Positions 1-64,000 of a stretch of 64,000 bases of DNA are shown here, one piece after another. The notes below the pieces were generated by a model that did not search any database, was not told where the DNA came from, and saw nothing but the letters and a program-made list of their open reading frames with translations. Origin of the DNA: Hyphomicrobiales bacterium (GTDB lineage: Bacteria > Pseudomonadota > Alphaproteobacteria > Rhizobiales > JAJFHB01). Where the stretch lies: NCBI GenBank assembly GCA_021775755.1, contig JAJFHE010000059.1, positions 62,001-126,000 of the forward strand. The letters are read 5' to 3'. Numbering within the stretch: position 1 is the first letter of the stretch; each line of letters begins with the position of its first letter. A program made the translations under genes and the position numbers.

Positions 1-315
1 CCCATCGATGTAGACGATACGGACTGGGACGATGTCGTGCCCGGCGTGATGCCCGATGGCGACGTGGAGATCGGCTTCATTCTTAAAAGAAGCGCCTGGG
101 GTCGAGGATATGCGACCGAAGTCTGTTCCAGGCTCTTGCGGTTCGCGTTCGAGGAGACGCCGCTCACGGAAGTGGTCGCCACGCTCTACGACGAAAATGT
201 GGCCTCCCAGCGGGTGCTCGAAAAGTGCGGCCTGACATACAGAGGTCGGCGCCGCGCTTACGCGGATGACGACTGCCCGGACTGGCGCATCAGCCGGGAT
301 GAGCCCCTAGCCTAG
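1..315 (+). CDS. GNAT N-acetyltransferase, 5'-truncated by window edge
   Basis: The reading frame is open from base 1 to the TAG at 313-315, so only the C-terminal ~104 residues are present. The sequence DVEIGFILKRSAWGRGYATE is the acetyl-CoA-binding motif region of RimJ/RimL-type GNATs, and NVASQRVLEKCGL is the usual follow-on motif. It closely resembles the complete GNAT at 57684-58265 (shared DTDWD, SAWG-GYATE, FAFEETPL, VLEK-GLT), so the two are paralogues. The substrate is unknown. Its stop codon overlaps that of the convergent methyltransferase gene. Family call is firm; function is not. Confidence 0.85.
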   Translation, partial: PIDVDDTDWDDVVPGVMPDGDVEIGFILKRSAWGRGYATEVCSRLLRFAFEETPLTEVVATLYDENVASQRVLEKCGLTYRGRRRAYADDDCPDWRISRDEPLA

Positions 316-1094
316 ACCCTTGCACGAAAGATCTGATAGGTGAGTTCGCCGCTGCCGAGCGTATCGATACGCGCGCGGCAACGGGTGAGAAATCCCTGAT
401 AGCCCGGTTCTCCCATGGCGGCGGTGAGTTCGTCGCGTGCGGGGCCCTCGATCTCTTCGAGCGTTTGGAGTGCCTCGCCGCGGATGCGAGCACTCTCGTC
501 GGCGAACGAGGCGGGTTCAAATCCTGCGGCCTCGAAGGCGTTCGTGTGCGCCGCCACGCTGACGAAATAGAAGATCAGGCCGGCGTCGCGCATATCGCGC
601 TCGAATGCCAGATAGTCCTCGCTTGGCTGATTGTCCGTACTGCGCATCCAATCCGCGCCGGTAAAGAACCCTCCAGGTTTAAGCACCCGTAAGACATCGG
701 CAAAGAAGCCCGCTTTGTCCTCGATGTGGCAGGCCACCGCCGTGCAGAACACTACATCGATGGAGCCGTCTTCGAGCGGCAGCGGACCGGGTTCCGACAA
801 CTTGAGGCTGACCCGGTCTTCGAACGGCGTGCCGGCGACGGCGCGGCGCGTTTCTTCAAGGTTGCCCCGATCGATGTCGACGGCGATGACATGTGCGGCA
901 TTGAGATCTCCGGCGAGTACTCTGGTCGCGCCGCCAAGGCCGCAGCCGAGATCGAGAACACGGGCGCTGGAAAGATCGATCCCGTGAACCACGCGGCGGA
1001 CCTCGTCGTCCCCGCCCGGCGACATGTAACCCTTGCCGTATATCCGCTGCAGGCTCAAATGCACCGCGTCCGAGTATTGGCTTTGAGTGTTCAT
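312..1094 (-). CDS. Class I SAM-dependent methyltransferase
   Basis: 260 aa, starting at ATG 1094. VLDLGCGLGGATRVLA (about residues 46-61) is SAM motif I and AVDIDRGNL is the acidic motif II loop. DVVFCTAVACHI and VLRVLKPGGFF are motifs post-II and III. The N-terminal QYSDAVHLSLQRIYGKGYMS followed by PGG resembles phosphoethanolamine/sarcosine-type N-methyltransferases (the family pattern being a GxGY/FxSxGG loop before motif I), so a small-molecule N-methyltransferase is plausible. The substrate cannot be read from the sequence. It is monocistronic, convergent with the GNAT gene and divergent from glnS. Confidence 0.8.
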   Translation of the reverse strand: MNTQSQYSDAVHLSLQRIYGKGYMSPGGDDEVRRVVHGIDLSSARVLDLGCGLGGATRVLAGDLNAAHVIAVDIDRGNLEETRRAVAGTPFEDRVSLKLSEPGPLPLEDGSIDVVFCTAVACHIEDKAGFFADVLRVLKPGGFFTGADWMRSTDNQPSEDYLAFERDMRDAGLIFYFVSVAAHTNAFEAAGFEPASFADESARIRGEALQTLEEIEGPARDELTAAMGEPGYQGFLTRCRARIDTLGSGELTYQIFRARV

Positions 1095-1288
1095 GAGGAC
1101 TGTCCGTCGATCGCCGTTTATCCGTTCCGGGTATGCGGCGAGTCTAGCGCGGATCGTGCGCCCTGTCAGTTGCCCGGCGCGTTTCTGCCGCGCCGCTGCT
1201 TGACGCCATGCGCGTTATCGCTCACATGAAGGGCGCGCTGCGGGATGTCCCGGCATCAGCGTATCAATGACAGTCGGAGACAATCTCG

Positions 1289-2986
1289 ATGAGCGAAGCC
1301 GAGCATGCGGCGGAAGAGGGCGCGAAGGACTTTATTCGCGAGGTGGTGCGCGAGGATCTGGCGTCGGGAGAAACGTCAACCGTCGTGACGCGGTTTCCGC
1401 CGGAGCCCAACGGCTATCTGCACATCGGCCATGCCAAGTCCATGTGCCTGAATTTCGGCGTGGGGGAAGAGTTTGGCGGGCGCTGTCACCTGCGCTTCGA
1501 CGACACCAATCCGGCCAAGGAAGAGCACGAGTATATCGAGGCTATCCAGCGCGACGTGCGCTGGCTCGGGTTCGACTGGGGCGAACATCTCTATTTCGCT
1601 TCAGATCATTTTGAAACGCTGTTCGCGTGGGCCGAGCATCTGATCGAGAACGGTCATGCGTTCGTCGACGACCAAACGGCCGAAGAGATCCGCAACACGC
1701 GCGGCACCCTGACCGAGCCCGGCCAGAACAGCCCCTATCGCGATCGTTCGGTGGAGGAAAATCTCGATCTCTTCCGGCGCATGCGCGCGGGCGAGTTCAG
1801 TGAAGGCGATCGCGTGTTGCGGGCGCGCGTTGACATGTCATCGGGCAATATCAACATGCGCGACCCGGTGATCTACCGGATCCTGCATGCCGAGCACCCG
1901 CGCACCGGAAACACATGGTGCATCTACCCGACCTATGACTTTGCGCATGGCCAGTCCGACGCCATTGAAGGCGTGACGCATTCGCTGTGCACGCTCGAAT
2001 TCGCCGACCACCGTCCGCTTTACGACTGGCTGATCGCCAACCTGCCGACACCGATGGTGCCTCGGCAGTTTGAGTTTTCGCGCCTCAACCTGACGCACAC
2101 GGTGCTGTCGAAGCGCCGGCTGATCCAGTTGGTGGAAGAGGGGCATGTCAAAGGCTGGGACGATCCGCGCATGCCGACCATAGGCGGTCTTCGCCGCCGC
2201 GGGTTTCCGCCCGAGGCCCTGCGCGATTTCGCCAAACGTGTCGGCATTACCAAGTCCGATAATGTTATCGAAGTTGCGCTGCTTGAACACTGCGCGCGCG
2301 AGCTCCTGAACAAGCGCGCGCTCAGGCGCATGGCCGTTCTCAAGCCGCTCAAGGTGGTCATCGAGAACTATCCCGAAGGCGAGGTGGAGTATCTCGACGC
2401 GGTCAACAACCCCGAAGACGAAGGGGCCGGCAAGCGGCAGGTGCCGTTCTCGCGTGAGATTTATCTTGAGCAAGGCGACTTCATGGAAGACCCGCCGCGC
2501 AAGTTCTTCCGGCTGGCACCGGGACGCGAGGTGCGGCTGCGCTATGCCTATTTCATTACCTGCACGGATGTCATCAAGGACGATGCAGGCAATGTGGTGG
2601 AGCTTCGCTGCACCTACGATCCGGCGACCCGCGGCGGCGATGCGCCTGACGGACGCAAGGTTAAGGGCACGCTGCACTGGGTTTCCACCGAGCACGCTGT
2701 TGACGGCGAAGTGCGGCTTTACAATCACCTCTTCACCGAGCCGGAACCCACCATGGGCGATGAATTTCTCGCCGGTCTCAACCCGGAGTCGCTTGAAGTG
2801 CTGAACGGCTGCAAGTTCGAGCCGGCGCTTGCCGAGGTGAACGAGGGCGATGCCGTTCAGTTCGAACGGCAGGGCTATTTCGGCTGCGATCCGGACAGCG
2901 GCTCCGGGCACCCGGTGTTCAACCGGGTTGTGGGCTTGCGCGACAGTTGGGCCAAGATTCAGGCGAAAGGGCAGGCAAATAAGTAA
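1289..2986 (+). CDS. glnS: Glutaminyl-tRNA synthetase
   Basis: 565 aa, the normal bacterial GlnRS length. It charges tRNA-Gln with glutamine in the cytoplasm. [16 protein letters not shown] (residues ~36-51) is the class I HIGH box. [10 protein letters not shown] is the conserved GlnRS/GluRS segment and HTVLSKRR (~270-276) is the KMSKS-equivalent loop. The C-terminal half (from about residue 345) is the anticodon-binding beta-barrel pair, with the typical GTLHWVS and [10 protein letters not shown] segments. The HIGH-box region and C-terminal barrels match GlnRS rather than bacterial GluRS. Many alphaproteobacteria lack GlnRS and amidate Glu-tRNA-Gln through GatCAB, so the gene is an informative lineage or transfer marker. 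Confidence 0.95.
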
Positions 2987-3174
2987 AATACCTGCCGGTC
3001 GGCCCTTTTTTGGCGGGTCTGAAAGTATCCGGTGGCGGGCTGGAGAATTTAAGATGCGTACAAAGAAATAAACACCCTCATCGCGTCAATCTTATACCGG
3101 GAAGTCCGATTTTGCTTTGTCAATCCGCGCGTGGTTTTTCGTTGAAAACTGCGGTTTTTCAGCACGAGAATCAT

Positions 3175-3202
3175 TTGACCCTATACGGTATTTTTACATA
3201 AT
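3175..3202 (+). promoter_or_regulatory. Putative sigma-70-type promoter for the hybrid kinase
   Basis: TTGACC (3175-3180) and CATAAT (3197-3202) are spaced by 16 bp in an AT-rich stretch unlike the flanking GC-rich DNA. Transcription would start near 3209, about 70 bases before the preferred kinase start. The rest of the 2987-3278 gap holds no gene that I can see; a TTTTTT run at 3005-3010 after glnS sits in a weak stem and is not a convincing terminator. Confidence 0.35.
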
Positions 3203-3278
3203 CACGGTCTAGTGTTCGTTGCGCTTATCTCACATCGGCGGTCATGGGGGCTTCGTGTGGATGTGGGCGGATGGACGG

Positions 3279-5585
3279 ATGTTGAAAAAAATTCCTCTCG
3301 CCTTGAAGATCCCGGCGCTGATTGCAGTGTCAGCCATACTGCTTGCTGTTGGCATTGCCGCTTTTGGAATTAACGCCGCGACACGCAATGCGCAGGACGC
3401 CGCCGACGACAAACTTCGCGCACTGCTCGATAACCGCAGTCAGGTTCTGACGCACTATCTGTTATCCATTGAACAGGATGCGCGCACGGTTGCCTCTTCG
3501 CCGCTGACCCGCGCCGCACTGGGCGAGTTCTCAGCCGCGTGGGCGGAACTTGGCGGCGATCAGCAGCAGGTTCTTCAGGACGCCTACATCACCGGCAATC
3601 CGAATGTGCTCGGCGAAAAGGAAAATCTTGACGCCGCAGGCACCGGCAGCATCTACGATGCGGTGCATGGCAAATATCATCCCTGGTTCCGGACTTTGCT
3701 GAAGGAGCGTGGATATTACGATATCTTCTTGTTCGATCTGAACGGAAATCTTGTCTATACGGTGTTCAAGGAGCTGGACTTCGCCACCAACCTCAACTCG
3801 GGCGAATTCCGCGACACCGACCTTGGAAACGCGTTCCGTGCCGCGCGGACCGCGCGCAGTGAAGGTTCGCTTCACTTTTTCGACTTCAAGCCCTATTCGC
3901 CAAGCCACGGGGCGCCCGCGAGTTTCATATCCATACCGTTGATGGAAGGGGGCGAGACGATCGGTGTGCTGGCCTTCCAGATGCCGGCCGCTCGCATCAA
4001 TGCGGTGATGGCCGGGCGTTCGGGCCTGGGCACGACCGGAGAGACACTCATAGTCGGCGAAGACGGCTTGATGCGGAACGATTCGCGGTTCGCCGACCAG
4101 ACCACGATCCTCAATGTAGCGGTGCAGAACATTGCAATTGACGCGGCGCTCAATGGCGTTGCCGCGAGCACGGTTTCAACCGACTACCGCGACATGACAA
4201 TGAAGGTTCAGGCGGTTCCCTTCGAGTTTCACGGTACGAGATGGGCGCTGGTGGCGGTTATCGGGCTGGACGAGATCATGGCTCCCATCCACGCGATGCG
4301 GGACAAAATCACGTATACATCGCTTGTCATCCTGGTCGCCATCACACTCATTTGTCTGGTTATGGCACGCGGCATTGTCGCCGAAGTTCAAGGCCTAATC
4401 GAAGCTCGCAACAGCGAGGCGAGGGCGCACCGGGCGAAGTCGGAGTTTCTGGCCATGATGAGCCATGAAATCCGCACTCCCATGAACGGCATTCTGGGTA
4501 TGGCGTCCGTACTCGCCGACAGCGATCTTTCAGAAAGTCAGCGCGCCAAGCTCGATGTCATCCGGTTCTCCGGTGACAGTATGTTGAATGTTCTGAATGA
4601 TATTCTGGACATTTCACGCATCGAAGCGGGCCGGCTGGAGCTTGAGAACATTCCGTTTTCCCTGCACGACGTATTGCGCAAGGTGAAGGAAGTACATGCG
4701 CTCAAGGCTGAAGAGAGGGGCGTTTCGATGACCCTGAGCGGCCATGAGGCGGTGCAGGCCCTGCGGCTTGGCGATGCCAACCGCATCGTGCAGATCCTTC
4801 ATAATCTGGCATCGAACGCGGTCAAGTTCACTGACACCGGCGTCATTGCGATCAGTTGCGAAGTGCTGAACGATGCAAAGGAAGCCGTGCGTATCGAGGT
4901 CGCCGATACGGGGATCGGCATGAGTGCGGAGCAGGTTGCCCGCGTGTTCGCTCCTTTCGTTCAGGCAAGCCGCTCGACGACACGTAAATATGGCGGGTCT
5001 GGGCTGGGGCTATCCATCGTCAAGAATCTGGTCGATGCCATGGGCGGCAAGCTGAATGTCGAAAGTATGCCCGGCATGGGAACGACATTCGCCATTACGC
5101 TGCCACTTGAACTCGCGCCGGGCGTGACCGATGAAACGAGGCCGGAGATGGCGCGTTCGGCGGCGGGCGGAGTGCCGCGCGCCTTGAGTGTCCTGGTGGC
5201 GGAAGATAACGAAATCAACCGACTGGTCCTCAAGGCGATGCTCGAGCCGTTCAACTTTTCACTCGATTTCGCGGCAAACGGGCTCGAAGCCGTTGATGCT
5301 TTCGCTGGGCGCGCGTTTGATATCGTGCTCATGGATATCGAGATGCCGGAAATGGGCGGGCGCGAAGCATTGTCACTGATCCGTGAGCACGAGGCATCGA
5401 ACGCGCTTGCCGCAACGCCGGTTATCGCCGTGTCGGCTCACGCCACGCCTGAGCACATCAAGAGCTTCGTTAAAGACGGGTTCACCGCGTGTGTGACCAA
5501 GCCGCTCGATCCCGTTGCTCTGGTGGCAACCATCCGCGCGGCGTGTCCGCCGTCGAACGAGTTGCACAGCTCTGCAACCGGTTAA
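3279..5585 (+). CDS. Hybrid sensor histidine kinase/response regulator, membrane-bound
   Basis: 768 aa from ATG 3279 (MLKKIPLALK). The frame is open upstream to a TTG at 3219, but the 3279 start places the first membrane helix (about residues 7-30) at the N terminus as in related kinases. A periplasmic cache-like sensor region follows, ending in a second helix (LVILVAITLICLVMA, ~350-365). Then come HisKA with MMSHEIRTPMNG (phosphorylatable His ~396), HATPase_c with the N box NLASNAVKF, DTGIGM and GGSGLGLSIV, and a C-terminal receiver with AEDNEINR, LMDIEMP (phosphoacceptor Asp ~685) and a conserved TKP lysine. No Hpt domain or output regulator is adjacent, so the phosphorelay partner is elsewhere. 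The ligand is unknown. Confidence 0.9.
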   Translation: MLKKIPLALKIPALIAVSAILLAVGIAAFGINAATRNAQDAADDKLRALLDNRSQVLTHYLLSIEQDARTVASSPLTRAALGEFSAAWAELGGDQQQVLQDAYITGNPNVLGEKENLDAAGTGSIYDAVHGKYHPWFRTLLKERGYYDIFLFDLNGNLVYTVFKELDFATNLNSGEFRDTDLGNAFRAARTARSEGSLHFFDFKPYSPSHGAPASFISIPLMEGGETIGVLAFQMPAARINAVMAGRSGLGTTGETLIVGEDGLMRNDSRFADQTTILNVAVQNIAIDAALNGVAASTVSTDYRDMTMKVQAVPFEFHGTRWALVAVIGLDEIMAPIHAMRDKITYTSLVILVAITLICLVMARGIVAEVQGLIEARNSEARAHRAKSEFLAMMSHEIRTPMNGILGMASVLADSDLSESQRAKLDVIRFSGDSMLNVLNDILDISRIEAGRLELENIPFSLHDVLRKVKEVHALKAEERGVSMTLSGHEAVQALRLGDANRIVQILHNLASNAVKFTDTGVIAISCEVLNDAKEAVRIEVADTGIGMSAEQVARVFAPFVQASRSTTRKYGGSGLGLSIVKNLVDAMGGKLNVESMPGMGTTFAITLPLELAPGVTDETRPEMARSAAGGVPRALSVLVAEDNEINRLVLKAMLEPFNFSLDFAANGLEAVDAFAGRAFDIVLMDIEMPEMGGREALSLIREHEASNALAATPVIAVSAHATPEHIKSFVKDGFTACVTKPLDPVALVATIRAACPPSNELHSSATG

Positions 5586-5637
5586 CCCGATTCAAAAAAC
5601 ATCTCTATGGGATTGAAACAATTGATGTTTGACGGCT

Positions 5638-6567
5638 TCAGGTCGCGAGCAATCGGCGCATTACGGGGCGCAGGAGCAGTGGCGTAATGTAGATTGGAAA
5701 CTGCACCAGCGCGAAGAATATCCATGTGTCGGGCGGAACGGCAGTAGCAAGTGCGCTGATCGCCAGAGCCATGTTGCGGTTGCCGGCGGAAAAGCCGAGC
5801 GTCAGTGCCGTCGAAGCGCCAAGACGCCAGAAAATTGCTGCGGTCAACGCCAGAAGGCCAAGATTGAGTGCGAACGCCGCGCCGGTCAGGCCGAGGATGG
5901 TACGCGGGTCGCGCCACAGGGCATCGGCCACTCCGTCCATGGCTGCGACGGCGAAGAGCACCATGAAGGCGACGTTCAGGCCGTCGAACACAAGATCGGA
6001 GGACACCCGGCGCGCGTCGCCGAGCAGGCGCCGGACCGCCCACGCTGCGATCGCCGCCCCGCCGATCAGGAAGGCGAGGCGGAGCGCGAGTTGTCCGATG
6101 GTGATATCGAGTTCAATGTCGAGAATGAATTCGGTGAGCGCCGGCACGGTCAGCGGCGTTATGATCATGCCAAGCAGCAGAACCGCAAGGCTGAGTGTGC
6201 CATTGAGGCCGAGAAGCTGCGACATGGCGGGCGACGATACGGTGGACGGTGCCGTGGCGAGCAGGATCAGGGCGAGCGCATACTCCGGGCCGGGCTTTGC
6301 GATTGAGAAAGCAATCCAGAACAGAACCGGCACGGCGAGCATTGCCCAGGCAATGCCCAGTATCATCGATCGGGACGTACGCGCTTCTTTCAGTGCATCG
6401 CCTGTGTCGATGCGCACCATCGCGATTGTCAGGAGACAGAACACGGAGACCGGAAACAGCGGGCGCACAAGCTCGGCAAGCTGCGGCAGCGCCAGGCCGA
6501 CGAATATGCTGGCGGCAAGGATCCAGGCGCCGCGCGCTCCAACCCAGGCAAGCAGTTGCACGGCCAT
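5638..6567 (-). CDS. SBF/bile acid:sodium symporter-family transporter
   Basis: 309 aa with about ten hydrophobic helices and almost no soluble domain. LLATAPSTVSSPAMSQLLGL is the half-repeat motif of the SBF/BASS family and SAGNRNMALAIS is the family's conserved GNRN-type signature in the second repeat. The start (ATG 6567) lies 6 bp after the dctM stop, so it is almost certainly co-transcribed with the TRAP genes. This suggests a second carrier for the same or a related organic anion. The sodium coupling and substrate are inferred from the family only. Confidence 0.85.
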   Translation of the reverse strand: MAVQLLAWVGARGAWILAASIFVGLALPQLAELVRPLFPVSVFCLLTIAMVRIDTGDALKEARTSRSMILGIAWAMLAVPVLFWIAFSIAKPGPEYALALILLATAPSTVSSPAMSQLLGLNGTLSLAVLLLGMIITPLTVPALTEFILDIELDITIGQLALRLAFLIGGAAIAAWAVRRLLGDARRVSSDLVFDGLNVAFMVLFAVAAMDGVADALWRDPRTILGLTGAAFALNLGLLALTAAIFWRLGASTALTLGFSAGNRNMALAISALATAVPPDTWIFFALVQFPIYITPLLLRPVMRRLLAT

Positions 6568-6573
6568 CGCGGC

Positions 6574-7869
6574 TCACATCTTCGATGGCAGATAAGTCGC
6601 GATTTGCGGGAACATGGATAGCAACACCACACATACCAGCATGATCACGAACATTGGCGCCGCGGCGCGCGCTATGAAATCGATGTCGCGCCCGGTCATA
6701 CCCTGAAGCACGAACAGATTGAAGCCAATGGGCGGCGTGATCTGGGCAATCTCGACGACAATCATGAGAAATACGCCGAACCAGATCATATCGAATCCGG
6801 CTTGCCGTACCAGCGGTTCGATGACCGCCATGGTGAGCACGATGGACGAGATGCCGTCGAGAAAGCAGCCAAGGATGACGTAAAACACCGTAAGCGCCGC
6901 GATCAGCATCCAGGGGCTGAGTTCAAGCGTCACGATCCAGGTCGCCAGCGCGCGCGGAATGCCGGTGAAACCCATGGCGAGCGAGAGAAAGGACGAGCCC
7001 GCCAGAATGAAGGCGATCATTGCGGTCGTCTTGGTGGCGCCCAGGAGGCTTTCGCGAAACGACTTCCAGTTGAGCGATTTCTGCGCCCAAGACAGGATCA
7101 GCGCACCGACGACGCCGATAACCGCTGCCTCGGTGGCGGTGGCGTAGCCACGGTAGATCGAGATCATCACGCCGCCGATCAGCAGTACCACGGGCAGCAG
7201 CTGTTTAAGCGCAACAATCTTCTCCATCCAGCTGTAGCGTTCTTCGTGGCCGGCGTGGCGCTGGCCTGTGATCAGCGACCAGCCGCCGATATAGAGCATG
7301 AACAGGAGCGCCAGTGTGATGCCCGGCAGAATGCCGGCAATGAACAGCTTGGCGATCGATTCATTGACCGTGACGCCATAGATGATGAGCGTGATCGAGG
7401 GTGGAATAAGGAGCCCCAGCGTTCCGGCGCCGGCCAGCGTTCCGATGATCATGCGTTCGGGATACCCGCGCCGCCTGAGTTCGGGGATCGACATTTTGCC
7501 GACGGTTGCAACGGTTGCGGCGGAGGATCCGGAGATCGCCGCGAAAATCGCCGAGCCGGCGATGTTCACATGCAGAAGGCCGCCTGGAAGTCGCTGCATC
7601 CATGGCTGTAATCCTCGAAACAGGTTTTCGGAGAGTTTCGTTCGAAACAGTATCTCGCCCATCCAGATGAACAGCGGCAACGCCGCCAGTGTCCAGCTGG
7701 AGCCGGCGCTCCAGATGGTCGTCGCCATGGCATCGCCAACGGGCCGCGACGTGAAGAGTTCCATGCCGATGACCGCGACGCCAATGAGGCTCAGCGCGAT
7801 CCAGATGCCGGTTCCCAGAAACAGGAACAGGATGGCCAGAAAAATGACGACATATCCGATTTCAGCCAT
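6574..7869 (-). CDS. dctM: TRAP transporter large permease subunit (DctM family)
   Basis: 431 aa, about 12 membrane helices, the normal DctM size. FAAISGSSAATVATVGKMSI (around residues 110-130) and GTLAGAGTLGLLIPPSI are family signatures of the DctM transport core, and the C-terminal half has TPPIGFNLFVLQGMTG. It moves a carboxylate-type solute, delivered by the periplasmic DctP, across the inner membrane using an ion gradient. It starts 4 bp after the dctQ stop. Confidence 0.95.
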   Translation of the reverse strand: MAEIGYVVIFLAILFLFLGTGIWIALSLIGVAVIGMELFTSRPVGDAMATTIWSAGSSWTLAALPLFIWMGEILFRTKLSENLFRGLQPWMQRLPGGLLHVNIAGSAIFAAISGSSAATVATVGKMSIPELRRRGYPERMIIGTLAGAGTLGLLIPPSITLIIYGVTVNESIAKLFIAGILPGITLALLFMLYIGGWSLITGQRHAGHEERYSWMEKIVALKQLLPVVLLIGGVMISIYRGYATATEAAVIGVVGALILSWAQKSLNWKSFRESLLGATKTTAMIAFILAGSSFLSLAMGFTGIPRALATWIVTLELSPWMLIAALTVFYVILGCFLDGISSIVLTMAVIEPLVRQAGFDMIWFGVFLMIVVEIAQITPPIGFNLFVLQGMTGRDIDFIARAAAPMFVIMLVCVVLLSMFPQIATYLPSKM

Positions 7870-7873
7870 GGTC

Positions 7874-8413
7874 TCAGTGCTCTCTGAGCTGCATATCGGG
7901 TGCCGCCTCGACGGATTGCGGATCCATGGTGATCAGCAGCTTGACCAGTGCGTGCGTTACCGCGATGCCGACGAGCGTGGCGCCGATTGCCATGATGAGC
8001 TGGGGCATCCAAAGCGGTGTCGCGTCGATGCCCTCGCTTTTCTCGTTGAACTTGTAGGAAACCCAGGTCATGCGCAGGAGAAACCAGGCGAGGTAGCAGG
8101 CGAAGAACGCGCCGACTGCGTGGCACCAGATCTCGACGGCAAGCCGCACCTTGCCGCGCAAGGCGGTACGCAGAATGGCGACGCGAATATGGCCGCCCTC
8201 CTTGAAAGTGTAGGCGAGGCCGAGAAACGTCGTCGCGGCCAGCGTGTAGCCGGAATAGGCGTTGAGGCCGGGTATGAAGGTGCCTATCAGGCGGGTGACG
8301 ATGCTTGTAATGACCAGCACAGCCAGCAGCACCATAAAACCGGCCGCGATGTAGCCGCTGATCAGGTAGAGGACGTTCAGCCACCGGTCGAGCCGTTTGA
8401 GAAGCGCAGGCAT
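7874..8413 (-). CDS. dctQ: TRAP transporter small permease subunit (DctQ family)
   Basis: 179 aa with four membrane helices (first at about residues 14-38, GYIAAGFMVLLAVLVITS). LGLAYTFKEGGHIRVAIL is the conserved DctQ loop. It partners with DctM in the inner membrane. It is separated from dctP by about 105 bp that contain a strong hairpin, and abuts dctM. Confidence 0.93.
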   Translation of the reverse strand: MPALLKRLDRWLNVLYLISGYIAAGFMVLLAVLVITSIVTRLIGTFIPGLNAYSGYTLAATTFLGLAYTFKEGGHIRVAILRTALRGKVRLAVEIWCHAVGAFFACYLAWFLLRMTWVSYKFNEKSEGIDATPLWMPQLIMAIGATLVGIAVTHALVKLLITMDPQSVEAAPDMQLREH

Positions 8414-8478
8414 ATCGATGTCGCGCCCCCCAAGCGCTGATGACTTCGAAATGAAGCCGATCGGAAGAACTGGAAGTG

Positions 8479-8505
8479 CCCGCGCGCCCTGGTCGCGCGC
8501 GCGGG
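8479..8505 (-). terminator. GC-rich hairpin between dctP and dctQ
   Basis: Arms CCCGCGCGC (8479-8487) and GCGCGCGGG (8497-8505) form a 9-bp all-GC stem with a loop of about 9 bases. It lies just after the dctP stop in the transcribed strand. No U-run follows, so rather than a full terminator it may be a processing or attenuation element that keeps binding-protein mRNA in excess over permease mRNA. Confidence 0.45.
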
Positions 8506-8518
8506 CTTTGCTGTTCTG

Positions 8519-9499
8519 TCAGTTGGCGTTGTAGCTGTCGATGACACCCTGGCCCTTGGCGCCGGCGCGCTCAAGCCATTCGTTCATCATCTGCTCGCCG
8601 ATCGAGCGGAAGTCGCCGGCGAGCTGGTCGCTGGGCGGCTCAACGGTCATGCCGTTCTCCATCAGCTTATCCTTGTACCAGTTGGCCAGTTCCTCAGCCT
8701 TTGCCCAGCCCCGCGCTTCAGCGGTTGCGGCGGCTTCGGTAATGATGTTGCGGGTCGCATCGTCAAGACCGTCCCAGGCCTCGAGATTGACGATGACCAT
8801 GTTCTTCGGCAGCCATGCCTGCGTGTCGTACCAGTATTCGACATGCTCCCAGATCTTGCGGTCATAGCCGGTCGACCCCGACGAGATCATGCTTTCCGCC
8901 GTGCCCGTCGAGAAGGCTTGCGTGAGTTCTGCGGCTTCGATCTTGGTCGGAATGGCGCCCATGAGCTCCGCCAGCCTTGAAGTTGCCGCGTTATAGGCGC
9001 GGAATTTCAGGCCGTTCATGTCGGCTGCTGAGTTGATCGGAATATTGGCGTAAAGGCCCTGCGGCGGCCACGGCACCGCATAAAGCATTTTCAGACCCTT
9101 GACCGCGAGGATCTCATCGATCGCTCCGCGTGACGCGTCGAAAAGCCTGCGTGCGTCGGCGAAACTTGTCGCAAGAAACGGCAGAGCGTCGATTTCGAAC
9201 ATCGGATCTTCATTGCCGAGTGCTGAAATGAGGCGTTCGCCGATCGGCGCCTGGCCGGTGCGCACGGCGCGAAATATTTCGCCGCCCTTGAATAGAGAAC
9301 CGCCGGGGTGGGCGACGATTTCAAGCTCTCCACCCGTTGCCTCCGTAACGTCCTGGGCGAACTGGGCGGCGTTCTCTGAATGGTAGTTGCTTGCCGCATA
9401 TGCCAGCGGCATGTCCCAGCGTTCGCCGGCAACCGCGACCTGCGCTGTCAGCGCAAGCCCGGCGGCGAACCCGGCCAGTGTAATCTTGGCGAATTTCAT
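8519..9499 (-). CDS. dctP: TRAP transporter solute-binding protein (DctP family)
   Basis: 326 aa, starting at ATG 9499 with a good ribosome site (AGGGAGGAACAAC). It has a signal peptide (hydrophobic TLAGFAAGLALTAQ, cleavage near AVAGE). ENAAQFAQDVTEATGGELEI, PGGSLFKGGEIFRAVRTGQA and KFRAYNAATSRLAELMGAIP are typical DctP segments; the last contains the arginine that pairs with the substrate carboxylate. WPPQGLYAN, with its two consecutive prolines, and AELTQAFSTGTAESMISSG are also conserved. It delivers a carboxylate ligand to DctQM; the ligand is unidentified. Confidence 0.93.
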   Translation of the reverse strand: MKFAKITLAGFAAGLALTAQVAVAGERWDMPLAYAASNYHSENAAQFAQDVTEATGGELEIVAHPGGSLFKGGEIFRAVRTGQAPIGERLISALGNEDPMFEIDALPFLATSFADARRLFDASRGAIDEILAVKGLKMLYAVPWPPQGLYANIPINSAADMNGLKFRAYNAATSRLAELMGAIPTKIEAAELTQAFSTGTAESMISSGSTGYDRKIWEHVEYWYDTQAWLPKNMVIVNLEAWDGLDDATRNIITEAAATAEARGWAKAEELANWYKDKLMENGMTVEPPSDQLAGDFRSIGEQMMNEWLERAGAKGQGVIDSYNAN

Positions 9500-9584
9500 G
9501 TTGTTCCTCCCTTTAGAATTGTGCCGGCGATGTTAGAGCACTTTGTGCCGATGTTGAACTGTTTGATGGCGCGGGAGCGAAGCG

Positions 9585-10289
9585 TCAGCGGGAGTGGCCG
9601 TGTGAAAACGTGGCCACCAGGCCGGGGAGGTCGAATACCGGGCACCGGCAGACGCGCGTAATTGCGTTGCGATAGGGAGGAAGATTGGTGCACTCAAGCA
9701 CCACCGCTCCGAGCCGCGCGCTGCGTGCGCAAAGGCTTCGTGTGGCCTCGACACACTCCTGCTCCGCCCGCTTCAGGTCGAGTGTTTCCAGGTCCTGATG
9801 GATTGTCGTGTGAAGAGCGCCACCCTCGGCAATTCCCTCCAGCACAAGACCGTCATGTGCGGGCAGGCTGCTCAGCATGGTGCCGAGTGCCGGCGCGTCG
9901 AAGGTGAGAACGCCAATCTGTTGCGCACTGCCAAGAGAGCTTCGCAGAAACGGAATGCAACAAAGCGACGACGTGACAACGGGAACATCGACAGCGTCCG
10001 CGATATCGCGCTGATGCCGGTAGAGGAAGCCGCAGCTTGTGGTGATGAGGTCCGCGCCTTCGCCGGCAAGCCGTTTTGCGCCGTCGATGAAGGCGTCGAG
10101 AAGCTCGTGATCCAGCGGCTCATGGGCGACGATGCGATCGACCGCCGCACCGCCCACGGTTCGATAGAGCACGTCGCAGTTGAAGGTGGCCGGGTTGCCT
10201 ATGTCGCCGGGAGGGCGTGGAAACCGGGTTTCCAGCATCAACACGCCGAGCCGGAAAGGCGCGGCAGCGGTGCTGTTACCGGCACGCAC
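9585..10289 (-). CDS. Aspartate/glutamate racemase-family protein
   Basis: 234 aa. TTSCGFLYRHQRDIA and VLECTNLPPYRNAI carry the two cysteines at the positions that act as acid/base in Asp/Glu racemases and related Asp/hydantoin racemase, maleate isomerase and decarboxylase enzymes. IGVLTFDAPAL is the conserved mid-domain strand. Both cysteines present argues for racemisation/isomerisation rather than decarboxylation. It lies 85 bp upstream of dctP on the same strand, so it may act on the imported solute. The exact substrate is not determinable. Confidence 0.75.
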   Translation of the reverse strand: MRAGNSTAAAPFRLGVLMLETRFPRPPGDIGNPATFNCDVLYRTVGGAAVDRIVAHEPLDHELLDAFIDGAKRLAGEGADLITTSCGFLYRHQRDIADAVDVPVVTSSLCCIPFLRSSLGSAQQIGVLTFDAPALGTMLSSLPAHDGLVLEGIAEGGALHTTIHQDLETLDLKRAEQECVEATRSLCARSARLGAVVLECTNLPPYRNAITRVCRCPVFDLPGLVATFSHGHSR

Positions 10290-10292
10290 GGC

Positions 10293-10559
10293 CTAGACCG
10301 CTTCACGTTCATATGGAATCGTTTGACCGGTATTTCGCGTCTGCTGGCAAGGCACGGATCTCGCTGTGGACTTCCCGTCCACAAGGGAACCGTAACGCAG
10401 TCCAGCGGGCGCGAAATGCCGGCCTTCGGTGGGCCAAATCGGCTCACCGGCAGCGTTGCGGCGCTTGCCCGATACACCGCGTCGTGCTTCGCGCCGCGAC
10501 GCTGCCGGTGATCCGATTTGACCCATCAAACGTTTCCATATGAACATGAAACGGTCTAG
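10293..10559. repeat. Family A palindromic mobile-like repeat, copy 1 (267 bp)
   Basis: Both ends read CTAGACCG-TTCA-GTTCATATGGAA-CGTTTGA inward, an inverted repeat of about 34 bp with three mismatches. The CTAG at each end would fit a 4-bp YTAR target duplication as made by some IS5-family transposases. A near-identical copy of exactly the same length occurs inverted at 56158-56424. The interior is full of GC-rich hairpins and shares the GGTGGGCC and TTG-CCGATACACCGC blocks with family B. The small ORFs inside it are not credible genes. Its right end supplies the stop codon of the RAM-domain gene. It occupies the whole gap between the racemase and RAM genes. Confidence 0.85.
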
Positions 10560-10792
10560 AACGCGCGGAATGTGATGATCGTATAGGTGTCCTTGATGCC
10601 GTCGAAGCAATGCACACGTTCGTTGACGAAGTGGCCGATGTCCACGTCGTCGTCGACATAGAACTTCGCCAGCAGGTCATAGTCTCCAGCGGTGGAATAA
10701 ATCTCCGAGGCAACTTCCGAATCCGCGATTTGCGTCGCAACCTGGTAGACCTCGCCAAGCTCGCATTTGATTTGCACAAAGAATGCTTTCAC
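10556..10792 (-). CDS. Stand-alone Lrp/AsnC ligand-binding (RAM) domain protein
   Basis: 78 aa with no helix-turn-helix. Its whole length matches the regulator-of-amino-acid-metabolism fold: VQIKCELGEVYQVA, STAGDYDLLAKFYVDDD, and KDTYTIITF. Such single-domain proteins form decamers or octamers that bind amino acids. The final residues FRAF and the TAG stop are encoded by the terminal CTAG of the family A repeat, so the 3' end was probably reshaped by insertion. The start ATG 10792 is followed by a typical first strand. Confidence 0.8.
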   Translation of the reverse strand: MKAFFVQIKCELGEVYQVATQIADSEVASEIYSTAGDYDLLAKFYVDDDVDIGHFVNERVHCFDGIKDTYTIITFRAF

Positions 10793-10885
10793 CGGATCGG
10801 ATTCCTTTTTTGAGCACCTGATCGTAAGCGAACTTGAACGCGCTTCACCGGCGAGGTCAAGGGTCGCCTTGTGCGATGCGTTTGA

Positions 10886-11983
10886 TCAGCGGCGCAGGAA
10901 TTGCCCGCCCGACCACTGATACCAGACGTAGCCTGGAATGTTCATGTCGCCGTTTGCGTCGAATACGATATCGCCGAGCACCGTCTTGAAGCGGCGGGTG
11001 TGCAGCATTTCCGTGACCTTCGCGGGCTCAAGCGTACCGGCGGCAAGGACGGCTTGCGACCACACCTGCACGGCGGCGTACGTGTAGAGCGTAAACCCTT
11101 CGGGCTCATATTGCTGCGCGCGGAAGCGGGCAACGACCGGCGCGGCATTGGGTATGCTGCGCGGGTCGAGCACAAACGTGGCAAGTGTGCCTTCGGCGGC
11201 GGCGCCGGCGACCTGCCAGAACTCACTTGCCGCCAGCATGTCGCCGCCGATGAGTTGTGGCGTGTAACCTCGCTCATGCGACTGTACAAGCAGGGTGGCC
11301 GCCTCAAGATAGTGCCCGCCCAGATACATAACCTCGATGCCTGCCGCGGAGAGCTCCGCCACCAGGTCGGAATAGTCGTTCTGGCCGGGTTCGTATTCGG
11401 TGAAAAGCGTCTCCGTGACGCCGCTGGCGTTGAGGCGTGCCTTCATCAACTCCGCCAGGCCCTGACCGTATGCACTGCCATTGTGGAGGATCGCAATGCG
11501 CGAGCTGGTAAACCGTGCCGCCAGGAGGTGTGCGGCAAGCTCCGCCTGACGGTCCTCGCGCCCGGCAACGCGGAAGATATAGCGGCCGCCTTCGTCGGTA
11601 AGCTTCGGGTCCGTCGAAGCCGGCGTAATCTGGATGATGCTCTCTTCTTCGTAGATCTTCGAGGCAGGGATCGACGCGGCGGAGCAGAAATGCCCGGCGA
11701 CAAAGAAGATTTCGTCTCCGGGCAGGAAATTCGCGATCGCCACCGCCTGGCGCGGGTCGCAACGGTCGTCCTCAACGGCAAGCGCAACGGTTGAGCCGAG
11801 CAGTCCACCGCCGATATTGATGTCTTCAACCGCCTGGACGGCGCCGCGTCGCATCTGTTCGCCGAATTGTTGATACTGTCCCGACATCGGCCCGACAACG
11901 GCGATGTTGATGTCGGCCCATGCTGGAACCAGCGGCAGTATCAGAGCAAAAGCAGCTAACGCGGCGGATGCGAATTTCCACAT
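10886..11983 (-). CDS. Branched-chain amino acid/amide-type ABC substrate-binding protein (orphan)
   Basis: 365 aa from ATG 11983, chosen because it begins directly with a signal peptide (FASAALAAFALILPLVPAWA, cleavage after AWA). The open frame extends to 12154 but the extra residues are Pro/Arg-rich and signal-free. INIAVVGPMSGQYQQFGEQM, INIGGGLLG and VAGHFCSAASIPASKIYEEE are hallmark LivJ/LivK segments, and IFRVAGREDRQ follows. It would bind an amino acid or amide in the periplasm. No LivHMGF permease/ATPase genes are in the window, so its transporter is remote or it acts as a sensor. Confidence 0.88.
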   Translation of the reverse strand: MWKFASAALAAFALILPLVPAWADINIAVVGPMSGQYQQFGEQMRRGAVQAVEDINIGGGLLGSTVALAVEDDRCDPRQAVAIANFLPGDEIFFVAGHFCSAASIPASKIYEEESIIQITPASTDPKLTDEGGRYIFRVAGREDRQAELAAHLLAARFTSSRIAILHNGSAYGQGLAELMKARLNASGVTETLFTEYEPGQNDYSDLVAELSAAGIEVMYLGGHYLEAATLLVQSHERGYTPQLIGGDMLAASEFWQVAGAAAEGTLATFVLDPRSIPNAAPVVARFRAQQYEPEGFTLYTYAAVQVWSQAVLAAGTLEPAKVTEMLHTRRFKTVLGDIVFDANGDMNIPGYVWYQWSGGQFLRR

Positions 11984-12223
11984 GCAACAATACCTTACGA
12001 GCGGTTCGCATCCGCGGTTACCAGGAAGCGGCCGGACCGGGCTCTTCGCCTGATATGTCCGTTCCTCATTCCCCCCGCCGTAAAATGTAGCACGCGGCGG
12101 TGCCGGTGCAAGAGGCGGCGGGAGGTATCTGCGACTAATTGTGGATAGGCGCAAGGTGTTTTCCGCCCTGCGCGAAAAATTCCGCCCGGTGCGTAGCCGA
12201 ATGTGGGGGTCCGGCGCCGGCGG

Positions 12224-14647
12224 TCAGACCCAGCGTCGGCCCGGCAGGGCGGCGCGGGCCGCTTCGATTATGGCGCGCTGATCGATACGGTGATAGCCGT
12301 AAAGATCATCGATCGTACCGGTCTGGCCGAAATGCTCCACGCCAAGCGCGTGAACCTTGTGGCCGTGCACCGCGCCAAGCCATGAGAGCGCTGTGGGATG
12401 CCCGTCGGTAACCGTGACAATGCCGGCCTCGCGCGACAGCGGCGCCAGCAGCCGCTCAACATAGGACGGATCGTTCTGTTGCCCATGCTGCTGTGCGGTT
12501 TGTCCGGCCTTCCAACCGGCGTTGAGGCGGTCGGCTGATGTTATAGCGAGAAGACCCGCACCGGGAACCTCCTGCAGGATCTTGCCCATGGCCGAGGCGG
12601 CTTCAAGCGCCACGACACCTGTATAGACAATGGCAAGCTGGGTCCCGGGTGCTGGTTCGCGCATCCAGTAGCCGCCCTGGATGATGCTTTCGCGCAGATC
12701 CGAATCGATTGGGCGTAGCGGCTGGTCGAGCGAACGGGTTGAAAGGCGCAGGTAAACCGAACCGCCATCGCGCTCATGCAGCCAGTCATCGCCGGGGCCG
12801 GTATGGCGCGGCTCTCTTTGAATGTACTCAAACGCCCATTGCATGATTACTGCGAGTTCGTCGACGAATGACGGTTCAAACGTGGCGATGCCGTCCTGCG
12901 CCATGCCGATCAGCGGTGTGCCGATTGACTGGTGAGCGCCGCCTTCCGGCGCCAGCGTGATGCCCGAGGGCGTGGCCGCGAGAATAAAGCGTGCGTCCTG
13001 GTAACAGGCATAGTTCAGCGCATCGAGGCCGCGTTGTATGAACGGGTCGTAGACGGTGCCGACCGGCAGCAGTCGCTCGCCGAAAATATCATGTGCAAGA
13101 CCGGCGGCGGCGAGCAGGGTGAATAGGTTGTTTTCCGCAATGCCAAGCTCGATGTGCTGGCCGCCCGGTCCCGCCGACCAGCGCTGCGCCGACATCAGCT
13201 TGCGGGTTTGAAATACATCCTCGCGATCGTCCTTGGCGAACACACCGCGGCGGTTGACCCAGGGGCCGAGATTGGTCGAGACGGTGACGTCGGGAGAGGT
13301 TGTGACGATGCGTTCGGCAAGTTCGCTGTCCTGGCGCGCAATCTGATCGAGGATCTTGCCGAAGCCTTCCTGTGTCGACATGGCGCCGCGGATTTCGGGA
13401 ACCGTCAGCTCACCGACCGGGATCTGCGGCGCGTGCTGGCGGCGCGGTCCCTTTGAGTTGAAGGGAACTTCGTTCAAAAACGCCTCGATCTCATCGCGGC
13501 TGCGTTGCAGGCCGGAATACTTGTCCCATTCTTCGCCTTCCAGCACCTGGCTTTTGTCTCGGAAAACCGCCATCTGGTCGGGCGTCATAAGGCCCGCGTG
13601 GTTGTCTTTGTGTCCCGCAAGCGGCAGCCGATGCCCCTTGATCGTGTAGCAGATGAAACAAACTGGGCGGTCGTCGCCGGCGGCGGCGAACGCGTCGAGG
13701 ACCGTTTCCATGCAATGACCGCCAAGATCGGTCATCAGACCGGCAAGGGCGCCGTCGTTGTAGGTGTCGATGAGCGTCAGGGTATCGCTGTGCTCTGCAA
13801 GATCGGAATGTAACTGGGCGCGCCAGGCGCTGCCCCCCTGAAACGTCAGGGCCGCATAGAGCGAATTCGGGCAATCGTCTATCCACGTGCGCAGCGCATC
13901 GCCGCCGGGCCGCTCGAAGGCTTCGCGCAATTTTCGCCCATGCTTCAGCGTGACGACATCCCACCCCATGTTCTCGAATGTGGTTTCGAGTTTTGGGAAC
14001 ATTCGGTCGGTAATCACCGCGTCCAGGCTCTGGCGATTGTAGTCGATGATCCACCAGGTGTTGCGAAGGCCGTATTTCCAGCCCTCGATCAGGGCTTCGT
14101 AGATATTGCCTTCGTCGAGTTCCGCATCGCCGATGAGCGCGACCATGCGGCCTTCCGGCCAGCCGGACATCCAGCCCTTGGCGCGGATGTAATCCTGCAC
14201 GATGCTCGCGAAGGAGGTCATCGCGACTCCCATTCCGACCGAGCCGGTGGAAAAGTCGACGTCGTCGACATCCTTCGTGCGCGAGGGATAGGACTGCGCG
14301 CCGCCAAGTGCCCGGAACGCTTTCAACTTGTCGAGCGTCTGGTTGCCGAACAGATACTGGATTGCATGGAACACGGGGCTCGCATGCGGCTTAACGGCGA
14401 CGCGATCCTGCGGCCGCAGTATGGAAAAATAAAGCGCCGTCATGATCGTGGCTATCGAGGCGGAGGAAGCCTGATGACCGCCGACTTTCAGACCGTCGGT
14501 GTTCGGCCGCACGTGATTGGCGTTGTGAACAATCTGGGCGGCAAGAAACAGCACCTTGCGCTCAAGGTCTTTCAGCATTTCGAGGGAAGGATATGCAGAG
14601 TTTTCGGCGACCGCTGTTTTGGCTGCGCTTTGAGAGGGAGGTGTCAT
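12224..14647 (-). CDS. Thiamine-diphosphate 2-oxoacid dehydrogenase E1, homodimeric (AceE/MdeB-like)
   Basis: 807 aa, somewhat shorter than AceE (~890 aa). DGLKVGGHQASSASI is the conserved N-terminal substrate-channel region. GDAELDEGNIYEAL plus the later NTWWIIDYNRQSLD is the ThDP motif (GDG-type, here GDA, to N). The pyrimidine domain follows with IELGIAENNLFTLLAAAGL, where Glu contacts ThDP. It overlaps the threonine dehydratase stop by 4 bp (ATGA), implying coupled translation. Since that enzyme makes 2-oxobutyrate, the likely substrate is 2-oxobutyrate, as proposed for Pseudomonas MdeB. Pyruvate remains possible. No E2/E3 gene is nearby. Confidence 0.72.
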   Translation of the reverse strand: MTPPSQSAAKTAVAENSAYPSLEMLKDLERKVLFLAAQIVHNANHVRPNTDGLKVGGHQASSASIATIMTALYFSILRPQDRVAVKPHASPVFHAIQYLFGNQTLDKLKAFRALGGAQSYPSRTKDVDDVDFSTGSVGMGVAMTSFASIVQDYIRAKGWMSGWPEGRMVALIGDAELDEGNIYEALIEGWKYGLRNTWWIIDYNRQSLDAVITDRMFPKLETTFENMGWDVVTLKHGRKLREAFERPGGDALRTWIDDCPNSLYAALTFQGGSAWRAQLHSDLAEHSDTLTLIDTYNDGALAGLMTDLGGHCMETVLDAFAAAGDDRPVCFICYTIKGHRLPLAGHKDNHAGLMTPDQMAVFRDKSQVLEGEEWDKYSGLQRSRDEIEAFLNEVPFNSKGPRRQHAPQIPVGELTVPEIRGAMSTQEGFGKILDQIARQDSELAERIVTTSPDVTVSTNLGPWVNRRGVFAKDDREDVFQTRKLMSAQRWSAGPGGQHIELGIAENNLFTLLAAAGLAHDIFGERLLPVGTVYDPFIQRGLDALNYACYQDARFILAATPSGITLAPEGGAHQSIGTPLIGMAQDGIATFEPSFVDELAVIMQWAFEYIQREPRHTGPGDDWLHERDGGSVYLRLSTRSLDQPLRPIDSDLRESIIQGGYWMREPAPGTQLAIVYTGVVALEAASAMGKILQEVPGAGLLAITSADRLNAGWKAGQTAQQHGQQNDPSYVERLLAPLSREAGIVTVTDGHPTALSWLGAVHGHKVHALGVEHFGQTGTIDDLYGYHRIDQRAIIEAARAALPGRRWV

Positions 14648-15894
14648 GGGCCGTCTGCTTCCAGTTCTTCAACGTCATAGGCCGCCGCGCGCAGTTCATT
14701 GATCAGCCGGTCTAGATGATGCCTGTCCCGGGTTTCAACCTCGAACATCGCATAGGCGCCCCTGGCGGGAAGGTTGGTGAAAATTCTCTGATGCGTCACT
14801 TCAACGACATTGGCCTTGTTCTCGGCGAGAATTCGGGTGACGTCGGCAAGCTGCCCCGGGCGGTCCTTAAGGCGCAGCCGCAACCGGGCGAGGCGGCCTT
14901 CGCGGGCCAGTTCGCGGGTGAGCACTTCTGCAATCAGGCGAGTGTCGATGTTGCCGCCGGTGAGCGGCAGGCCGACGGTCTTGTTGCGAAAGCGTTCGGG
15001 GAACGCGAGCACGGCTGCAAGGCCGGCGGCGCCGGCGCCCTCGCACACCGTCTTCTCGATCGTCAGGAGCAGGCTGACGGCGCTCTCAAGATCGACCTCC
15101 GACACCAGCACCATGTCGTCGACAAGCGCCTCTACGAAGGATGTCGTGAGAGTGCCCGGGTTCTTTACGGCAATGCCCTCCGCAAGCGAGTCGCCGCCGC
15201 CAAGGTCGGACCCGCCGCGAACGCGCGAGGTCATGGCAGGATACAATTCCGCCTGCACGCCGATAATCTGAATGGAAGGTCTTAACGCCTTGAGCGCACA
15301 GGCCATTCCGGAGATCAGACCGCCGCCGCCGACCGGAATGACGATGCAGTCCATGTCCGGCACCTGTTCGTGCATTTCAAGCGCCGTGGTGCCCTGACCG
15401 GCGATGATCATCGGATCGTCATAGGGGTGAATGAATGTCAGCCCCCGGTCGCCGGCGAGTTTGCGCGCATGCGCCGCCGACTGCTCCAGGGCCGACCCGG
15501 CAAGCACGATCGCCGCGCCATGGGCGCGTGTGCCCTCGACCTTCACCATGGGCGTTGTGTCCGGCATGACGATGGTGGCGGGGATGCCGAGCAGCTTGGC
15601 ATGATAGGCCACGCCTTGCGCATGATTGCCCGCCGACATGGCGATGACACCTTTTTCGCGCTCGTCCGGAGAGAGGTGATGCAACCGGTTGAGAGCTCCG
15701 CGTTCCTTGAACGAGGCGGTGAACTGGAGATTTTCGAACTTCAGCCACAGGTCGGCGCCGGTAATGTTGGAAAGCGTGGTGCTGCGCTCGCACGGCGTGC
15801 GCTTGACGTGGCCTTCGATAAGCTTTGCGGCGGCGCGGATGTCTTCGATCCCGACCGGTAATGTCACTGGGTGCGTTTGCGGGGCTTTCGCCAT
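14644..15894 (-). CDS. Threonine dehydratase (threonine ammonia-lyase) with C-terminal ACT domain
   Basis: 416 aa. ATG 15894 is preferred over the ATG at 15900 because AGAGGAG sits 6 bases before it. LKFENLQFTASFKERGALN contains the PLP lysine (~63), MSAGNHAQGVAYHA is the cofactor-phosphate loop partner, and IVIPVGGGGLISG is the glycine loop. Residues ~335-416 form an ACT-like domain (RLRLRLKDRPGQLADVTRIL), giving probable allosteric control. It converts threonine to 2-oxobutyrate and ammonia. It overlaps the following E1 gene by 4 bp and is divergent from an Lrp-type regulator. The E1 partner suggests catabolic rather than isoleucine-biosynthetic use. Confidence 0.88.
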   Translation of the reverse strand: MAKAPQTHPVTLPVGIEDIRAAAKLIEGHVKRTPCERSTTLSNITGADLWLKFENLQFTASFKERGALNRLHHLSPDEREKGVIAMSAGNHAQGVAYHAKLLGIPATIVMPDTTPMVKVEGTRAHGAAIVLAGSALEQSAAHARKLAGDRGLTFIHPYDDPMIIAGQGTTALEMHEQVPDMDCIVIPVGGGGLISGMACALKALRPSIQIIGVQAELYPAMTSRVRGGSDLGGGDSLAEGIAVKNPGTLTTSFVEALVDDMVLVSEVDLESAVSLLLTIEKTVCEGAGAAGLAAVLAFPERFRNKTVGLPLTGGNIDTRLIAEVLTRELAREGRLARLRLRLKDRPGQLADVTRILAENKANVVEVTHQRIFTNLPARGAYAMFEVETRDRHHLDRLINELRAAAYDVEELEADGP

Positions 15895-16002
15895 CACCAT
15901 CTCCTCTGCGCGCGTGACATTAGGGTAATTGATGCGCTATATCTTGCCAAATTTTTCAATAATTTCTCCATTATTGGACGATTCTGCCATTTATCGGATC
16001 GA
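15895..16002. promoter_or_regulatory. Divergent AT-rich promoter region, threonine dehydratase/Lrp
   Basis: This ~108-bp gap between the divergent genes is strongly AT-rich in its centre (15950-15990: AAATTTTTCAATAATTTCTC and TTATTGG), in contrast with the GC-rich genes. Lrp-family proteins bind degenerate AT-rich repeats, so this is the natural place for both promoters and for autoregulation. No exact operator was assigned. Confidence 0.5.
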
Positions 16003-16482
16003 ATGAGTGCAAATATGTCGAAATCCGAACTTGACGAGATTGACCGGAAACTGCTGCGTTCGCTGCAGGACAACGGGCGGCTGACCAATCAGGAACTGGC
16101 GCAGCATGTCGGGCTGTCGCCGTCACCTTGCCTGCGCCGGCTGCGGCTGTTGGAGAAACGCGGCATCATCAACCGCTACGTGGCGTTGCTCGATCAGAAA
16201 AAGGTTGGTTATCCGGTCAGCGTGTTCGTCTCCATCAAACTTGAACGCCAGCGCGAAGATGCGCTGGAGAGTTTCGATGAGGAAATTCGAAAGTGCCCGG
16301 AAGTCCTCGAGTGCTACCTCATGACCGGCACGCGCGATTATCTGTTGCGCGTGGTGGCGGAAGATCTCGCCGCTTATGAGCGGTTTCTGAAACAAACGCT
16401 TACCCGCATCGATGGCGTTGCCAGCATTGAGTCAAGCTTTGCACTCAACCAGGTGAAATACACGAACGCCCTGCCGATCTGA
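16003..16482 (+). CDS. Lrp/AsnC family transcriptional regulator
   Basis: 159 aa from ATG 16003; ATG 16015 (MSKSELDE) is an alternative. The N-terminal winged helix is LDEIDRKLLRSLQDNGRLTN with QELAQHVGLSPSPCLRRLRL as the helix-turn-helix. The C-terminal RAM domain includes VLECYLMTGTRDYLLRVV, the amino-acid-binding loop. It is divergent from the threonine dehydratase and E1 genes and most likely controls them in response to an amino acid. Confidence 0.9.
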   Translation: MSANMSKSELDEIDRKLLRSLQDNGRLTNQELAQHVGLSPSPCLRRLRLLEKRGIINRYVALLDQKKVGYPVSVFVSIKLERQREDALESFDEEIRKCPEVLECYLMTGTRDYLLRVVAEDLAAYERFLKQTLTRIDGVASIESSFALNQVKYTNALPI

Positions 16483-16493
16483 CGGGTCTTCCC

Positions 16494-17297
16494 TCAGGCA
16501 GCCACCACATGGGCGGTGGCGATGTCGACGGTTAGTGTCGCGTGCCGTTCATGCCGTGCGCGTCCGCGCATGAGCACGCGGCGGCAGGCGAGCGTGCAGA
16601 AGAGTTCGCCGCCACGCGCCGAGATCTGGCGGGCATGCAGTTCGCTCTTGCCAAGGCGCGCCGCCCAGTAGGGCACCAGCAACGTATGCGCATAGCCGGT
16701 GACCGGGTCTTCGGGGATGCCCGATTGGGGCGTGAAATAACGCGAAACGAAATCGCACGTGCCGCCGGGCGCAGTGATGATGATGCCGTCTTCCGGCAGT
16801 GCGCCGATCGCCTCGAAATCCGGCACGAAATTGCGCACGGCGGCTTCGCTTGCGAGCCGGCAGACCCAGCTTTGGCCGAGCAGGGTTTCTTCCGGCTCAA
16901 GGCCCAGCGCTTGCGCCGGCGCGGATGACGGGGACGGTGCAATGTCGTTTTGCGGAAAGTCGAGCTCGATGAAACCGCCGGTGAGGCGGGCGGTCATCCC
17001 GTAATCGAACGCGGAACGGAATTCGTACGTGTCTTTCGATGAGCTCTGTTGCAGCATGTAAACGGATGCAAGCGTTGCATGGCCGCACATGTTGGCTTCG
17101 AGCGTCGGCGTGAACCAGCGGATGGCGTATGTTTCGCCGGTGGCGACGACGAAGGCGGTTTCGGGCAGATCGTTGAAGGCGGCTATCGCCTGCATGGCCG
17201 GATCGGGAAGCCACTCCTCAAGCAGGCAGACGCCTGCGAGATTGCCGTCAAGGCCATCGCCGACAAAGGCCGCAACGATGTCGTTCTGGATGCGCAT
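16494..17297 (-). CDS. PhzF-family isomerase/epimerase-like protein
   Basis: 267 aa from ATG 17297 (MRIQNDIVAAF). The frame stays open to 17366, but that part overlaps the upstream nitroreductase. Family marks are the N-terminal NLAGVCLL, FNDLPETAFV (the PhzF catalytic Glu segment), MCGHATLAS, and the C-terminal-half counterpart EDPVTGYAHTLLVPYWA. These are the pseudo-twofold halves of the diaminopimelate-epimerase fold. Reactions differ widely between members, so the substrate is unknown. It is the last gene of a LysR-nitroreductase-PhzF operon. Confidence 0.85.
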   Translation of the reverse strand: MRIQNDIVAAFVGDGLDGNLAGVCLLEEWLPDPAMQAIAAFNDLPETAFVVATGETYAIRWFTPTLEANMCGHATLASVYMLQQSSSKDTYEFRSAFDYGMTARLTGGFIELDFPQNDIAPSPSSAPAQALGLEPEETLLGQSWVCRLASEAAVRNFVPDFEAIGALPEDGIIITAPGGTCDFVSRYFTPQSGIPEDPVTGYAHTLLVPYWAARLGKSELHARQISARGGELFCTLACRRVLMRGRARHERHATLTVDIATAHVVAA

Positions 17298-17308
17298 GCG
17301 TGTTCCGC

Positions 17309-18046
17309 TCAGTCGACGTTTTCGGCATCCTTGTACATGACCTTGTGGCGCCGCGTCTCGATCCACTCGTCGATTTCGCCGGTTGTCATGAAGTGATCCA
17401 TGTCGAAACGGTTCCAGTTGACGATGTCGCCGATATCTTTTTTCCAGCGCGTGTAGGGGGCTTTAAGAGGTTCGCCGAAGCACATGATATCGAGGATGGA
17501 AATCTCGTCGGGCACACCGAGGATCGGCTTCAGGGCGTTTTGCGCCTTTTCCTGACCGATGGCGGTAATCCACCATACCTGATACCCGAGCGCGGCGGCG
17601 GCGAGATGTGCCGACATGGTCGCCGCGGCGACGCTTTGCAGCAGAATCCGTTCAGCGTTTTCGCGGTACATCTCCCCAAGCTCTGAGCCATCGTCTCGAA
17701 AGCCCGGAAAGGCGCGCGTCCAGCGGAAGTCGGAAGCCACGACGATGACGCCGGGGGCGGTGGCAATGCCGCGGTAGTCGGGTGTTGGAAACTTCATTTT
17801 CTGCTTGGCGCGGAAACGCTGTTCGCTGACGAAGTAGTCGGCGATCTCAGACTTGAGCCCGGGCTCCGTCACGACAATGAAGTGCCACGGTTGCGCGTTC
17901 GCGCCGGAGGGGGAATGGCGTGCGGCTTCCAGGATCAGTTCGAAATGCGCGCGCGGAATTTCCGGCCCGGGCTTGAACGCACGGCTTGTGCCACGTGCGC
18001 GAACAACCTCCATCAAGGCGTCGTACTGAGGGGTTGTGTCGGTCAT
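17309..18046 (-). CDS. Nitroreductase-family flavoprotein
   Basis: 245 aa. RGTSRAFKPGPEIPRAHFEL and ARHSPSGANAQPWHFIVV are the FMN-binding N-terminal motifs of NfsA/NfsB-like oxidoreductases, and GYQVWWITAIG with CFGEPLKAP are the central and C-terminal conserved pieces. It reduces an unsaturated or nitro compound using NAD(P)H and FMN. Its start ATG overlaps the stop of the upstream LysR gene by 4 bp, so the regulator and enzyme are translationally coupled. Confidence 0.85.
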   Translation of the reverse strand: MTDTTPQYDALMEVVRARGTSRAFKPGPEIPRAHFELILEAARHSPSGANAQPWHFIVVTEPGLKSEIADYFVSEQRFRAKQKMKFPTPDYRGIATAPGVIVVASDFRWTRAFPGFRDDGSELGEMYRENAERILLQSVAAATMSAHLAAAALGYQVWWITAIGQEKAQNALKPILGVPDEISILDIMCFGEPLKAPYTRWKKDIGDIVNWNRFDMDHFMTTGEIDEWIETRRHKVMYKDAENVD

Positions 18047-18945
18047 GATGCGTGCTCCGTGTCGCCTGCAATTTCGAGCGCGCCCATCAGCCAGTCGCGT
18101 TGCGGCGTTGCGCGCATGCGGTCGCTCAGGACGAGATAGTAGCCGCGTTGCGATGTTAACGGGTCATCGCTGAGGGCAACAAGCGCGCCGCGATTCAGGA
18201 GATCGTCGACCACGCCGGCCCAGCCAAGCGCGATACCCGCGCCAAGTGTCGCCTCCTGAATGGCGATGCCGTGGTTCGTCACCGTGAATGCAGCGTTGGC
18301 GGCCGGTGTGCCGGGGCAGGCGTGCGCGCGCCATTCCTCCCAGGTGAACCAGCGTTCTTCAGGGTCTTCCAGGTGAATGAGCGGGCCGCTTTCGACAAGT
18401 TCGCTCGCCGCGCGGTGCCGCCAGACTTCTGCGAGCGCGGGCGCTGCGACCGGTACCACACGCTCGCGCGCGAGAAGAATGGCTTCAAAACCCGGCCAGT
18501 CGCCATGGCCGAACAGAACTGCCGCATCGACACTGTCGAATGGGATGTCGGCATCGCGATCGGCAGTCGTCACCCGAAACGCAGGTTTGTTTGGATGGTC
18601 GGCGCGGGCGAGCCGCGGAAGCAGCCAGAATGCCGCGATGCCGGAATAGGTTGCCAGGCTCAGAGTACCGTCGCCGGAGCGGTGACGGAGACGTTCGGCA
18701 CTGTGTACAATCTCCGCAAGTCCCGAAGAGACGGCGATATAGAACTCATCGGCTTCGCGGGTGGGGGAGATACGTGCACCCAGACGTTTAAACAGCTTTG
18801 TGCCGAGGTCTTCCTCGAGCACGCGGATCTGGTGCGAGATTGCTGGCTGGCGCACATTCAGTGCCGAGGCAGCTCGGGTAAAGCTCCGCAGGCGGTAGCA
18901 GGCTTCAAACGCCACCACGGCGCGCATGGGTGGAAGATTCTTCAT
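18043..18945 (-). CDS. LysR-family regulator (GcvA-like)
   Basis: 300 aa from ATG 18945 (MKNLPPMRAVVAFEA). The frame is open to 19056, but starting there would extend the protein across the divergent promoter. The helix-turn-helix is SFTRAASALNVRQPAISHQI, followed by the VLEEDLGTKLFKRLG linker start. The effector domain follows. It overlaps nitroreductase by 4 bp and is divergent from the DUF1326/DmdA-like genes. A perfect LysR-type box (ATC-N9-GAT) sits immediately upstream. It therefore probably controls both directions. Confidence 0.88.
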   Translation of the reverse strand: MKNLPPMRAVVAFEACYRLRSFTRAASALNVRQPAISHQIRVLEEDLGTKLFKRLGARISPTREADEFYIAVSSGLAEIVHSAERLRHRSGDGTLSLATYSGIAAFWLLPRLARADHPNKPAFRVTTADRDADIPFDSVDAAVLFGHGDWPGFEAILLARERVVPVAAPALAEVWRHRAASELVESGPLIHLEDPEERWFTWEEWRAHACPGTPAANAAFTVTNHGIAIQEATLGAGIALGWAGVVDDLLNRGALVALSDDPLTSQRGYYLVLSDRMRATPQRDWLMGALEIAGDTEHAS

Positions 18946-18950
18946 ATCAT

Positions 18951-18967
18951 TATCAAAATTATTGATA
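18951..18967. promoter_or_regulatory. LysR-type box TATCAA-N5-TTGATA
   Basis: The inverted repeat has 6-bp arms separated by 5 bases and contains ATC-N9-GAT, the usual LysR operator form. It is 6 bases upstream of the lysR start, fitting autorepression and divergent activation. Confidence 0.55.
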
Positions 18968-19015
18968 CTGCAATTAGAATTACCGGCATTTGCAAGACGG
19001 TCAAGCGCGCACATA

Positions 19016-19032
19016 GTCGATTTTGAATCGAC
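19016..19032. promoter_or_regulatory. Inverted repeat GTCGATT-TTG-AATCGAC
   Basis: A perfect 7-bp-arm palindrome with a 3-base centre lies 18 bases before the DUF1326 gene start. It could be a second operator site or a leader hairpin for the DUF1326/DmdA-like transcript. Confidence 0.4.
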
Positions 19033-19049
19033 AAGATCACAAGCACCGG

Positions 19050-19670
19050 ATGACAAGCATGGAACCGTGGAAAATCAAGGGAGAATTGATCCTTAATTGC
19101 AACTGTACGGTATTTTGTCCGTGTGTTGCCTCGCTTGGGAAACACCCGCCAACGGAGGGGTTTTGCCAGGCGTGGGCCGGAATCAGAATTGATAGTGGCC
19201 ATTATGCAGAAGAAGACATCTCAGGCCTTAACGTCGGCCTCCTGATCGATATTCCCGGGCCTATGGGCCGCGGTAACTGGAAGGCGGCCGCTTATATCGA
19301 TGACCGGGCTTCGGATTCCGCCTTTGACGGCCTGACGAAGATCTTCTCCGGGCAGGCCCTCGGTACCACCGGACTGTTCAGCGTACTCGTCAGCGAGTTC
19401 CTGTCAGCGGAGCGGGCACCGATCAGCTTCGAAACGGAGGGTAAGAAGCGCCGCCTCGTCGTTGGCAAGATGATCAAGGGCGAAGTCGAGCCAATCGCCG
19501 GGCCCGACCCGGAGCGCGATGTGGTTGTCACCAATACCGGCTACTGGATGGGGCCGGACATCACCATCGCACAGGCCAATGTAGGGCGCGTACGGGCGTT
19601 TGGCCGGGTATGGAATTTCGAAGGCCGTAGCGCGGAAATCTGCCAGATCGACTGGTCGGGGCCCGCCTAA
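19050..19670 (+). CDS. DUF1326 family protein
   Basis: 206 aa from ATG 19050; ATG 19059 and an upstream TTG at 19023 are alternatives. WKIKGELILNCNCTVFCPC is the defining DUF1326 N-terminal motif with its three cysteines, and GLNVGLLIDIPGPMGRGNWK follows. The biochemical role of the family is not established; the CNC-CPC motif suggests a metal or redox site. Its stop is separated by one base from the DmdA-like start, so the two are tightly coupled in translation. Confidence 0.8.
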   Translation: MTSMEPWKIKGELILNCNCTVFCPCVASLGKHPPTEGFCQAWAGIRIDSGHYAEEDISGLNVGLLIDIPGPMGRGNWKAAAYIDDRASDSAFDGLTKIFSGQALGTTGLFSVLVSEFLSAERAPISFETEGKKRRLVVGKMIKGEVEPIAGPDPERDVVVTNTGYWMGPDITIAQANVGRVRAFGRVWNFEGRSAEICQIDWSGPA

Positions 19671-19671
19671 C

Positions 19672-20781
19672 ATGTCGATGCCGCTGTTGTCGCGTTCAAG
19701 GCGCGTGCGCCCGACGCCGTTTTCGAAGCGTGTCGATGCCGCGGGCGTCAAGGCGTATTCGGTCTACAATCACATGTTGCTGCCGACGGTCTTTGAGAGT
19801 GCCGAAGCGGATTATCATCACCTGAAGCGCCACGTGCAGGTGTGGGACGTGTCCTGTGAGCGTCAGGTTGAACTCGCCGGCGCCGATGCGGCGCGGCTGG
19901 TGCAGATGTTGACGCCGCGTGATTTCTCCAAGGTGGCCGTCGGCCAGTGCCTCTATACGCCGATGGTGGATGAGACTGGCGGCATGCTCAACGATCCGGT
20001 GACGCTGAAGCTTGACGAAGACCGTTACTGGGTGTCCATCGCCGATTCCGATCTTCTGTTCTGGGTCAAGGGGCTGGCGCAGGGCATGGCGCTGGACGTT
20101 GCCGTCTTCGAACCGGACGTTTCGCCTCTGGCTGTTCAGGGTCCCAGGTCTGACGATCTGATGGCGCGGGTGTTCGGAGAAGCGGTTCGCGGCATCCGGT
20201 TTTTCCGCTACGAACTACTGCCCTTCCAGGGCCATGACTTTGTTGTTGCCCGGTCCGGCTATTCGAAGCAGGGCGGGTTTGAAATCTATGTGGATGGTAC
20301 CGAGCGGGGCGAACCGTTGTGGGATGCCCTGATGTCGGCTGGCGAGGATCTCGATGTGCGTGCGGGCGGCCCGAGCGCGACGGAGCGCATTGAAGCCGGG
20401 CTGTTGTCCTATGGCAACGATATGACTCTCGATAACACCCCGCACGAGTGCGGTCTTGGCCGGTTCTGCCAGACGGCAGACGCGGTCGACTGCGTAGGAC
20501 GGGACGCGCTCTTGACGGTAATCGCCGAGGGACCGCAACGCCAGATCCGCTCGCTTGCCATCGAGGGAGAGGCGGTGCCGCCGTGCATCGAGCCCTGGCC
20601 GGTAACGGTAAATGGAGAGCACGCCGGGCAGGTGACCTCCGCGGCCTGGTCGTTCGACTTCGAATGCAACGCCGCGCTGGGGATGATCGAGCACGAGTAC
20701 TGGGAACCGGGCACGCAGATCATGGTCGACGCACCGGACGGGCAGCGCGTCGCAAAGGTGATGGCGGGGGCTTTTATCTGA
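19672..20781 (+). CDS. dmdA: DmdA-like GcvT-fold demethylase (dimethylsulfoniopropionate demethylase-like)
   Basis: 369 aa, the same size as DmdA. AGVKAYSVYNHMLLPTVFES (about residues 23-42) followed by HVQVWDVSCERQV, and later FFRYELLPFQGHDFVVARSG with YSKQGGFEIY, matches the DmdA branch of tetrahydrofolate-dependent aminomethyltransferases rather than GcvT. DmdA transfers a methyl from DMSP to tetrahydrofolate, leaving methylmercaptopropionate. DmdA look-alikes of unknown substrate exist in the same fold, so DMSP is probable, not proven. The gene follows DUF1326 by one base and is divergent from LysR. Confidence 0.65.
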   Translation: MSMPLLSRSRRVRPTPFSKRVDAAGVKAYSVYNHMLLPTVFESAEADYHHLKRHVQVWDVSCERQVELAGADAARLVQMLTPRDFSKVAVGQCLYTPMVDETGGMLNDPVTLKLDEDRYWVSIADSDLLFWVKGLAQGMALDVAVFEPDVSPLAVQGPRSDDLMARVFGEAVRGIRFFRYELLPFQGHDFVVARSGYSKQGGFEIYVDGTERGEPLWDALMSAGEDLDVRAGGPSATERIEAGLLSYGNDMTLDNTPHECGLGRFCQTADAVDCVGRDALLTVIAEGPQRQIRSLAIEGEAVPPCIEPWPVTVNGEHAGQVTSAAWSFDFECNAALGMIEHEYWEPGTQIMVDAPDGQRVAKVMAGAFI

Positions 20782-20861
20782 TCCGCCGCCACAATCCATT
20801 GACCTCGGCACCGCCTTGTGCGTATCACCTCGGGTCGGTTCAGGGCTTGGGAGTTTGTTGG

Positions 20862-21224
20862 ATGGCGTGCGTAGCGAAGATTGTAGCGGTGGGGCTTGCC
20901 GCACTGGCGCTGACGGCCTGCCAGACGTCCGGGAGCAGTCCCTATCAGGTCAACGGTGTGGCGCACACCGAACCGGTGGAGTTCAACGGCCAGCGTTACG
21001 CGGTGACCTTTGAGTACTCCGATGCGCTTTCAGGTTATGACATTCAGGTGAACCGGCGCTCCAAGCCCCTCACCGGCGGCGACGGCGACCGCGGCAACTC
21101 CATACAGGTCGCAACTTCGGCGATTACCCATTTTGCCTGCGCGAGCGGCCAGAAGGCGCGCATTGTCGATGGCACCGCGGCTTTCGGGGCGCCAACGTGG
21201 CGGCTGCAGGCAAAGTGCTCATGA
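20862..21224 (+). CDS. Small lipoprotein, unknown function
   Basis: 120 aa from ATG 20862. [15 protein letters not shown] is a type II signal peptide with lipobox LTAC (Cys ~20). The mature part ([38 protein letters not shown]) has a further two or three Cys and looks like a small beta-rich periplasmic domain. I do not recognise the family. Its stop is adjacent to that of the convergent GMC-oxidoreductase remnant. Confidence 0.7.
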
Positions 21225-21404
21225 CAGCGCTGCGTGCTTCAACGGCGCGTCCGCTTTCCTCGCCGTCGTAAAGCTCAATCCATGGTCGTCAGCCAGGTGC
21301 ATCATGGAGCGCTCGGCGATGGCTGAGATGGTGAGCGACGGGTTGACGCCGAGCGAGGTCGGCACCGCCGCGCCGTCGCACACGTAGAGCCCTTCAAGGT
21401 TCTC
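21219..21404 (-). pseudogene. Displaced 3' end of the GMC oxidoreductase gene
   Basis: Reading leftward, this stretch encodes [20 protein letters not shown] and [20 protein letters not shown], nearly the same as the last ~55 residues of the intact gene whose stop is at 23670. DNA identity is high from CGTCGTAAAGCTCAATCCATGG (21267 region) through the CCCTTCAAGG segment, then ends abruptly. No other part of the gene is on this side. It is best explained as the 3' end left behind when the AT-rich island was inserted. Confidence 0.8.
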
Positions 21405-21706
21405 ACCACTGGCGCTTTGAACGGCCAAAACTATATCTCTAACGTTGTTCTCAAAGGGTTGTCTGATCAACTCTCAACGTGGCTATCCCCGCTGATTGGT
21501 GGGCAGATATGATGTTTGTGCCCGTCTGAATGTTAGGTGGTAATAGACTTCCAACCGGAACTCGAAAGCTTGCACACGTGCGTTACGGGATTCACCAAGC
21601 GGAAAGCTCAGTAATCCGGAAAATGCAATCGTAATTGAAAATTTGTACTTTTTTTGCAAATATGTGCGTTAAATCGCAATATTTTCCGGGCAATGGGAGA
21701 GAAACA

Positions 21707-22987
21707 TTGCTGTTACGTTTTGGAATTGAGAATTTTTTGTCCATCAACAAGCGGCAGGAAATGTCGCTAATTGCTTCTTCACTAAGAGACGACGAAAGTG
21801 GTCTAATTCAATGCCCTGCGGTGCCAAGTAGCAGATTGGTGCCAGCTGCTGTGATTTATGGAGCCAATGCATCGGGCAAGAGCAATATAGTTTCGGCCTT
21901 TCGCTGGCTTCAGTACTCAGTTAGGCAATCACATCGCGCTGGTGACCCTGAAGGTGGTGTCCCTAGGGAGTACTTTGCTCTTGATCCTCAGATGGAGCAA
22001 AAGCCAACGTCGGTTGACATCGATTTCGTTATGAATGGTGTACGGTATCACTACGGTTTCGAAGCCACCAACGAGATCTTTTCGTCTGAGTGGCTCTATT
22101 GGTTTCCCAAAGGCAGGCGCCAAACATTGTTTGAGCGTGAAGGCGAGCAAAACATTACATTTGGGCGCGTGCTGGCTGGCCGCAACAAAGTGATAGCTGA
22201 CCTAACGCGCCCAAATAGTTTGTTTGTTTCTGCGGCCACACAAAACGATCATGAGATTCTGTCCAAAGTTAGTGCTTATATCTCAGCGATTAAATTTCAC
22301 ACAACAATTTCTGTGGCACCAGGAATGATATGGTCAAAGTTTTCCGATGAAGAAGTTGATCAACGAGCTATCGAGTTTCTGAAGCGCATAGGTACTGGTA
22401 TAGTTGACTACAGAAAAACTGAGAATAAAATGACCGATGAAATGAAAACTCTGGAAGAGGGTGTCATCGAATTGATTGGTCGCATTTCGAAAGATGCAGA
22501 CACAAGTAAGCTGAAGAGAGGTAGTGAGATAACTTCTATAGAACTTGCTCATTCTCGCACAGATGGCGAGAGCATTTATTTTGAACTCGAAAGAGAAAGC
22601 GCTGGAACTCGTCGGCTATTAGTATTGCTAAGTTCAATTTATAAAGCCCTTGATAATGGAACGCCTATCGTAATTGATGAGCTAGATGCCAGTCTGCATA
22701 CGCAAGCTTGTGAGGGGATCATCGGGCTTTTTTCCAATCCGGATTCAAACAAAAAGGGTGCCCAATTAATTGCGACTACGCATGACACGAACTTGATGCA
22801 ATCAGATTTACTCCGTCGTGATCAAGTGTATTTCACCGAAAAAGATGCTGTCGGTGCCACGCATTTGTATGCGCTGTCAGATATTCGCACTCGCAAGAGC
22901 GATAACTTTGAGAAAGGGTATCTCCAAGGGCGTTATGGCGCCGTTCCACTAACGGGTTCCGTTGCAGAACTAGTTGCCGAAGGGTGA
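21707..22987 (+). CDS. AAA/ABC-type ATPase of an RloA/AbiL-like defence pair
   Basis: 426 aa from TTG 21707, preferred because GGGAGAG precedes it and the family begins LLRFGIENFLSINKRQEMSL; an ATG at 21662 is possible. Walker A is IYGANASGKSN (~43-53). SAGTRRLLVLLS is the ABC-like signature region, TPIVIDELDASLHT is Walker B, and ATTHDTNLM is the switch His segment. It belongs with the OLD-like AAA_15/AAA_21 ATPases. The gene is much more AT-rich than its neighbours and 3 bp from the RloB-like gene, so the pair acts together, probably as an anti-phage or abortive-infection system. Confidence 0.85.
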   Translation: MLLRFGIENFLSINKRQEMSLIASSLRDDESGLIQCPAVPSSRLVPAAVIYGANASGKSNIVSAFRWLQYSVRQSHRAGDPEGGVPREYFALDPQMEQKPTSVDIDFVMNGVRYHYGFEATNEIFSSEWLYWFPKGRRQTLFEREGEQNITFGRVLAGRNKVIADLTRPNSLFVSAATQNDHEILSKVSAYISAIKFHTTISVAPGMIWSKFSDEEVDQRAIEFLKRIGTGIVDYRKTENKMTDEMKTLEEGVIELIGRISKDADTSKLKRGSEITSIELAHSRTDGESIYFELERESAGTRRLLVLLSSIYKALDNGTPIVIDELDASLHTQACEGIIGLFSNPDSNKKGAQLIATTHDTNLMQSDLLRRDQVYFTEKDAVGATHLYALSDIRTRKSDNFEKGYLQGRYGAVPLTGSVAELVAEG

Positions 22988-22990
22988 AAC

Positions 22991-23665
22991 ATGCCTAGGC
23001 GATCGCGTCGACAAACTCCATCATTGAAGCGACGCAAAGGTGGTCGTGAGCCCAAACGCAAGTTCGTGCTGTTTTGTGAAGGACAGAGTACGGAACCGGA
23101 TTACTTCAAATCGCTCAGAGTGCAGGTTAGAGGCGCGCTGATAGAGATTGAAATAGTTCCTGGTGCGGGTGTGCCCTATACGATTGCCAAGGCCGCCAGC
23201 AAAGAGGCAAAGAATAGGGGGCTGGCCAAGGGCAGTCGAAAAAAGCTAGATTCATATGAAAAGCAGGATGAGGTTTGGGCTGTCTTCGACCGAGATCAGC
23301 ATCCAAACTACACCAATGCAGTCCAAAAGTGCATGGCCAGTGGTGTTGGCGTTGCCCGATCTAATCCTTGCTTTGAGGTATCGCTTATTCTGCATTTTTG
23401 CGACTATCACAAGCCGGATGATCGTCACGGCGTGCAGTGTTTACTCAAACAGCTCTGTGACGACTATGATCCAAAAGGGCGGAAAACTACGAACTGTGAT
23501 CTGCTGATAGAGTCACTTGAACTCGCCGAAAATCGTGCTGTCGGGCAATTAAGTCAAAGAAAGGAGGAAGGTAGCGCGTATGGTGCCCCATCTACCACGG
23601 TGTTCCAACTGACGCGTTCGATACGCGAAGCTGCCAAAATTCGAAATGATTCTTCTGCCGACTAA
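22991..23665 (+). CDS. RloB-family (TOPRIM-like) nuclease-type effector
   Basis: 224 aa. KFVLFCEGQSTEPDYFKSL is the RloB N-terminal strand with its acidic Glu, VWAVFDRDQHPN carries the Asp pair of the TOPRIM-like site, and ARSNPCFEVSLILHF is the RloB signature. RloB pairs with an AAA ATPase in AbiL-type and RloAB systems, and is distantly similar in layout to PARIS and OLD. It is 3 bp downstream of the ATPase and AT-rich. The expected role is the toxic effector released or activated by the ATPase on phage infection; this is inference from family and layout. Confidence 0.85.
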   Translation: MPRRSRRQTPSLKRRKGGREPKRKFVLFCEGQSTEPDYFKSLRVQVRGALIEIEIVPGAGVPYTIAKAASKEAKNRGLAKGSRKKLDSYEKQDEVWAVFDRDQHPNYTNAVQKCMASGVGVARSNPCFEVSLILHFCDYHKPDDRHGVQCLLKQLCDDYDPKGRKTTNCDLLIESLELAENRAVGQLSQRKEEGSAYGAPSTTVFQLTRSIREAAKIRNDSSAD

Positions 23666-23669
23666 GACG

Positions 23670-25394
23670 TCATTTTTTGGCGTGCCTCAAAGGCCTGCCC
23701 GCCTTCTTCTTCGTCGTAAAGCTCAATCCATGGTCTTCAGCCAGATGCATCATGGCGCGCTCGGCGATGGCTGAGATGGTGAGCGACGGGTTGACGCCGA
23801 GCGATGTCGGCACCGCCGCGCCATCGCACACGAAAAGTCCTTCAAGGCTCTCGCTATCGCCGCCGAAGACGCGGCATTTGTGATCGATGGCGCCTGTGTC
23901 TGTATCGTCGCCCATGCCGCAGCCGCCGAGCGGATGCACTGAAATCAGATTGCGCCCAAGCACCGGGCTCCACATCGGGTTGTCCACATAAGTGCCGCCG
24001 GTGGCTGCGGTGGCACGTTGCAGGAGAGTGGAGATGCGCTTGAAAACGAGCTGGTCGCCAGCGTCGGGCCAGGCAATGGAAAGCCGTTCGCCATCAAGCT
24101 CCATGCGACCTTCGGCGCTGTCATGCGCCATGACGAGAAAGGTCTGGGTGTTGTGCACCGCGCCCACATAGGCGCCCTTGAAGAGGCTTGCCCAGCCTCG
24201 CTTGTATTCCTCAAACCAGTCGCCGGCGTCGGTGTCGGTGCCGAACATCGGCCCGACGCTTTTCATGATCGCCGGCAGGATCGGCGCCAGAACGCTCGGG
24301 ATTGCGCCTTCCTGAACCACCATTCCCTGAGGCAGGGGTTTGCGGTTGCGCAGGTCGATGAGGCCGGCGATCACCGGACCGACGGGCGGCGTCTCGACCG
24401 AGGGCGGATGGCCGACGCCGACGCCGTTGATCGCAATGTCGTTGTTGTAGCCGAACGCGATGACGTCGCCATTGCCGGAAAAACCGTGACCGACACGCGG
24501 CGATACGGCGAGTCCCGCCGCCTTGGAGCGCAGCAGGATTTCCGTTGAGCCAAGCGTGCCGGCGCCCAGTACGACGATTTTTGCATCGATCGTGCGGGTG
24601 CCGCCCTGCGGCGTGCCGTCTTCTGGATCGAGTTCCTCAAGCGCGACTTTCCAGGCGCCGCCTTCGCGCATCAGGTAACGCACCGCGGTCTGGGTGAAGA
24701 TTTCCGCGCCGTGGTCGGCGGCGTCCGGGAGGTAGTTCAACGCGGTGGTGTTCTTGGCGCCGACATTGCAGCCCGAGCAGCAATCGCCGCAGAGCGTGCA
24801 GGCCGGCTGCACGACGCCCGCCGCATTGCCGTTTTCGGCGTCTTCGTCGAACGTCACGGAAATTGGCGGGCGTATGCACCGGGCGCCAAGCGCGCGCGTC
24901 TGCGTGCGGAACGCCGACAGTTTCTTCAAAGACGGCCGGGAGCGCGGGTAGGCAACGGGCTGCAGCATGTGCGCGGCGCGGGCGTAGCCTTCTTCCAGTG
25001 TTGTCGTTACTTCCGCCCGCAATCCTTCCGGCCATCTTGCATCCTGGAACACGCGCGGATCCGGTTTGAGCATGACATTACCGTTGATCAAAGACGTGCC
25101 GCCGAGCCCGCAACCGACCATGACGGAGATGTCGGGATTGACGCGCATGTCGAACAGACCGAGCTTCGAGCCGAGCGCGCCCATGCCCGACGTGATCTGA
25201 AACTCCTGCGTTGCATCGCCAAGCGTGCGCGGAAACGCACCCACAGGGATCTCGCGGCCGCGTTCAAGCACCGCCACGCCCAACCCCATGCGCGCGAGGC
25301 GCGAGGCGGCGATGCCGGCGCCATAGCCTGAGCCGACGACAACGGCATCGTAGGATTTCTTCAACGTCTTCAGGGGACGCGACAGGGGTTTCAT
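23670..25394 (-). CDS. GMC-family FAD oxidoreductase (cholesterol-oxidase-like)
   Basis: 574 aa. AVVVGSGYGAGIAASRLARM (residues ~16-35) is the FAD dinucleotide motif in the GxGYGG/A form of cholesterol oxidase-type enzymes. VGCGLGGTSLINGNV is the second FAD loop, and CTLCGDCCSGCNVGAKNTTA is an internal Cys-rich segment. HPLGGCGMG and the C-terminal [20 protein letters not shown] close the fold. It likely oxidises a sterol or other alcohol. It is 13 bp downstream of the phosphoesterase on the same strand. A second copy of its 3' end sits at 21219-21404. Confidence 0.85.
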   Translation of the reverse strand: MKPLSRPLKTLKKSYDAVVVGSGYGAGIAASRLARMGLGVAVLERGREIPVGAFPRTLGDATQEFQITSGMGALGSKLGLFDMRVNPDISVMVGCGLGGTSLINGNVMLKPDPRVFQDARWPEGLRAEVTTTLEEGYARAAHMLQPVAYPRSRPSLKKLSAFRTQTRALGARCIRPPISVTFDEDAENGNAAGVVQPACTLCGDCCSGCNVGAKNTTALNYLPDAADHGAEIFTQTAVRYLMREGGAWKVALEELDPEDGTPQGGTRTIDAKIVVLGAGTLGSTEILLRSKAAGLAVSPRVGHGFSGNGDVIAFGYNNDIAINGVGVGHPPSVETPPVGPVIAGLIDLRNRKPLPQGMVVQEGAIPSVLAPILPAIMKSVGPMFGTDTDAGDWFEEYKRGWASLFKGAYVGAVHNTQTFLVMAHDSAEGRMELDGERLSIAWPDAGDQLVFKRISTLLQRATAATGGTYVDNPMWSPVLGRNLISVHPLGGCGMGDDTDTGAIDHKCRVFGGDSESLEGLFVCDGAAVPTSLGVNPSLTISAIAERAMMHLAEDHGLSFTTKKKAGRPLRHAKK

Positions 25395-25407
25395 GCACCA
25401 GGGCTCC

Positions 25408-27141
25408 TCAGGAAATCACAATGGGCGTTTCGATGGGTTCGGCTCTCGACGCCGGCACGTCGTGTCCGGTGGGCAGGGTGCGCGAGGCGCGCTCGATCTT
25501 CATCGGGTGCACATGCAGGCGGCCTTCGGCATCGATCCGCAGACGCAGGAAATTGTTGAAATCGGCAATGCGCAGTGCCGAGAAGCAATTGGTCCACTGA
25601 AGCCCCAAGACGTTGAGCGCAAAGATCAGATAAAGCCCGATGACAAGGCCGCCGAGGAGGCCGCCAAGCACCACCATGAGGCCCAAAAAGATCAGAAATG
25701 CGGCGCCCAGCTGATCGTCGAAATGCGGGCTCACCCAGTGAGCGACCTGAACCGCGACACAGAACGCGGCGATGAGCGCGGTGAAATGGAGCAGCGTGTG
25801 GGCCGTGCCGAGCGCAATGGAAAGCCAGCGGTTGTTGCTGAGATTGAGATTTATGAGGCCGATATAGACGATGAGCACGACAATCGCGAATTCCGGGCTC
25901 TTGGGGATGGTCTGGAAGAACCGGGCGAGCGCATCCCCGATCGAACTGTGTCCCGCCATCATGGCAATGAAGGCGTCGCTCAGGGATGTCTTGGCGGATT
26001 CCTGGCGGGTTTCGAGGAACCACGCGAGAAATGCGTAAACAACGCCGATCAGGGCGGCGAAGTCCCAGTTGATGAACGGAAACAGAAGGTTTTTGTAAGT
26101 GAGCGCCCGCGACACGCGTTTTTCCGGATAGGCGGCGGCGAGCGAAAACGAGTTGCGCCCGCCATTTCCATCGTCGATGCCGACGCTCTCGGGCAGCTTG
26201 TGGGTCGGGTGCTGGAAGGCGCCGCCGCCGCCGGCGGTGATGAGGACCGGCCCGAGATCGTTTGGTTCGTAGCGGCTGTAATGGTGCAGGTCGCCGGAAA
26301 GGGCGAGACGGATATCGGCACCGCCTGCGGTGAGAATTTCGGCGATCTCGTAGTAATTGTCGAGGGCGTCGGGCGAGCGGGTTTTCTCGAACACCCAGCC
26401 GGGTTGCGGTGCGCACAGGATAACGCGGTCATCGGGTTGCATCAGCTCTTGCGAGATCTGCGTGAAGTAATCGACCTGGGCGGGGTTCAGATCGGCGGCG
26501 AGCTGAATATCGACGCCGCAGATCCACCAGCGCTGAGGCAGCTGGAGCGCGAAGTAGCTGCGTGGCTGACGGGTGCGCCAGCAGCCCACGGGGCGTCCCC
26601 GGCTGCCCTTGCAGAAGATCGTCGTGAATGCCTTCAACCCGTCATACCAGTCGTGATTGCCGGGCACGGCGAAGAGGTCGGCGGCAAACCCGCCGTGTTT
26701 CTTGCAGGCTGCCTCGTAAGGCGCAATGAGACGCTCCTCATAGGCCTGTACGGAAGGATCGGGATAAACCTCATCGCCGCCCATGATAAGGACCTGGCCG
26801 CGCGGCAGATCTCCACCCGATGTGGCGATGGTCTCGCGTGCGAGTTCTGACGCCACCGAATGGGTGGAGTGCCAGCCATCTCCGAGATCGGCGACATAGT
26901 CGAGCCAGAAGTCGCCATCGACGGCGGCGTCCGAGTAGTCGAAGGCGCCGAGCATCTCGTCATCGCCAATCGGGTCGAGAGCCGCCTGGACTTCGCGGTA
27001 ATCTGCGATCTGGCCGACCACCGTGGCGCTGGCCACGTGCAGTCCGGTGCGCAGCATCTGGCGCGGGTTGTACCAGCGCACCATGTCGTGGCGGACCCGC
27101 TGTTGGCTCTGCGGGTTCAGCTGTTCGCTCAGCTCCGCCAT
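25408..27141 (-). CDS. Membrane-anchored metallophosphoesterase
   Basis: 577 aa. The N-terminal half is a calcineurin-like domain: LIMGGDEVYPDPS, AVPGNHDWYDG (the GNHD motif) and ALSGDLHHYSRY (GDxHHY) provide the metal ligands. The usual first D-x-H pair is replaced by a VADLGDGWHSTHS-type segment (D...H) around residue 65. From about residue 345 there are four to five membrane helices (INWDFAALIGVVYAFLAW, FAIVVLIVYIGLI, LGGLLGGLVIGLYLIFAL) and a soluble tail. The substrate is unknown. It is in line with the ABC exporter and GMC genes, suggesting a lipid or envelope role. Confidence 0.82.
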   Translation of the reverse strand: MAELSEQLNPQSQQRVRHDMVRWYNPRQMLRTGLHVASATVVGQIADYREVQAALDPIGDDEMLGAFDYSDAAVDGDFWLDYVADLGDGWHSTHSVASELARETIATSGGDLPRGQVLIMGGDEVYPDPSVQAYEERLIAPYEAACKKHGGFAADLFAVPGNHDWYDGLKAFTTIFCKGSRGRPVGCWRTRQPRSYFALQLPQRWWICGVDIQLAADLNPAQVDYFTQISQELMQPDDRVILCAPQPGWVFEKTRSPDALDNYYEIAEILTAGGADIRLALSGDLHHYSRYEPNDLGPVLITAGGGGAFQHPTHKLPESVGIDDGNGGRNSFSLAAAYPEKRVSRALTYKNLLFPFINWDFAALIGVVYAFLAWFLETRQESAKTSLSDAFIAMMAGHSSIGDALARFFQTIPKSPEFAIVVLIVYIGLINLNLSNNRWLSIALGTAHTLLHFTALIAAFCVAVQVAHWVSPHFDDQLGAAFLIFLGLMVVLGGLLGGLVIGLYLIFALNVLGLQWTNCFSALRIADFNNFLRLRIDAEGRLHVHPMKIERASRTLPTGHDVPASRAEPIETPIVIS

Positions 27142-27219
27142 AAAAGAATCGCCCGGCCGTTATTGTTGCATTTGAGCGATTGAAACAGTAACGATGGGCC
27201 GGCGCCAGACAAGAATGCG

Positions 27220-29088
27220 TTATTCTGCGGCTTCACTGCGCGCCAGGAAACCGCCGGACTGGCGCTCCCAAAGACTGGCATACAATCCGGCGCGGGAAAT
27301 CAGCTCTTCATGTGTGCCCTGTTCGATGATGTGGCCCTGGTCCATCACGATCAAGCGGTCCATGGCGGCAATGGTTGATAGCCGGTGCGCAATGGCGATC
27401 ACCGTCTTGCCGTCCATGAGGTTTGCCAGACTTTCCTGGATCGCCGCCTCGACCTCTGAATCGAGCGCGCTCGTCGCCTCGTCGAGAACGAGGACCGGTG
27501 CGTCCTTCAACAGCACGCGCGCAATGGCGACGCGCTGGCGCTGGCCGCCGGACAGCTTGATGCCGCGCTCGCCAACCTGGGCGTCATAGCCGCGGTTGCC
27601 CTTCATGTCCTCAAGGTCGCCGATGAAATCGTGCGCGTGCGCCCGCTTCGCCGCGGTGATGACATCGTCCCTGGTCGCATCCGGGTTGCCGTAGCGGATG
27701 TTTTCGATGACGGATCGGTGGAGCAGCGAGGTGTCCTGCGTCACCATACCGATATTGGCGCGCAAACTGTCCTGGGTGACATGCGCGATGTTCTGGCCGT
27801 CGATCAGAATTTGGCCGTCGTCGAGATCGTAGAACCTGAGCAGCAGGCTAACGAGCGTCGACTTGCCGGCGCCGGAGCGCCCGACCAGCCCGACCTTTTC
27901 GCCCGGCGCGATGTCGAGCGACAGCCCGGCGATCACACCGTCGTTAACGTCTTCGCGGTCCTTGCCGTAGTTGAAGCGCAGGTTGCGGTATTCGATGCGC
28001 CCCCGGGAGACTTCAAGAGTGCCGGCGTCCGGCGCATCGACGATCTCGCGATCGCGGGCAATCGTGTTGATGCCGTCCTGCACGACACCGATATTTTCAA
28101 ACAGCGCCCACGTCTCCCACAAAATGTATTGCGACATACCCTGCAGCCTGAGCACCAGTCCGACGGCAAACGCGATGGCGCCGGTGGTGACCGCCTCGAT
28201 CGACCACAGATAAATCGACAGCGCGGCGACGGAGAACAAGAGGATCGCGTTGAGCGTGTTGAGCGTCACCGTCAGCAGTGTCGACAGGCGCATCTGCCTG
28301 TAGACATTGTCGAGAAAGGCCTCCAGCCCCTCGCGCGCATAGCGGTCCTCGCGGTCGGCATGGGCGAACATCTTGACCGTTGAAATATTGGTGTAGCTGT
28401 CGACGACCCTACCGGTCACCAGCGAGCGCACGTCGGCCTGCTCCATGGAGATGTGCTTGAGCTTCGGGACAAAGTAGCGAAGCACCACGAGATAGGCGCT
28501 GAGCCAGATGATCATCGGTGCGGTGAGGCGCAGATCGCTTGTTGCGAAAAGCACCATTGCGGCGGTGAAATAGACGCCGACATACAACATCACCTCGGTG
28601 ACTTTCATGACCGTGTCGCGCACCCCTATAGAGGTCTGCATGACCTTGGTGGCGACGCGGCCGGCAAAATCGTTCTGGAAGAACTCCATCGACTGGCGCA
28701 GCACATAGCGGTGCGCCTGCCAGCGCGTGCGCATGGCGAAATTGCCGAGCAGGCCCTGATGTACCGCCGTTTCGTAGAGCAGCTTGACGAAGGGCAGGGC
28801 GACGAGCACGAGCACGCTCATCGCCACGAGCCAGGTCTTGTGTTCCTGCCAGAAGGTTGAGCGATCAGCCTCCGTCAGCCAGTCGACAAGCGAGCCGACA
28901 AAGGCAAATAGCGACACTTCAATGAGCGCGATGGTGACCGCGAGCACCGAGCTTGCCAGAAGCGTCGGCCAGAACGGCTTTGCGTAGTGGACGATGAAGG
29001 CAAGCAGCGTCTCGGGCGGTTTTTCCGGTGGTGCATCCGGAAACACCTCATTGCGTGCTTCGAACCATTTGAACAGGGCGTTGATCAT
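27220..29088 (-). CDS. ABC exporter, fused membrane and ATPase domains
   Basis: 622 aa from ATG 29088 (MINALFKWFEARNEVFP), which aligns with how family members begin; ATG 29115 is an alternative. Six membrane helices fill residues ~40-330. The nucleotide-binding domain has Walker A GLVGRSGAGKSTLVS, Q loop MVTQDTSLLHRS, signature KLSGGQRQRVAIARVLL, Walker B VLVLDEATSALDSE and the IAHRLST switch. It is an exporter of the MsbA/multidrug type working as a homodimer. The substrate is unknown; it is the first gene of a three-gene run with the phosphoesterase and GMC oxidoreductase. Confidence 0.9.
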   Translation of the reverse strand: MINALFKWFEARNEVFPDAPPEKPPETLLAFIVHYAKPFWPTLLASSVLAVTIALIEVSLFAFVGSLVDWLTEADRSTFWQEHKTWLVAMSVLVLVALPFVKLLYETAVHQGLLGNFAMRTRWQAHRYVLRQSMEFFQNDFAGRVATKVMQTSIGVRDTVMKVTEVMLYVGVYFTAAMVLFATSDLRLTAPMIIWLSAYLVVLRYFVPKLKHISMEQADVRSLVTGRVVDSYTNISTVKMFAHADREDRYAREGLEAFLDNVYRQMRLSTLLTVTLNTLNAILLFSVAALSIYLWSIEAVTTGAIAFAVGLVLRLQGMSQYILWETWALFENIGVVQDGINTIARDREIVDAPDAGTLEVSRGRIEYRNLRFNYGKDREDVNDGVIAGLSLDIAPGEKVGLVGRSGAGKSTLVSLLLRFYDLDDGQILIDGQNIAHVTQDSLRANIGMVTQDTSLLHRSVIENIRYGNPDATRDDVITAAKRAHAHDFIGDLEDMKGNRGYDAQVGERGIKLSGGQRQRVAIARVLLKDAPVLVLDEATSALDSEVEAAIQESLANLMDGKTVIAIAHRLSTIAAMDRLIVMDQGHIIEQGTHEELISRAGLYASLWERQSGGFLARSEAAE

Positions 29089-29170
29089 GTGCTCCAACCG
29101 GCGGATATCGGGCATGCGGGGTGCGGCCGGGCAGAGCGCGGAGGCGCTCGAAAAACTACCTTGATAAGAG

Positions 29171-29189
29171 CTGACGGGCCGCCCGTCAG
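29171..29189. promoter_or_regulatory. Perfect inverted repeat CTGACGGGC-C-GCCCGTCAG
   Basis: 9-bp arms around one base, 80 bases before the ABC exporter start on the minus strand. It could be an operator or a leader hairpin. The surrounding gap (29116-29381) holds nothing else that I recognise. Confidence 0.35.
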
Positions 29190-29381
29190 TCCAAGGCTAC
29201 AGCGACGCAAATCATCACAGCGTCTCCCTCAAGTTGAACGGGCGCGTTATAGCGCACGGGGTGAGGAACGGAAAGGGGTGGGGATGATCATTAAAGCGCG
29301 AATTGCTTGGTTCTCGGAAAGGTGGCGTAAATCCTTCACAGATACAATCGGTGCTGAACTGGTATCGGGGTCTAACGGTTT

Positions 29382-29894
29382 ATGTTCCAACTACCCTACA
29401 GTCGGCACGTTGTTCTCTTCCTTTTTGCAATTGTTGTTTGCGGAGTTGCATGGGTTCTGGTATGGCCACGCGGTTCACTGGAACCTTTCGATCAACCGGC
29501 CATGGCCGCGTCAGTGCGGGCCGGGTTCAACCTTTGCCAGACACGCCCCGGACTTCCATACGTGGCGCGGGCGAAGCCGAAAATGGTTCAAGCGCAGTCG
29601 TGTGCTGTGTTGGAGAGAGGACTATTGTTGGTGTTGGATCTTGAGAAAGCCGTCGAAGATGCCGACGCAGACTTTCGAAATGGCGCATTCAGGCCTGTCG
29701 GAAGGGCAGGTGTGAGCGGTCGTGGCGTTGTTGTTCCGGGATTGGAGTGCGCATCGAACAGTCTCCGCAACGCGGTTTACGACGCATCCTGCCTGTTTGT
29801 TTTTCCGCACAACTGCACCGACTTTGACGCATACGCAAGGTCGTACAACACTTCCTTCTTGCAAAGGTCGGCTGACAGCGATCGGGAATGTTGA
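29382..29894 (+). CDS. Hypothetical membrane-anchored protein
   Basis: 170 aa. One N-terminal membrane segment (VVLFLFAIVVCGVAWVLVW, residues ~10-28) is followed by a probable periplasmic domain containing at least six Cys, including a LCQTRPGLPYVAR segment and a C-terminal Cys. I do not recognise the family. It stands alone between the ABC exporter and the toxin-antitoxin pair. There is no strong ribosome site, so the start is tentative and the whole ORF could be spurious. Confidence 0.4.
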   Translation: MFQLPYSRHVVLFLFAIVVCGVAWVLVWPRGSLEPFDQPAMAASVRAGFNLCQTRPGLPYVARAKPKMVQAQSCAVLERGLLLVLDLEKAVEDADADFRNGAFRPVGRAGVSGRGVVVPGLECASNSLRNAVYDASCLFVFPHNCTDFDAYARSYNTSFLQRSADSDREC

Positions 29895-29923
29895 TTTCCC
29901 GCCGCTCTTGCGGTGCCGGAAAA

Positions 29924-29949
29924 ATTTCACATATAGATGTTTGTGAAAT
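29924..29949. promoter_or_regulatory. Inverted repeat ATTTCACA-N10-TGTGAAAT upstream of Xre/RES pair
   Basis: Two 8-bp arms separated by 10 bases, in an unusually AT-rich stretch about 95 bases before the antitoxin start. The spacing (one helical turn between half sites) fits a dimeric helix-turn-helix operator. Confidence 0.4.
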
Positions 29950-30005
29950 ATATTTGTAATATAGCTGTGCGGTGGCACGATGCATGTTCGTGACTTCCGA
30001 TACTC

Positions 30006-30032
30006 GGTGCGAACGGTGCGAACGGTGTGAAA
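30006..30032 (+). repeat. Three tandem 9-bp repeats GGTGCGAAC before the antitoxin gene
   Basis: Two exact copies (30006-30014, 30015-30023) and a third variant GGTGTGAAA (30024-30032) run directly into the ribosome site AAAGGAGCC. They may be an autoregulatory operator or merely slippage-prone leader DNA. Confidence 0.6.
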
Positions 30033-30042
30033 GGAGCCAGCT

Positions 30043-30399
30043 ATGTCCGACGTAACCATCAGACAAACAGCCGTCTCAAGATTGGTTGCGGGGTTGAAGG
30101 AATATGGCGGCCTCAAGGGCCGGGACATCGCAAACATTCTCGGTGTCTCGCCGCCGACGGTCTCGCGCTGGAGCAAGGGCGAGGGCGGACCGACGATTGA
30201 CAAGCAAACCGTTATCGCCGAGCTGCGTTGGGTGGCCGAACGCCTGTCCGATTTCTATGAACCCGATGAAGTGAGGCTCTGGCTGCAATCGCCGCATCCC
30301 CAGCTTGATGGCCAGCGGCCCTATGATCTCGTGAACGCGGGGCGCACGGGCGAAGTTCTCGAAGTGATCGAACGGCTGGACAGCGGGGTCTATCTCTGA
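30043..30399 (+). CDS. Xre/MbcA/ParS-type antitoxin
   Basis: 118 aa with a clear ribosome site. GLKGRDIANILGVSPPTVSRW (about residues 24-44) is the Xre-like helix-turn-helix. The C-terminal half, ending PYDLVNAGRTGEVLEVIERL (~92-111), is the MbcA/ParS toxin-binding domain, whose conserved end is 'G...VL..I.RL'. It neutralises the RES toxin one base downstream and is expected to repress their operon. Confidence 0.88.
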   Translation: MSDVTIRQTAVSRLVAGLKEYGGLKGRDIANILGVSPPTVSRWSKGEGGPTIDKQTVIAELRWVAERLSDFYEPDEVRLWLQSPHPQLDGQRPYDLVNAGRTGEVLEVIERLDSGVYL

Positions 30400-30400
30400 A

Positions 30401-30961
30401 ATGTCCGGGCGCCGCCGGTTTCACGACGACCGTTTGCTGGATGCGCTCGATGAGCTTGACGGCGAGATCTTTGAGGGCACGATCTGGCGCGTTGCTAGAG
30501 AAGGCCGTTCCGTGTTCGATGGCTCGCGCGGCGCGGGCCGCTGGAACCCGTCCGATCTCAGTGTGCTTTACGGGTCCCTGGAAGCTGACGGAGCGCTGTC
30601 CGAAATCTACTTTCACCTGAGCCGCGGACAGTCCGTGTTCCCGTCGCGAATGAAGCACGTGCTCTATGAACTCGCCATCGCGACCGAGCGGACGCTTGTA
30701 CTGGCGGACATGAGCGATCTCGTGGCATTGGGGGTGGAGGCGGCGGAGTACCGGAACATTCTTTATGGCCGCACGCAGGAAATTGCCGATGCGGCGGCGT
30801 TCATGGGCTTCGATGGCGTTATCTCGCCCAGTGCGCGTTATGACTGCCGAAATATCGTGCTGTTCCTGGATACCTTCAGTTTGGAGAGCGTCGAGATTGT
30901 TTCGGAATCACCTGTCGACTGGATGGAATGGCGCTCGGCGAACCGCGCGGGAAGCAAGTAG
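30401..30961 (+). CDS. RES-domain toxin (NAD+-degrading type)
   Basis: 186 aa, beginning one base after the antitoxin stop. IFEGTIWRVAREGRSVFDGS has the first conserved Arg, GAGRWNPSDLSVLYGSLEAD has the G-RW and Y-S motifs, ALSEIYFHL has the conserved Glu, and IISPSARYDCRN-like VISPSARYDCRNIVLF is the C-terminal Ser/Arg motif. Members of this ADP-ribosyltransferase-like fold destroy NAD+ by phosphorolysis. The active-site residues appear intact. Confidence 0.88.
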   Translation: MSGRRRFHDDRLLDALDELDGEIFEGTIWRVAREGRSVFDGSRGAGRWNPSDLSVLYGSLEADGALSEIYFHLSRGQSVFPSRMKHVLYELAIATERTLVLADMSDLVALGVEAAEYRNILYGRTQEIADAAAFMGFDGVISPSARYDCRNIVLFLDTFSLESVEIVSESPVDWMEWRSANRAGSK

Positions 30962-31079
30962 AGTTGCGCGCGCTCCCTTCACCTTGACTCAAGAGATCGT
31001 AAAACACTTGGGATGGCGGACAATGTGAACCGGCTGCGATAAGATTGACGCTTCGCAGAAGCCGGACAAAGGGAATGAC

Positions 31080-31565
31080 ATGTCCAGAACAACAGCGAAA
31101 CTGAATCAACATGGCCTCGTGCTGCCCGCGCCGCTCAAGGTGCCCGACGGCTTCACGCTGCCGTTCCCCTGGGTCAGCACCCGCGGCGATCGTGTGTTCG
31201 TGTCGGGCCATGCGCCGCAGGACGAGGATGGTTCCGTCTCGCATCCGCGCGGTCAGGTGGGGGCGGAGGTTTCCGTCGAGGAGGGTTATGAGCTTGCGCG
31301 CAAAACGGCCCTGTCGATCCTTGCAAGCCTTGAGCGCGAGCTCAGCGACCTTGACCGCATCACCGGCTGGGCGCGTGTCTTTGGCATGGTCAACTCAGCG
31401 CCCGGTTTCGACAAGCAGCCGCTGGTGATCAACGGATTTTCCGACGTCATCCTCGATGTGTTCGGGGCCGATGTCGGCCGCCACGCGCGCTCCGCAGTTG
31501 GAATGGCGGGGCTGCCGTTCAAGATTGCGGTCGAGATCGAAGCGGAAGTTCTGATTGCGGAATAG
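31080..31565 (+). CDS. RidA/YjgF-family protein
   Basis: 161 aa. FPWVSTRGDRVFVSGHAPQD is the N-terminal strand pair, and EGYELARKTALSILASLERE with the LDRITGWARVFGMVNSAPGF stretch is the core. ILDVFGADVGRHARSAVGMA is the C-terminal signature region with the conserved Arg. This is the 150-160-aa YjgF-like subclass rather than classic ~130-aa RidA, so imine hydrolysis is not guaranteed. It sits 10 bp before an NTF2-like gene. Confidence 0.85.
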   Translation: MSRTTAKLNQHGLVLPAPLKVPDGFTLPFPWVSTRGDRVFVSGHAPQDEDGSVSHPRGQVGAEVSVEEGYELARKTALSILASLERELSDLDRITGWARVFGMVNSAPGFDKQPLVINGFSDVILDVFGADVGRHARSAVGMAGLPFKIAVEIEAEVLIAE

Positions 31566-31575
31566 GGTGGGGGCC

Positions 31576-31986
31576 ATGACGCGTTCTCAAACTTCCTTCA
31601 TCTCCGCGCTCAGCGCGTTGAAAGGCTATGTGGCAGCGTTCGAGCAGCGGGACCTCGACGGCGTCTGCGCCCTCTTTGGCGAGCAGGCGGTGGCCGAGAT
31701 TCCGATGCTGAAGCCCAATCCACTGACGGGCATAGGCGCTATCCGCGAGGGACATGCACTCGCCTTCGAGGCGCTGGAAGAAGTGAACTTCGCCCTTGCT
31801 CCACCAGCAGAGAGTAATGGCCATGCAATGGCGGAGGGCGTACTGCGCACGACGCGCGTGACGGGCGAGCGCGAAACGCACCACATCGCCGTCGTCGCGG
31901 AAATCGATGGCGGCTGTCTACAGCGGCTCAGCCTTTACTGCGATGAACGAAACATATTGCTCTGGTCGGACAAGTCCGGCGCCTGA
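31576..31986 (+). CDS. NTF2-like/SnoaL-type protein
   Basis: 136 aa from ATG 31576. FISALSALKGYVAAFEQRDL, CALFGEQAVAEIPMLKPNPL and GIGAIREGHALAFEAL form the helix-rich N-terminal half of the NTF2-like cone fold, and the second half has the expected beta strands (ETHHIAVVAEIDGG). It resembles the many small polyketide-cyclase-like/SnoaL proteins. No catalytic assignment is possible. It is likely co-transcribed with the RidA-like gene. Confidence 0.65.
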   Translation: MTRSQTSFISALSALKGYVAAFEQRDLDGVCALFGEQAVAEIPMLKPNPLTGIGAIREGHALAFEALEEVNFALAPPAESNGHAMAEGVLRTTRVTGERETHHIAVVAEIDGGCLQRLSLYCDERNILLWSDKSGA

Positions 31987-32057
31987 ACCGGTCATTTGCC
32001 ACTTCGGGACTTTGCCGCCAGAATAGCTGTCAGGGGGCAGGGAGAGCAGGGGCGACA

Positions 32058-33293
32058 ATGGGGCCGGGCGTACAGGGCCGCGAAAACGTCCACGCCAGGT
32101 GGGCGGATGACGCATTTCTCGACGGCCTGCGTCTACAGGGCGATGCGTTTGCCGATGCGTGTTTTGCCGCCCTGACACACAACATGGACGGTACGGGGTT
32201 TGCCGGTTTGTTCCGGCAACTCAACGCCAACGACCGGCCGCTGCCTGACGATGTGCCTGTGCCGCTGCGGAATTACCTTGCCGCCGCGCAGCGCCTGCCG
32301 CTGGTTGACGGCAAGGAGGTGGACCGGGAGCGCCTGCGGCGTGGCCAGCAGGTCTTCATGCGCCATCTCTTCCCCGCCACCATGATGCTGCTCGCCAAGG
32401 CCCTGCCGGAAGGCTATGCGTCACCGGGCCTGTCGAAGATACTCGATCTCTCCGACAATATTTCAAAACGCCCTTACCGGCGGCTTCTCGGCGTTCTGCA
32501 GATGATCGTCAATGTGTGCGCCGTCGGCGGCTTCGAGACGGGCGGCAAGGCGCTTGTCACCATTCCGAAAGTGCGCCTGCTTCATGCGGGCGTGCGCCAT
32601 GTGGTGCGCAAGCATATGCCGGAGTTCGAGCCGCGTTACGGCGTCCCGGTAAATCTTGAAGACATGCTCGCCACCATGATGGGATTCTCGCTGCTTGTGG
32701 TGGATGGGCTGAAAACCCTGCGGATCGACCTCTCGGACGCCCAGTGCGAGGATTACTTCTATCTCTGGCGCGTCTGTGCGCAGATGTCGGGGCTGCATCC
32801 GAAAGACGAGCCGGATTCCAGCGCCTTCATGCCGGAGAATCTACATGCCGCGCGGACGTTCTACGCCGCCTACTGCAAGCGCAATATGGTGCCGGCCGCA
32901 GAAAACCCCGAGGGCGTGCGTCTGGCGCGCTCGACCCTTGCCATGTGGAACGATGTGCTGCTGCCGCAGACACCGCTGCGGCGCCTGGGCTTCAAGGTGG
33001 TGCCGCGCGTCTATATGGAAGAACTGATCGGGCGCGAGCGCTGCCTTGCGGTGGGGGTCAGGCCCGTGAGGTTTCTGCTTGTGACGAAGTGGGGACTGAA
33101 GCGTTTGCCGGTGGTGTGGACGAAACTCTGGCGCACCGCCGACCGCTTCGACCGTTCCGCCTCGTTCCACGACAATGTCAGCCGCATGTTTCTGCAACGA
33201 CTGATCGTGCGCGAGTTCGGCGACGAGGTCACCTTCATGGTGCCCGACAGTCTTGAAGCCCTGCAGCAGCTGGCGCAGGGCGAAGGCAACTAA
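32058..33293 (+). CDS. DUF2236/MpaB-like oxygenase family protein
   Basis: 411 aa. RRGQQVFMRHLFPATMMLLA, the segment ILDLSDNISKRPYRRLLGVL, then KVRLLHAGVRHVVRKHMPEF and EDMLATMMGFSLLVVDGLKT, are the successive helices of the MpaB/latex-clearing-protein haem oxygenase fold. The RLLHAGVRH-type histidines are the family's haem-region residues. Substrates in the family range from rubber to meroterpenoids, so function is unassigned. It has no obvious operon partner. Confidence 0.75.
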   Translation: MGPGVQGRENVHARWADDAFLDGLRLQGDAFADACFAALTHNMDGTGFAGLFRQLNANDRPLPDDVPVPLRNYLAAAQRLPLVDGKEVDRERLRRGQQVFMRHLFPATMMLLAKALPEGYASPGLSKILDLSDNISKRPYRRLLGVLQMIVNVCAVGGFETGGKALVTIPKVRLLHAGVRHVVRKHMPEFEPRYGVPVNLEDMLATMMGFSLLVVDGLKTLRIDLSDAQCEDYFYLWRVCAQMSGLHPKDEPDSSAFMPENLHAARTFYAAYCKRNMVPAAENPEGVRLARSTLAMWNDVLLPQTPLRRLGFKVVPRVYMEELIGRERCLAVGVRPVRFLLVTKWGLKRLPVVWTKLWRTADRFDRSASFHDNVSRMFLQRLIVREFGDEVTFMVPDSLEALQQLAQGEGN

Positions 33294-33360
33294 AAGGCGG
33301 TGTCGCAGAAAGTTCTGCTATGCCATTGTTTAACGGCGTAAAATCATAATGGAGGACGCG

Positions 33361-34224
33361 ATGAAGCGGTTGGCAAAGGCAAGAGAAACAAGGCCGTATC
33401 AATGCCGGGCTTGTTCGTTTGTGACGATTCTTGCGGTTATGATCGCCCTGGCTGCCTCATCTTCCGTGCGTGCAGCGGATAATTCGGGAAACCTTGAAGC
33501 CGTACAGTGGATGGAAAACCTGCTGATCACGGAGAAGAACGACCTACTGGCGCAAACGCAGGACCAAAGCCTCATTTTTCTGGAAACCCCGGAAGGCTCA
33601 ATACTGATCTTCGAGCGGGCAGCAGTACTTCGCATGGTCGACAGGGCTGCGTTTCTCTCAACAAGCGGTCTCCTGGGTAAAGACATCATCAAATTACTAC
33701 CGAAAAAATACAGGAATCTGATACGCGGCCTGGATAAATACGGGCTGTGGAATGCAGATATGGCTGCGGGCACTGCCATGGCGGCAATAGAAAGAGTGTC
33801 CGAAGAGGCGCGGGCGGCGGCGCGGCGGCGCGTCCTCGCCGAGTACGACCCCCTCATTGCGGAGGTTCAGCGCCTTGCGGAGGATCTGTTGCGCCCTTCG
33901 CCGGAAGGTGCGCAGCCAAGCCCCGAGGGAGGCACCGAACCGGGCTCTCCTTCTTCAGGTGTTGCGGAGTTACCGGAACTGCCTTTTTCCATCCCCTCGG
34001 GCGGCAGGGTTCTGTATCCGTCGAAATGGTGCGATCCGACCGGCACCGGTCAATTTGCAGGCCGGGTGACCGCAACATACATCGCCTGTCCGAGCTGCGT
34101 CGACGGAGCCAATGCTTGCCCTGAAAACTGGAACAAGCCCCTCACGGACAGTGCCACTGGGCTGTATATGTGTTGGAGATGCCCCGGCGACAAAGGAAAA
34201 CACGGAGGATGTTGCTACAATTAG
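33361..34224 (+). CDS. Secreted Cys-rich hypothetical protein
   Basis: 287 aa from ATG 33361, which has GGAGG five bases upstream; the ATG at 33349 has no site. A signal peptide (FVTILAVMIALAASSSVRAA) would be cleaved near residue 38. A helical middle part ends in EARAAARRRVLAEYDPLIAE. It is followed by a Pro/Ser/Glu-rich linker (about residues 175-210) and a C-terminal ~65-residue domain rich in Cys (IACPSCVDGANACPE, MCWRCPGDKG, GCCYN). I do not recognise the family. The layout suggests a periplasmic or exported protein with a disulfide or metal-stabilised tail. Confidence 0.65.
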   Translation: MKRLAKARETRPYQCRACSFVTILAVMIALAASSSVRAADNSGNLEAVQWMENLLITEKNDLLAQTQDQSLIFLETPEGSILIFERAAVLRMVDRAAFLSTSGLLGKDIIKLLPKKYRNLIRGLDKYGLWNADMAAGTAMAAIERVSEEARAAARRRVLAEYDPLIAEVQRLAEDLLRPSPEGAQPSPEGGTEPGSPSSGVAELPELPFSIPSGGRVLYPSKWCDPTGTGQFAGRVTATYIACPSCVDGANACPENWNKPLTDSATGLYMCWRCPGDKGKHGGCCYN

Positions 34225-34270
34225 GCCGAAGCAGAAGTTGGATTGAGTGGTTGATCGCGCGCGCGGCGCC

Positions 34271-34885
34271 TTACGAAACCTTCTCACGCTTTGCGGCCGC
34301 ACCTTTCACAAGGGCTTCTCGCAGAAGTTCGATCTTCGACCGCTTTACCACCTTGCTTCCGGCCAGGGGTGCGCAGCGCTCCGGCGCTTCGCGGCCTTCG
34401 CCTGGATAAAGGCGTTCGAACTCGGCGAAGTTCGAAAAGTTTTCGCGCCGTTCCGCGTCCGCATAAAGGCTTTCGGCCGGTGCGCCGTCGGCAATCAGAA
34501 TTTCATGATGCTCAAGCTCAATGTGGAAGTAGAGCAGATAGGCGGTATCGATGCTTGCATCCGAAATGATCGTGTCACCGTTGACGATGTCCTTGGCGCA
34601 GTGAAGCTCGCCATCGATCAGAAGCGCATGGTTCGGTGAAACGAGCAGGTCGCGATGCGGAATTTCTTCGCCCAGTGCCCCGTGTTTGATGCGAACGGGC
34701 AGCACGTGCTCGGGCCAGTTGTCTACGGAGCGCTTGAAACCCATGCGGCCGATCCATTTGATCGGAAATGCCGCGCCGGACGCGGCCGTTACTTTGTCAC
34801 CGATTTGGAGTGTCTCGATTTTCTTTTCGCCATCGGGCGTCAGAATGTTCGTGCCCAACAAAAAACACACTACGGGCGATGTCAT
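34271..34885 (-). CDS. Hint-domain (Hedgehog/intein-type) protein, no N-terminal partner
   Basis: 204 aa from ATG 34885, preceded by GAAGGGG at proper spacing. CFLLGTNILTPDGEKKIETL (from residue 7) is the Hint_2 start with its nucleophilic Cys, followed by IGDKVTAASG, PIKWIGRMG and LLVSPNHALLIDGEL with the conserved His. Such domains usually sit at the C-terminal end of secreted proteins and cleave themselves off. Here only six residues precede the Cys, so there is nothing to release. It may act in trans, be a remnant, or have lost catalysis. Confidence 0.75.
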   Translation of the reverse strand: MTSPVVCFLLGTNILTPDGEKKIETLQIGDKVTAASGAAFPIKWIGRMGFKRSVDNWPEHVLPVRIKHGALGEEIPHRDLLVSPNHALLIDGELHCAKDIVNGDTIISDASIDTAYLLYFHIELEHHEILIADGAPAESLYADAERRENFSNFAEFERLYPGEGREAPERCAPLAGSKVVKRSKIELLREALVKGAAAKREKVS

Positions 34886-34998
34886 CGACTTAACCCCTTC
34901 CCCTGTTCTTTTGGTGCGCAAATGCCGTGGCGACACCTTAATTATTGGCAATCATACGAATTTTCAGGCGCCGCCACAAGGTGAATGCGTTGTGAGTT

Positions 34999-36327
34999 GT
35001 GGACACAAAAACCTATTTGGATCACGTTGAGATTTTGGCAAACGGCTCCGGTGCGGCCAGCATGACGATAACAGGCAGGGTTGCAAAGTTGTTGGACCGC
35101 AGCCGCAAGGCAATCCTGGCGCTCAAGGGCGTGCGATTGCCGCCGGGCGAGCTCGATGGTTCTGATGAGGGCATGTTCCACGACCGGCTGTTCCTGACCC
35201 GGAAAACGTGCGAACTGGGGCCCATCTTCAAGCTTGCGTGGCATGGCGCCCATCTCACCTGCATCGCCGGACACGTGCGCGGTTTGCGCTTCCTGAACGA
35301 GCATGACACGCGGTTGTGCGGCGCGTCGATCAGGCTCGATTCACTGATGCCGCACGGCTTTCTCCGCAACATGACGGGGGCGGTGCACCACGAGTACCGT
35401 GGCCGGCTGAATTCGCCACTGCGCGTCGACTTCTCAGTGCATGAGCATGCCCTGCGCGCAATCGTGCGCTCGCGGCTGCAGATGGTAATCGATGGAAGCG
35501 ATCTTGTCGGAGCGATCAGTGAGGTGGCGCTGGGATTTCTCTTGCTGACAATTTTCGGTGCTGAGGACGGGACGCCCGAATCCGAACGGCTCGCGCACAG
35601 TTACCGCAATATGGGCCCGGACGGATTTGTCTGGGAGGTCGGGCCGGCGCAGATCGAGGCCTTTGTGCAGTTGCGCGGCGAGCTTGATGCGCTCATCGCT
35701 GCCGCCGGGAAGGGCGCCGCCATCCCCGCATCGCCCAGCGTGCTGCAGGAGGTGCTGGCTGGCGGGGGCATGGACGAGACGGTTGCCGGCAACCTGGTTT
35801 ACATGGTGGAAATGGGCCGGTACGATCTGACGGGACTGCTGCGCTGGCTGGTGAAGTACCTGAGCGATGCGCCTGAAATTGCCGCGCGCATTCGGGAAGG
35901 ATCGCAGGACGGGCTTGCGACGGCGTGCGTGCTTGAAGCGCTGCGTCTGAACCAGAGCGAGGCACTCATCCGGCGCGTGCAATCCGACATCGTGTTCGAT
36001 CGCTATCTGCTGCCGCGGGGCACGCATGTGCACTTGTGCATCTGGGAGGGCCACAAAGATCCGGAAACCTTTCCCGGTCCCTACGAATTCAATCCGGACC
36101 GTTTCATTGAGCGGCGTTACGAAGTCACCGAATACGCGCCTTTCGGCATGAACCGCCACCGCTGCATTGCCGCGCAGATGTCAACACGGCTGGCGGCGCT
36201 GTTCGTTGAGGAATTGTGCCGGGAATTTACCTGGCAGGTCACCGGCGATGGCCCGACGGAGCGGGGCCGGTTCCACTGGGAGCCGAACGGAGGGTTTGGG
36301 ATAGACCTGAAACGGCGGCACCTGTGA
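34999..36327 (+). CDS. Cytochrome P450
   Basis: 442 aa from GTG 34999; ATG 35062 is an alternative. VLEALRL is the ExxR helix K motif, EFNPDRF the PERF-like motif, and FGMNRHRCIAAQ (Cys ~389) the haem-ligand loop. The I-helix, around VYMVEMGRYDLTGLLRWLV, has RYD-L where most P450s have A/G-G-x-D/E-T, so the oxygen-activating Thr/Asp pair is atypical. It would hydroxylate a small molecule and needs a ferredoxin that is not encoded nearby. It is convergent with, and 2 bp from, a PhyH dioxygenase gene. Confidence 0.85.
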   Translation: MDTKTYLDHVEILANGSGAASMTITGRVAKLLDRSRKAILALKGVRLPPGELDGSDEGMFHDRLFLTRKTCELGPIFKLAWHGAHLTCIAGHVRGLRFLNEHDTRLCGASIRLDSLMPHGFLRNMTGAVHHEYRGRLNSPLRVDFSVHEHALRAIVRSRLQMVIDGSDLVGAISEVALGFLLLTIFGAEDGTPESERLAHSYRNMGPDGFVWEVGPAQIEAFVQLRGELDALIAAAGKGAAIPASPSVLQEVLAGGGMDETVAGNLVYMVEMGRYDLTGLLRWLVKYLSDAPEIAARIREGSQDGLATACVLEALRLNQSEALIRRVQSDIVFDRYLLPRGTHVHLCIWEGHKDPETFPGPYEFNPDRFIERRYEVTEYAPFGMNRHRCIAAQMSTRLAALFVEELCREFTWQVTGDGPTERGRFHWEPNGGFGIDLKRRHL

Positions 36328-36329
36328 GA

Positions 36330-37184
36330 TCATCGCGCGGCTGTTTCCGCGCCCTCGTAAATCGCCTCGTTTTGTGTCGCTAGGATGTGGTTATGCCAGC
36401 CTACGGCATCGTCCGTGAGGTCGCCGGCGGGCGAGGGTACGTGGTTGAAATGAGCGTACCGGTCCTCGCCGCGGACGAGCATTGCAAAATCCTCCTGCGC
36501 CACGGTCTGGCGCACATGCGGTGCAATGTAGTTGACGACAAACCCGATGCGCCGTTCGTCTGACCGGTTGGGCGCGGAGGCATGCAGCAGCTTGCCGTGA
36601 TGGAGTGACATCTGGCCGGGCTCCAGTTCGACGTGAACGACCGCGTCTTCGTCGATTTCGGCGTCTACCTCCTGGCCGCGGGTCAGGAAATTGGTATCGT
36701 CGAACGTGTCCCTGTGATCGAGCATCTCGCCCTTGTGCGAACCCGGCAGGAACCGCATGCAACCGTTCGCGAGAGTCACGGGGCTCAAGGCGATCCACGC
36801 ACTCACCTGACCATTCTCATCGTCGAGGCCCCAGTAGCGCAAATCCTGATGCCAGCTCACATAGCTTTCCGTGTGTGGTTCCTTGAGAAAGAATGTCGAT
36901 CCCCAGACCAGAATGTCGGGGCCAAGAAACTCTTCGACGATATCGAGAATTTGCGGTCTGCGGACGATTTCATTGGCGAAACGAAAAATCACATGTGAAT
37001 TGTTGAGCTGCCCCTTATTGCCGACACGGCTTCCGGCAATGCGCTGCTCCAGCGTTTCCAGTTGTGTCCGGTACGCGTTGGCCTGTGCGCGGCTCATGGC
37101 ATTGAGGGGAAACATATAGCCGTCATCGAAGAACCGTGCGGCTCGGTTGCTGCGCTCGGGCATTGTGCGGGGGTGTGCGGTCAT
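36330..37184 (-). CDS. Phytanoyl-CoA dioxygenase (PhyH) family Fe(II)/2-oxoglutarate oxygenase
   Basis: 284 aa from ATG 37184, chosen for the GGAG six bases upstream (ATG 37211 is possible). SWHQDLRYWG is the H-x-D iron motif and LHASAPNRSDERRIGFVVNY holds the distal His and the Arg that binds 2-oxoglutarate. WIALSPVTLANGCMRFLPGS and MLDHRDTFDDTNFLT are typical of the bacterial ectoine-hydroxylase/PhyH group. The substrate is unknown. Its stop is 2 bp from that of the convergent P450 gene. Confidence 0.85.
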   Translation of the reverse strand: MTAHPRTMPERSNRAARFFDDGYMFPLNAMSRAQANAYRTQLETLEQRIAGSRVGNKGQLNNSHVIFRFANEIVRRPQILDIVEEFLGPDILVWGSTFFLKEPHTESYVSWHQDLRYWGLDDENGQVSAWIALSPVTLANGCMRFLPGSHKGEMLDHRDTFDDTNFLTRGQEVDAEIDEDAVVHVELEPGQMSLHHGKLLHASAPNRSDERRIGFVVNYIAPHVRQTVAQEDFAMLVRGEDRYAHFNHVPSPAGDLTDDAVGWHNHILATQNEAIYEGAETAAR

Positions 37185-37272
37185 TGGCGTCTCCATCGGT
37201 TCGTGCGCCATTCAATGACGCCGATCGCGAACCGCACAAACGAATAAATTATTGCCAACGGATTAGAAAAAC

Positions 37273-38238
37273 TTATGGTCCGGTTGGGTGCGGCCGCACG
37301 AAACGCTGCTCGATCACCTGCTTGCCCCACTGTGCGCCTGCATACTCTTCTTCCAGAGTGAAGCCGTGGCGTTCGTAGAGCGCGCGCGCGGCATCGAGAC
37401 CTTTGATCGTCCAGAGATGCGTTTCGCCGAAGGCATGACGGTCGCAGAAATTCAGCGCCGCTGTAAGAAGTGCCCTGCCGGTTCCAGTTCCGCGGAGTGC
37501 GGGGTCGAGATAGTACCAACGCAGATGCGCCCTGCTGCTTCCAAGGTCCTCGCCGTCAATGGCAATTGACCCAAGGATGGCGCCTCCACTGGCGACTGAC
37601 CAGATTTCGTTCGCCGGCTTGTCGAGCCGTGGCACGAAGTCAGCGAGGCCGCCGGCAACCGCTGCTTCGAAAACTGCGCCGAAGCCGATCTCGCGGCTGT
37701 AGTAGGTCGCATGCAGCTCGACGATGCGGCCTGCAAGACCAGGAACGTAGCCGGTGTTTATGGTCGGCGTTTCAGGGGGACATTCCGATGGTTTTTCCGC
37801 GCGGCTTTCCCGAAGCGCGCTTGCGTAGAGTGCGAGGCCACGCTGAACGCTATCGCGTTGCGGGCCGTGGAGCACGGCCAGGGCCGATGACACTCTGGTC
37901 TCCGCAAACTGCGTAATGTCCCGCAGCAGAGCGTTGCCCTTCTCAGTCAGCGACAGGTCCTTGGACCTGGCGTCCATTTGCGTCCGGCTCTCCAGGAGGA
38001 CGCCCTTTTCCACGAGGGCGCCGACCAGACGACTTACGGTCGACTTCTCAAGTAACAGCTTTTCGCACAGCGCCTTTGCCGGCATCGACTGCGCCGCGCC
38101 GATCTCGACGATAGCGTGAACGGCGGAAGGGGCAAGGCCGGTGCCGGCAATCGTGCGGCTCATGAATCCGAGCTCACGTACAAGTTCACGCGACGAGGCG
38201 CGAATGTCTGACACAAGGCCGGGAGTGGGAGCGTTCAT
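37273..38238 (-). CDS. MarR-type HTH fused to GNAT acetyltransferase
   Basis: 321 aa from ATG 38238. Residues ~1-150 are a MarR winged helix: AKALCEKLLLEKSTVSRLVG is the recognition helix region, followed by the DARSKDLSLTEKG wing. From ~165 to the end is a GNAT domain: LRWYYLDPALRGTGTGRALL is the acetyl-CoA motif A and LYERHGFTLEEEY is motif B. Such HTH-GNAT proteins are known in proteobacteria and probably couple sensing to acetylation of the ligand. The start lies 4 bases from a perfect 43-bp palindrome that includes TATAAT, so tight autoregulation is expected. Confidence 0.88.
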   Translation of the reverse strand: MNAPTPGLVSDIRASSRELVRELGFMSRTIAGTGLAPSAVHAIVEIGAAQSMPAKALCEKLLLEKSTVSRLVGALVEKGVLLESRTQMDARSKDLSLTEKGNALLRDITQFAETRVSSALAVLHGPQRDSVQRGLALYASALRESRAEKPSECPPETPTINTGYVPGLAGRIVELHATYYSREIGFGAVFEAAVAGGLADFVPRLDKPANEIWSVASGGAILGSIAIDGEDLGSSRAHLRWYYLDPALRGTGTGRALLTAALNFCDRHAFGETHLWTIKGLDAARALYERHGFTLEEEYAGAQWGKQVIEQRFVRPHPTGP

Positions 38239-38241
38239 TGG

Positions 38242-38284
38242 CTGCAACCTATATAGTTGTATAATACAACTATATAGGTTGCAG
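38242..38284. promoter_or_regulatory. Perfect 43-bp palindrome with 21-bp arms (MarR operator/promoter)
   Basis: Left arm 38242-38262 and right arm 38264-38284 are exact reverse complements around a single A. TATAAT lies at 38260-38265. Each arm itself contains a near-palindrome (CAACCTATATAGTTG), so the site offers two MarR-dimer sites flanking a promoter -10. It is 4 bases upstream of the MarR-GNAT start. Confidence 0.8.
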
Positions 38285-38402
38285 ATGGATGCGCAAGTTC
38301 GTTCGTTGCCACAAATTGAATGGTCTCGAACTGCATTGATTAGGTCTGTTTGACCATCGATCGATTTCATGGCCTAGTCGCGCGGCCAACTGGAGACCGC
38401 TT

Positions 38403-40166
38403 GTGGAACGCAAACTGACAGCCATACTCGCCGCGGACGTAGTTGGTTACAGTCGGCTTATGGGCGCCGATGAAACGGGAACTCATACGGCTCTAAAGTT
38501 ACTTCTGGATGAGGTGTTCGAGCCCGCTATTGCAGAAAACAGCGGCCGGACCGTCAAACTGATGGGAGATGGAGTGCTGGCGGAGTTCGGCAGTGCTGTC
38601 GACGCGGTGTCTTGCGCTGCGCGTCTCCAGCGCGATGTGGCGATGCGCACGAGAGAAGTTTCAGAAGACAGCCGCATTCAGTTCAGGATTGGTGTCAATC
38701 TCGGCGATGTTATCGTCGAAGGGAGTGACATTTTCGGCGATGGCGTAAACATAGCAGCGCGCCTTGAAAGTCTCGCCGACCCGGGCGGGATCTGCATTTC
38801 CAACAAGGTTTATGAAGAAGTGCGCGACCGGGTTGATCAGAGGTTTGAGGATCTGGGGGAGCAGCACTTTAAGAACATTGACCAACCGGTGCGGTCCTGG
38901 CGTTGGGTGCCTGAGAGTTCTGCGGCCGGCGAACCGGCCTTAGCGCGGTCCCCGGTCTTTGCGCTGCCAGATAAACCCTCGATCGCAGTGCTGCCATTCG
39001 ACAACATGAGCACCGATCCCGATCAGGAGTTTTTTGCCGATGGCATGGCGGAAGACATCATCACCGCCCTGTCGCGCATGCCGTGGTTCTTCGTCACCGC
39101 CCGCAATTCTAGCTTTACCTACAAAGGACACGCCGTTGATGTGAAACAAGTCTCGGCGGAATTGGGCGTCAGATATGTCCTGGAAGGCAGTGTTCGCAAA
39201 TCGGCCAACCGACTTCGCATCACCGCGCAGCTGATAGATGCCACGACCGGACAACATGTTTGGGCGGAGCGTTATGACCGTGACGTTGCAGACATCTTCG
39301 ACGTGCAGGACGAAGTCACACAAGCCATTGTCGGCGCCGTGGCACCGGAGTTTCTGGCGACCGAGGCGAAAAAGGCAAAACGCAAGGATCCCGCTAAGCT
39401 CGATGCCTGGGAATGCGTCATGCGCGGTCGGGCGCTTCTGTGGAAGCTTGACCGTGAAAAGGCGGTCGAGGCGCGCGCGTTGTTTGAACGCGCCATTTCG
39501 CTCGATCCGACCGGTGAGTTCGGTGCGAGTGATCTGGCCCTCGTCTATTTTCTTGAAGCCTACTACCGCTGGAGCGATGTGCCGGCGGACTCGCTTGAGA
39601 AAATGCTGAGCATGGCAGAGTTCGCTGTTGCATCGGACGACACCGACCCGCTGGCTCTGACGATATTGTCCTGGGCAAACATTTTCTCGCATCGTTGGGA
39701 GGAAGTACTGCCGCCCGTGGAACGTGCAGTCGATCTCAGCCCGAATTTTGCGCCTGCCATTGGCGTCAAAGGATCGGTCCTGGCATTGCTTGGAGAGCCC
39801 GAACCGGGCATCGACGCTGTCAACCTGGCAATGCGGTTGAGCCCGCGCGATGGCTTTATGGCGTTTTGGCTCATGGGCCTCTTCTGGGCGCACCATGCGC
39901 TTGCAAACTATGATGACGCTGAGAAGACCGCGTTACAGGGTATCCGGGTGGCGCCGAACAATCCAACGTTCAGGCGGCAACTGGCTGCGGCACTGGCACA
40001 CCTCGGCAGGCTGGATGAAGCACGCGAGGCGGTTAGCGAATACCTAAGGCTTGAGCCGGATCACACGATCGCTGACGCCAGCAAAGTTCCGGCAAAGAAC
40101 CCCGAACATCTTGAGCGGTTCGTCGAAGGACTGCGTCTGGCCGGGCTGCCGGAAGAAGCCGCGTAG
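38403..40166 (+). CDS. Class III adenylate/guanylate cyclase with C-terminal TPR domain
   Basis: 587 aa from GTG 38403. LTAILAADVVGYSRLMG and VKLMGDGVLAEFGSAVDAV carry the two catalytic Asp residues that bind metal, and DIFGDGVNIAARLE has the Asn/Arg of the active site. A TolB-N-like central part (KPSIAVLPFDNMSTDPDQEF, RYVLEGSVRKSANRLRITAQ) follows, then TPR-like repeats (ALFERAISLDP, AVDLSPNFAPAIGVKG, REAVSEYLRLEPDH). This architecture is common and expanded in rhizobial-type alphaproteobacteria. It makes cAMP or cGMP; signal unknown. Confidence 0.9.
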   Translation: MERKLTAILAADVVGYSRLMGADETGTHTALKLLLDEVFEPAIAENSGRTVKLMGDGVLAEFGSAVDAVSCAARLQRDVAMRTREVSEDSRIQFRIGVNLGDVIVEGSDIFGDGVNIAARLESLADPGGICISNKVYEEVRDRVDQRFEDLGEQHFKNIDQPVRSWRWVPESSAAGEPALARSPVFALPDKPSIAVLPFDNMSTDPDQEFFADGMAEDIITALSRMPWFFVTARNSSFTYKGHAVDVKQVSAELGVRYVLEGSVRKSANRLRITAQLIDATTGQHVWAERYDRDVADIFDVQDEVTQAIVGAVAPEFLATEAKKAKRKDPAKLDAWECVMRGRALLWKLDREKAVEARALFERAISLDPTGEFGASDLALVYFLEAYYRWSDVPADSLEKMLSMAEFAVASDDTDPLALTILSWANIFSHRWEEVLPPVERAVDLSPNFAPAIGVKGSVLALLGEPEPGIDAVNLAMRLSPRDGFMAFWLMGLFWAHHALANYDDAEKTALQGIRVAPNNPTFRRQLAAALAHLGRLDEAREAVSEYLRLEPDHTIADASKVPAKNPEHLERFVEGLRLAGLPEEAA

Positions 40167-40199
40167 ATACAGCCGTGCGTGCCGGCACGTTCTAGCGGT

Positions 40200-40499
40200 T
40201 CACGCGTTGCCTTGCGGCGGCCCGCCGATGGCGCCTTCTTCGGCGATGTGCTGTTCCATTTCATCGAGCAGGCCGGAGAGGGCGGTATCCAGTTCCTTGC
40301 GCGGCATGCCTTCGCGCAACAGCGCGCCGAGCAGGCCGGCGGCGCCATGCAGCGCGATGGCAAAGCGCGGAAGGCCATTGGCAACCTCCCAGGCGCTGGC
40401 GGCAGGGATCAGGGCCCATTCGACCACATCCTGGGTGCGGCAGACCGGACACTCGTCGTCATATTCATGCTCGAGCATTGTTTCGAGATCAGGGCGCAT
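40200..40499 (-). CDS. Hypothetical protein with CPVC motif
   Basis: 99 aa from ATG 40499. HEYDDECPVCRTQDVVEWAL has a single CxxC, so a zinc ribbon would need dimerisation; LLREGMPRKELDTALSGLLD and DEMEQHIAEEGA are amphipathic helices. I do not recognise the family. It is convergent with the cyclase gene. The frame is open further upstream to 40865, but that part is Arg/Ser-rich and lacks conserved features. Confidence 0.5.
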   Translation of the reverse strand: MRPDLETMLEHEYDDECPVCRTQDVVEWALIPAASAWEVANGLPRFAIALHGAAGLLGALLREGMPRKELDTALSGLLDEMEQHIAEEGAIGGPPQGNA

Positions 40500-40735
40500 C
40501 GGCCGGAACTCCTTGTCAGGGGCGTATGCCGGGCCTGCCACTTGGGCATCGGCCGGGCGTAAGGGCCCGATCCGGCATATGTGTTGCCGGTGTCTATAGC
40601 GCAAGCGGCCGGTCTCACTCAATAGGCGTATCGGTGCGCCGTGTCGGCTGCACAACCCCGGCCGGCTGGCGCTTGAGAGTGGTCCGTGATAGCCAACGGT
40701 TCGCCACCACCAAGAGCAACCGGACCCGCAACCGA

Positions 40736-41647
40736 ATGACGCGATTGTTCTCAGCGCTTTACGACAACGCCATCTTGCTTTTGGTGCTGACCACGTTGTT
40801 CTGGGGCGGTAATGCCATCGCCGGGAAATTTGCGGTCGGCCATATATCGCCCATGTTGCTGACATGCGGGCGCTGGATGATCGCGGCCATTATTCTGCTC
40901 GCCATTGCGCACCGCCATCTGGTGCGGGACTGGCCGGTACTGAAGCGCTGGCTGCCGTGGCTCTTCGTCATGGGCGGGGTCGGCTTCGCCGGTTTCAACT
41001 CGCTTATGTACGTGGCGCTTCAGTTCACGACTGCCATCAATGCGGGCATCATTCAGGCCGGCATTCCGATGTTCATCTTTATCCTGAACTTCGTGGTCTT
41101 TCGGGCGCGGCCCTTGCGCATCCAGATCATGGGCTATGCGCTGACACTCGTTGGCGTGCTTATCGCCGCGACGCGAGGCGATCTGATGGCGCTCATCGAG
41201 CTGAGGTTCAACATCGGCGATCTCATCATGATCGGCGCCGCGCTTGCCTATTCGGCTTACGCGGTGGCGCTCGGCCGCAAGCCGGCCCTGCACTGGCTGA
41301 GTTTTCTCACTGTCCTCGTAACCTCGGCTGCCATTGCCGCCGTGCCGTTTGCGGCGATCGAAGCGACGACGGACTATTTCGTCTGGCCGGTGACCCTGAC
41401 CGGTTGGGCGGTGGTTGCCTACACCGCTATTTTTCCCTCGATCCTCGGGCAGGGGTTCTTCATCAGGGGCACCGAGCTCCTGGGCGGCAACCGAGCCGGA
41501 ATGTTCGTCAATCTCGTGCCGATCCACGCGGCACTGCTTGCCGTTCTTATGCTCGGCGAGCATTTCCAGCTGTTCCACGCGATCGCGCTGGTCCTCGTCA
41601 TCAGCGGCATCCTGCTCGCGCAGCGGTTTGCGGTGGCGAAAGGTTAG
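40736..41647 (+). CDS. EamA/DMT-family transporter
   Basis: 303 aa from ATG 40736, with ten membrane helices in two EamA repeats. LFWGGNAIAGKFAVGHISPM opens the first repeat, and the helix IGAALAYSAYAVALGRK opens the second. PSILGQGFFIRGTELLGGNR and PIHAALLAVLMLGEHFQ are typical of the second repeat's end. It likely exports or imports an amino acid or metabolite; substrate unknown. The stop overlaps that of the convergent DUF998 gene. Confidence 0.88.
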   Translation: MTRLFSALYDNAILLLVLTTLFWGGNAIAGKFAVGHISPMLLTCGRWMIAAIILLAIAHRHLVRDWPVLKRWLPWLFVMGGVGFAGFNSLMYVALQFTTAINAGIIQAGIPMFIFILNFVVFRARPLRIQIMGYALTLVGVLIAATRGDLMALIELRFNIGDLIMIGAALAYSAYAVALGRKPALHWLSFLTVLVTSAAIAAVPFAAIEATTDYFVWPVTLTGWAVVAYTAIFPSILGQGFFIRGTELLGGNRAGMFVNLVPIHAALLAVLMLGEHFQLFHAIALVLVISGILLAQRFAVAKG

Positions 41648-42222
41648 TGCTGTCCTGCTGCCCGGGGCAGGAACACCACAAGCCACAGAAAACAGGTTGC
41701 CAGCATGATGCGCTGGAGGAGGCCGGTGATCTCGGGGTTTGCGAACATGAACACCGGAATGATGGATGCGGCGGCGGCCGCAACGATGCAGGCAAGCTTG
41801 CGCCACAGGCCGGGTTCGCGGAAGGCGAATCCGATTGCACCGAGCGCAAACGCATAGCCGGCCACCATGGCGGCGAATATGTGCCGGAGTTCCTCGTGCG
41901 CGTCGAAGGCGATGCCCGCGTCGACCGGCCGGGCCGAGTAATAGGCGGTGAACAGCATCGCAACGGAAAAAATCAACAGGAAAACGGTGCTAATCGCTCG
42001 CCTGCGCCGCCAACCCCATGCGTCTATGCCCGGTCCGATTCCGAGCGCGCAAAGTCCGATATTCATCAACCAGGAATTCTGCGTGTGCTGGGCACCGAGC
42101 TGGCTGATCGGATTGACGATGGCCGAATAGCCCTCGGCGGTGAAGGACGGTGCGATCGCGATGATGACCGTAACGGTGAGAACGCCGAGCCGGGTGGGGT
42201 TCGCGAGTGCCGTCAGTCTCAT
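41644..42222 (-). CDS. DUF998 membrane protein
   Basis: 192 aa with about five or six membrane helices. SQLGAQHTQNSWLMNIGLCA is the conserved loop and DAHEELRHIFAAMVAGYAFA carries the His of the central helices. DUF998 proteins have no established function. It lies 8 bp downstream of the XRE-cupin gene on the minus strand, so it may be co-regulated with it. Confidence 0.8.
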   Translation of the reverse strand: MRLTALANPTRLGVLTVTVIIAIAPSFTAEGYSAIVNPISQLGAQHTQNSWLMNIGLCALGIGPGIDAWGWRRRRAISTVFLLIFSVAMLFTAYYSARPVDAGIAFDAHEELRHIFAAMVAGYAFALGAIGFAFREPGLWRKLACIVAAAAASIIPVFMFANPEITGLLQRIMLATCFLWLVVFLPRAAGQH

Positions 42223-42230
42223 GTCACCGT

Positions 42231-42833
42231 TCAGTATCTGAACGCGATCGGGGCGAGCGCCATGACGATGACGGTTTCGCCGGCGCTGTCGTTGGAATAG
42301 CGGTGCGGCTTGTCGCTGCCGAAACCGAAACTGTCGCCGGCCTGAAGCACGAACTTCTTCTTGCCGATGTGCAATGTCAGTTCGCCGAATATCACCACGC
42401 CTGTTTCTTCGCCGTCATGGGCATAAAGCTCGTCGCCGGTCGACGCGCCGGGCGCAAGGGTCGTGCGCACAAGCGCCATGCCGGCATTGAGAGAGGGTGT
42501 CAGGAGTTCATCGACCATGCCGAGATAATCGGTGGAGCGGAACTTTGTGTAGGCCAGCCGCTTCTGGCCCTCGTGCCGCACCACATAGCGGCGCTCCTCC
42601 GCTTCATCGGACGTGCTGGGCTCGTGAAACCAGCCGGCTTCCGTGCCGAGCGCCTCGCTGACCCGTTGCAGCGTGCCAACGGATGGCCGTTTCAAACCGC
42701 GTTCCACAAGGCTCAGGAAACCGACGGACGTATCCGATTTCGCGGCAAGGATTTTGAGGGTCATGCCGAGCGCCTTGCGCATGCCGCGAATGTCTGTGCC
42801 AAGCGAAAGGAGTTCGGGCTTGCCGCCTTCCAT
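42231..42833 (-). CDS. XRE-cupin transcriptional regulator
   Basis: 200 aa from ATG 42833. The N-terminal helix-turn-helix is LGMTLKILAAKSDTSVGFLS with LVERGLKRPSVGTLQRV. The C-terminal cupin is GEETGVVIFGELTLHIGKKK followed by QAGDSFGFGSDKPHRYSN. These regulators (PuuR/SutR type) repress adjacent catabolic genes and sense a small metabolite through the cupin. It is divergent from the FAD/GcvT-Rieske operon and is its likely regulator. Confidence 0.88.
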   Translation of the reverse strand: MEGGKPELLSLGTDIRGMRKALGMTLKILAAKSDTSVGFLSLVERGLKRPSVGTLQRVSEALGTEAGWFHEPSTSDEAEERRYVVRHEGQKRLAYTKFRSTDYLGMVDELLTPSLNAGMALVRTTLAPGASTGDELYAHDGEETGVVIFGELTLHIGKKKFVLQAGDSFGFGSDKPHRYSNDSAGETVIVMALAPIAFRY

Positions 42834-43016
42834 GGTGCCTCTGCTGTTGTGATTCTGTGGAGGCAAACTAGGAAACCGCCACTCCAATGGCAAATGGGGC
42901 GAAATGCTAGGAATATTCAAAGTCAGAAGAAATCTGTCTAAGCCTTTATGATTAAGTGAAAAATTCCTACATTACAGGGGTGGAGTTGTGCTTTCCATTG
43001 ACTGGTTGGAAAAAAT

Positions 43017-43036
43017 TTGGTTGACAATTTTACCAA
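43017..43036. promoter_or_regulatory. Possible operator TTGGT-N10-ACCAA with embedded TTGACA
   Basis: An inverted repeat TTGGT (43017-43021) and ACCAA (43032-43036) lies in AT-rich DNA (42940-43045), about 70 bases before the 43105 gene. TTGACA at 43021-43026 could be a -35 element, but no good -10 lies 16-18 bases on. The 42834-43104 gap contains no gene. Confidence 0.35.
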
Positions 43037-43104
43037 CTCTATCCTGACATGCTCAGGCGCTCGGCAACTGGGGTTGCGCGGAAATCGGAGTTCGGAGGCG
43101 GGCA

Positions 43105-45528
43105 GTGGTGGAACATGCGCGGGTCGCCGTCATCGGCGGCGGCAACATGGGGGCAAGTGTTCTCTACCATCTGGCGCTTGAGGGATGGAGCGATTGCGTT
43201 CTGCTCGAAAAGGCAGAGCTCACCTCGGGCGCGACCTGGCATGCCGCCGGCCTTGTCAGCCGCATGGTCGGCGGGGTGACGCTCGGCGGCCTGCATGACT
43301 ATGCGGTCGACCTCTACAAGAGCATCGAAGGGAAAACCGGCCAGTCCGTCTCCTGGCATGGCTGTGGATCTCTGCGTGTTGCAACATCGCGCGAGCACGT
43401 CGATTGGATTTCGCATGTCTACGATGGCGTTCGTGCTCGTAATGTTGATGTGGAGCTTGTCTCCGCGGATGAGGTGGGGCGCCTTAACCCTCTCTACGAC
43501 ATTGAAGCTGCGGGAGTGCGCGCCGGCCTGCTGACCCGCGACGATGGCCATGTCGATCCCACCGGCGCCTGCTTCGCCATGGCCAAGGGTGCGCGGGATC
43601 TGGGGTCCGAGGTCGTGCGCAACTCCCGAGTTACCGGCGTGCGGCAGTTGCCGGGCGGGGAATGGGAGGTGTCGACGCAGGAGCGGACCTACCGTTGCGA
43701 GCATGTGGTGAATGCCGGCGGTTATCATGCGCGCCGGATCGGCGCGTGGAGCGGGCTCGACCTGCCCATCACCACTCTGCAGCACCACTATGTCGTCACC
43801 GACGATGTACCTGAATTCGACGGCATGGACCATGAGATCCCGGTCACCCGCGACGATGCTTTCAGCGGTTATCTGCGACGTGAGCAAAAGGCGGCACTGA
43901 TCGGCATCTACGATCAGCAGGGCCCCAAACCGCTGTGGCTGGAGGGCTGTCCGTGGGATTCCGAGAACGAGTTGTTCGACCCGGACTGGAACAACATCAC
44001 ACCGTGGCTTGAAAACTGCTTCAAGAGCTGTCCGGCACTGGAGCGCCGCGGCATCAAACGCGTCGTCAACGGCGGCATCACCTATACGCCCGATGGCGCG
44101 ATGATCCTCGGTCCGGCATCGGGTTTGCGCAATCACTGGCTGGCCTGCGGGGCAACCGTTGGCATCGCATGGGGGCCGGGAGCGGGGCGCACGCTGGCAC
44201 GCTGGATCGTGCACGGCGCGCCGGATGTTTCGACGCGCGCGTTCGATCCAAGGCGCTTCGGCGTCTGGGTGGATGGCGACTATGCGTGCGAACGGGCAGT
44301 TGAGGAATATTCGCTGCGCATCCGCATGCCGCGCCCGCACGAGCAGAAGTGGACGAAGCGCGGCATCAAACTGTCGGGTGCGCATGGGCGTACAAAGGCC
44401 CTGAGGGCGGTTTTTGAAGAGGCCGGAGGCTGGGAGCGGCCGCGCTGGTATGCCCCGGCCGCCATGGCTGCTCAGGATATTACCGGCTACCGTCGCGGCG
44501 TCGACTTCGCGGTCGTTGCGGCGGAATGCAAAGCTGTGCGGGAACGCGTGGCTCTGGGCGATTTCTCCGCTTTCGCGAAGTTCGAGGTTTCCGGGCCGGG
44601 CGCCGAGGCGCTGCTCAACCGGGTATGCGCAAACCGCATGCCGCGCCTCAACGGCGGCACGGCGCTCACGACGCTGTTGAACGAGAGGGGCTTCATCGAG
44701 GGTGAGGCAATCGTCGTGCGCGTTGGCGAAGAGGCGTTTTACATGGTCACCGGGGCGCCATCGCAGCGGCGCGTCTGGGACTGGATTACGGTGCATCACC
44801 GGGGGGAGGGTGACGTGGAGTTTGCCGGTGTCACGGACGACATCGGCATCCTCACACTCGCCGGACCGCAGGCGCGAGCGGTGCTGACTGATCTGACGCA
44901 AGACGATGTCGGCAATTCTTCGTTTCCGTGGCTGACCGCGCGTGACGTTCAGGTTTCCGGCATCAAGGTGTACGCCCTGCGTTTGTCTTTTACCGGCGAA
45001 CCTGCCTTCGAACTGCACTGCGCCAATCGGGACCTCGGAACTTTGTGGGACTGTGTGTGGGAGGCCGGAGAGGCGCACGGTATCGCTGCTTTCGGGTCGT
45101 ATGCACTCAACTCGCTGCGTATGGAGAAGGGCTATCGCGGCGGGGCTGAGCTTGCAAACGATGCAACGCCGCTTGACGCCGGTCTTGAGCGTTTCGTCAA
45201 GTTCGACAAGGAGTTCATCGGGCGTGCGCCACTCGAGCGGCAGAAGCGGGCCGGGCCGGCGTATTCGCTCGCCCTGCTGGACATTTCTGCAAATGGTGTC
45301 GACGCGCTCGGCGGCGAAGCGGTGTTTGCCGATGGCCGGCCAGCGGGGTCCCTGACGTCCGCAGCCTACGGCCACTGCGTCGGCAAACTTCTTGGGTTTG
45401 CGTTTCTGCGCCGCGACGCGGTGCTGCCGGATGCCGACCTGCAGGTCTCGATTTTCGGCGAGTTGTATCCGGCCACCATTTTGCCGGAGCCGCCGCTCGA
45501 TCCGCAAAATCTGCGGCTGAGGGCATGA
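43105..45528 (+). CDS. Dimethylglycine/sarcosine-dehydrogenase-type FAD-GcvT protein
   Basis: 807 aa, the length of DMGDH. ARVAVIGGGNMGASVLYHLA is the FAD Rossmann motif, and LTSGATWHAAGLV contains the His that in this family carries covalent FAD. From ~400 onward is a GcvT-like domain: AKFEVSGPGAEALLNRVCAN, TLLNERGFIEGEAIVVRV and LRMEKGYRGGAELANDATPL. Family members oxidise an N-methyl amine and pass the formaldehyde unit to tetrahydrofolate in the C-terminal domain. It heads an operon with a Rieske oxygenase 12 bp downstream. The exact N-methyl substrate (dimethylglycine, sarcosine, stachydrine product or another) is not determinable. Confidence 0.85.
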   Translation: MVEHARVAVIGGGNMGASVLYHLALEGWSDCVLLEKAELTSGATWHAAGLVSRMVGGVTLGGLHDYAVDLYKSIEGKTGQSVSWHGCGSLRVATSREHVDWISHVYDGVRARNVDVELVSADEVGRLNPLYDIEAAGVRAGLLTRDDGHVDPTGACFAMAKGARDLGSEVVRNSRVTGVRQLPGGEWEVSTQERTYRCEHVVNAGGYHARRIGAWSGLDLPITTLQHHYVVTDDVPEFDGMDHEIPVTRDDAFSGYLRREQKAALIGIYDQQGPKPLWLEGCPWDSENELFDPDWNNITPWLENCFKSCPALERRGIKRVVNGGITYTPDGAMILGPASGLRNHWLACGATVGIAWGPGAGRTLARWIVHGAPDVSTRAFDPRRFGVWVDGDYACERAVEEYSLRIRMPRPHEQKWTKRGIKLSGAHGRTKALRAVFEEAGGWERPRWYAPAAMAAQDITGYRRGVDFAVVAAECKAVRERVALGDFSAFAKFEVSGPGAEALLNRVCANRMPRLNGGTALTTLLNERGFIEGEAIVVRVGEEAFYMVTGAPSQRRVWDWITVHHRGEGDVEFAGVTDDIGILTLAGPQARAVLTDLTQDDVGNSSFPWLTARDVQVSGIKVYALRLSFTGEPAFELHCANRDLGTLWDCVWEAGEAHGIAAFGSYALNSLRMEKGYRGGAELANDATPLDAGLERFVKFDKEFIGRAPLERQKRAGPAYSLALLDISANGVDALGGEAVFADGRPAGSLTSAAYGHCVGKLLGFAFLRRDAVLPDADLQVSIFGELYPATILPEPPLDPQNLRLRA

Positions 45529-45540
45529 AGGGACGATGAG

Positions 45541-46752
45541 ATGACTGACATGGACGCCACGCTGCGCGATACCGGCCTTGACAGGCGTTCCCGGGCCTAT
45601 CGGGATGCGGTGTCGATCATCGGCGAAGAGGGCGTGCGCCAGACATTTGCACCGATTGATGAACCGTCGGGCCTGCCCAACGCGGCCTATTGGTCGCATG
45701 AGTGGCTGGCCCTGGAGAATTCTCGCATTTTTGCCCGTTCCTGGGTGTTTGCGGCTTCCGATGGAGACCTTGACGGCGAGGGCGCCATGAAGCCCCTCGA
45801 AATCGGCGGCACGCCGATTGTGCTTGTGCGCGGCGCAGACGGCATCGTGCGTGCCTTCCACAACGTGTGCCGCCACCGCGGTACGCAGCTTGTTGCGGAG
45901 CCGTGCCGGCACAAGGCAATCACGTGCCCCTATCATGCTTGGAGTTACCGGCTTGACGGCTTGCTGAGCGCGCGGCACCATTTTCATGGTGCCGGGGAGA
46001 TCGAGCGCTTCAGCGGTGAGGGCTCCGGTCTCGATCTTCTTCCCGTGCGCTGCGAGAGCTGGAACGGCTGCCACTTCGTCAATGTTTCAGGTGGTGCTCG
46101 CAAGCTGTCCGAATGGTTGCGGCCAATGCTGAAGCGCACCGGCGCATTCGACTTCTCCGTGATCCGCTGGATCGGCCGCCGCGACTACACGATCGCCAGC
46201 AACTGGAAGCTGGTGCTTGAGAATTACATGGAGGGGTATCACGTTTTTGCCGCTCACCCGCGCCTCATCGCCCATGCGCCCATGAATGTGCGCTGGTCGG
46301 GCGAATGGCTGGGGCATGTCTTCTACAATGACTACGTGGCCCGGGAGCTGACGCCGGGCCGCGGCACCGCGCTGCCGCACTTTCCGGGGCTGAGTGATGA
46401 AGATGCGCGGCGCGGAATGTGGTTCGCCTGTTTCCCGACATTTGCCGTTCAGGTGTTCGCCGATCAGTTCGTCGTTTTGGCGAGCTATCCGGTGGCACCG
46501 GATGAGACGCGCGAGGAACTGCACTTCTTCGTTGCCGGCGAGGCGGCAGCGCACGAGGATAGGTTTGCAGCCGCGCGCGATGAACTGCTGGCCATGTGGC
46601 ATGATCTGAATCTGGAGGATGTCGAACTGCTGGAGCGGCTGCAAAAGGGCCGCAAGTCCGTGGCGTTCGAGGGTTCCATCATGTCGCCCGTGTGGGAAGG
46701 GCCGGCGCACCAGCTTTCGCAACAGGTGCTGCGGGCGATCGTTGAAGAGTGA
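45541..46752 (+). CDS. Rieske non-haem iron oxygenase, alpha subunit
   Basis: 403 aa. CRHRGTQ (Cys ~110, His ~112) and CPYHAWSY (Cys ~129, His ~132) bind the [2Fe-2S] cluster. NWKLVLENYMEGYHVFAAHP supplies the mononuclear-iron Asn/Glu/His-His region of the family. It resembles the quaternary-ammonium oxygenase group (GbcA, CntA, stachydrine demethylase) and lies 12 bp after a dimethylglycine-dehydrogenase-like gene, so oxidative N-demethylation is the best guess. No plant-type ferredoxin reductase (GbcB-like) is nearby; a flavin reductase is instead. Confidence 0.85.
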   Translation: MTDMDATLRDTGLDRRSRAYRDAVSIIGEEGVRQTFAPIDEPSGLPNAAYWSHEWLALENSRIFARSWVFAASDGDLDGEGAMKPLEIGGTPIVLVRGADGIVRAFHNVCRHRGTQLVAEPCRHKAITCPYHAWSYRLDGLLSARHHFHGAGEIERFSGEGSGLDLLPVRCESWNGCHFVNVSGGARKLSEWLRPMLKRTGAFDFSVIRWIGRRDYTIASNWKLVLENYMEGYHVFAAHPRLIAHAPMNVRWSGEWLGHVFYNDYVARELTPGRGTALPHFPGLSDEDARRGMWFACFPTFAVQVFADQFVVLASYPVAPDETREELHFFVAGEAAAHEDRFAAARDELLAMWHDLNLEDVELLERLQKGRKSVAFEGSIMSPVWEGPAHQLSQQVLRAIVEE

Positions 46753-46877
46753 ACGCAGGCATCAAAGCGTTTCACTCTGTACAAATCATGCTCTAGATTG
46801 GCGCGGGCTCAAGTCGGCAGGCAGTGAGCGGAAACGGTGTGTGCCAGTTTTGAGCTCTTAACACTTGTGGACCTGAC

Positions 46878-47432
46878 ATGACCGGACTCCAGCTTCTCGA
46901 TCCTTCATTCTTTGACGATGCCGGCGGCACCGATGCTTCCGGGGCACCCATGGAACCGCGCGAATTGCGCTCCGCTTTCGGCTGTTTCGCAACAGGCGTG
47001 GCGGTGGTGACGGCGCAGTCGGCTTCCGGCGCCAAGGCAGCCGTCACGATCAACTCGTTCTCCTCCGTCTCTCTCGATCCACCGCTTCTGCTCTTGTGCA
47101 TGGCGCGGCATTCCAGATCGCTTGATGTCATGCAGGATGCGCGCCGGCTTGCGGTGCAGTTTCTCTACGCCGATCAGGCCGATCTCGCGATGCAGTTCGC
47201 AAAGCCGGGCGAGGACAAGTTCGCTGGGGTCGACTGGACTTACACGCCGCGCGGCGTCTTGAGGCTGGAGCGTGCCATCGCGGTGCTTGACTGCGATTTG
47301 CGCCAGTTTGTGCCGGGCGGCGATCATCGCATCGTGGTGGCGGAAGTCGCCGATTTCACGGTCGCCGACGACGAGGCGGAGCCGCTCATGTTCTACCGGG
47401 GCAAGTTCTTTCCCGGCACGGAAGACGCCTGA
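46878..47432 (+). CDS. Flavin reductase-like FMN-binding split-barrel protein
   Basis: 184 aa. ELRSAFGCFATGVAVVTAQS and AKAAVTINSFSSVSLDPPLL are the two N-terminal motifs of HpaC-type NAD(P)H:flavin reductases, and LDCDLRQFVPGGDHRIVVAE is the C-terminal motif. It would give reduced flavin to a partner oxygenase, or electrons to the Rieske protein upstream; the second idea is speculative. It overlaps the following hydrolase by one base (TGATG). Confidence 0.85.
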   Translation: MTGLQLLDPSFFDDAGGTDASGAPMEPRELRSAFGCFATGVAVVTAQSASGAKAAVTINSFSSVSLDPPLLLLCMARHSRSLDVMQDARRLAVQFLYADQADLAMQFAKPGEDKFAGVDWTYTPRGVLRLERAIAVLDCDLRQFVPGGDHRIVVAEVADFTVADDEAEPLMFYRGKFFPGTEDA

Positions 47433-48220
47433 TGGCGGAGAGGGAAGTGTTGCGTACCCCGTCTGGCACCGCCTATGAGATTGCCGGGCAGGGCGATCCG
47501 ATTGTCTTCCTGCACGGGGTCGGTCTCGACCGGCACATGTGGTTTGCACAGCGCGATGTTCTGTCGAAGACCCACAAGGTGATCACCTTCGATCTTCTGA
47601 ACCATGGCGAAAGCCCGACGATCCCGAAAGAGGCAAGTCTGCATCACTGGACAGGCCAGGTCGACCGGCTGCTCGATGAACTGAAGCTCAACAAACCGAC
47701 GATCGTCGGCTTTTCTTTCGGTGTGCCGATAACGCTTGCCTACACGCTCAATCACATAAGCCGGGTGCGCAGCATTGTCCTGCTCAACGGTGTCTACAAC
47801 CGCACGCCGGAAGAGGCGAGCGGGGTCAGGACGCGGTATGAGGAGGCAATCAAAAACGGCCCCGGCATTCTGATCGACGCTGCCATCGACCGGTGGTTTT
47901 CGCCCAAGTACCAGGACAACAATCCCGACGTCATTGCCTATGTTCGCGAGCGTCTTGAGAGCAACGATCCCAAGGCGTTTCTTGCCGCATACGGCACTTT
48001 CGCCCACCACGATGCGCTCATCGCCGGGCGCATCAGGACCATCACCTGTCCGGCGCTGGTGATGACCGGTGCGCTCGATCCGGGATCGACGCCTGAACTG
48101 TCGGAGCGGATGGCTTCGGAGCTTCCCGACGCCCGGCTTTTCATTCACACCGGCCAGCGCCACATGATGCCCCTCGAAGGCGCACAGGAAGTCAACGAAC
48201 GGCTGCAGGAGTTTCTCTGA
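47432..48220 (+). CDS. Alpha/beta hydrolase
   Basis: 262 aa. IVFLHGVGLDRHMW is the oxyanion-hole loop, TIVGFSFGVPITLAY the nucleophile elbow (Ser), VMTGALDPGSTPEL the acid loop and TGQRHMMPLEGAQE the catalytic His. The resemblance is to the 3-oxoadipate-enol-lactonase/BioH-like small hydrolases. It is the last gene of the FAD/GcvT-Rieske-flavin-reductase run. The pathway step is unknown. Confidence 0.85.
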   Translation: MAEREVLRTPSGTAYEIAGQGDPIVFLHGVGLDRHMWFAQRDVLSKTHKVITFDLLNHGESPTIPKEASLHHWTGQVDRLLDELKLNKPTIVGFSFGVPITLAYTLNHISRVRSIVLLNGVYNRTPEEASGVRTRYEEAIKNGPGILIDAAIDRWFSPKYQDNNPDVIAYVRERLESNDPKAFLAAYGTFAHHDALIAGRIRTITCPALVMTGALDPGSTPELSERMASELPDARLFIHTGQRHMMPLEGAQEVNERLQEFL

Positions 48221-48333
48221 GGCGCCCCGCAAGCTGTGTATCGGTGGCCGATTGTTCATGAAATTGAGCAGCCGATACGCGGGCCCGCCGTTCAGCTTTC
48301 GGTTTGTTCATAATCTGCTGGTATCAGGTCCAG

Positions 48334-49059
48334 ATGCCGAAAACCAAAATTCAGGAAACCGACCTGTACGCGCCGATCAAGGGTTTCCTTGAAGCGCAGG
48401 GTTATGACGTAAAAGGCGAAGTGGGGTCGGCGGACATCGTGGCGATCCGGCAGGGCGAAGACCCGCTTGTCGTTGAGATGAAGGTTGGGTTTTCACTCAC
48501 CCTCTTTCACCAGGCCGTGTGCCGGCAACGCATTACGGATGCGGTCTACGTGGCGGTGCCGCGCGGGTCGGGCAAGGTGTTTGGCGCGTCTTTGAGAAAA
48601 AATATCGCGCTCTGCCGGCGCCTGGGACTGGGTGTGATGACAGTCAGAATGAAGGATGGCTTTGTCGAGGCGCTTCTCGATCCCGCTTCGTATAAGCCGC
48701 GCAAATCGCAGCGGCAAAAGGCGAAGCTGCTCAAGGAGTTTGCCAAACTTGCTGGCGATCCCAACACCGGCGGATCGACGAGGCGGCGACTTATGACGGC
48801 CTACCGGCAGGATGCACTGCGTTGCCTGAACTGCTTGAACGACGCCGGTCCGACGAAAGCCGCCAGCGTCGCCGAACAAACCGGTGTCGAAAATGCACGG
48901 CGCTTGATGGCTGACAATCACTATGGCTGGTTCGAGAGAGTGGAGACCGGCATCTACACGGTCAGCCCGAATGGAACTCGCGCACTTGGTGAATATTCGG
49001 AGGAAATTGCCCGGATTTGCTCTGTCCAGCTGTTGGCCTGCCAGCGCGTGGGCTCATAA
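48334..49059 (+). CDS. DUF2161 family protein (PD-(D/E)XK-like)
   Basis: 241 aa from ATG 48334 (MPKTKIQETDLYAPIK). GSADIVAIRQGEDPLVVEMK has the D...E-x-K spacing of a PD-(D/E)XK nuclease-like core. GVMTVRMKDGFVEALLDPAS and a C-terminal winged-helix-like part (VAEQTGVENARRLMADNHYG) follow. The function is unproven. The last codons RVGS and the TAA stop coincide with sequence that resembles the 3' end of an IS5-type transposase gene, so the extreme C terminus has been altered. Confidence 0.8.
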   Translation: MPKTKIQETDLYAPIKGFLEAQGYDVKGEVGSADIVAIRQGEDPLVVEMKVGFSLTLFHQAVCRQRITDAVYVAVPRGSGKVFGASLRKNIALCRRLGLGVMTVRMKDGFVEALLDPASYKPRKSQRQKAKLLKEFAKLAGDPNTGGSTRRRLMTAYRQDALRCLNCLNDAGPTKAASVAEQTGVENARRLMADNHYGWFERVETGIYTVSPNGTRALGEYSEEIARICSVQLLACQRVGS

Positions 49060-49091
49060 ATGCGCAGTCGCAGGCTGGTCGCGGCGAGCTT
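49047..49091 (-). mobile_element. Remnant of an IS5-type transposase 3' end
   Basis: GTGGGCTCATAAATGCGCAG ... GGCGAGCTTGA matches the corresponding end of the intact transposase gene at 58914-58960 (GTGGTCTCATAAATGCCCAA ... CGCGAGCTTGA). On the minus strand it reads LAATSLRLRIYEPT, versus LAAIRLWLGIYETT. Only about 45 bases survive, ending against a family B stub. Confidence 0.6.
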
Positions 49092-49097
49092 GAAATT

Positions 49098-49118
49098 CAA
49101 CAATTTCCGCCCTTGGTA
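49098..49118. repeat. Family B repeat, terminal stub
   Basis: TTCCGCCCTTGGTA matches the right terminal inverted repeat of the 260-bp family B element (TTGCCGCCCTTGGTA). The body to the left has been replaced by the IS remnant. The rest of the gap to 49263 shows nothing recognisable. Confidence 0.6.
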
Positions 49119-49263
49119 TGAGTAGCTGGAAATGCAGGGATGAGTGCTCGCTGCGCGGACCGGACGAATGTGTCTGCTTTCGACTACTTTTTCACCATCT
49201 GTGTCGCCGGTCTGTCGCGAATGAATTGAGTGGATTGCGGGTTTGAGGCTTGGTTCGCCCTGG

Positions 49264-50349
49264 CTAAAGCCAGCGATCCAGTACGTCCAAATGCTCTTGA
49301 ACATCACCTATGGCAGTGCTTATCCATTCACGATTGTAGTATGTCTCTAAGTACCGCTCTCCGCTGTCGCACATCAAGGTTACAATCGATCCACTCTGGC
49401 TCTTGTTGATCATGTCCTCTGCGATGAGCAATGCGCCCCAAAGATTCGTCCCCGTGGAGGCGCCCGCTTTGCGGCCGATGAGCTTGTTCAGCCAATGGAT
49501 CGCAGCGATGCTAGCGGCGTCCGGTACCTTTATCATGTCATCGATCACGTCGGGCTGAAATGATTTCTCAACCCTCGGCCTCCCGATGCCTTCAATCCGG
49601 CTGGAGCAATCTGCCGTCAGAGTACGATCCTTCTGAACATAGCTATCGTAAAATACCGAGTTTTCAGGATCCACGACGGTCAATCGCGTGTCGTATCCCT
49701 TGTAACGGATATAGCGTCCGAGGGTTGCAGAGGTGCCGCCTGTCCCCGCACTCATGACAAGCGCATGCGGAACCGGGTGAGGCTCTTGTTGCATCTGCAA
49801 GAATACGCTTTCAGCTATGTTGTTGTTTCCACGCCAGTCCGTCGCACGTTCGGCATATTTGAACTGATCCATGAAATAGCCGCTGGTTTCTTGCGCCAGA
49901 CCAACTGCCGTGTCGTGCATTTGAGGAGCGCTTTCCACAAAATGACATTGCCCACCATAGAGTGTGATTTCGTCAATCTTGCTTTGGGCCGTACTGCGCG
50001 GCATGACGGCAACAAATGGCAGGCCAAGCATCTTGGCGAAATACGCTTCCGAAACGGCTGTGCTGCCGGACGACGCCTCAACCACTGTCGTCGTTTCGTC
50101 AAGCTTGCCGTTGCACAAGGCGTAGAGGAACAATGACCGGGCCAGGCGATGCTTCAGGCTTCCTGTCGGATGGGTGCTCTCGTCCTTGAGATAGAGATCG
50201 ACGTTTTTGAGACGAGGGATTGCCAGCTTGAACAAGTGCGTATCTGCGGAACGTTGATAGTCCGCTTCGATTTTCCGTACTGCCTCGGCGACCCACCTTC
50301 GCATTCCAAATACTCGTTTATCCTTATCGATGGGCGGCAGCCTTAGCAT
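49264..50349 (-). CDS. PLP-dependent cysteine synthase/desulfhydrase-family protein
   Basis: 361 aa from ATG 50349. [20 protein letters not shown] contains the PLP lysine (TGSLKHR in place of the cysteine synthase SVKDR type), [20 protein letters not shown] is the substrate/PLP-phosphate loop, and [20 protein letters not shown] is the glycine loop. The length and the SLKH motif fit the Cds1-type L-cysteine desulfhydrase subgroup better than CysK. Its codon use is more AT-rich than neighbours, and it lies between family B repeat ends, which suggests transfer. Confidence 0.75.
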
Positions 50350-50458
50350 TCGCAAAGGGATGCTGTCTATCGGACCGCAGTCTCACCAGAATCAAGAAGT
50401 CGGCTGTCTGCAGTCCGGAAAAATCTACTCCGGTCCGATGGTGGAAAATGGCACCAAA

Positions 50459-50718
50459 TACCAAGGTCGGCAGTTATTGACCCGTTTCACCGGGATGATT
50501 TTACCCTCCGGCAAGGCGCGTACTGCGCCGCGGTACAGGTACCATAAGCAGTACGTAACGCTGCTGGAGGGCAAAAGCACCCGGCCTGCGGTGGGCCATT
50601 CCGGCCCGTCGACCGCGTTGCGGGCCTTGTCCGATACACCGCATCGCACTGCGGCCCGCGCCTCGTCGAGCGAGCCGGAATGGCTAATGAAATGGGTCAA
50701 TAATTGCCGCCCTTGGTA
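50459..50718. repeat. Family B palindromic mobile-like repeat, full copy (260 bp)
   Basis: Ends TACCAAGGTCGGCAGTTATT (left) and the reverse complement of TACCAAGGGCGGCAATTATT (right) extend to TGACCC-TTTCA, an inverted repeat of ~31 bp with about three mismatches. TA at both outer edges would fit a TA target duplication. The interior (GGCAAGGCGCGTACTGCGCC, CTGGAGGGCAAAAGCACCCG, TCCGATACACCGCATCGCAC) is nearly identical to the truncated copy at 60909 and related in its right half to family A. No gene fits inside. It fills most of the 50350-50864 gap; the remainder holds nothing recognised. Confidence 0.85.
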
Positions 50719-50864
50719 TAATCCCGCACCCCGGCGTGCCCGAAAACGCCTCAAGTCGGGTGCGGACCGGATGCTCTGGGGTGTATTCCCACTGGATCGT
50801 ATTTTCAGTACTCAAACGCGCACTCCAATTCAGCGTGCTCTTTGCTGATGAATGTGCCGACAGC

Positions 50865-51502
50865 CTACGTCTTCTGAAACGTGTTGAGATAAGCAACATC
50901 GTTCTCATGGCCTTCCGGCGGCGTGGCATCGGCGCTGTAAACGCGCTCCTCGCGAACGGAGGGCCGAGAGATCAGCTTCTTGGCGGTTAGTCTTTCGAAC
51001 GCTTCGGGAAAACCCGCACTGTCGTAGAATGGCTGTTTGCTACTGATCGCACAGACCGCGCCAGGTTGGAGCACACGCAACAGCTCTGACAGCGCTGCGG
51101 GCCCCACGTGCCCCTGCGTGAACGTGCCCGCGCAGGCCAGGCCCCCATACGCACGGTCTTTGAACGGCAGTGGCTTTGTGAGGTCGATTTCGACGAGCGT
51201 TCGGTAAAGTCCCTTTCGCTCGGCGACCTCAAGCATATCCGAGGAAAGATCCACCCCATCGACGATGATCGATTCCGGCAGGTGATCAGCGACCAGACCT
51301 GTCCCGCACCCGGCATCTAGCACGGGGCTACTTCCGCCTGCGTCGACAAAGGCCTGGCAATCAGTTTGCCGAATTGGTACCCGCCGCGTTCGGCGAATTC
51401 CTCGTCGTAGGTCTCCGCCCAGTTACGATAGACGCGGCGATTGTCGTCCGCCGAGCCCGAGCTGTAAGAATCGTCAAGACCTGATCTTTTTCCAACGTTC
51501 AT
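50865..51502 (-). pseudogene. Class I SAM-methyltransferase gene broken by a frameshift
   Basis: The first frame starts at ATG 51502 and gives YRNWAETYDEEFAERGGYQF then stops at the TAG 51317-51319. The second frame continues VLDAGCGTGLVADHLP (SAM motif I), GVDLSSDMLEVAERKGLY and LLRVLQPGAVCAISSKQP to 50865. Restoring one base near 51355-51360 joins GKLIA to QAFVDAGGSSPVLDAGCGTG as one protein of ~210 aa. It could be a real mutation or a sequence error. It is divergent from the MarR gene at 51625. Confidence 0.75.
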
Positions 51503-51534
51503 GGCAGCGCTCCGGCATTCGCCTCAATTTAATA

Positions 51535-51549
51535 TAGTTCCATTTGGAA
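51535..51549. promoter_or_regulatory. MarR-type operator AGTTCCATTTGGAAC
   Basis: GTTCCA-TT-TGGAAC (6-bp arms) lies within a wider AT-rich symmetry (TATA on the left, AATATAG on the right), between the divergent methyltransferase remnant and marR. It is 76 bases before the marR start. The form is close to operators described for MarR regulators of aromatic-acid CoA-ligase genes. Confidence 0.6.
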
Positions 51550-51624
51550 CAATATAGCGGTACAGTTCATTTGCCGACAAGCGATTTATCAAACGTGGCA
51601 TTACGTATTTCTGGAAAGCGACCC

Positions 51625-52149
51625 ATGACATCTGACCCCGACCTTCCAGCAGCCTCACCGACATCCCGGGATGGATCGATGGATCCAACGCATATATTCG
51701 ATGTGGTGGAGTTCCGCGACGCCTATAGGATCTCCTATCTGGCCAACGCGATTGTCTTGCCTGGTTATGATGCCGTGACGAAGGAGTTCGGCCTGATCCG
51801 GGGAGAGTACTTGCTGATCCTGTGCCTGGCGCATTACACGGAGCTGACCGCGCAGGAGGTGGCGCGCCTAACCCGACGACCGCGCAATTCGATCTCTCGC
51901 GCTGTCCATCGCATGGTCGCGGAAGGCCATATCGAACGCACACCGGACCCTGACGATGGTCGACAGGCGAGACTGACGATCACGTCTGCCGGGCGTGGGT
52001 TACACAAAAAGATAGTGGAGGTGTTTCTTCGATGTCAGGAGGAAATTCTTGCGCCGCTGACGGAAACGGAACGTCAGGTTCTAAATCGGTTGCTCGACAA
52101 ACTTGTACGACACACAGCCAACTCGAGCGACGCAAGGATTGCCTCGTGA
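51625..52149 (+). CDS. MarR-family regulator
   Basis: 174 aa from ATG 51625. YLLILCLAHYTELTAQEVAR starts the winged-helix, RRPRNSISRAVHRMVAEGHI is the recognition helix, and RTPDPDDGRQARLTITSAGR is the wing with its DDGR motif. It begins a same-strand run of four genes (ligase, MetE-like, acyl-CoA dehydrogenase) with gaps of 26, 4 and 18 bp. MarR proteins next to acyl-CoA ligases commonly sense the CoA thioester product, so it is the likely repressor of this cassette. Confidence 0.88.
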   Translation: MTSDPDLPAASPTSRDGSMDPTHIFDVVEFRDAYRISYLANAIVLPGYDAVTKEFGLIRGEYLLILCLAHYTELTAQEVARLTRRPRNSISRAVHRMVAEGHIERTPDPDDGRQARLTITSAGRGLHKKIVEVFLRCQEEILAPLTETERQVLNRLLDKLVRHTANSSDARIAS

Positions 52150-52175
52150 CGTCTCTCATATCGGAGTAACTTGCC

Positions 52176-53816
52176 ATGCGCGGACTGATGCAGCAGCACA
52201 GACTGACCATCACGAGTGTCATTGACTACGCCGAAACGGTCTATGGAGATGTGGAGGTCGTATCGCGCACGATCGAAGGGCCGCTTCATCGGTACGGCTA
52301 CCGTGACTGCGCGCGCCGGGCTCGTCAGTTCGCTCATGCGCTCGAACGCCTTGGTATCAAGTCCGGTGACCGCGTCGGCGGAGCATCCTGGAATCACTAC
52401 CGCTATCTCGAAACCTTTTTCGGAGCCGCCGGCGTCGGCGCCATTTTGCACACCATCAATCCGCGGCTTTTTGCCGAGCAGCTCGTCTACACGGTCAATC
52501 ACGCGCAAGACCGCTTCATCGTCACCGATGCGGCGTGTCTTCCCATCTTCGAGACGGTGCAGGATCAGCTCGAGACCGTCGAGGGTTTCATCGTGCTGGC
52601 CGCTGCCGCCGACATTCCCGCGACGGGATTGAGCAATATCTACTGCTACGACGAGCTTCTAGAAGGTGCCGACGAGGCCTTCCCCTGGGCCGATGTGGAC
52701 GAGTGGGACGGCTCAGGCCTGTGCTACACCTCCGGCACGACGGGCGATCCCAAAGGTATCCTCTACAGCCATCGAAGCTCCGTCCTCAACGCCCTCGGGT
52801 TCACCACGCCGAACGGCGTCGGCATCGGTTTCAACGATACCTTGATGCCGATCGTGCCGTTCTTTCACGGCAACGGCTGGGGCGTTCCGTTCGCGGCCCC
52901 CATGGCGGGCGCAAAGCTAGTGTTGCCGGGCCGCGAAATGGAAATGAACAAACTGCATGAATTGATTGTCGGCGAAGACGTCACAATCGCACTAGCGGTG
53001 CCGACCGTATGGCTTTCCATGCTCGAGCACTTGCGGGCAACCGGAGCAAATCTGGGCCGGCTCGGCCGAATCGTCACCGGCGGCGCCGCCCCGCCCCGCG
53101 CCATGATCGAAGAACTGGAAGCCCAGTACGGCGTCACCACGTCCCATGCCTGGGGCATGACGGAAACCTCCGCTGCGGTGACCTATTCCCATCCCCCAGA
53201 TGGCGTCGACGATGAGGCGGCGCTCGATGTCCGCTCTACGCAGGGGCGCCCGGTCTATGGCGTGCAGATCAAGGTCGTCGACGAGGACGGTCGGCCTTTG
53301 CCGTGGGACGGCAGTTCTGCCGGCGAACTCAAAGCCAGCGGCTACTGGATCGCCAGTGAGTACTACAAGGCCTCCGACAAACCGGCCGTCGATGCGGATG
53401 GCTGGCTGATCACCGGCGACATCGGCTTCATAGGAGAAGATGGGAATCTACGCCTCACCGACCGCGCCAAAGACGTGATCAAGTCCGGCGGCGAGTGGAT
53501 CAGTTCGATCGATCTGGAGAACGCTGCAGCGGGGCACCCCGACATTGTTGAAGCCGCGGTGATCGCAGTCCCCCATGAACGCTGGCAGGAGCGTCCCTTC
53601 CTGATCGCGGTCCGCCGCCAAGGCAGCGAAGTAACCGCTGCCGACGTTCTGGCCTGGCTTGCCGAGCGCGTTGCAAAGTGGTGGCTGCCGGAAGACGTCG
53701 CCTTCACCAGTGAAATCCCGCACACGGGAACCGGCAAGATCGACAAGGTTGCCTTGCGCAAGCAGTTCGCAGACCGCAATCCCGGGCTTGCAACCGGCCA
53801 ACATGACGAGGATTGA
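52176..53816 (+). CDS. AMP-forming acyl-CoA synthetase (DmdB/FadD-like)
   Basis: 546 aa. [20 protein letters not shown] (~185-204) is the P-loop, [11 protein letters not shown] the central motif, [17 protein letters not shown] the hinge, [16 protein letters not shown] the C-terminal start, and TGTGKIDK (catalytic Lys ~519) the end. It resembles medium-chain and methylmercaptopropionate (DmdB-type) ligases, e.g. the opening [20 protein letters not shown]. Which acid it activates is not readable. It lies 4 bp from a MetE-like gene and in line with an acyl-CoA dehydrogenase. Confidence 0.82.
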
Positions 53817-53820
53817 ATCA

Positions 53821-54840
53821 ATGGATCAACTACCTTTGCTGCCAACGATGGGCGTCGGGAGTTACGCCTCGCCGGGTTGGTTTGTGTTGTTTCGCAGTCA
53901 GATGCGCGATGGCCGGATCGGCTCGGACGACGTCCGCGAAGCGCTTGATGATGCCACAAGGATCGCCGTCCTAGACCAGATCGAGGCAGGCATCGATATT
54001 CTGACGGATGGCGAATTGCGCCGCCAACGCTTCGTCTACGAAATGTTCGACAGCGTGGAGGGGCTGGAACGCGTTGCTCCGGGGCGAAAACTGGGTGTGC
54101 CGGGTTACGATATGGCACCGCATTTCAATGTCGTGGATCCCATTCGATCACCACGAGGTTTCGGTGTTGTCGAGGACTTCGAGGCGCTGCGTGCAGTTGC
54201 GCCGGATCGCGCATTGAAGGTTGCCCTTCCGGGACCATTGACCTTTGCATTACCGCTCAAATCGTCTGGACGCGATGTCGGTGACATTATGGACGAGATC
54301 GCTGCGATGGTGAGTGAAGAAGTGGCGGCGCTGGCTGAGGCCGGTGCCAGCTATATCCAGATCGACGAACCAGCTTTGCCACATCCCCCACTCGGCCTGA
54401 CCCACGCGGAGGCTGCGGCGATCATCAATCGGGTTGTGAGAGGTTTCCCGGGTCGCGTCGGTGTGCATGTCTGCTTTGGCAACAACGCCGGCCGGCCGAT
54501 GGCTGATCGTCGGTTTGATCGTCTGATGGATGCAATGGAGGCGCTGGAATGCGATCAACTGGTTCTGGAATTTGCAAATAGAGAGATGGCGGACGTCAAA
54601 CTCTTGGGTCCGTTGTCCGAAAAGTTCGACATTGCCGCCGGGGTTATCGACGTCAAGAACTTCCATCTTGAAACGATCGAAGAGGTGGCGAACCGCATAC
54701 GCAGGTGCCTTGACTTCGTTCCGGCTGAAAAGTTGAGCATAACGGGCGATTGCGGCTTTTCGGCATTGCCCCGCTATCTCGCGCGCCAGAAGATGCAGGC
54801 TATGGCGGCCGGCGCCCGTGCCGTGCGCGAAACCCTTTGA
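53821..54840 (+). CDS. MetE C-terminal-domain-like methyltransferase
   Basis: 339 aa, from ATG 53821. [10 protein letters not shown] (His ~216, Cys ~218), a Glu in [11 protein letters not shown] (~250), and TGDCGFS (Cys ~310) are the zinc ligands of the cobalamin-independent methionine synthase catalytic barrel. [11 protein letters not shown] is the conserved substrate loop. Only the catalytic half is present; full MetE has a ~400-aa N-terminal domain. It would transfer a methyl group to or from a thiol. It sits between an acyl-CoA ligase and an acyl-CoA dehydrogenase, which is unusual for methionine synthesis. Confidence 0.82.
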
Positions 54841-54858
54841 AACCATCGAGAGCAACGC

Positions 54859-55989
54859 ATGAGACTGAACGAAGAACAGATTTTGATCCGCGACATGGCG
54901 CGGGACTTCTCGCAGCGCGAATTGGCGCCGAAGGCTGCGGAATGGGATGAGAAGGGTGAATTTGCTCCCGGTGTGCTGGAAGGCATGGGCGAGCTCGGCC
55001 TGATGGGAATGTGCGTGCCCGAGAAGTGGGGCGGGGCGGGTGCGGATTTCACTTCCTACAGCCTGGCGATGGAGGAGGTGGCAGCCGGTTGGGCTGCTGC
55101 ATCAACCGTCATGAGTGTCAACAATTCTCCAATGTGCAGCGCGTTGATGGATTGGGGGTCGGACGAGCAAAAGGAGTGCTTCCTGCGCCCCATGGCACAA
55201 GGTGCGGTCGGGTGCTTTTGTCTGACGGAACCACATGCGGGCTCGGACGCTGGTGCGATCAAGGCCCGCGCAGAGCGGCGGGGAAACCATTATGTGCTGA
55301 ACGGGGCAAAGCAATTCATTACGTCCGGCTCTATCGCCGAATACGCATTGGTATTTGCCGTCACGGATCCTGCCGCTGGCAAACGCGGTATTAGCGCGTT
55401 CATCATGCCAACCACCACGGCGGGCTTTAGCGTCGTGGCCAAGGAAAAGAAACTTGGTCAGCGTGCATCCGACACATGTCAGATCGCATTGGACGACGTC
55501 GAAGCCACGCCGGATATGCTCTTGGGCGAAGAAGGACAGGGCTATCGCATTGCGCTCGCCAATCTCGAAGCCGGCCGCGTTGCCGTCGCCGCCCAGGCAA
55601 CAGGCATCGCGCGGGCCGCTCTCGAGGCGGCGACCAGCTATGCAAACCAGCGCGAGACCTTCGGCAAACCAATCATTAATCACCAGGCCGTAGCGTTTCG
55701 GCTTGCCGATATGGCCACCCGGCTCGAGGCGGCGCGACAACTGACGCTCCATGCTGCGCGGTTACGCGATGAAGGTGTGCCATGTATCACCGAAGCAAGC
55801 ATGGCCAAGCTGTTTGCAAGCGAGGCAGCTGAGACCATCTGTTCCGATGCCCTTCAGATCCATGGTGGCTACGGCTATGTCGAGGGCTTCCCCGTTGAGC
55901 GCCTGTATCGCGATGTGCGGATCTGCCAGATCTACGAGGGCACCTCGGATGTCCAGCGCATGGTCATCGGTCGAAGCCTGGCCGAGTGA
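54859..55989 (+). CDS. Acyl-CoA dehydrogenase
   Basis: 376 aa, normal length. CFCLTEPHAGSDAGAIKARA is the FAD/substrate loop, AKQFITSGSIAEYALVFAVT the beta-domain motif, and RICQIYEGTSDVQRMVIGRS the C-terminal signature with the catalytic Glu (~362). YGYVEGFPVERLYRDVR is typical of isobutyryl/short-branched-chain and medium-chain enzymes. It forms an enoyl-CoA from the product of the ligase. It is the last gene of the MarR cassette; no hydratase or thiolase follows. Confidence 0.9.
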   Translation: MRLNEEQILIRDMARDFSQRELAPKAAEWDEKGEFAPGVLEGMGELGLMGMCVPEKWGGAGADFTSYSLAMEEVAAGWAAASTVMSVNNSPMCSALMDWGSDEQKECFLRPMAQGAVGCFCLTEPHAGSDAGAIKARAERRGNHYVLNGAKQFITSGSIAEYALVFAVTDPAAGKRGISAFIMPTTTAGFSVVAKEKKLGQRASDTCQIALDDVEATPDMLLGEEGQGYRIALANLEAGRVAVAAQATGIARAALEAATSYANQRETFGKPIINHQAVAFRLADMATRLEAARQLTLHAARLRDEGVPCITEASMAKLFASEAAETICSDALQIHGGYGYVEGFPVERLYRDVRICQIYEGTSDVQRMVIGRSLAE

Positions 55990-56157
55990 AACCGGCGGTG
56001 TTTTCTGTCATAAGGCAATTCGCAATCAGGGGTCGCTCATGATCCTGGCGGCTCGATTTTCCATATTGGAATTGCTGCCACGAGACCGGATTCGGCATAT
56101 GTTCTCCACATCCTGCCAAGCCTGAAAACGTCTGAAGCCGGGTGCCGACCGGTTGGC

Positions 56158-56424
56158 CTAGACCGTTTCACGCTCATATGGAAGCGTTTGATGGGTGAAA
56201 TCGGTTCATCCGGCAAGACGCGGCGCGAAGCGCGATGCGGTGTATCGGGCAAGCGCCGCAACGCAGCCGGTGGGCCGCTTTGGCCCACCGAAGGCCGGTG
56301 TTTCGCGCCCGCTGGACAACGTTACGGCTCCCTTGCGGACAGCCGGTCCACGGCGGGACCCGTGCCTTGCCAGCAGACGCGAAACACCGGTCAAGCGATT
56401 CCATATGAACGTGAAACGGTCTAG
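56158..56424. repeat. Family A palindromic mobile-like repeat, copy 2 (267 bp)
   Basis: Exactly the same length as the copy at 10293-10559 and in the opposite orientation. Ends CTAGACCGTTTCACGCTCAT and its complement (ATATGAACGTGAAACGGTCT plus AG) flank blocks such as GCGGTGTATCGGGCAAGCGC, GGCCCACCGAAGGCCGG and CTTGCCAGCAGACGCGAAAC. It occupies the gap after the acyl-CoA dehydrogenase; the remainder of 55990-56600 has nothing else that I recognise. Confidence 0.85.
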
Positions 56425-56600
56425 GAATTATTCTCTCTGCTCGCGTTTTCAATGCTCAAGCGCGCAGTGGCGAGACCATACCGATTGAGGCGAGCCCGTC
56501 CCACAGGCATGCCAAGGCCACACAGCCACGATAATTCGTTCTTTCGAACAATTGGCTGCTTTGATACGGTCGAAGGTCGGCGTAAAGGGATTTGTTCAGC

Positions 56601-57623
56601 ATGCGTAATGTCAGCACGACAAACCGGGCATCATTGATCGCAGTCTTGGCGGTCACGCTAACCTTGTTCGCAGGAGGAACAAGCCTTTTGCTGAGCCTAA
56701 CACCCAGTGAAAGCCTCGCCTCGATAGAGGTGGCCGCGGACACCATCAGCCGGGACCGGCAAACTTTCACGCTGCAGCCGTTTGCCGGCCGATCCGAGAC
56801 GATCGAACCTGAGTATTCCGAGCTTGGGCCGTTTGAAAAGGAGCTCGGCGGTGTCACTGCAAGACTGTCCTATCGGAATGCTCCCGATGAGGATGTAGAT
56901 CCCATGTGGGTTCCGACGCTTGAGATCCTGGTGGAAGGCGAGCGGTTGCTGACCATCGAGGGTGAATCCAGCGGCTGGGACTGGACACCTGCTCTCGTGC
57001 AGATCGCGGAACTCGACCCGCGAAACCGGTTCCCCGAAGTCATCTTCAGCACCTACACCGGCGGGGCGCATTGCTGCAACGATGTCAGGATTGCGACATC
57101 CACCGCTGATGCGGAAAATTGGGCCGTGATTTCGGTTGGAACGTTTGACGGAGAGCCCACCGAAACGCGCGATCTCGATGGTGACGGCATCTACGAATGG
57201 GTCTCCTACGACACATCGTTCCTCTACGCGTTCACCTCCTACGCGCAAAGTTTCGCGCCAACGACGATCCATCATCTGGCGGACCGCGAGCTTATCGAAA
57301 ACACGACAAGCCCCGACTACCATTTCGTTCACGCGGAATGGTTGAAAGAACAAGGTGAGTCCCTGTCGGGCTTCATGAAGGACACTGAATACGGCAATGG
57401 CTTCTTTGCCGCCTATGTCGCCGTCAAGGCAGTGCTGGGGGAGTTCGACGAAGCGTGGGATATCATGCTCAAACACTACGACCGCAACTCAGACTGGGAA
57501 CTCGCGTTTTGCGAAGGCGGGTACGATGATGCCGGTGAGTGCCAGAACGAAAAGCGCTATTCGGATTTTCCCGAAGCATTGCGTGCCTTGCTGATTCGCA
57601 GGGGATACATTCGCCCGGAGTAA
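56601..57623 (+). CDS. Exported hypothetical protein
   Basis: 340 aa from ATG 56601. SLIAVLAVTLTLFAGGTSLL (~12-31) is a signal anchor. The periplasmic part has YTGGAHCCNDVRIATSTADA with an adjacent Cys pair, and DLDGDGIYEWVSYDTSFLYA, which has the spacing of an EF-hand or FG-GAP calcium loop. The C-terminal end is helical with SDFPEALRALLIRRGYIRPE. I recognise the layout from scattered proteobacterial hypothetical proteins but no function is known. Confidence 0.7.
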   Translation: MRNVSTTNRASLIAVLAVTLTLFAGGTSLLLSLTPSESLASIEVAADTISRDRQTFTLQPFAGRSETIEPEYSELGPFEKELGGVTARLSYRNAPDEDVDPMWVPTLEILVEGERLLTIEGESSGWDWTPALVQIAELDPRNRFPEVIFSTYTGGAHCCNDVRIATSTADAENWAVISVGTFDGEPTETRDLDGDGIYEWVSYDTSFLYAFTSYAQSFAPTTIHHLADRELIENTTSPDYHFVHAEWLKEQGESLSGFMKDTEYGNGFFAAYVAVKAVLGEFDEAWDIMLKHYDRNSDWELAFCEGGYDDAGECQNEKRYSDFPEALRALLIRRGYIRPE

Positions 57624-57683
57624 AGCTGCTTGAGCAGTTCCTTGTGGCCAAGACTGGCGTTTTCATCTGCCTTCAGGATTTCC

Positions 57684-58265
57684 ATGGATCTCATCTTCGA
57701 AAGCGAACGGCTGTCGTACCGGCCCCTGTGCGATGCCGACATCGATCTGTCGATCGAACTATGGACGGATCCGGAGGTGACCAGGTACACCGCCGACAGA
57801 ACTTTCACGGCGGAAGAAATCGCCGGCGAAATGCCCACCGTCGTCCGGCGTTGCGCGGGCGGCTGCATCGGCATCTGGTGTGTGATCGACAAATCCACCG
57901 AGGAGAAGCTTGGAAGCGTATTCCTGCTTCCCATGCCGGTCGACAAGGATGATACGGACTGGGACATGGTGGCCGGTGAGCAGATCCCGGAAGGCGAAAT
58001 TGAAATCGGATACATCTTGAAGAAATCCGCATGGGGCAAAGGCTATGCGACGGAAGCCTGCAGACGGATTTTGAAGTTTGCGTTCGAAGAAACACCGCTG
58101 GAGGAAATCGTCGCTGTCATCGACCCGGAGAACATTGCGTCGAGGAATGTGCTGGAAAAGAGCGGGCTGACCGGTGAGGGGCTGGTTCCGGCCTACACGA
58201 CCACCTGTCCCGGCTTCCGCGTTACCCGCCGCCAGTGGAAACAGGGCGGTTCGCAGCGAGGGTGA
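57684..58265 (+). CDS. GNAT N-acetyltransferase (RimJ/RimL type)
   Basis: 193 aa from ATG 57684 (AGGA site upstream). FESERLSYRPLCDADIDLSI is the usual start, EIGYILKKSAWGKGYATEAC the acetyl-CoA motif, and PENIASRNVLEKSGLTGEGL the motif B region. It is a paralogue of the truncated gene at window position 1-315. The acceptor is unknown. Confidence 0.88.
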   Translation: MDLIFESERLSYRPLCDADIDLSIELWTDPEVTRYTADRTFTAEEIAGEMPTVVRRCAGGCIGIWCVIDKSTEEKLGSVFLLPMPVDKDDTDWDMVAGEQIPEGEIEIGYILKKSAWGKGYATEACRRILKFAFEETPLEEIVAVIDPENIASRNVLEKSGLTGEGLVPAYTTTCPGFRVTRRQWKQGGSQRG

Positions 58266-58330
58266 CGCCTGCTCAATGCCCGCGCTCGGCCATGGGCGAT
58301 ATGAAACTCGCGAGCCAATGCAGTACTGAG

Positions 58331-58873
58331 ATGACAACAGGACATGTGTTCATTGCCGTCAGTCTGGATGGTTTCATCGCACGGCGCGATGGCGACATCG
58401 ACTGGCTTGAAAACCTCGACGCAGAGAACGAAGACAACGGATTCGCCGAGATGATGGCTTCCGTTGACGGTCTGATCATGGGCAGGGCCACCTTTCAAAA
58501 AGTGCTGTCATTCGGTGAATGGGTCTATGAAAAACCGGTGGTCGTGATGAGTCGGTCGCTCACACAGACCGATATTCCCGATCACCTTAAAGAGCGGGTT
58601 CGGTTGTCACGCTCAACGCCAAAGACCCTCTTGGGTGAACTTGACGCCGAAGGCTGGCGCCGCGCCTATTTGGACGGTGGAAAGGTCATCCAGTCGTTTC
58701 TTTCCGAGGGACTGATTGAAGATCTCTGGCTGACCCGTGCTCCGGTTCTTATCGGCGAGGGGTTGCCGCTATTTGGTCCGGTTCCCCACGATACAAACCT
58801 TGCACATCGGGATACTCGGGTGTTTCCGTCAGGTCTGGTCAGTTCGAAGTATCGCATCGTTCAGGGCACTTAA
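58331..58873 (+). CDS. RibD C-terminal/dihydrofolate-reductase-like protein
   Basis: 180 aa from ATG 58331. HVFIAVSLDGFIARRDGDID is the N-terminal strand, MMASVDGLIMGRATFQKVLS the conserved MGR-T motif, and GWRRAYLDGGKVIQSFLSEG the DGG/NAD(P)H motif, with LTRAPVLIGEGLPLFG at the end. Members are NADPH reductases of uncertain substrate. It follows the GNAT gene on the same strand. Confidence 0.85.
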   Translation: MTTGHVFIAVSLDGFIARRDGDIDWLENLDAENEDNGFAEMMASVDGLIMGRATFQKVLSFGEWVYEKPVVVMSRSLTQTDIPDHLKERVRLSRSTPKTLLGELDAEGWRRAYLDGGKVIQSFLSEGLIEDLWLTRAPVLIGEGLPLFGPVPHDTNLAHRDTRVFPSGLVSSKYRIVQGT

Positions 58874-58909
58874 AACTGCTCCATGTGAACTTCGGTTCCA
58901 GAATACCAG

Positions 58910-59668
58910 TCACGTGGTCTCATAAATGCCCAACCATAAGCGGATTGCCGCGAGCTTGATGAATGCGAGGAAGTTCGCTGCCAGCTTGTCGTAGCGGGTG
59001 GTGATCCGTCGGCAATGCTTGATGCGATTGAAGAACCGCTCCACGTGATTGCGATCTCGGTACAGATGCGGGCTGAAGCAGATCGGGTTTCTCCGGTTTC
59101 GTTTCGGTGGGATGTTTGCCCACGCTCCACGCTCTCGCACAAGTTCCCTGATTGCATCGGAGTCGTAGGCCCAGTCGGCGAGCAGCATGCCGTTGTAGCG
59201 AAGCTCCGTCAGCAGATCGCCGGCAAACAGACCGTCATGGTCTTGACCGGCGCTGAGTGCCAATCGGAGGGGCAATCCTTTGGCGTCGACAACCGCGTGG
59301 ATCTTCGTTGTCAGTCCACCGCGTGACCGTCCCGTGCAGTTGCTCTCGCATTCCTTGACGCAACTTGCATGTTGGTGCACCCGGGCAATTGAGGTGTCGA
59401 GCATCTGAACATCGTCGTCACGTCTGTCCGTCATGGCAGCGAGGATGTTGTCCCGGATGCCTGCCCTGCGCCATCGGTTGAAGCGGTTGTAACAGGTCGT
59501 ATACGGGCCGTAGCATTCGGGCAGATCGCGCCACGGAGCTCCTGAGCGCAACAGCCAGAAGATGCCGTTCAACACAAGCTGGTCGTCAACCCGGGGCACA
59601 CCGCGAGACTTGGTTGGTAGAACAGGTTGGATAATTGACCATTCACGGTCGGTAAGTTCATAGCGCAT
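58910..59668 (-). mobile_element. IS5-family transposase (single ORF)
   Basis: 252 aa, intact. ELTDREWSIIQPVLPTKSRG is the N-terminal DUF4096-like DNA-binding start, MLDTSIARVHQHA has the first catalytic Asp, MLLADWAYDSDAIRELV the second Asp, and RNHVERFFNRIKHCRRITTR the catalytic Glu of the DDE triad. I could not see convincing terminal inverted repeats, so the element's outer limits are not given. It is the only transposase in the window and a possible source of mobility for the short repeats. Confidence 0.88.
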
Positions 59669-60014
59669 GAAATGAAGCTCCTGTGAGCTCGAATCACGAT
59701 TGAGCCATGACCGGCAATGTGCCCATCCAAATGTCCGTTTTCGGGTGCACTTTCGCCGTCAGTTTGACACGCCGGGAGAGTCGCGAATTGACCCAAGTCA
59801 GAAGTCGGAGACGCCCAACCTAGTGTGATGCATATATCGGTGCAGGACTATGGCCTGCAAGCGGAGGGCAGGGCGCCGGTCCATTGCGCCGCCGGATCGG
59901 ATGGCGGCCGTTGTAACACTTGGGTACGTAGCCGTTCAGATTCGCCTTAAGCATCCTGAGGTCAGGCAATAGAGACGCAGTGCGCAGCCCAGTCACTCGA
60001 AACGGAGGAACCAT

Positions 60015-60734
60015 ATGCAATCGAAAACGGTTGATCCAGGCGCGGTTCAGACGGTAACGCCCCGCGAGTGGCTTCGCGTGATCATGATCCATCTTTCCAT
60101 ACCTCTGATCTTATTGGCCTGCGGAGGGGATACCCGTTGGTGGCAGGCCTGGGTCTTTTCCCTGCTCATCGTTGCAGCCGGTGTCGGTGGGCGCATCTGG
60201 GCAGAATGGCGGCATCCAGGGCTGATGGCGGAACGAACCCGATCCCTAAAGGCACCAGATGTCAAAGCATGGGATAAAGTCCTTGCACCGCTAATGGCAT
60301 TGACCCTTTCCTTCCCGCTGGTCATTGTGGCGGGGCTGGATCACCGCTTTGGGTGGTCACCCGTATTCCCCACATGGCTTAACATCACCGGTATCTTCTT
60401 GATCGCACTTGGATACGCCTTCGCTGCGTGGGCTTTGGCGGAGAACCGCTTCTTCTCCAGCATGATGCGCATCCAGACCGATCGAGGACATGTGGTATGT
60501 GACAGCGGCCCATACCGGATCGTCCGGCACCCGGGTTATGCCGGAATTCTTCTGTCAATTTCGGGCACTGTGCTGGCCTTGGGCTCTGCGTGGACACTCA
60601 TTCCGGTGGGGGTCGCGCTGGTTGTCGCAGTGATCAGAACCGCACTCGAAGACCGGACTCTACAGGAAGAGTTGCCGGGATATCAGGAGTACACAAGCCG
60701 CGTAAGTTATCGGTTGTTTCCTGGAGTTTACTAA
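60015..60734 (+). CDS. Isoprenylcysteine carboxyl methyltransferase-family membrane protein
   Basis: 239 aa with five membrane helices. SGPYRIVRHPGYAGILLS (about residues 160-177) is the ICMT/PEMT signature for SAM binding, and RTALEDRTLQEELPGYQEYT is its C-terminal counterpart with the conserved Glu. It methylates an unknown lipid or protein in the membrane. The 59669-60014 gap before it (345 bp) shows no gene or repeat that I recognise beyond a GGAGG ribosome site at 60004. Confidence 0.85.
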   Translation: MQSKTVDPGAVQTVTPREWLRVIMIHLSIPLILLACGGDTRWWQAWVFSLLIVAAGVGGRIWAEWRHPGLMAERTRSLKAPDVKAWDKVLAPLMALTLSFPLVIVAGLDHRFGWSPVFPTWLNITGIFLIALGYAFAAWALAENRFFSSMMRIQTDRGHVVCDSGPYRIVRHPGYAGILLSISGTVLALGSAWTLIPVGVALVVAVIRTALEDRTLQEELPGYQEYTSRVSYRLFPGVY

Positions 60735-60908
60735 TGAGCCCCAACCGCGAGGAATTACATAAAACGTAGGTGATTGGCCACTTTGGTAAACGTCTGTAAT
60801 AAAGGCATTTCGATGGTGTAGCTGCCATATTGCCAATGCGATAGAACTCGCCGCCGCCATCGGGTTGAGGGGGGGAGCAAGCGCAAATCAGAAGAATCCG
60901 ATATCTCA

Positions 60909-61134
60909 TACCAAGGGCGGCAATTGTTGACCCGTTTCACCGGGATGATTTTACCCTCCGGCAAGGCGCGTACTGCGCCGCGGTACAGGTACCGTAAGCA
61001 GTACGCAACGCTGCTGGAGGGCAAAAGCACCCGGCCTGCGGTGGGCCATTCCGGCCCGTCGACCACGTTGCGGGCCTTGTCCGATACACCGCATCGCACT
61101 GCGGCCCGCGCCTCGTCGAGCGTGCCGGAGTGGC
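60909..61134. repeat. Family B palindromic mobile-like repeat, truncated copy
   Basis: The left terminal repeat TACCAAGGGCGGCAATTGTT begins at 60909 and the body is nearly identical to 50459-50718. Identity stops at GTGCCGGAGTGGC (61134); the right terminal repeat is missing. The gap continues to the SCO-like stop at 61165 with a GGGTC-C-TGACCC inverted repeat. Confidence 0.8.
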
Positions 61135-61164
61135 GTCAGCAGTGCGCGTTTATGGGTCCTGACC

Positions 61165-61734
61165 CTAGTTATCCGTGCTGGCTGCATTGACGATGCCCAG
61201 CATATACTCCGCCGATGCCAGTCCGGAGATCCGCTGCCACGTACCCTGGGGGCTGAACACCAGTGCGATCGCCGGACGATCCGCTATGTCTGGCGCAAAC
61301 ACATCGAGCCATTTCAACAGTTTGTCGACTTCTTCCGTGGGCCCGGTCCATAGGGACCACCCGGAACCGTCACCGAACCTGTCACGCCAGGCCTTGAGAC
61401 GTTGCGGCGTGTCATTGGTGGGGTCGACCGAGACTGAAACCAGAAAAACATCGCCTCCGGCTCGCGAACCGAGCAGCTTCTGGAGTTGACCGAAAGTAGC
61501 GCCCATCGGCGGATCAATGGTTAGACCGGATGTGGTGATAAAGTTCATAACCACAACTTTTTGAGCCGATAATTCTGCCCGGACGCGAACCTCAGAACCG
61601 CCCTGATCAATGAGGCGGAGATCGGGAATGTCGGCCGCCCGGATGTCGTGTGTTTCCGCGAGTACCACCAGGCAAGCCAGCGCGAAAACCGTTGCACGCG
61701 CGAATGATCGGACTGTGAAATACATCGTTGTCAC
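61165..61734 (-). CDS. SCO1/SenC-like thioredoxin-fold protein lacking copper cysteines
   Basis: 189 aa with a signal peptide (FARATVFALACLVVLAETHD, cleaved near the AAD). KVVVMNFITTSGLTIDPPMG is the SCO active-site strand, but the CxxxC pair is replaced by Ser and Ile (S-GLT-I). FLVSVSVDPTNDTPQRLKAW is the diagnostic SCO DP-DTP motif. The late His that completes the copper site (normally near the VDH-like loop) also appears absent, with RPAIALVFSPQGTW in its place. It therefore cannot bind copper as SCO does and may be a redox-inactive chaperone or a redesigned sensor. Confidence 0.75.
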   Translation of the reverse strand: MTTMYFTVRSFARATVFALACLVVLAETHDIRAADIPDLRLIDQGGSEVRVRAELSAQKVVVMNFITTSGLTIDPPMGATFGQLQKLLGSRAGGDVFLVSVSVDPTNDTPQRLKAWRDRFGDGSGWSLWTGPTEEVDKLLKWLDVFAPDIADRPAIALVFSPQGTWQRISGLASAEYMLGIVNAASTDN

Positions 61735-61929
61735 CCTTTCGGTTTGTGGCAGGCAACCAGCATGCTGAACGGAAGTTTCCGATGTCCGGTTTATGAAAAT
61801 TGCGCCAACCTTACCTCAAATTTCAGGTTGTGGCGGCGGTGCCTCCAAGTTCGACAGCCTATTTCTTACGAAATCGGTAGGATTTGGGGAGCACAATTAC
61901 CGCTCCTCCAGAATACAGGAACGCCGACC

Positions 61930-63063
61930 ATGGCTACCGAAACCAAGGTACGCGCCGCGCAGGCAAAGACCCCCGAGCGCGCGTTGGCGCTTGTACGGAA
62001 TTCATCCATGTCCATCTTTTCCAACACCGATTTCGACGCCCATGAGGCCGTGCACGCCTTCTGCGATGCCGCATCGGGGCTTAAGGGGTTCATTGCCCTG
62101 CATTCAACGGCGCTTGGCCCGGGCTTTGGCGGCTGCCGAATGTGGGCTTACGAAACGGAAGACGCGGCCCTGCGCGATGCGCTGCGGCTGTCGCGCGGCA
62201 TGAGTTACAAGAACGCGCTTGCTGGCCTCGACTATGGCGGCGGCAAGGCGGTGATCATCGCCGATCCGCGCCTCGACAAGACCGAAGCCCTGTTTGAGGC
62301 CTTCGGTGATGTGGTCGAAAACCTCAACGGGCGGTATGTGACGGCGGAAGACGTCGGCATCAAGGTGGAAGACATGCAGATTGTCGGCCGCCGCACCGAG
62401 CATGTCAGCGGCATCGAAAAAGACGGCCGCATGGCGGGCGGCGATCCCTCGCCGAAAACCGCGCTCGGTGTGTTTCAGGGGCTGCGCGCGGCAGTCGCCT
62501 TCAAACTCGGGCGCGAAGACCTGACGGGATTGCGGGTTGCGGTGCAGGGCGTCGGCAATGTCGGCTACAACCTTTGCAAACTGCTGCACGGTGCCGGCGC
62601 AAAGCTTGTTGTGGCCGATGTCTATGAGCCCAATCTGGAGCGTGCCCGTTCCGAGTTCGGCGCGGAGGTCGCGTCGCCCGACGCCATCCTGTTCGCCGAC
62701 GCCGAGGTTCTCGCACCTTGTGCGCTCGGTGGCGCGCTCAGCGAGGAAACCATTCCCGATATCAAGGCAACGGTCATCGCGGGCGCCGCCAACAATCAGC
62801 TCGCGCGCGAGCTCGACGGGGAACGCCTCAAGGACCGCGGCATACTCTATGCGCCGGACTACGTGGTGAACTCCGGGGGCATTATAACGGTGGCGTCCGA
62901 GTATGAAGGCGGCCGGCCGGAGAGTGAGATCGTTGCTCGGGTCGAGCGGGTTTATGATCGGGCGCTTGCGATATTTGAGCGTGCCCGTTCAGAAAACCGC
63001 CCCACCAGCGTCATTGCGAATGACATGGCCCGCGAAATCATCGCCGCGGCAAAAGTGCGCTGA
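61930..63063 (+). CDS. Leucine/valine-type amino acid dehydrogenase (Glu/Leu/Phe/Val dehydrogenase family)
   Basis: 377 aa from ATG 61930 (MATETKVRAAQAK). GPGFGGCRMWAYETEDAA and RGMSYKNALAGLDYGGGKAV hold the catalytic lysines. LRVAVQGVGNVGYNLCKLLH is the NAD+ Rossmann motif and AGAANNQLA is typical of leucine dehydrogenase. It oxidatively deaminates a hydrophobic amino acid to the 2-oxo acid plus ammonia. It is convergent with the MarR gene. The substrate (Leu, Val or Phe) is not resolved. Confidence 0.88.
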   Translation: MATETKVRAAQAKTPERALALVRNSSMSIFSNTDFDAHEAVHAFCDAASGLKGFIALHSTALGPGFGGCRMWAYETEDAALRDALRLSRGMSYKNALAGLDYGGGKAVIIADPRLDKTEALFEAFGDVVENLNGRYVTAEDVGIKVEDMQIVGRRTEHVSGIEKDGRMAGGDPSPKTALGVFQGLRAAVAFKLGREDLTGLRVAVQGVGNVGYNLCKLLHGAGAKLVVADVYEPNLERARSEFGAEVASPDAILFADAEVLAPCALGGALSEETIPDIKATVIAGAANNQLARELDGERLKDRGILYAPDYVVNSGGIITVASEYEGGRPESEIVARVERVYDRALAIFERARSENRPTSVIANDMAREIIAAAKVR

Positions 63064-63068
63064 GGGTG

Positions 63069-63599
63069 CTACTCGGCCGCGATGTCTGCCATCGGGCGCA
63101 TCTCGGCCCATTCGGGCACGTGGTCGCACAGTTTTGACATAAGAATATCAAGCTGCGCCCGTTCCTCTTCGCTAAGCGCCGCCAGGGCCCGGGCCTGGCG
63201 CTCGGCGGCGAACTCAAGGCAATGGTCGAGAAGCTGAGCGCCGCTCGCGGTGGGCTCCAGGTCGATGGAGCGCAGATCCTTGCGGCTCTTGCTGCGCGTC
63301 AGAAGCTGCCTCGCTTCCAGTTCGCGCACGGCACGGCTGATGCTGTTTTTCGGCAACCCCGACCCGACCACGATTTCCTGCGCCGAAGTGGCACCGCCGT
63401 GGCACAGACACAACAGCGAGACAAATTGCGACCGCGTCAGACCGAGGCTGCGGTCGAATTCCGCGAACATCGGAAAGACATAGTAGTTGGCGACATGGGC
63501 GATGCGCCAGATGGCGGCAATCGGATTGGAACGCAACAGCCGCTCGCGCACGGCGTTGGAAGCTTGCTGGTTTGGCTGAGACTGCACGCGGTTCCCCAT
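63069..63599 (-). CDS. MarR-family regulator
   Basis: 176 aa from ATG 63599 (MGNRVQSQPN); ATG 63611 is an alternative. RSQFVSLLCLCHGGATSAQE leads to VVGSGLPKNSISRAVRELEA, the recognition helix, and RSKSRKDLRSIDLEPTASGA the wing. It is convergent with the amino acid dehydrogenase and divergent from a small gene at 63789. Similar in helix sequence to the MarR at 51625 (PKNSISRAVREL versus PRNSISRAVHRM), so the two may bind related effectors. Confidence 0.85.
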   Translation of the reverse strand: MGNRVQSQPNQQASNAVRERLLRSNPIAAIWRIAHVANYYVFPMFAEFDRSLGLTRSQFVSLLCLCHGGATSAQEIVVGSGLPKNSISRAVRELEARQLLTRSKSRKDLRSIDLEPTASGAQLLDHCLEFAAERQARALAALSEEERAQLDILMSKLCDHVPEWAEMRPMADIAAE

Positions 63600-63623
63600 A
63601 GAGTAATGCATTACGCCGACATA

Positions 63624-63657
63624 GTACCAAACGTTACAATCCCCTCGACTTTGGTAC
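63624..63657. promoter_or_regulatory. Inverted half-sites GTACCAAA-N18-TTTGGTAC
   Basis: 8-bp perfect arms at 63624-63631 and 63650-63657, upstream of the MarR start at 63599. The spacing between arm centres is about 26 bp, so two dimers or a wide site are possible. Confidence 0.4.
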
Positions 63658-63788
63658 CGTCCAACACTACTCTGGCGCATGGCGCGCCAGAACGGGGTTG
63701 GCGATCAAATCCTCGTTATTTGACCGTACACGTATGTATTGGCGTTGCCGGAAATTGCGTCCTTAAATTGCCAGCGGGGGCAGGCACA

Positions 63789-63989
63789 ATGACGACGTTC
63801 GACTACGACAAGGAACGATTGCAGCACGATGTGATCTGCGTTCAGGAGTTTCTCGAGGAATGCATCGGCGTTCTCGGGCTCATGAGCGACAACGCCCGGG
63901 CCGCAAACCTTCCAAATCTTGTTCAGCACTTTGAGCGTTCGTCTGACGAATGTGCACGGTCACTGAAAGATCTTGATGGTCAAGGCTAA
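63789..63989 (+). CDS. Small hypothetical protein
   Basis: 66 aa from ATG 63789. DYDKERLQHDVICVQEFLEE and ANLPNLVQHFERSSDECARS are two amphipathic helices containing three Cys in total; no known family is evident. It is divergent from the MarR gene at 63599 and is the last complete gene before the window end. Confidence 0.5.
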   Translation: MTTFDYDKERLQHDVICVQEFLEECIGVLGLMSDNARAANLPNLVQHFERSSDECARSLKDLDGQG

Positions 63990-64000
63990 GACTACACGAA

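Follow-up and report, generated by a model that had tools for sequence, protein, structure and literature searches.

How folate-independent methionine synthases of aerobic bacteria obtain their methyl groups is an open question. In the window (the whole stretch of 64,000 nucleotides analysed here, from genome G000), the gene for a MetE-like zinc enzyme stands between genes for an acyl-CoA ligase and an acyl-CoA dehydrogenase, a trio that ties such a synthase to two acid-degrading enzymes and thereby names candidate donors. What could a methionine-synthase-like enzyme be doing in this company? The locus has the following features.

51532..51555, no strand: imperfect dyad, candidate operator upstream of MarR; equalled in 14 of 2000 shuffles
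51625..52149, + strand: MarR-family regulator; ATG at 51625 or 51679 (start uncertain); MarR_2 49.9 bits, cut-off 27
52176..53816, + strand: acyl-CoA ligase, DmdB-type relative; AMP-binding 237 bits, plus AMP-binding_C
53821..54840, + strand: core-MetE-like zinc enzyme (339 aa, only the catalytic half); Meth_synt_2 102 bits
54859..55989, + strand: acyl-CoA dehydrogenase, short-chain type, 376 aa; Pfam N, M and C-terminal domains
52176..55989, + strand: three-gene unit common to L034/L035; blastn 78.3% over 3805 bp
49264..50355, - strand: neighbouring L-cysteine desulfhydrase, Cds1-like; NF052478 553 bits, cut-off 600

The run of four genes lies on the plus strand with gaps of 26, 4 and 18 bp, as the first-pass annotation had described (4-26 bp), and the Pfam domains of all four genes score above their gathering scores. 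The MarR gene has an in-frame ATG at 51625 or 51679; its listed TTG start at 51544 falls inside the dyad, the arms of which (51532-51542 and 51545-51555, spacer 2 nt) pair at 10 of 11 positions. When the letters of a 198-bp stretch were shuffled 2000 times, with spacers of 0-8 allowed, an equal or better dyad arose in the 14 cases listed. The palindrome noted earlier is present, and on modest evidence it is a predicted operator, belonging to a MarR gene that is not itself conserved.

When conservation of the gene order was checked, the ligase, MetE-like and dehydrogenase genes were found together again in two of 45 loci (L034 and L035, in two related MAGs). The three-gene order was seen three times in what was searched and the four-gene order once, in the window, and none of 78 loci gave the MarR gene a match above 60 bits. 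Judged by these comparisons, the conserved unit is the three enzyme genes, which stand as the real part of the four-gene cassette first proposed, and the MarR gene is outside it. The sole blastn match between the window and L035 joins window positions 52186-55986 to 6365-10166 of that locus; its edges lie no more than 10 bp from the start of the ligase gene and the stop of the dehydrogenase gene, and the flanks are unrelated. Gene gaps are 14 and 18 bp in the two MAG loci and 4 and 18 bp in the window, and the proteins are 76-78% (ligase), 88% (MetE-like) and 90% (dehydrogenase) identical; tblastn puts the ligase identity in L034 and L035 at 77-78%. RpoB of the MAGs and of G000 is only 61% identical over about 1130 residues; identity to E. 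coli RpoB is 67-68% for the two MAGs and 59% for G000, and the hosts of L034 and L035 look like gammaproteobacteria. With 78% DNA identity that ends at the trio edges and 61% identity of host RpoB, the trio therefore seems to have moved horizontally, as one block, between bacteria of different classes. It also seems to be under purifying selection: dN/dS is about 0.06 in each gene, a figure that is rough for the ligase because its dS exceeds 2. Among four genomes of the family to which the window's host belongs, a MetE-like gene at more than 30% identity occurs only in G000. Misbinning of L034 and L035 appears unlikely from the tetranucleotide profiles of the G483 contig flanks, which score 0.88-0.90 for their own bin (narrowest comparison 0.88 versus 0.86 for G000). 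L074 was dropped as a further occurrence; there, 6.7 kb separate the dehydrogenase gene (66% identical) from the MetE-like gene, with aldolase, integrase, shikimate kinase and dehydroquinate synthase genes in between. No description of a trio-type operon was found in the open-access literature, among the matches listed.

The middle protein carries a Meth_synt_2 domain over residues 7-332. The zinc ligands H216, C218, E250 and C311 and the homocysteine-binding residues S14, E65 and D182 (assigned after PMC7857596) are all present, and these seven positions, the H, C, E, C and S, E, D sets expected of a core methionine synthase, are the same in all 42 aligned members. The alignment and tree leave aside four of the 45 loci, L062 with unknown residues and the truncated L044, L076 and L078. 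Retention of the zinc ligands and loss of the N-terminal MetE half, both claimed from the outset, are borne out, and homocysteine is the likely thiol partner as judged from these residues. Canonical MetE is ruled out by the missing folate-binding half (Meth_synt_1), and split MetE by the lack of a separate N-terminal subunit gene in G000, where the only Meth_synt_1 match is the MetE-like gene itself, below the cut-off; the control search was positive in 10 of 14 named genomes.

A structure predicted from 28 of the aligned sequences (pLDDT 88.3) has 3RPD as its best match (Z 38.0, rmsd 2.4 over 317 residues), a protein with selenomethionine that is named MesD in PMC7857596. The MesA-MesD synthases of that paper likewise consist of the MetE catalytic half and keep the zinc and homocysteine residues. 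Of these four, our sequence comparison covered MesD, through two references other than ACIAD3523 that have DUF1852 neighbours. MesD is ruled out by 32% and 31% identity to these references, where about 55% or more would be expected, by the tree, and by the lack of DUF1852 among the four genes. Unlike MesD, the MetE-like protein sits in acid-catabolism operons, and the trio holds no gene for MesX, a protein called uncharacterised in PMC7857596; a MesX profile matched none of 15 genomes, and its control gave no match anywhere either. On the tree the MetE-like protein forms a clade of its own, apart from MesD, epoxyalkane:CoM transferase and split MetE, the positions of EtnE and of paralogue C49 being unsure owing to long branches. 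By description only, it also resembles the Mes-like, folate-domain-less PGA1_c27430 of Phaeobacter inhibens, which, in the relevant portion of PMC12366255, has no assigned methyl donor and could be deleted with the DMSP-dependent shortening of the lag phase left in place.

The ligase scores highest, at 671 bits, with a fatty-acid ligase subfamily model whose cut-off it misses; second comes NF005426, the NCBIfam model of 3-(methylthio)propionyl-CoA ligase, at 669 bits, short of the 822 bits that would mark a DmdB. The sole ligase model passed is NF004837, a general long-chain fatty-acid ligase subfamily (533 bits, cut-off 476). Its nearest solved relatives are 6IHK and 6IJB, which we take to be DmdB, the 3-methylthiopropionate-CoA ligase. 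The best model of the dehydrogenase is acryloyl-CoA reductase, at 402 bits against a cut-off of 640, its nearest solved relatives are 4U83, 4M9A, 4N5F and 5LNX, followed by short-chain acyl-CoA dehydrogenases, and its Glu360 sits in the stretch IYEGTSDVQ. A ligase followed by an acyl-CoA dehydrogenase is also the order of DmdB and DmdC in dimethylsulfoniopropionate demethylation, although according to PMC7157515 ligases of the DmdB type may act better on short acids without a methylthio group. The trio differs from that pathway in that its ligase is below the equivalog cut-off, its dehydrogenase is of the short-chain kind (376 aa), DmdD and DmdA are absent and the MetE-like gene is extra.

Taken together, the trio suggests that methionine synthesis or use is coupled to the breakdown of a small acid. 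Our preferred explanation, held tentatively and at somewhat less than even probability, is a horizontally transferred catabolic unit in which a short acid is activated and desaturated and a methyl group is passed to homocysteine. The ligase would turn the acid, with 3-methylthiopropionate as the leading candidate, into a CoA thioester, the acyl-CoA dehydrogenase would desaturate this thioester, and the MetE-like enzyme, as a zinc homocysteine methyltransferase, would take the pathway methyl and make methionine. Its source could be the S-methyl group of the acid itself, or a carrier that the acid has loaded. The first-pass annotation had imagined a methylated acid whose methyl or methanethiol group is taken up by the MetE-like enzyme; here the kept residues make homocysteine the likely acceptor, and we infer the acid and the methyl donor, together with the step order and the transfer direction. 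Several points count against the scheme: the ligase misses the methylthiopropionate model and passes a general fatty-acid one, the dehydrogenase misses its best model too, the MetE-like family mostly occurs without either enzyme, and the trio lacks a hydratase, a demethylase and a corrinoid protein and is known from only three occurrences, two of them in related MAGs. If the donor is a methylthio acid, the trio would represent a new branch of organosulfur degradation in which methanethiol is held back.

Thioethers donate methyl groups poorly when not activated, a further point against the scheme. In a more specific version, methylthioacryloyl-CoA, its S-methyl activated as a vinylogous thioester, would be demethylated onto homocysteine to give methionine, with no release of methanethiol; in a broader one, the clade would be a plug-in homocysteine methyltransferase fed by different catabolic operons, ligase plus dehydrogenase in one case and luciferase-like monooxygenase plus MaoC in another. 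Taken jointly, these two extensions are long shots.

Elsewhere the MetE-like family is mostly solitary, without ligase or dehydrogenase: at 26 of 43 loci it has no co-directional neighbour within 110 bp. This count excludes L076 and L078, and it is approximate because the gene caller misses the dehydrogenase of L034 and L035 and because the genes of L044, L062 and L073 are at the end of their loci. The family therefore does not need to depend on either enzyme, and no general conserved neighbourhood was found across the loci. This favours the strongest rival, which is possible though rather unlikely: the MetE-like protein would be an accessory core synthase that receives methyl groups from a corrinoid protein or other carrier, like MesA/MesB or MesD, with the ligase and dehydrogenase an ordinary pair for degrading short-chain acids that travels along for regulation. 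Core methionine synthases can use methylcobalamin in vitro, according to PMC7005905, and the ligase passes a general fatty-acid model. G000 has neither a MetH activation domain nor a MetE N-terminal domain; it encodes a betaine-homocysteine methyltransferase and a pterin-binding methyltransferase above cut-offs, with MtgC-like corrinoid and activase proteins below them, parts that resemble the split synthase of Ruegeria and Phaeobacter as outlined in PMC12478193. However, no corrinoid protein is found among the annotated neighbours, exactly these three genes seem to have moved between distant hosts, which suggests more than co-regulation, and the MetH activation domain occurs in 14 of 14 other carriers tested (some as partial matches), so that a further synthase is not obviously needed there. 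Given the split-synthase-like parts of G000 and the MetH domain elsewhere, a role as sole methionine synthase was set aside.

At each of the five loci nearest by tree path (L034-L038), the run of genes that holds the MetE-like gene also encodes acid-, amide- or flavin-linked enzymes, which speaks for the catabolic unit. In L034 and L035 the trio is adjoined by cystathionine beta-synthase, cystathionine gamma-lyase/synthase and cysteine desulfurase-like genes, and each MAG contig also carries MetY, MetA and betaine-homocysteine methyltransferase no more than about 23 kb away. This sulfur-amino-acid neighbourhood is a further point for the catabolic unit, although company with methionine biosynthesis genes, flagged at the start as a warning sign, does apply to these two MAGs. 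The adjoining cystathionine enzymes would suit an improbable alternative, in which the MetE-like protein acts as a zinc thiol alkyltransferase and couples homocysteine with a pathway electrophile such as an enoyl-CoA, with no methyl transfer. A precedent is a plasmid protein of Nocardioides JS614, which we take to be EtnE, an epoxyalkane:CoM transferase: a MetE-type zinc enzyme (like XecA) that serves catabolism, and whose gene adjoins monooxygenase and CoA-enzyme genes. It shares N221 and K279 with the MetE-like clade, but the clade does not group with it (on a long branch of unsure place), and in this one sequence N and K replace the homocysteine-binding S and E. With S14 and E65 kept as in methionine synthases, epoxyalkane:CoM transferase is ruled out, the CoM reading of N and K being drawn from that single sequence. 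About equally improbable is a chance grouping of three independent genes without biochemical meaning, which would suit a family solitary in most loci and an order known from only three places, but sits poorly with the kept tight spacing, the low dN/dS of all three genes and the differing flanks.

One group of loci has recurrent neighbours that look like shared synteny: two opposite-strand acyl-CoA dehydrogenases followed by genes that resemble, by eye, those of malate dehydrogenase and succinyl-CoA synthetase. Plasmid relatives of the MetE-like protein are all less than 60% identical (350 of 350 records). Near the trio in the window lies the Cds1-like L-cysteine desulfhydrase gene, a candidate neighbour that scores below the NF052478 cut-off.

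The first-pass annotation had described four genes on a shared strand, closely spaced behind an upstream dyad, and gene coordinates, profile matches and a dyad search bear out this layout. Downstream of the MarR gene lie the three genes of the trio:

52176-53816, + strand, acyl-CoA ligase
53821-54840, + strand, MetE-like protein (catalytic half of MetE only)
54859-55989, + strand, acyl-CoA dehydrogenase

The trio is a genuine unit that selection maintains, and horizontal movement between classes is the best reading of its occurrence in two related, gammaproteobacterial-looking MAGs, G482 (locus L034) and G483 (locus L035). In blastn the window has a single match to L035, from 52186-55986 to 6365-10166 (78.3% over 3805 bp), and likewise a single match to L034 (78.0%). 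Beyond the trio, tblastx weakly matches the window's Cds1-like gene to a MAG cystathionine synthase and otherwise finds very short pieces only. The encoded proteins are 76-78% (ligase), 88% (MetE-like) and 90% (dehydrogenase) identical, and dN/dS of the trio genes is about 0.06, a rough value with dS near or above 1. Over about 1130 residues, the RpoB proteins of the MAGs share 61% identity with that of G000, the genome containing the window; identity to E. coli RpoB is 67-68% for the MAGs and 59% for G000. G000 was placed in one class with G027, a contig of which matches L038 (Alphaproteobacteria). Misbinning of the two related MAGs, instead of transfer, is a weak alternative: the tetranucleotide profile of the G483 contig flanks correlates at 0.88-0.89 with that bin's own rpoB contig, compared with 0.78-0.80 for the rpoB contig and 0.82-0.86 for another stretch of G000. 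The G483 cassette itself, over 3.8 kb only, correlates better with G000 (0.80 and 0.85) than with its own bin (0.74), a composition that would fit transfer from an alphaproteobacterial donor.

A genome-contig scan with exact peptide patterns, which is not exhaustive, recovered 45 loci of the MetE-like family, and ligase and dehydrogenase relatives more than 75% identical adjoin the MetE-like gene in two of them, L034 and L035. Among 385 genomes of the class searched, 14 others carry a MetE-like gene at 54% identity or more; the ligase/dehydrogenase pair was not found within its flanks (up to 1.5 kb), and in one of these loci, L014, a 33% match to the ligase lies upstream. Across 101 genomes of the order, no ligase more than 52% identical was found outside G000 among the matches listed, with at most 14 candidates scored per genome, and no MetE-like gene above 30% identity was found in three other genomes of the window's taxonomic family, two of them merely 61% and 71% complete. 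In all, acid-, amide- or flavin-linked enzymes fall within the MetE-like gene's run in 7 of 43 loci; the gene has no close co-directional neighbour in 26, and other or unannotated neighbours in 10. A luciferase-like monooxygenase gene lies one or two genes ahead in L036 and L037, a ligase, a luciferase-like monooxygenase and a MaoC hydratase share the run in L038, and MaoC accompanies the gene in L048. A few kb away in L036 (5570-13409) are genes for a GST and an acyl-CoA dehydrogenase, the latter near cyclohexanecarboxyl-CoA dehydrogenase (527, cut-off 575) and flanked by two SDR genes; L037 (4579-13584) has a dehydrogenase match at 12460-13584 and a gene grouping with the L036 GST.

The trio is a new version of the core-MetE theme. 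In a tree of 65 rows, with MesD as the only one of MesA-MesD included, the window protein and its relatives from 41 of the 45 loci form a clade of 42 to themselves (support 97/94). MesD, EtnE and a second clade at 34-37% identity fall outside it, though the placement of EtnE and of a paralogue (C49) is unsure because of long branches. G000 encodes three additional MetE-like paralogues at 21-28% identity. A MetE-like paralogue in G000 (L091:9634-12857) lies divergently beside genes for PhnW (2-aminoethylphosphonate transaminase) and PhnX (phosphonoacetaldehyde hydrolase), both over cut-off. Plasmid pUSP2 of Aminobacter sp. MSH1 (L106:4257-9900) carries a 34% identical MetE-like gene in a run with a CocE hydrolase, citryl-CoA lyase, CaiB CoA-transferase and extradiol dioxygenase, another catabolic MetE-like operon.

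The MetE-like protein has 339 aa, with a Meth_synt_2 match spanning residues 7-332, and falls under the cut-off of all nine NCBIfam methionine-synthase models matched (top 212, cut-off 406). Its predicted structure (pLDDT 88.3) best matches 3RPD (Z 38.0, rmsd 2.4, 317 residues), followed by the catalytic half of MetE structures. According to PMC7857596, MetE binds zinc through H641, C643, E665 and C726 and contacts homocysteine through S433, E484 and D599. The window protein keeps all seven (zinc H216, C218, E250, C311; homocysteine S14, E65, D182), and all 42 of the aligned members share them. The Nocardioides JS614 protein, which we take to be EtnE, has N and K where the clade has the homocysteine S and E, whereas both residues are retained in two MesD references, in a split MetE catalytic subunit and in the window protein. 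Because the functional residues are retained, the amino-acid partner is likely to be homocysteine or methionine. Also invariant in the clade are N221, N222, R225, N253, R254 and K279; N222 and R225 are matched in none of the reference sequences compared, and N221 and K279 are common to the clade, EtnE and C49. Past H216/C218 the clade carries an invariant FGNN stretch and R225, and here the modelled loop 222-224 is of low confidence.

Comparison with solved relatives places the dehydrogenase in the short-chain class; its top NCBIfam model is acryloyl-CoA reductase, under cut-off, and Glu360, presumably the catalytic residue, lies within the usual C-terminal motif. The closest solved relatives of the ligase are 6IHK/6IJB. 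Its two best model scores are about equal and both under cut-off: 671 for a fatty-acid ligase subfamily (cut-off 766) and 669 for 3-(methylthio)propionyl-CoA ligase (cut-off 822). It passes a single model, for a general long-chain fatty-acid ligase subfamily (533, cut-off 476). PMC7157515 reports that, for R. lacuscaerulensis DmdB homologues, affinity is higher with acetate, propionate, valerate or butyrate. Given the ligase scores, these affinities and the short-chain type of the dehydrogenase, the substrate is likely to be a short acid and possibly a methylated one.

The methylated-acid pathway proposed in the first-pass annotation is a plausible hypothesis. Most likely, the ligase would activate the acid, desaturation would follow, and a zinc thiolate would carry a methyl group from the pathway to homocysteine, a transfer suggested by the residues and the co-transfer of the genes only. 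In the boldest variant, which is chemically reasonable, methylthioacryloyl-CoA would be demethylated.

Sulfur-amino-acid genes on the G483 contig, with model scores
Cystathionine beta-synthase, adjoining the trio in L035, 462.6 bits with the reading frame shortened (cut-off 510)
Cystathionine gamma-lyase/synthase, adjoining the trio in L035, 468 (cut-off 513)
Cysteine desulfurase-like gene, adjoining the trio in L035, 358 (cut-off 377)
MetY, farther from the trio, 655 (cut-off 495)
MetA, farther from the trio, 453 (cut-off 358)
Betaine-homocysteine methyltransferase, farther from the trio, 470 (cut-off 338)

The G482 contig has relatives of all six (77-94% identical), although its end truncates the gamma-lyase gene. 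In the window itself, a Cds1-like cysteine desulfhydrase gene on the opposite strand precedes the MarR gene by about 1.3 kb. These surroundings fit a link to homocysteine. Methionine biosynthesis genes always found alongside the MetE-like gene had been named as a warning sign; such genes are present around the trio in both MAGs but lie outside the trio itself. Methionine synthesis in G000 apparently uses a split, corrinoid-dependent system (L109:3798-8858, L111:3158-8376) with betaine-homocysteine methyltransferase, MtgC-like, pterin methyltransferase, activase and MttB-like parts, some under cut-off; the MetH activation domain was not found in G000.

Mobile elements also occur in the window:

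50458-50684, MITE-like element
58910-59668, IS5-family transposase
60908-61134, MITE-like element

The MITE-like repeat is about 265 bp long, ends in inverted repeats of about 33 bp, and has at least 40 matches in the genome of at least 140 bp and at least 90% identity (40 of 101 candidates scored), often at contig ends.
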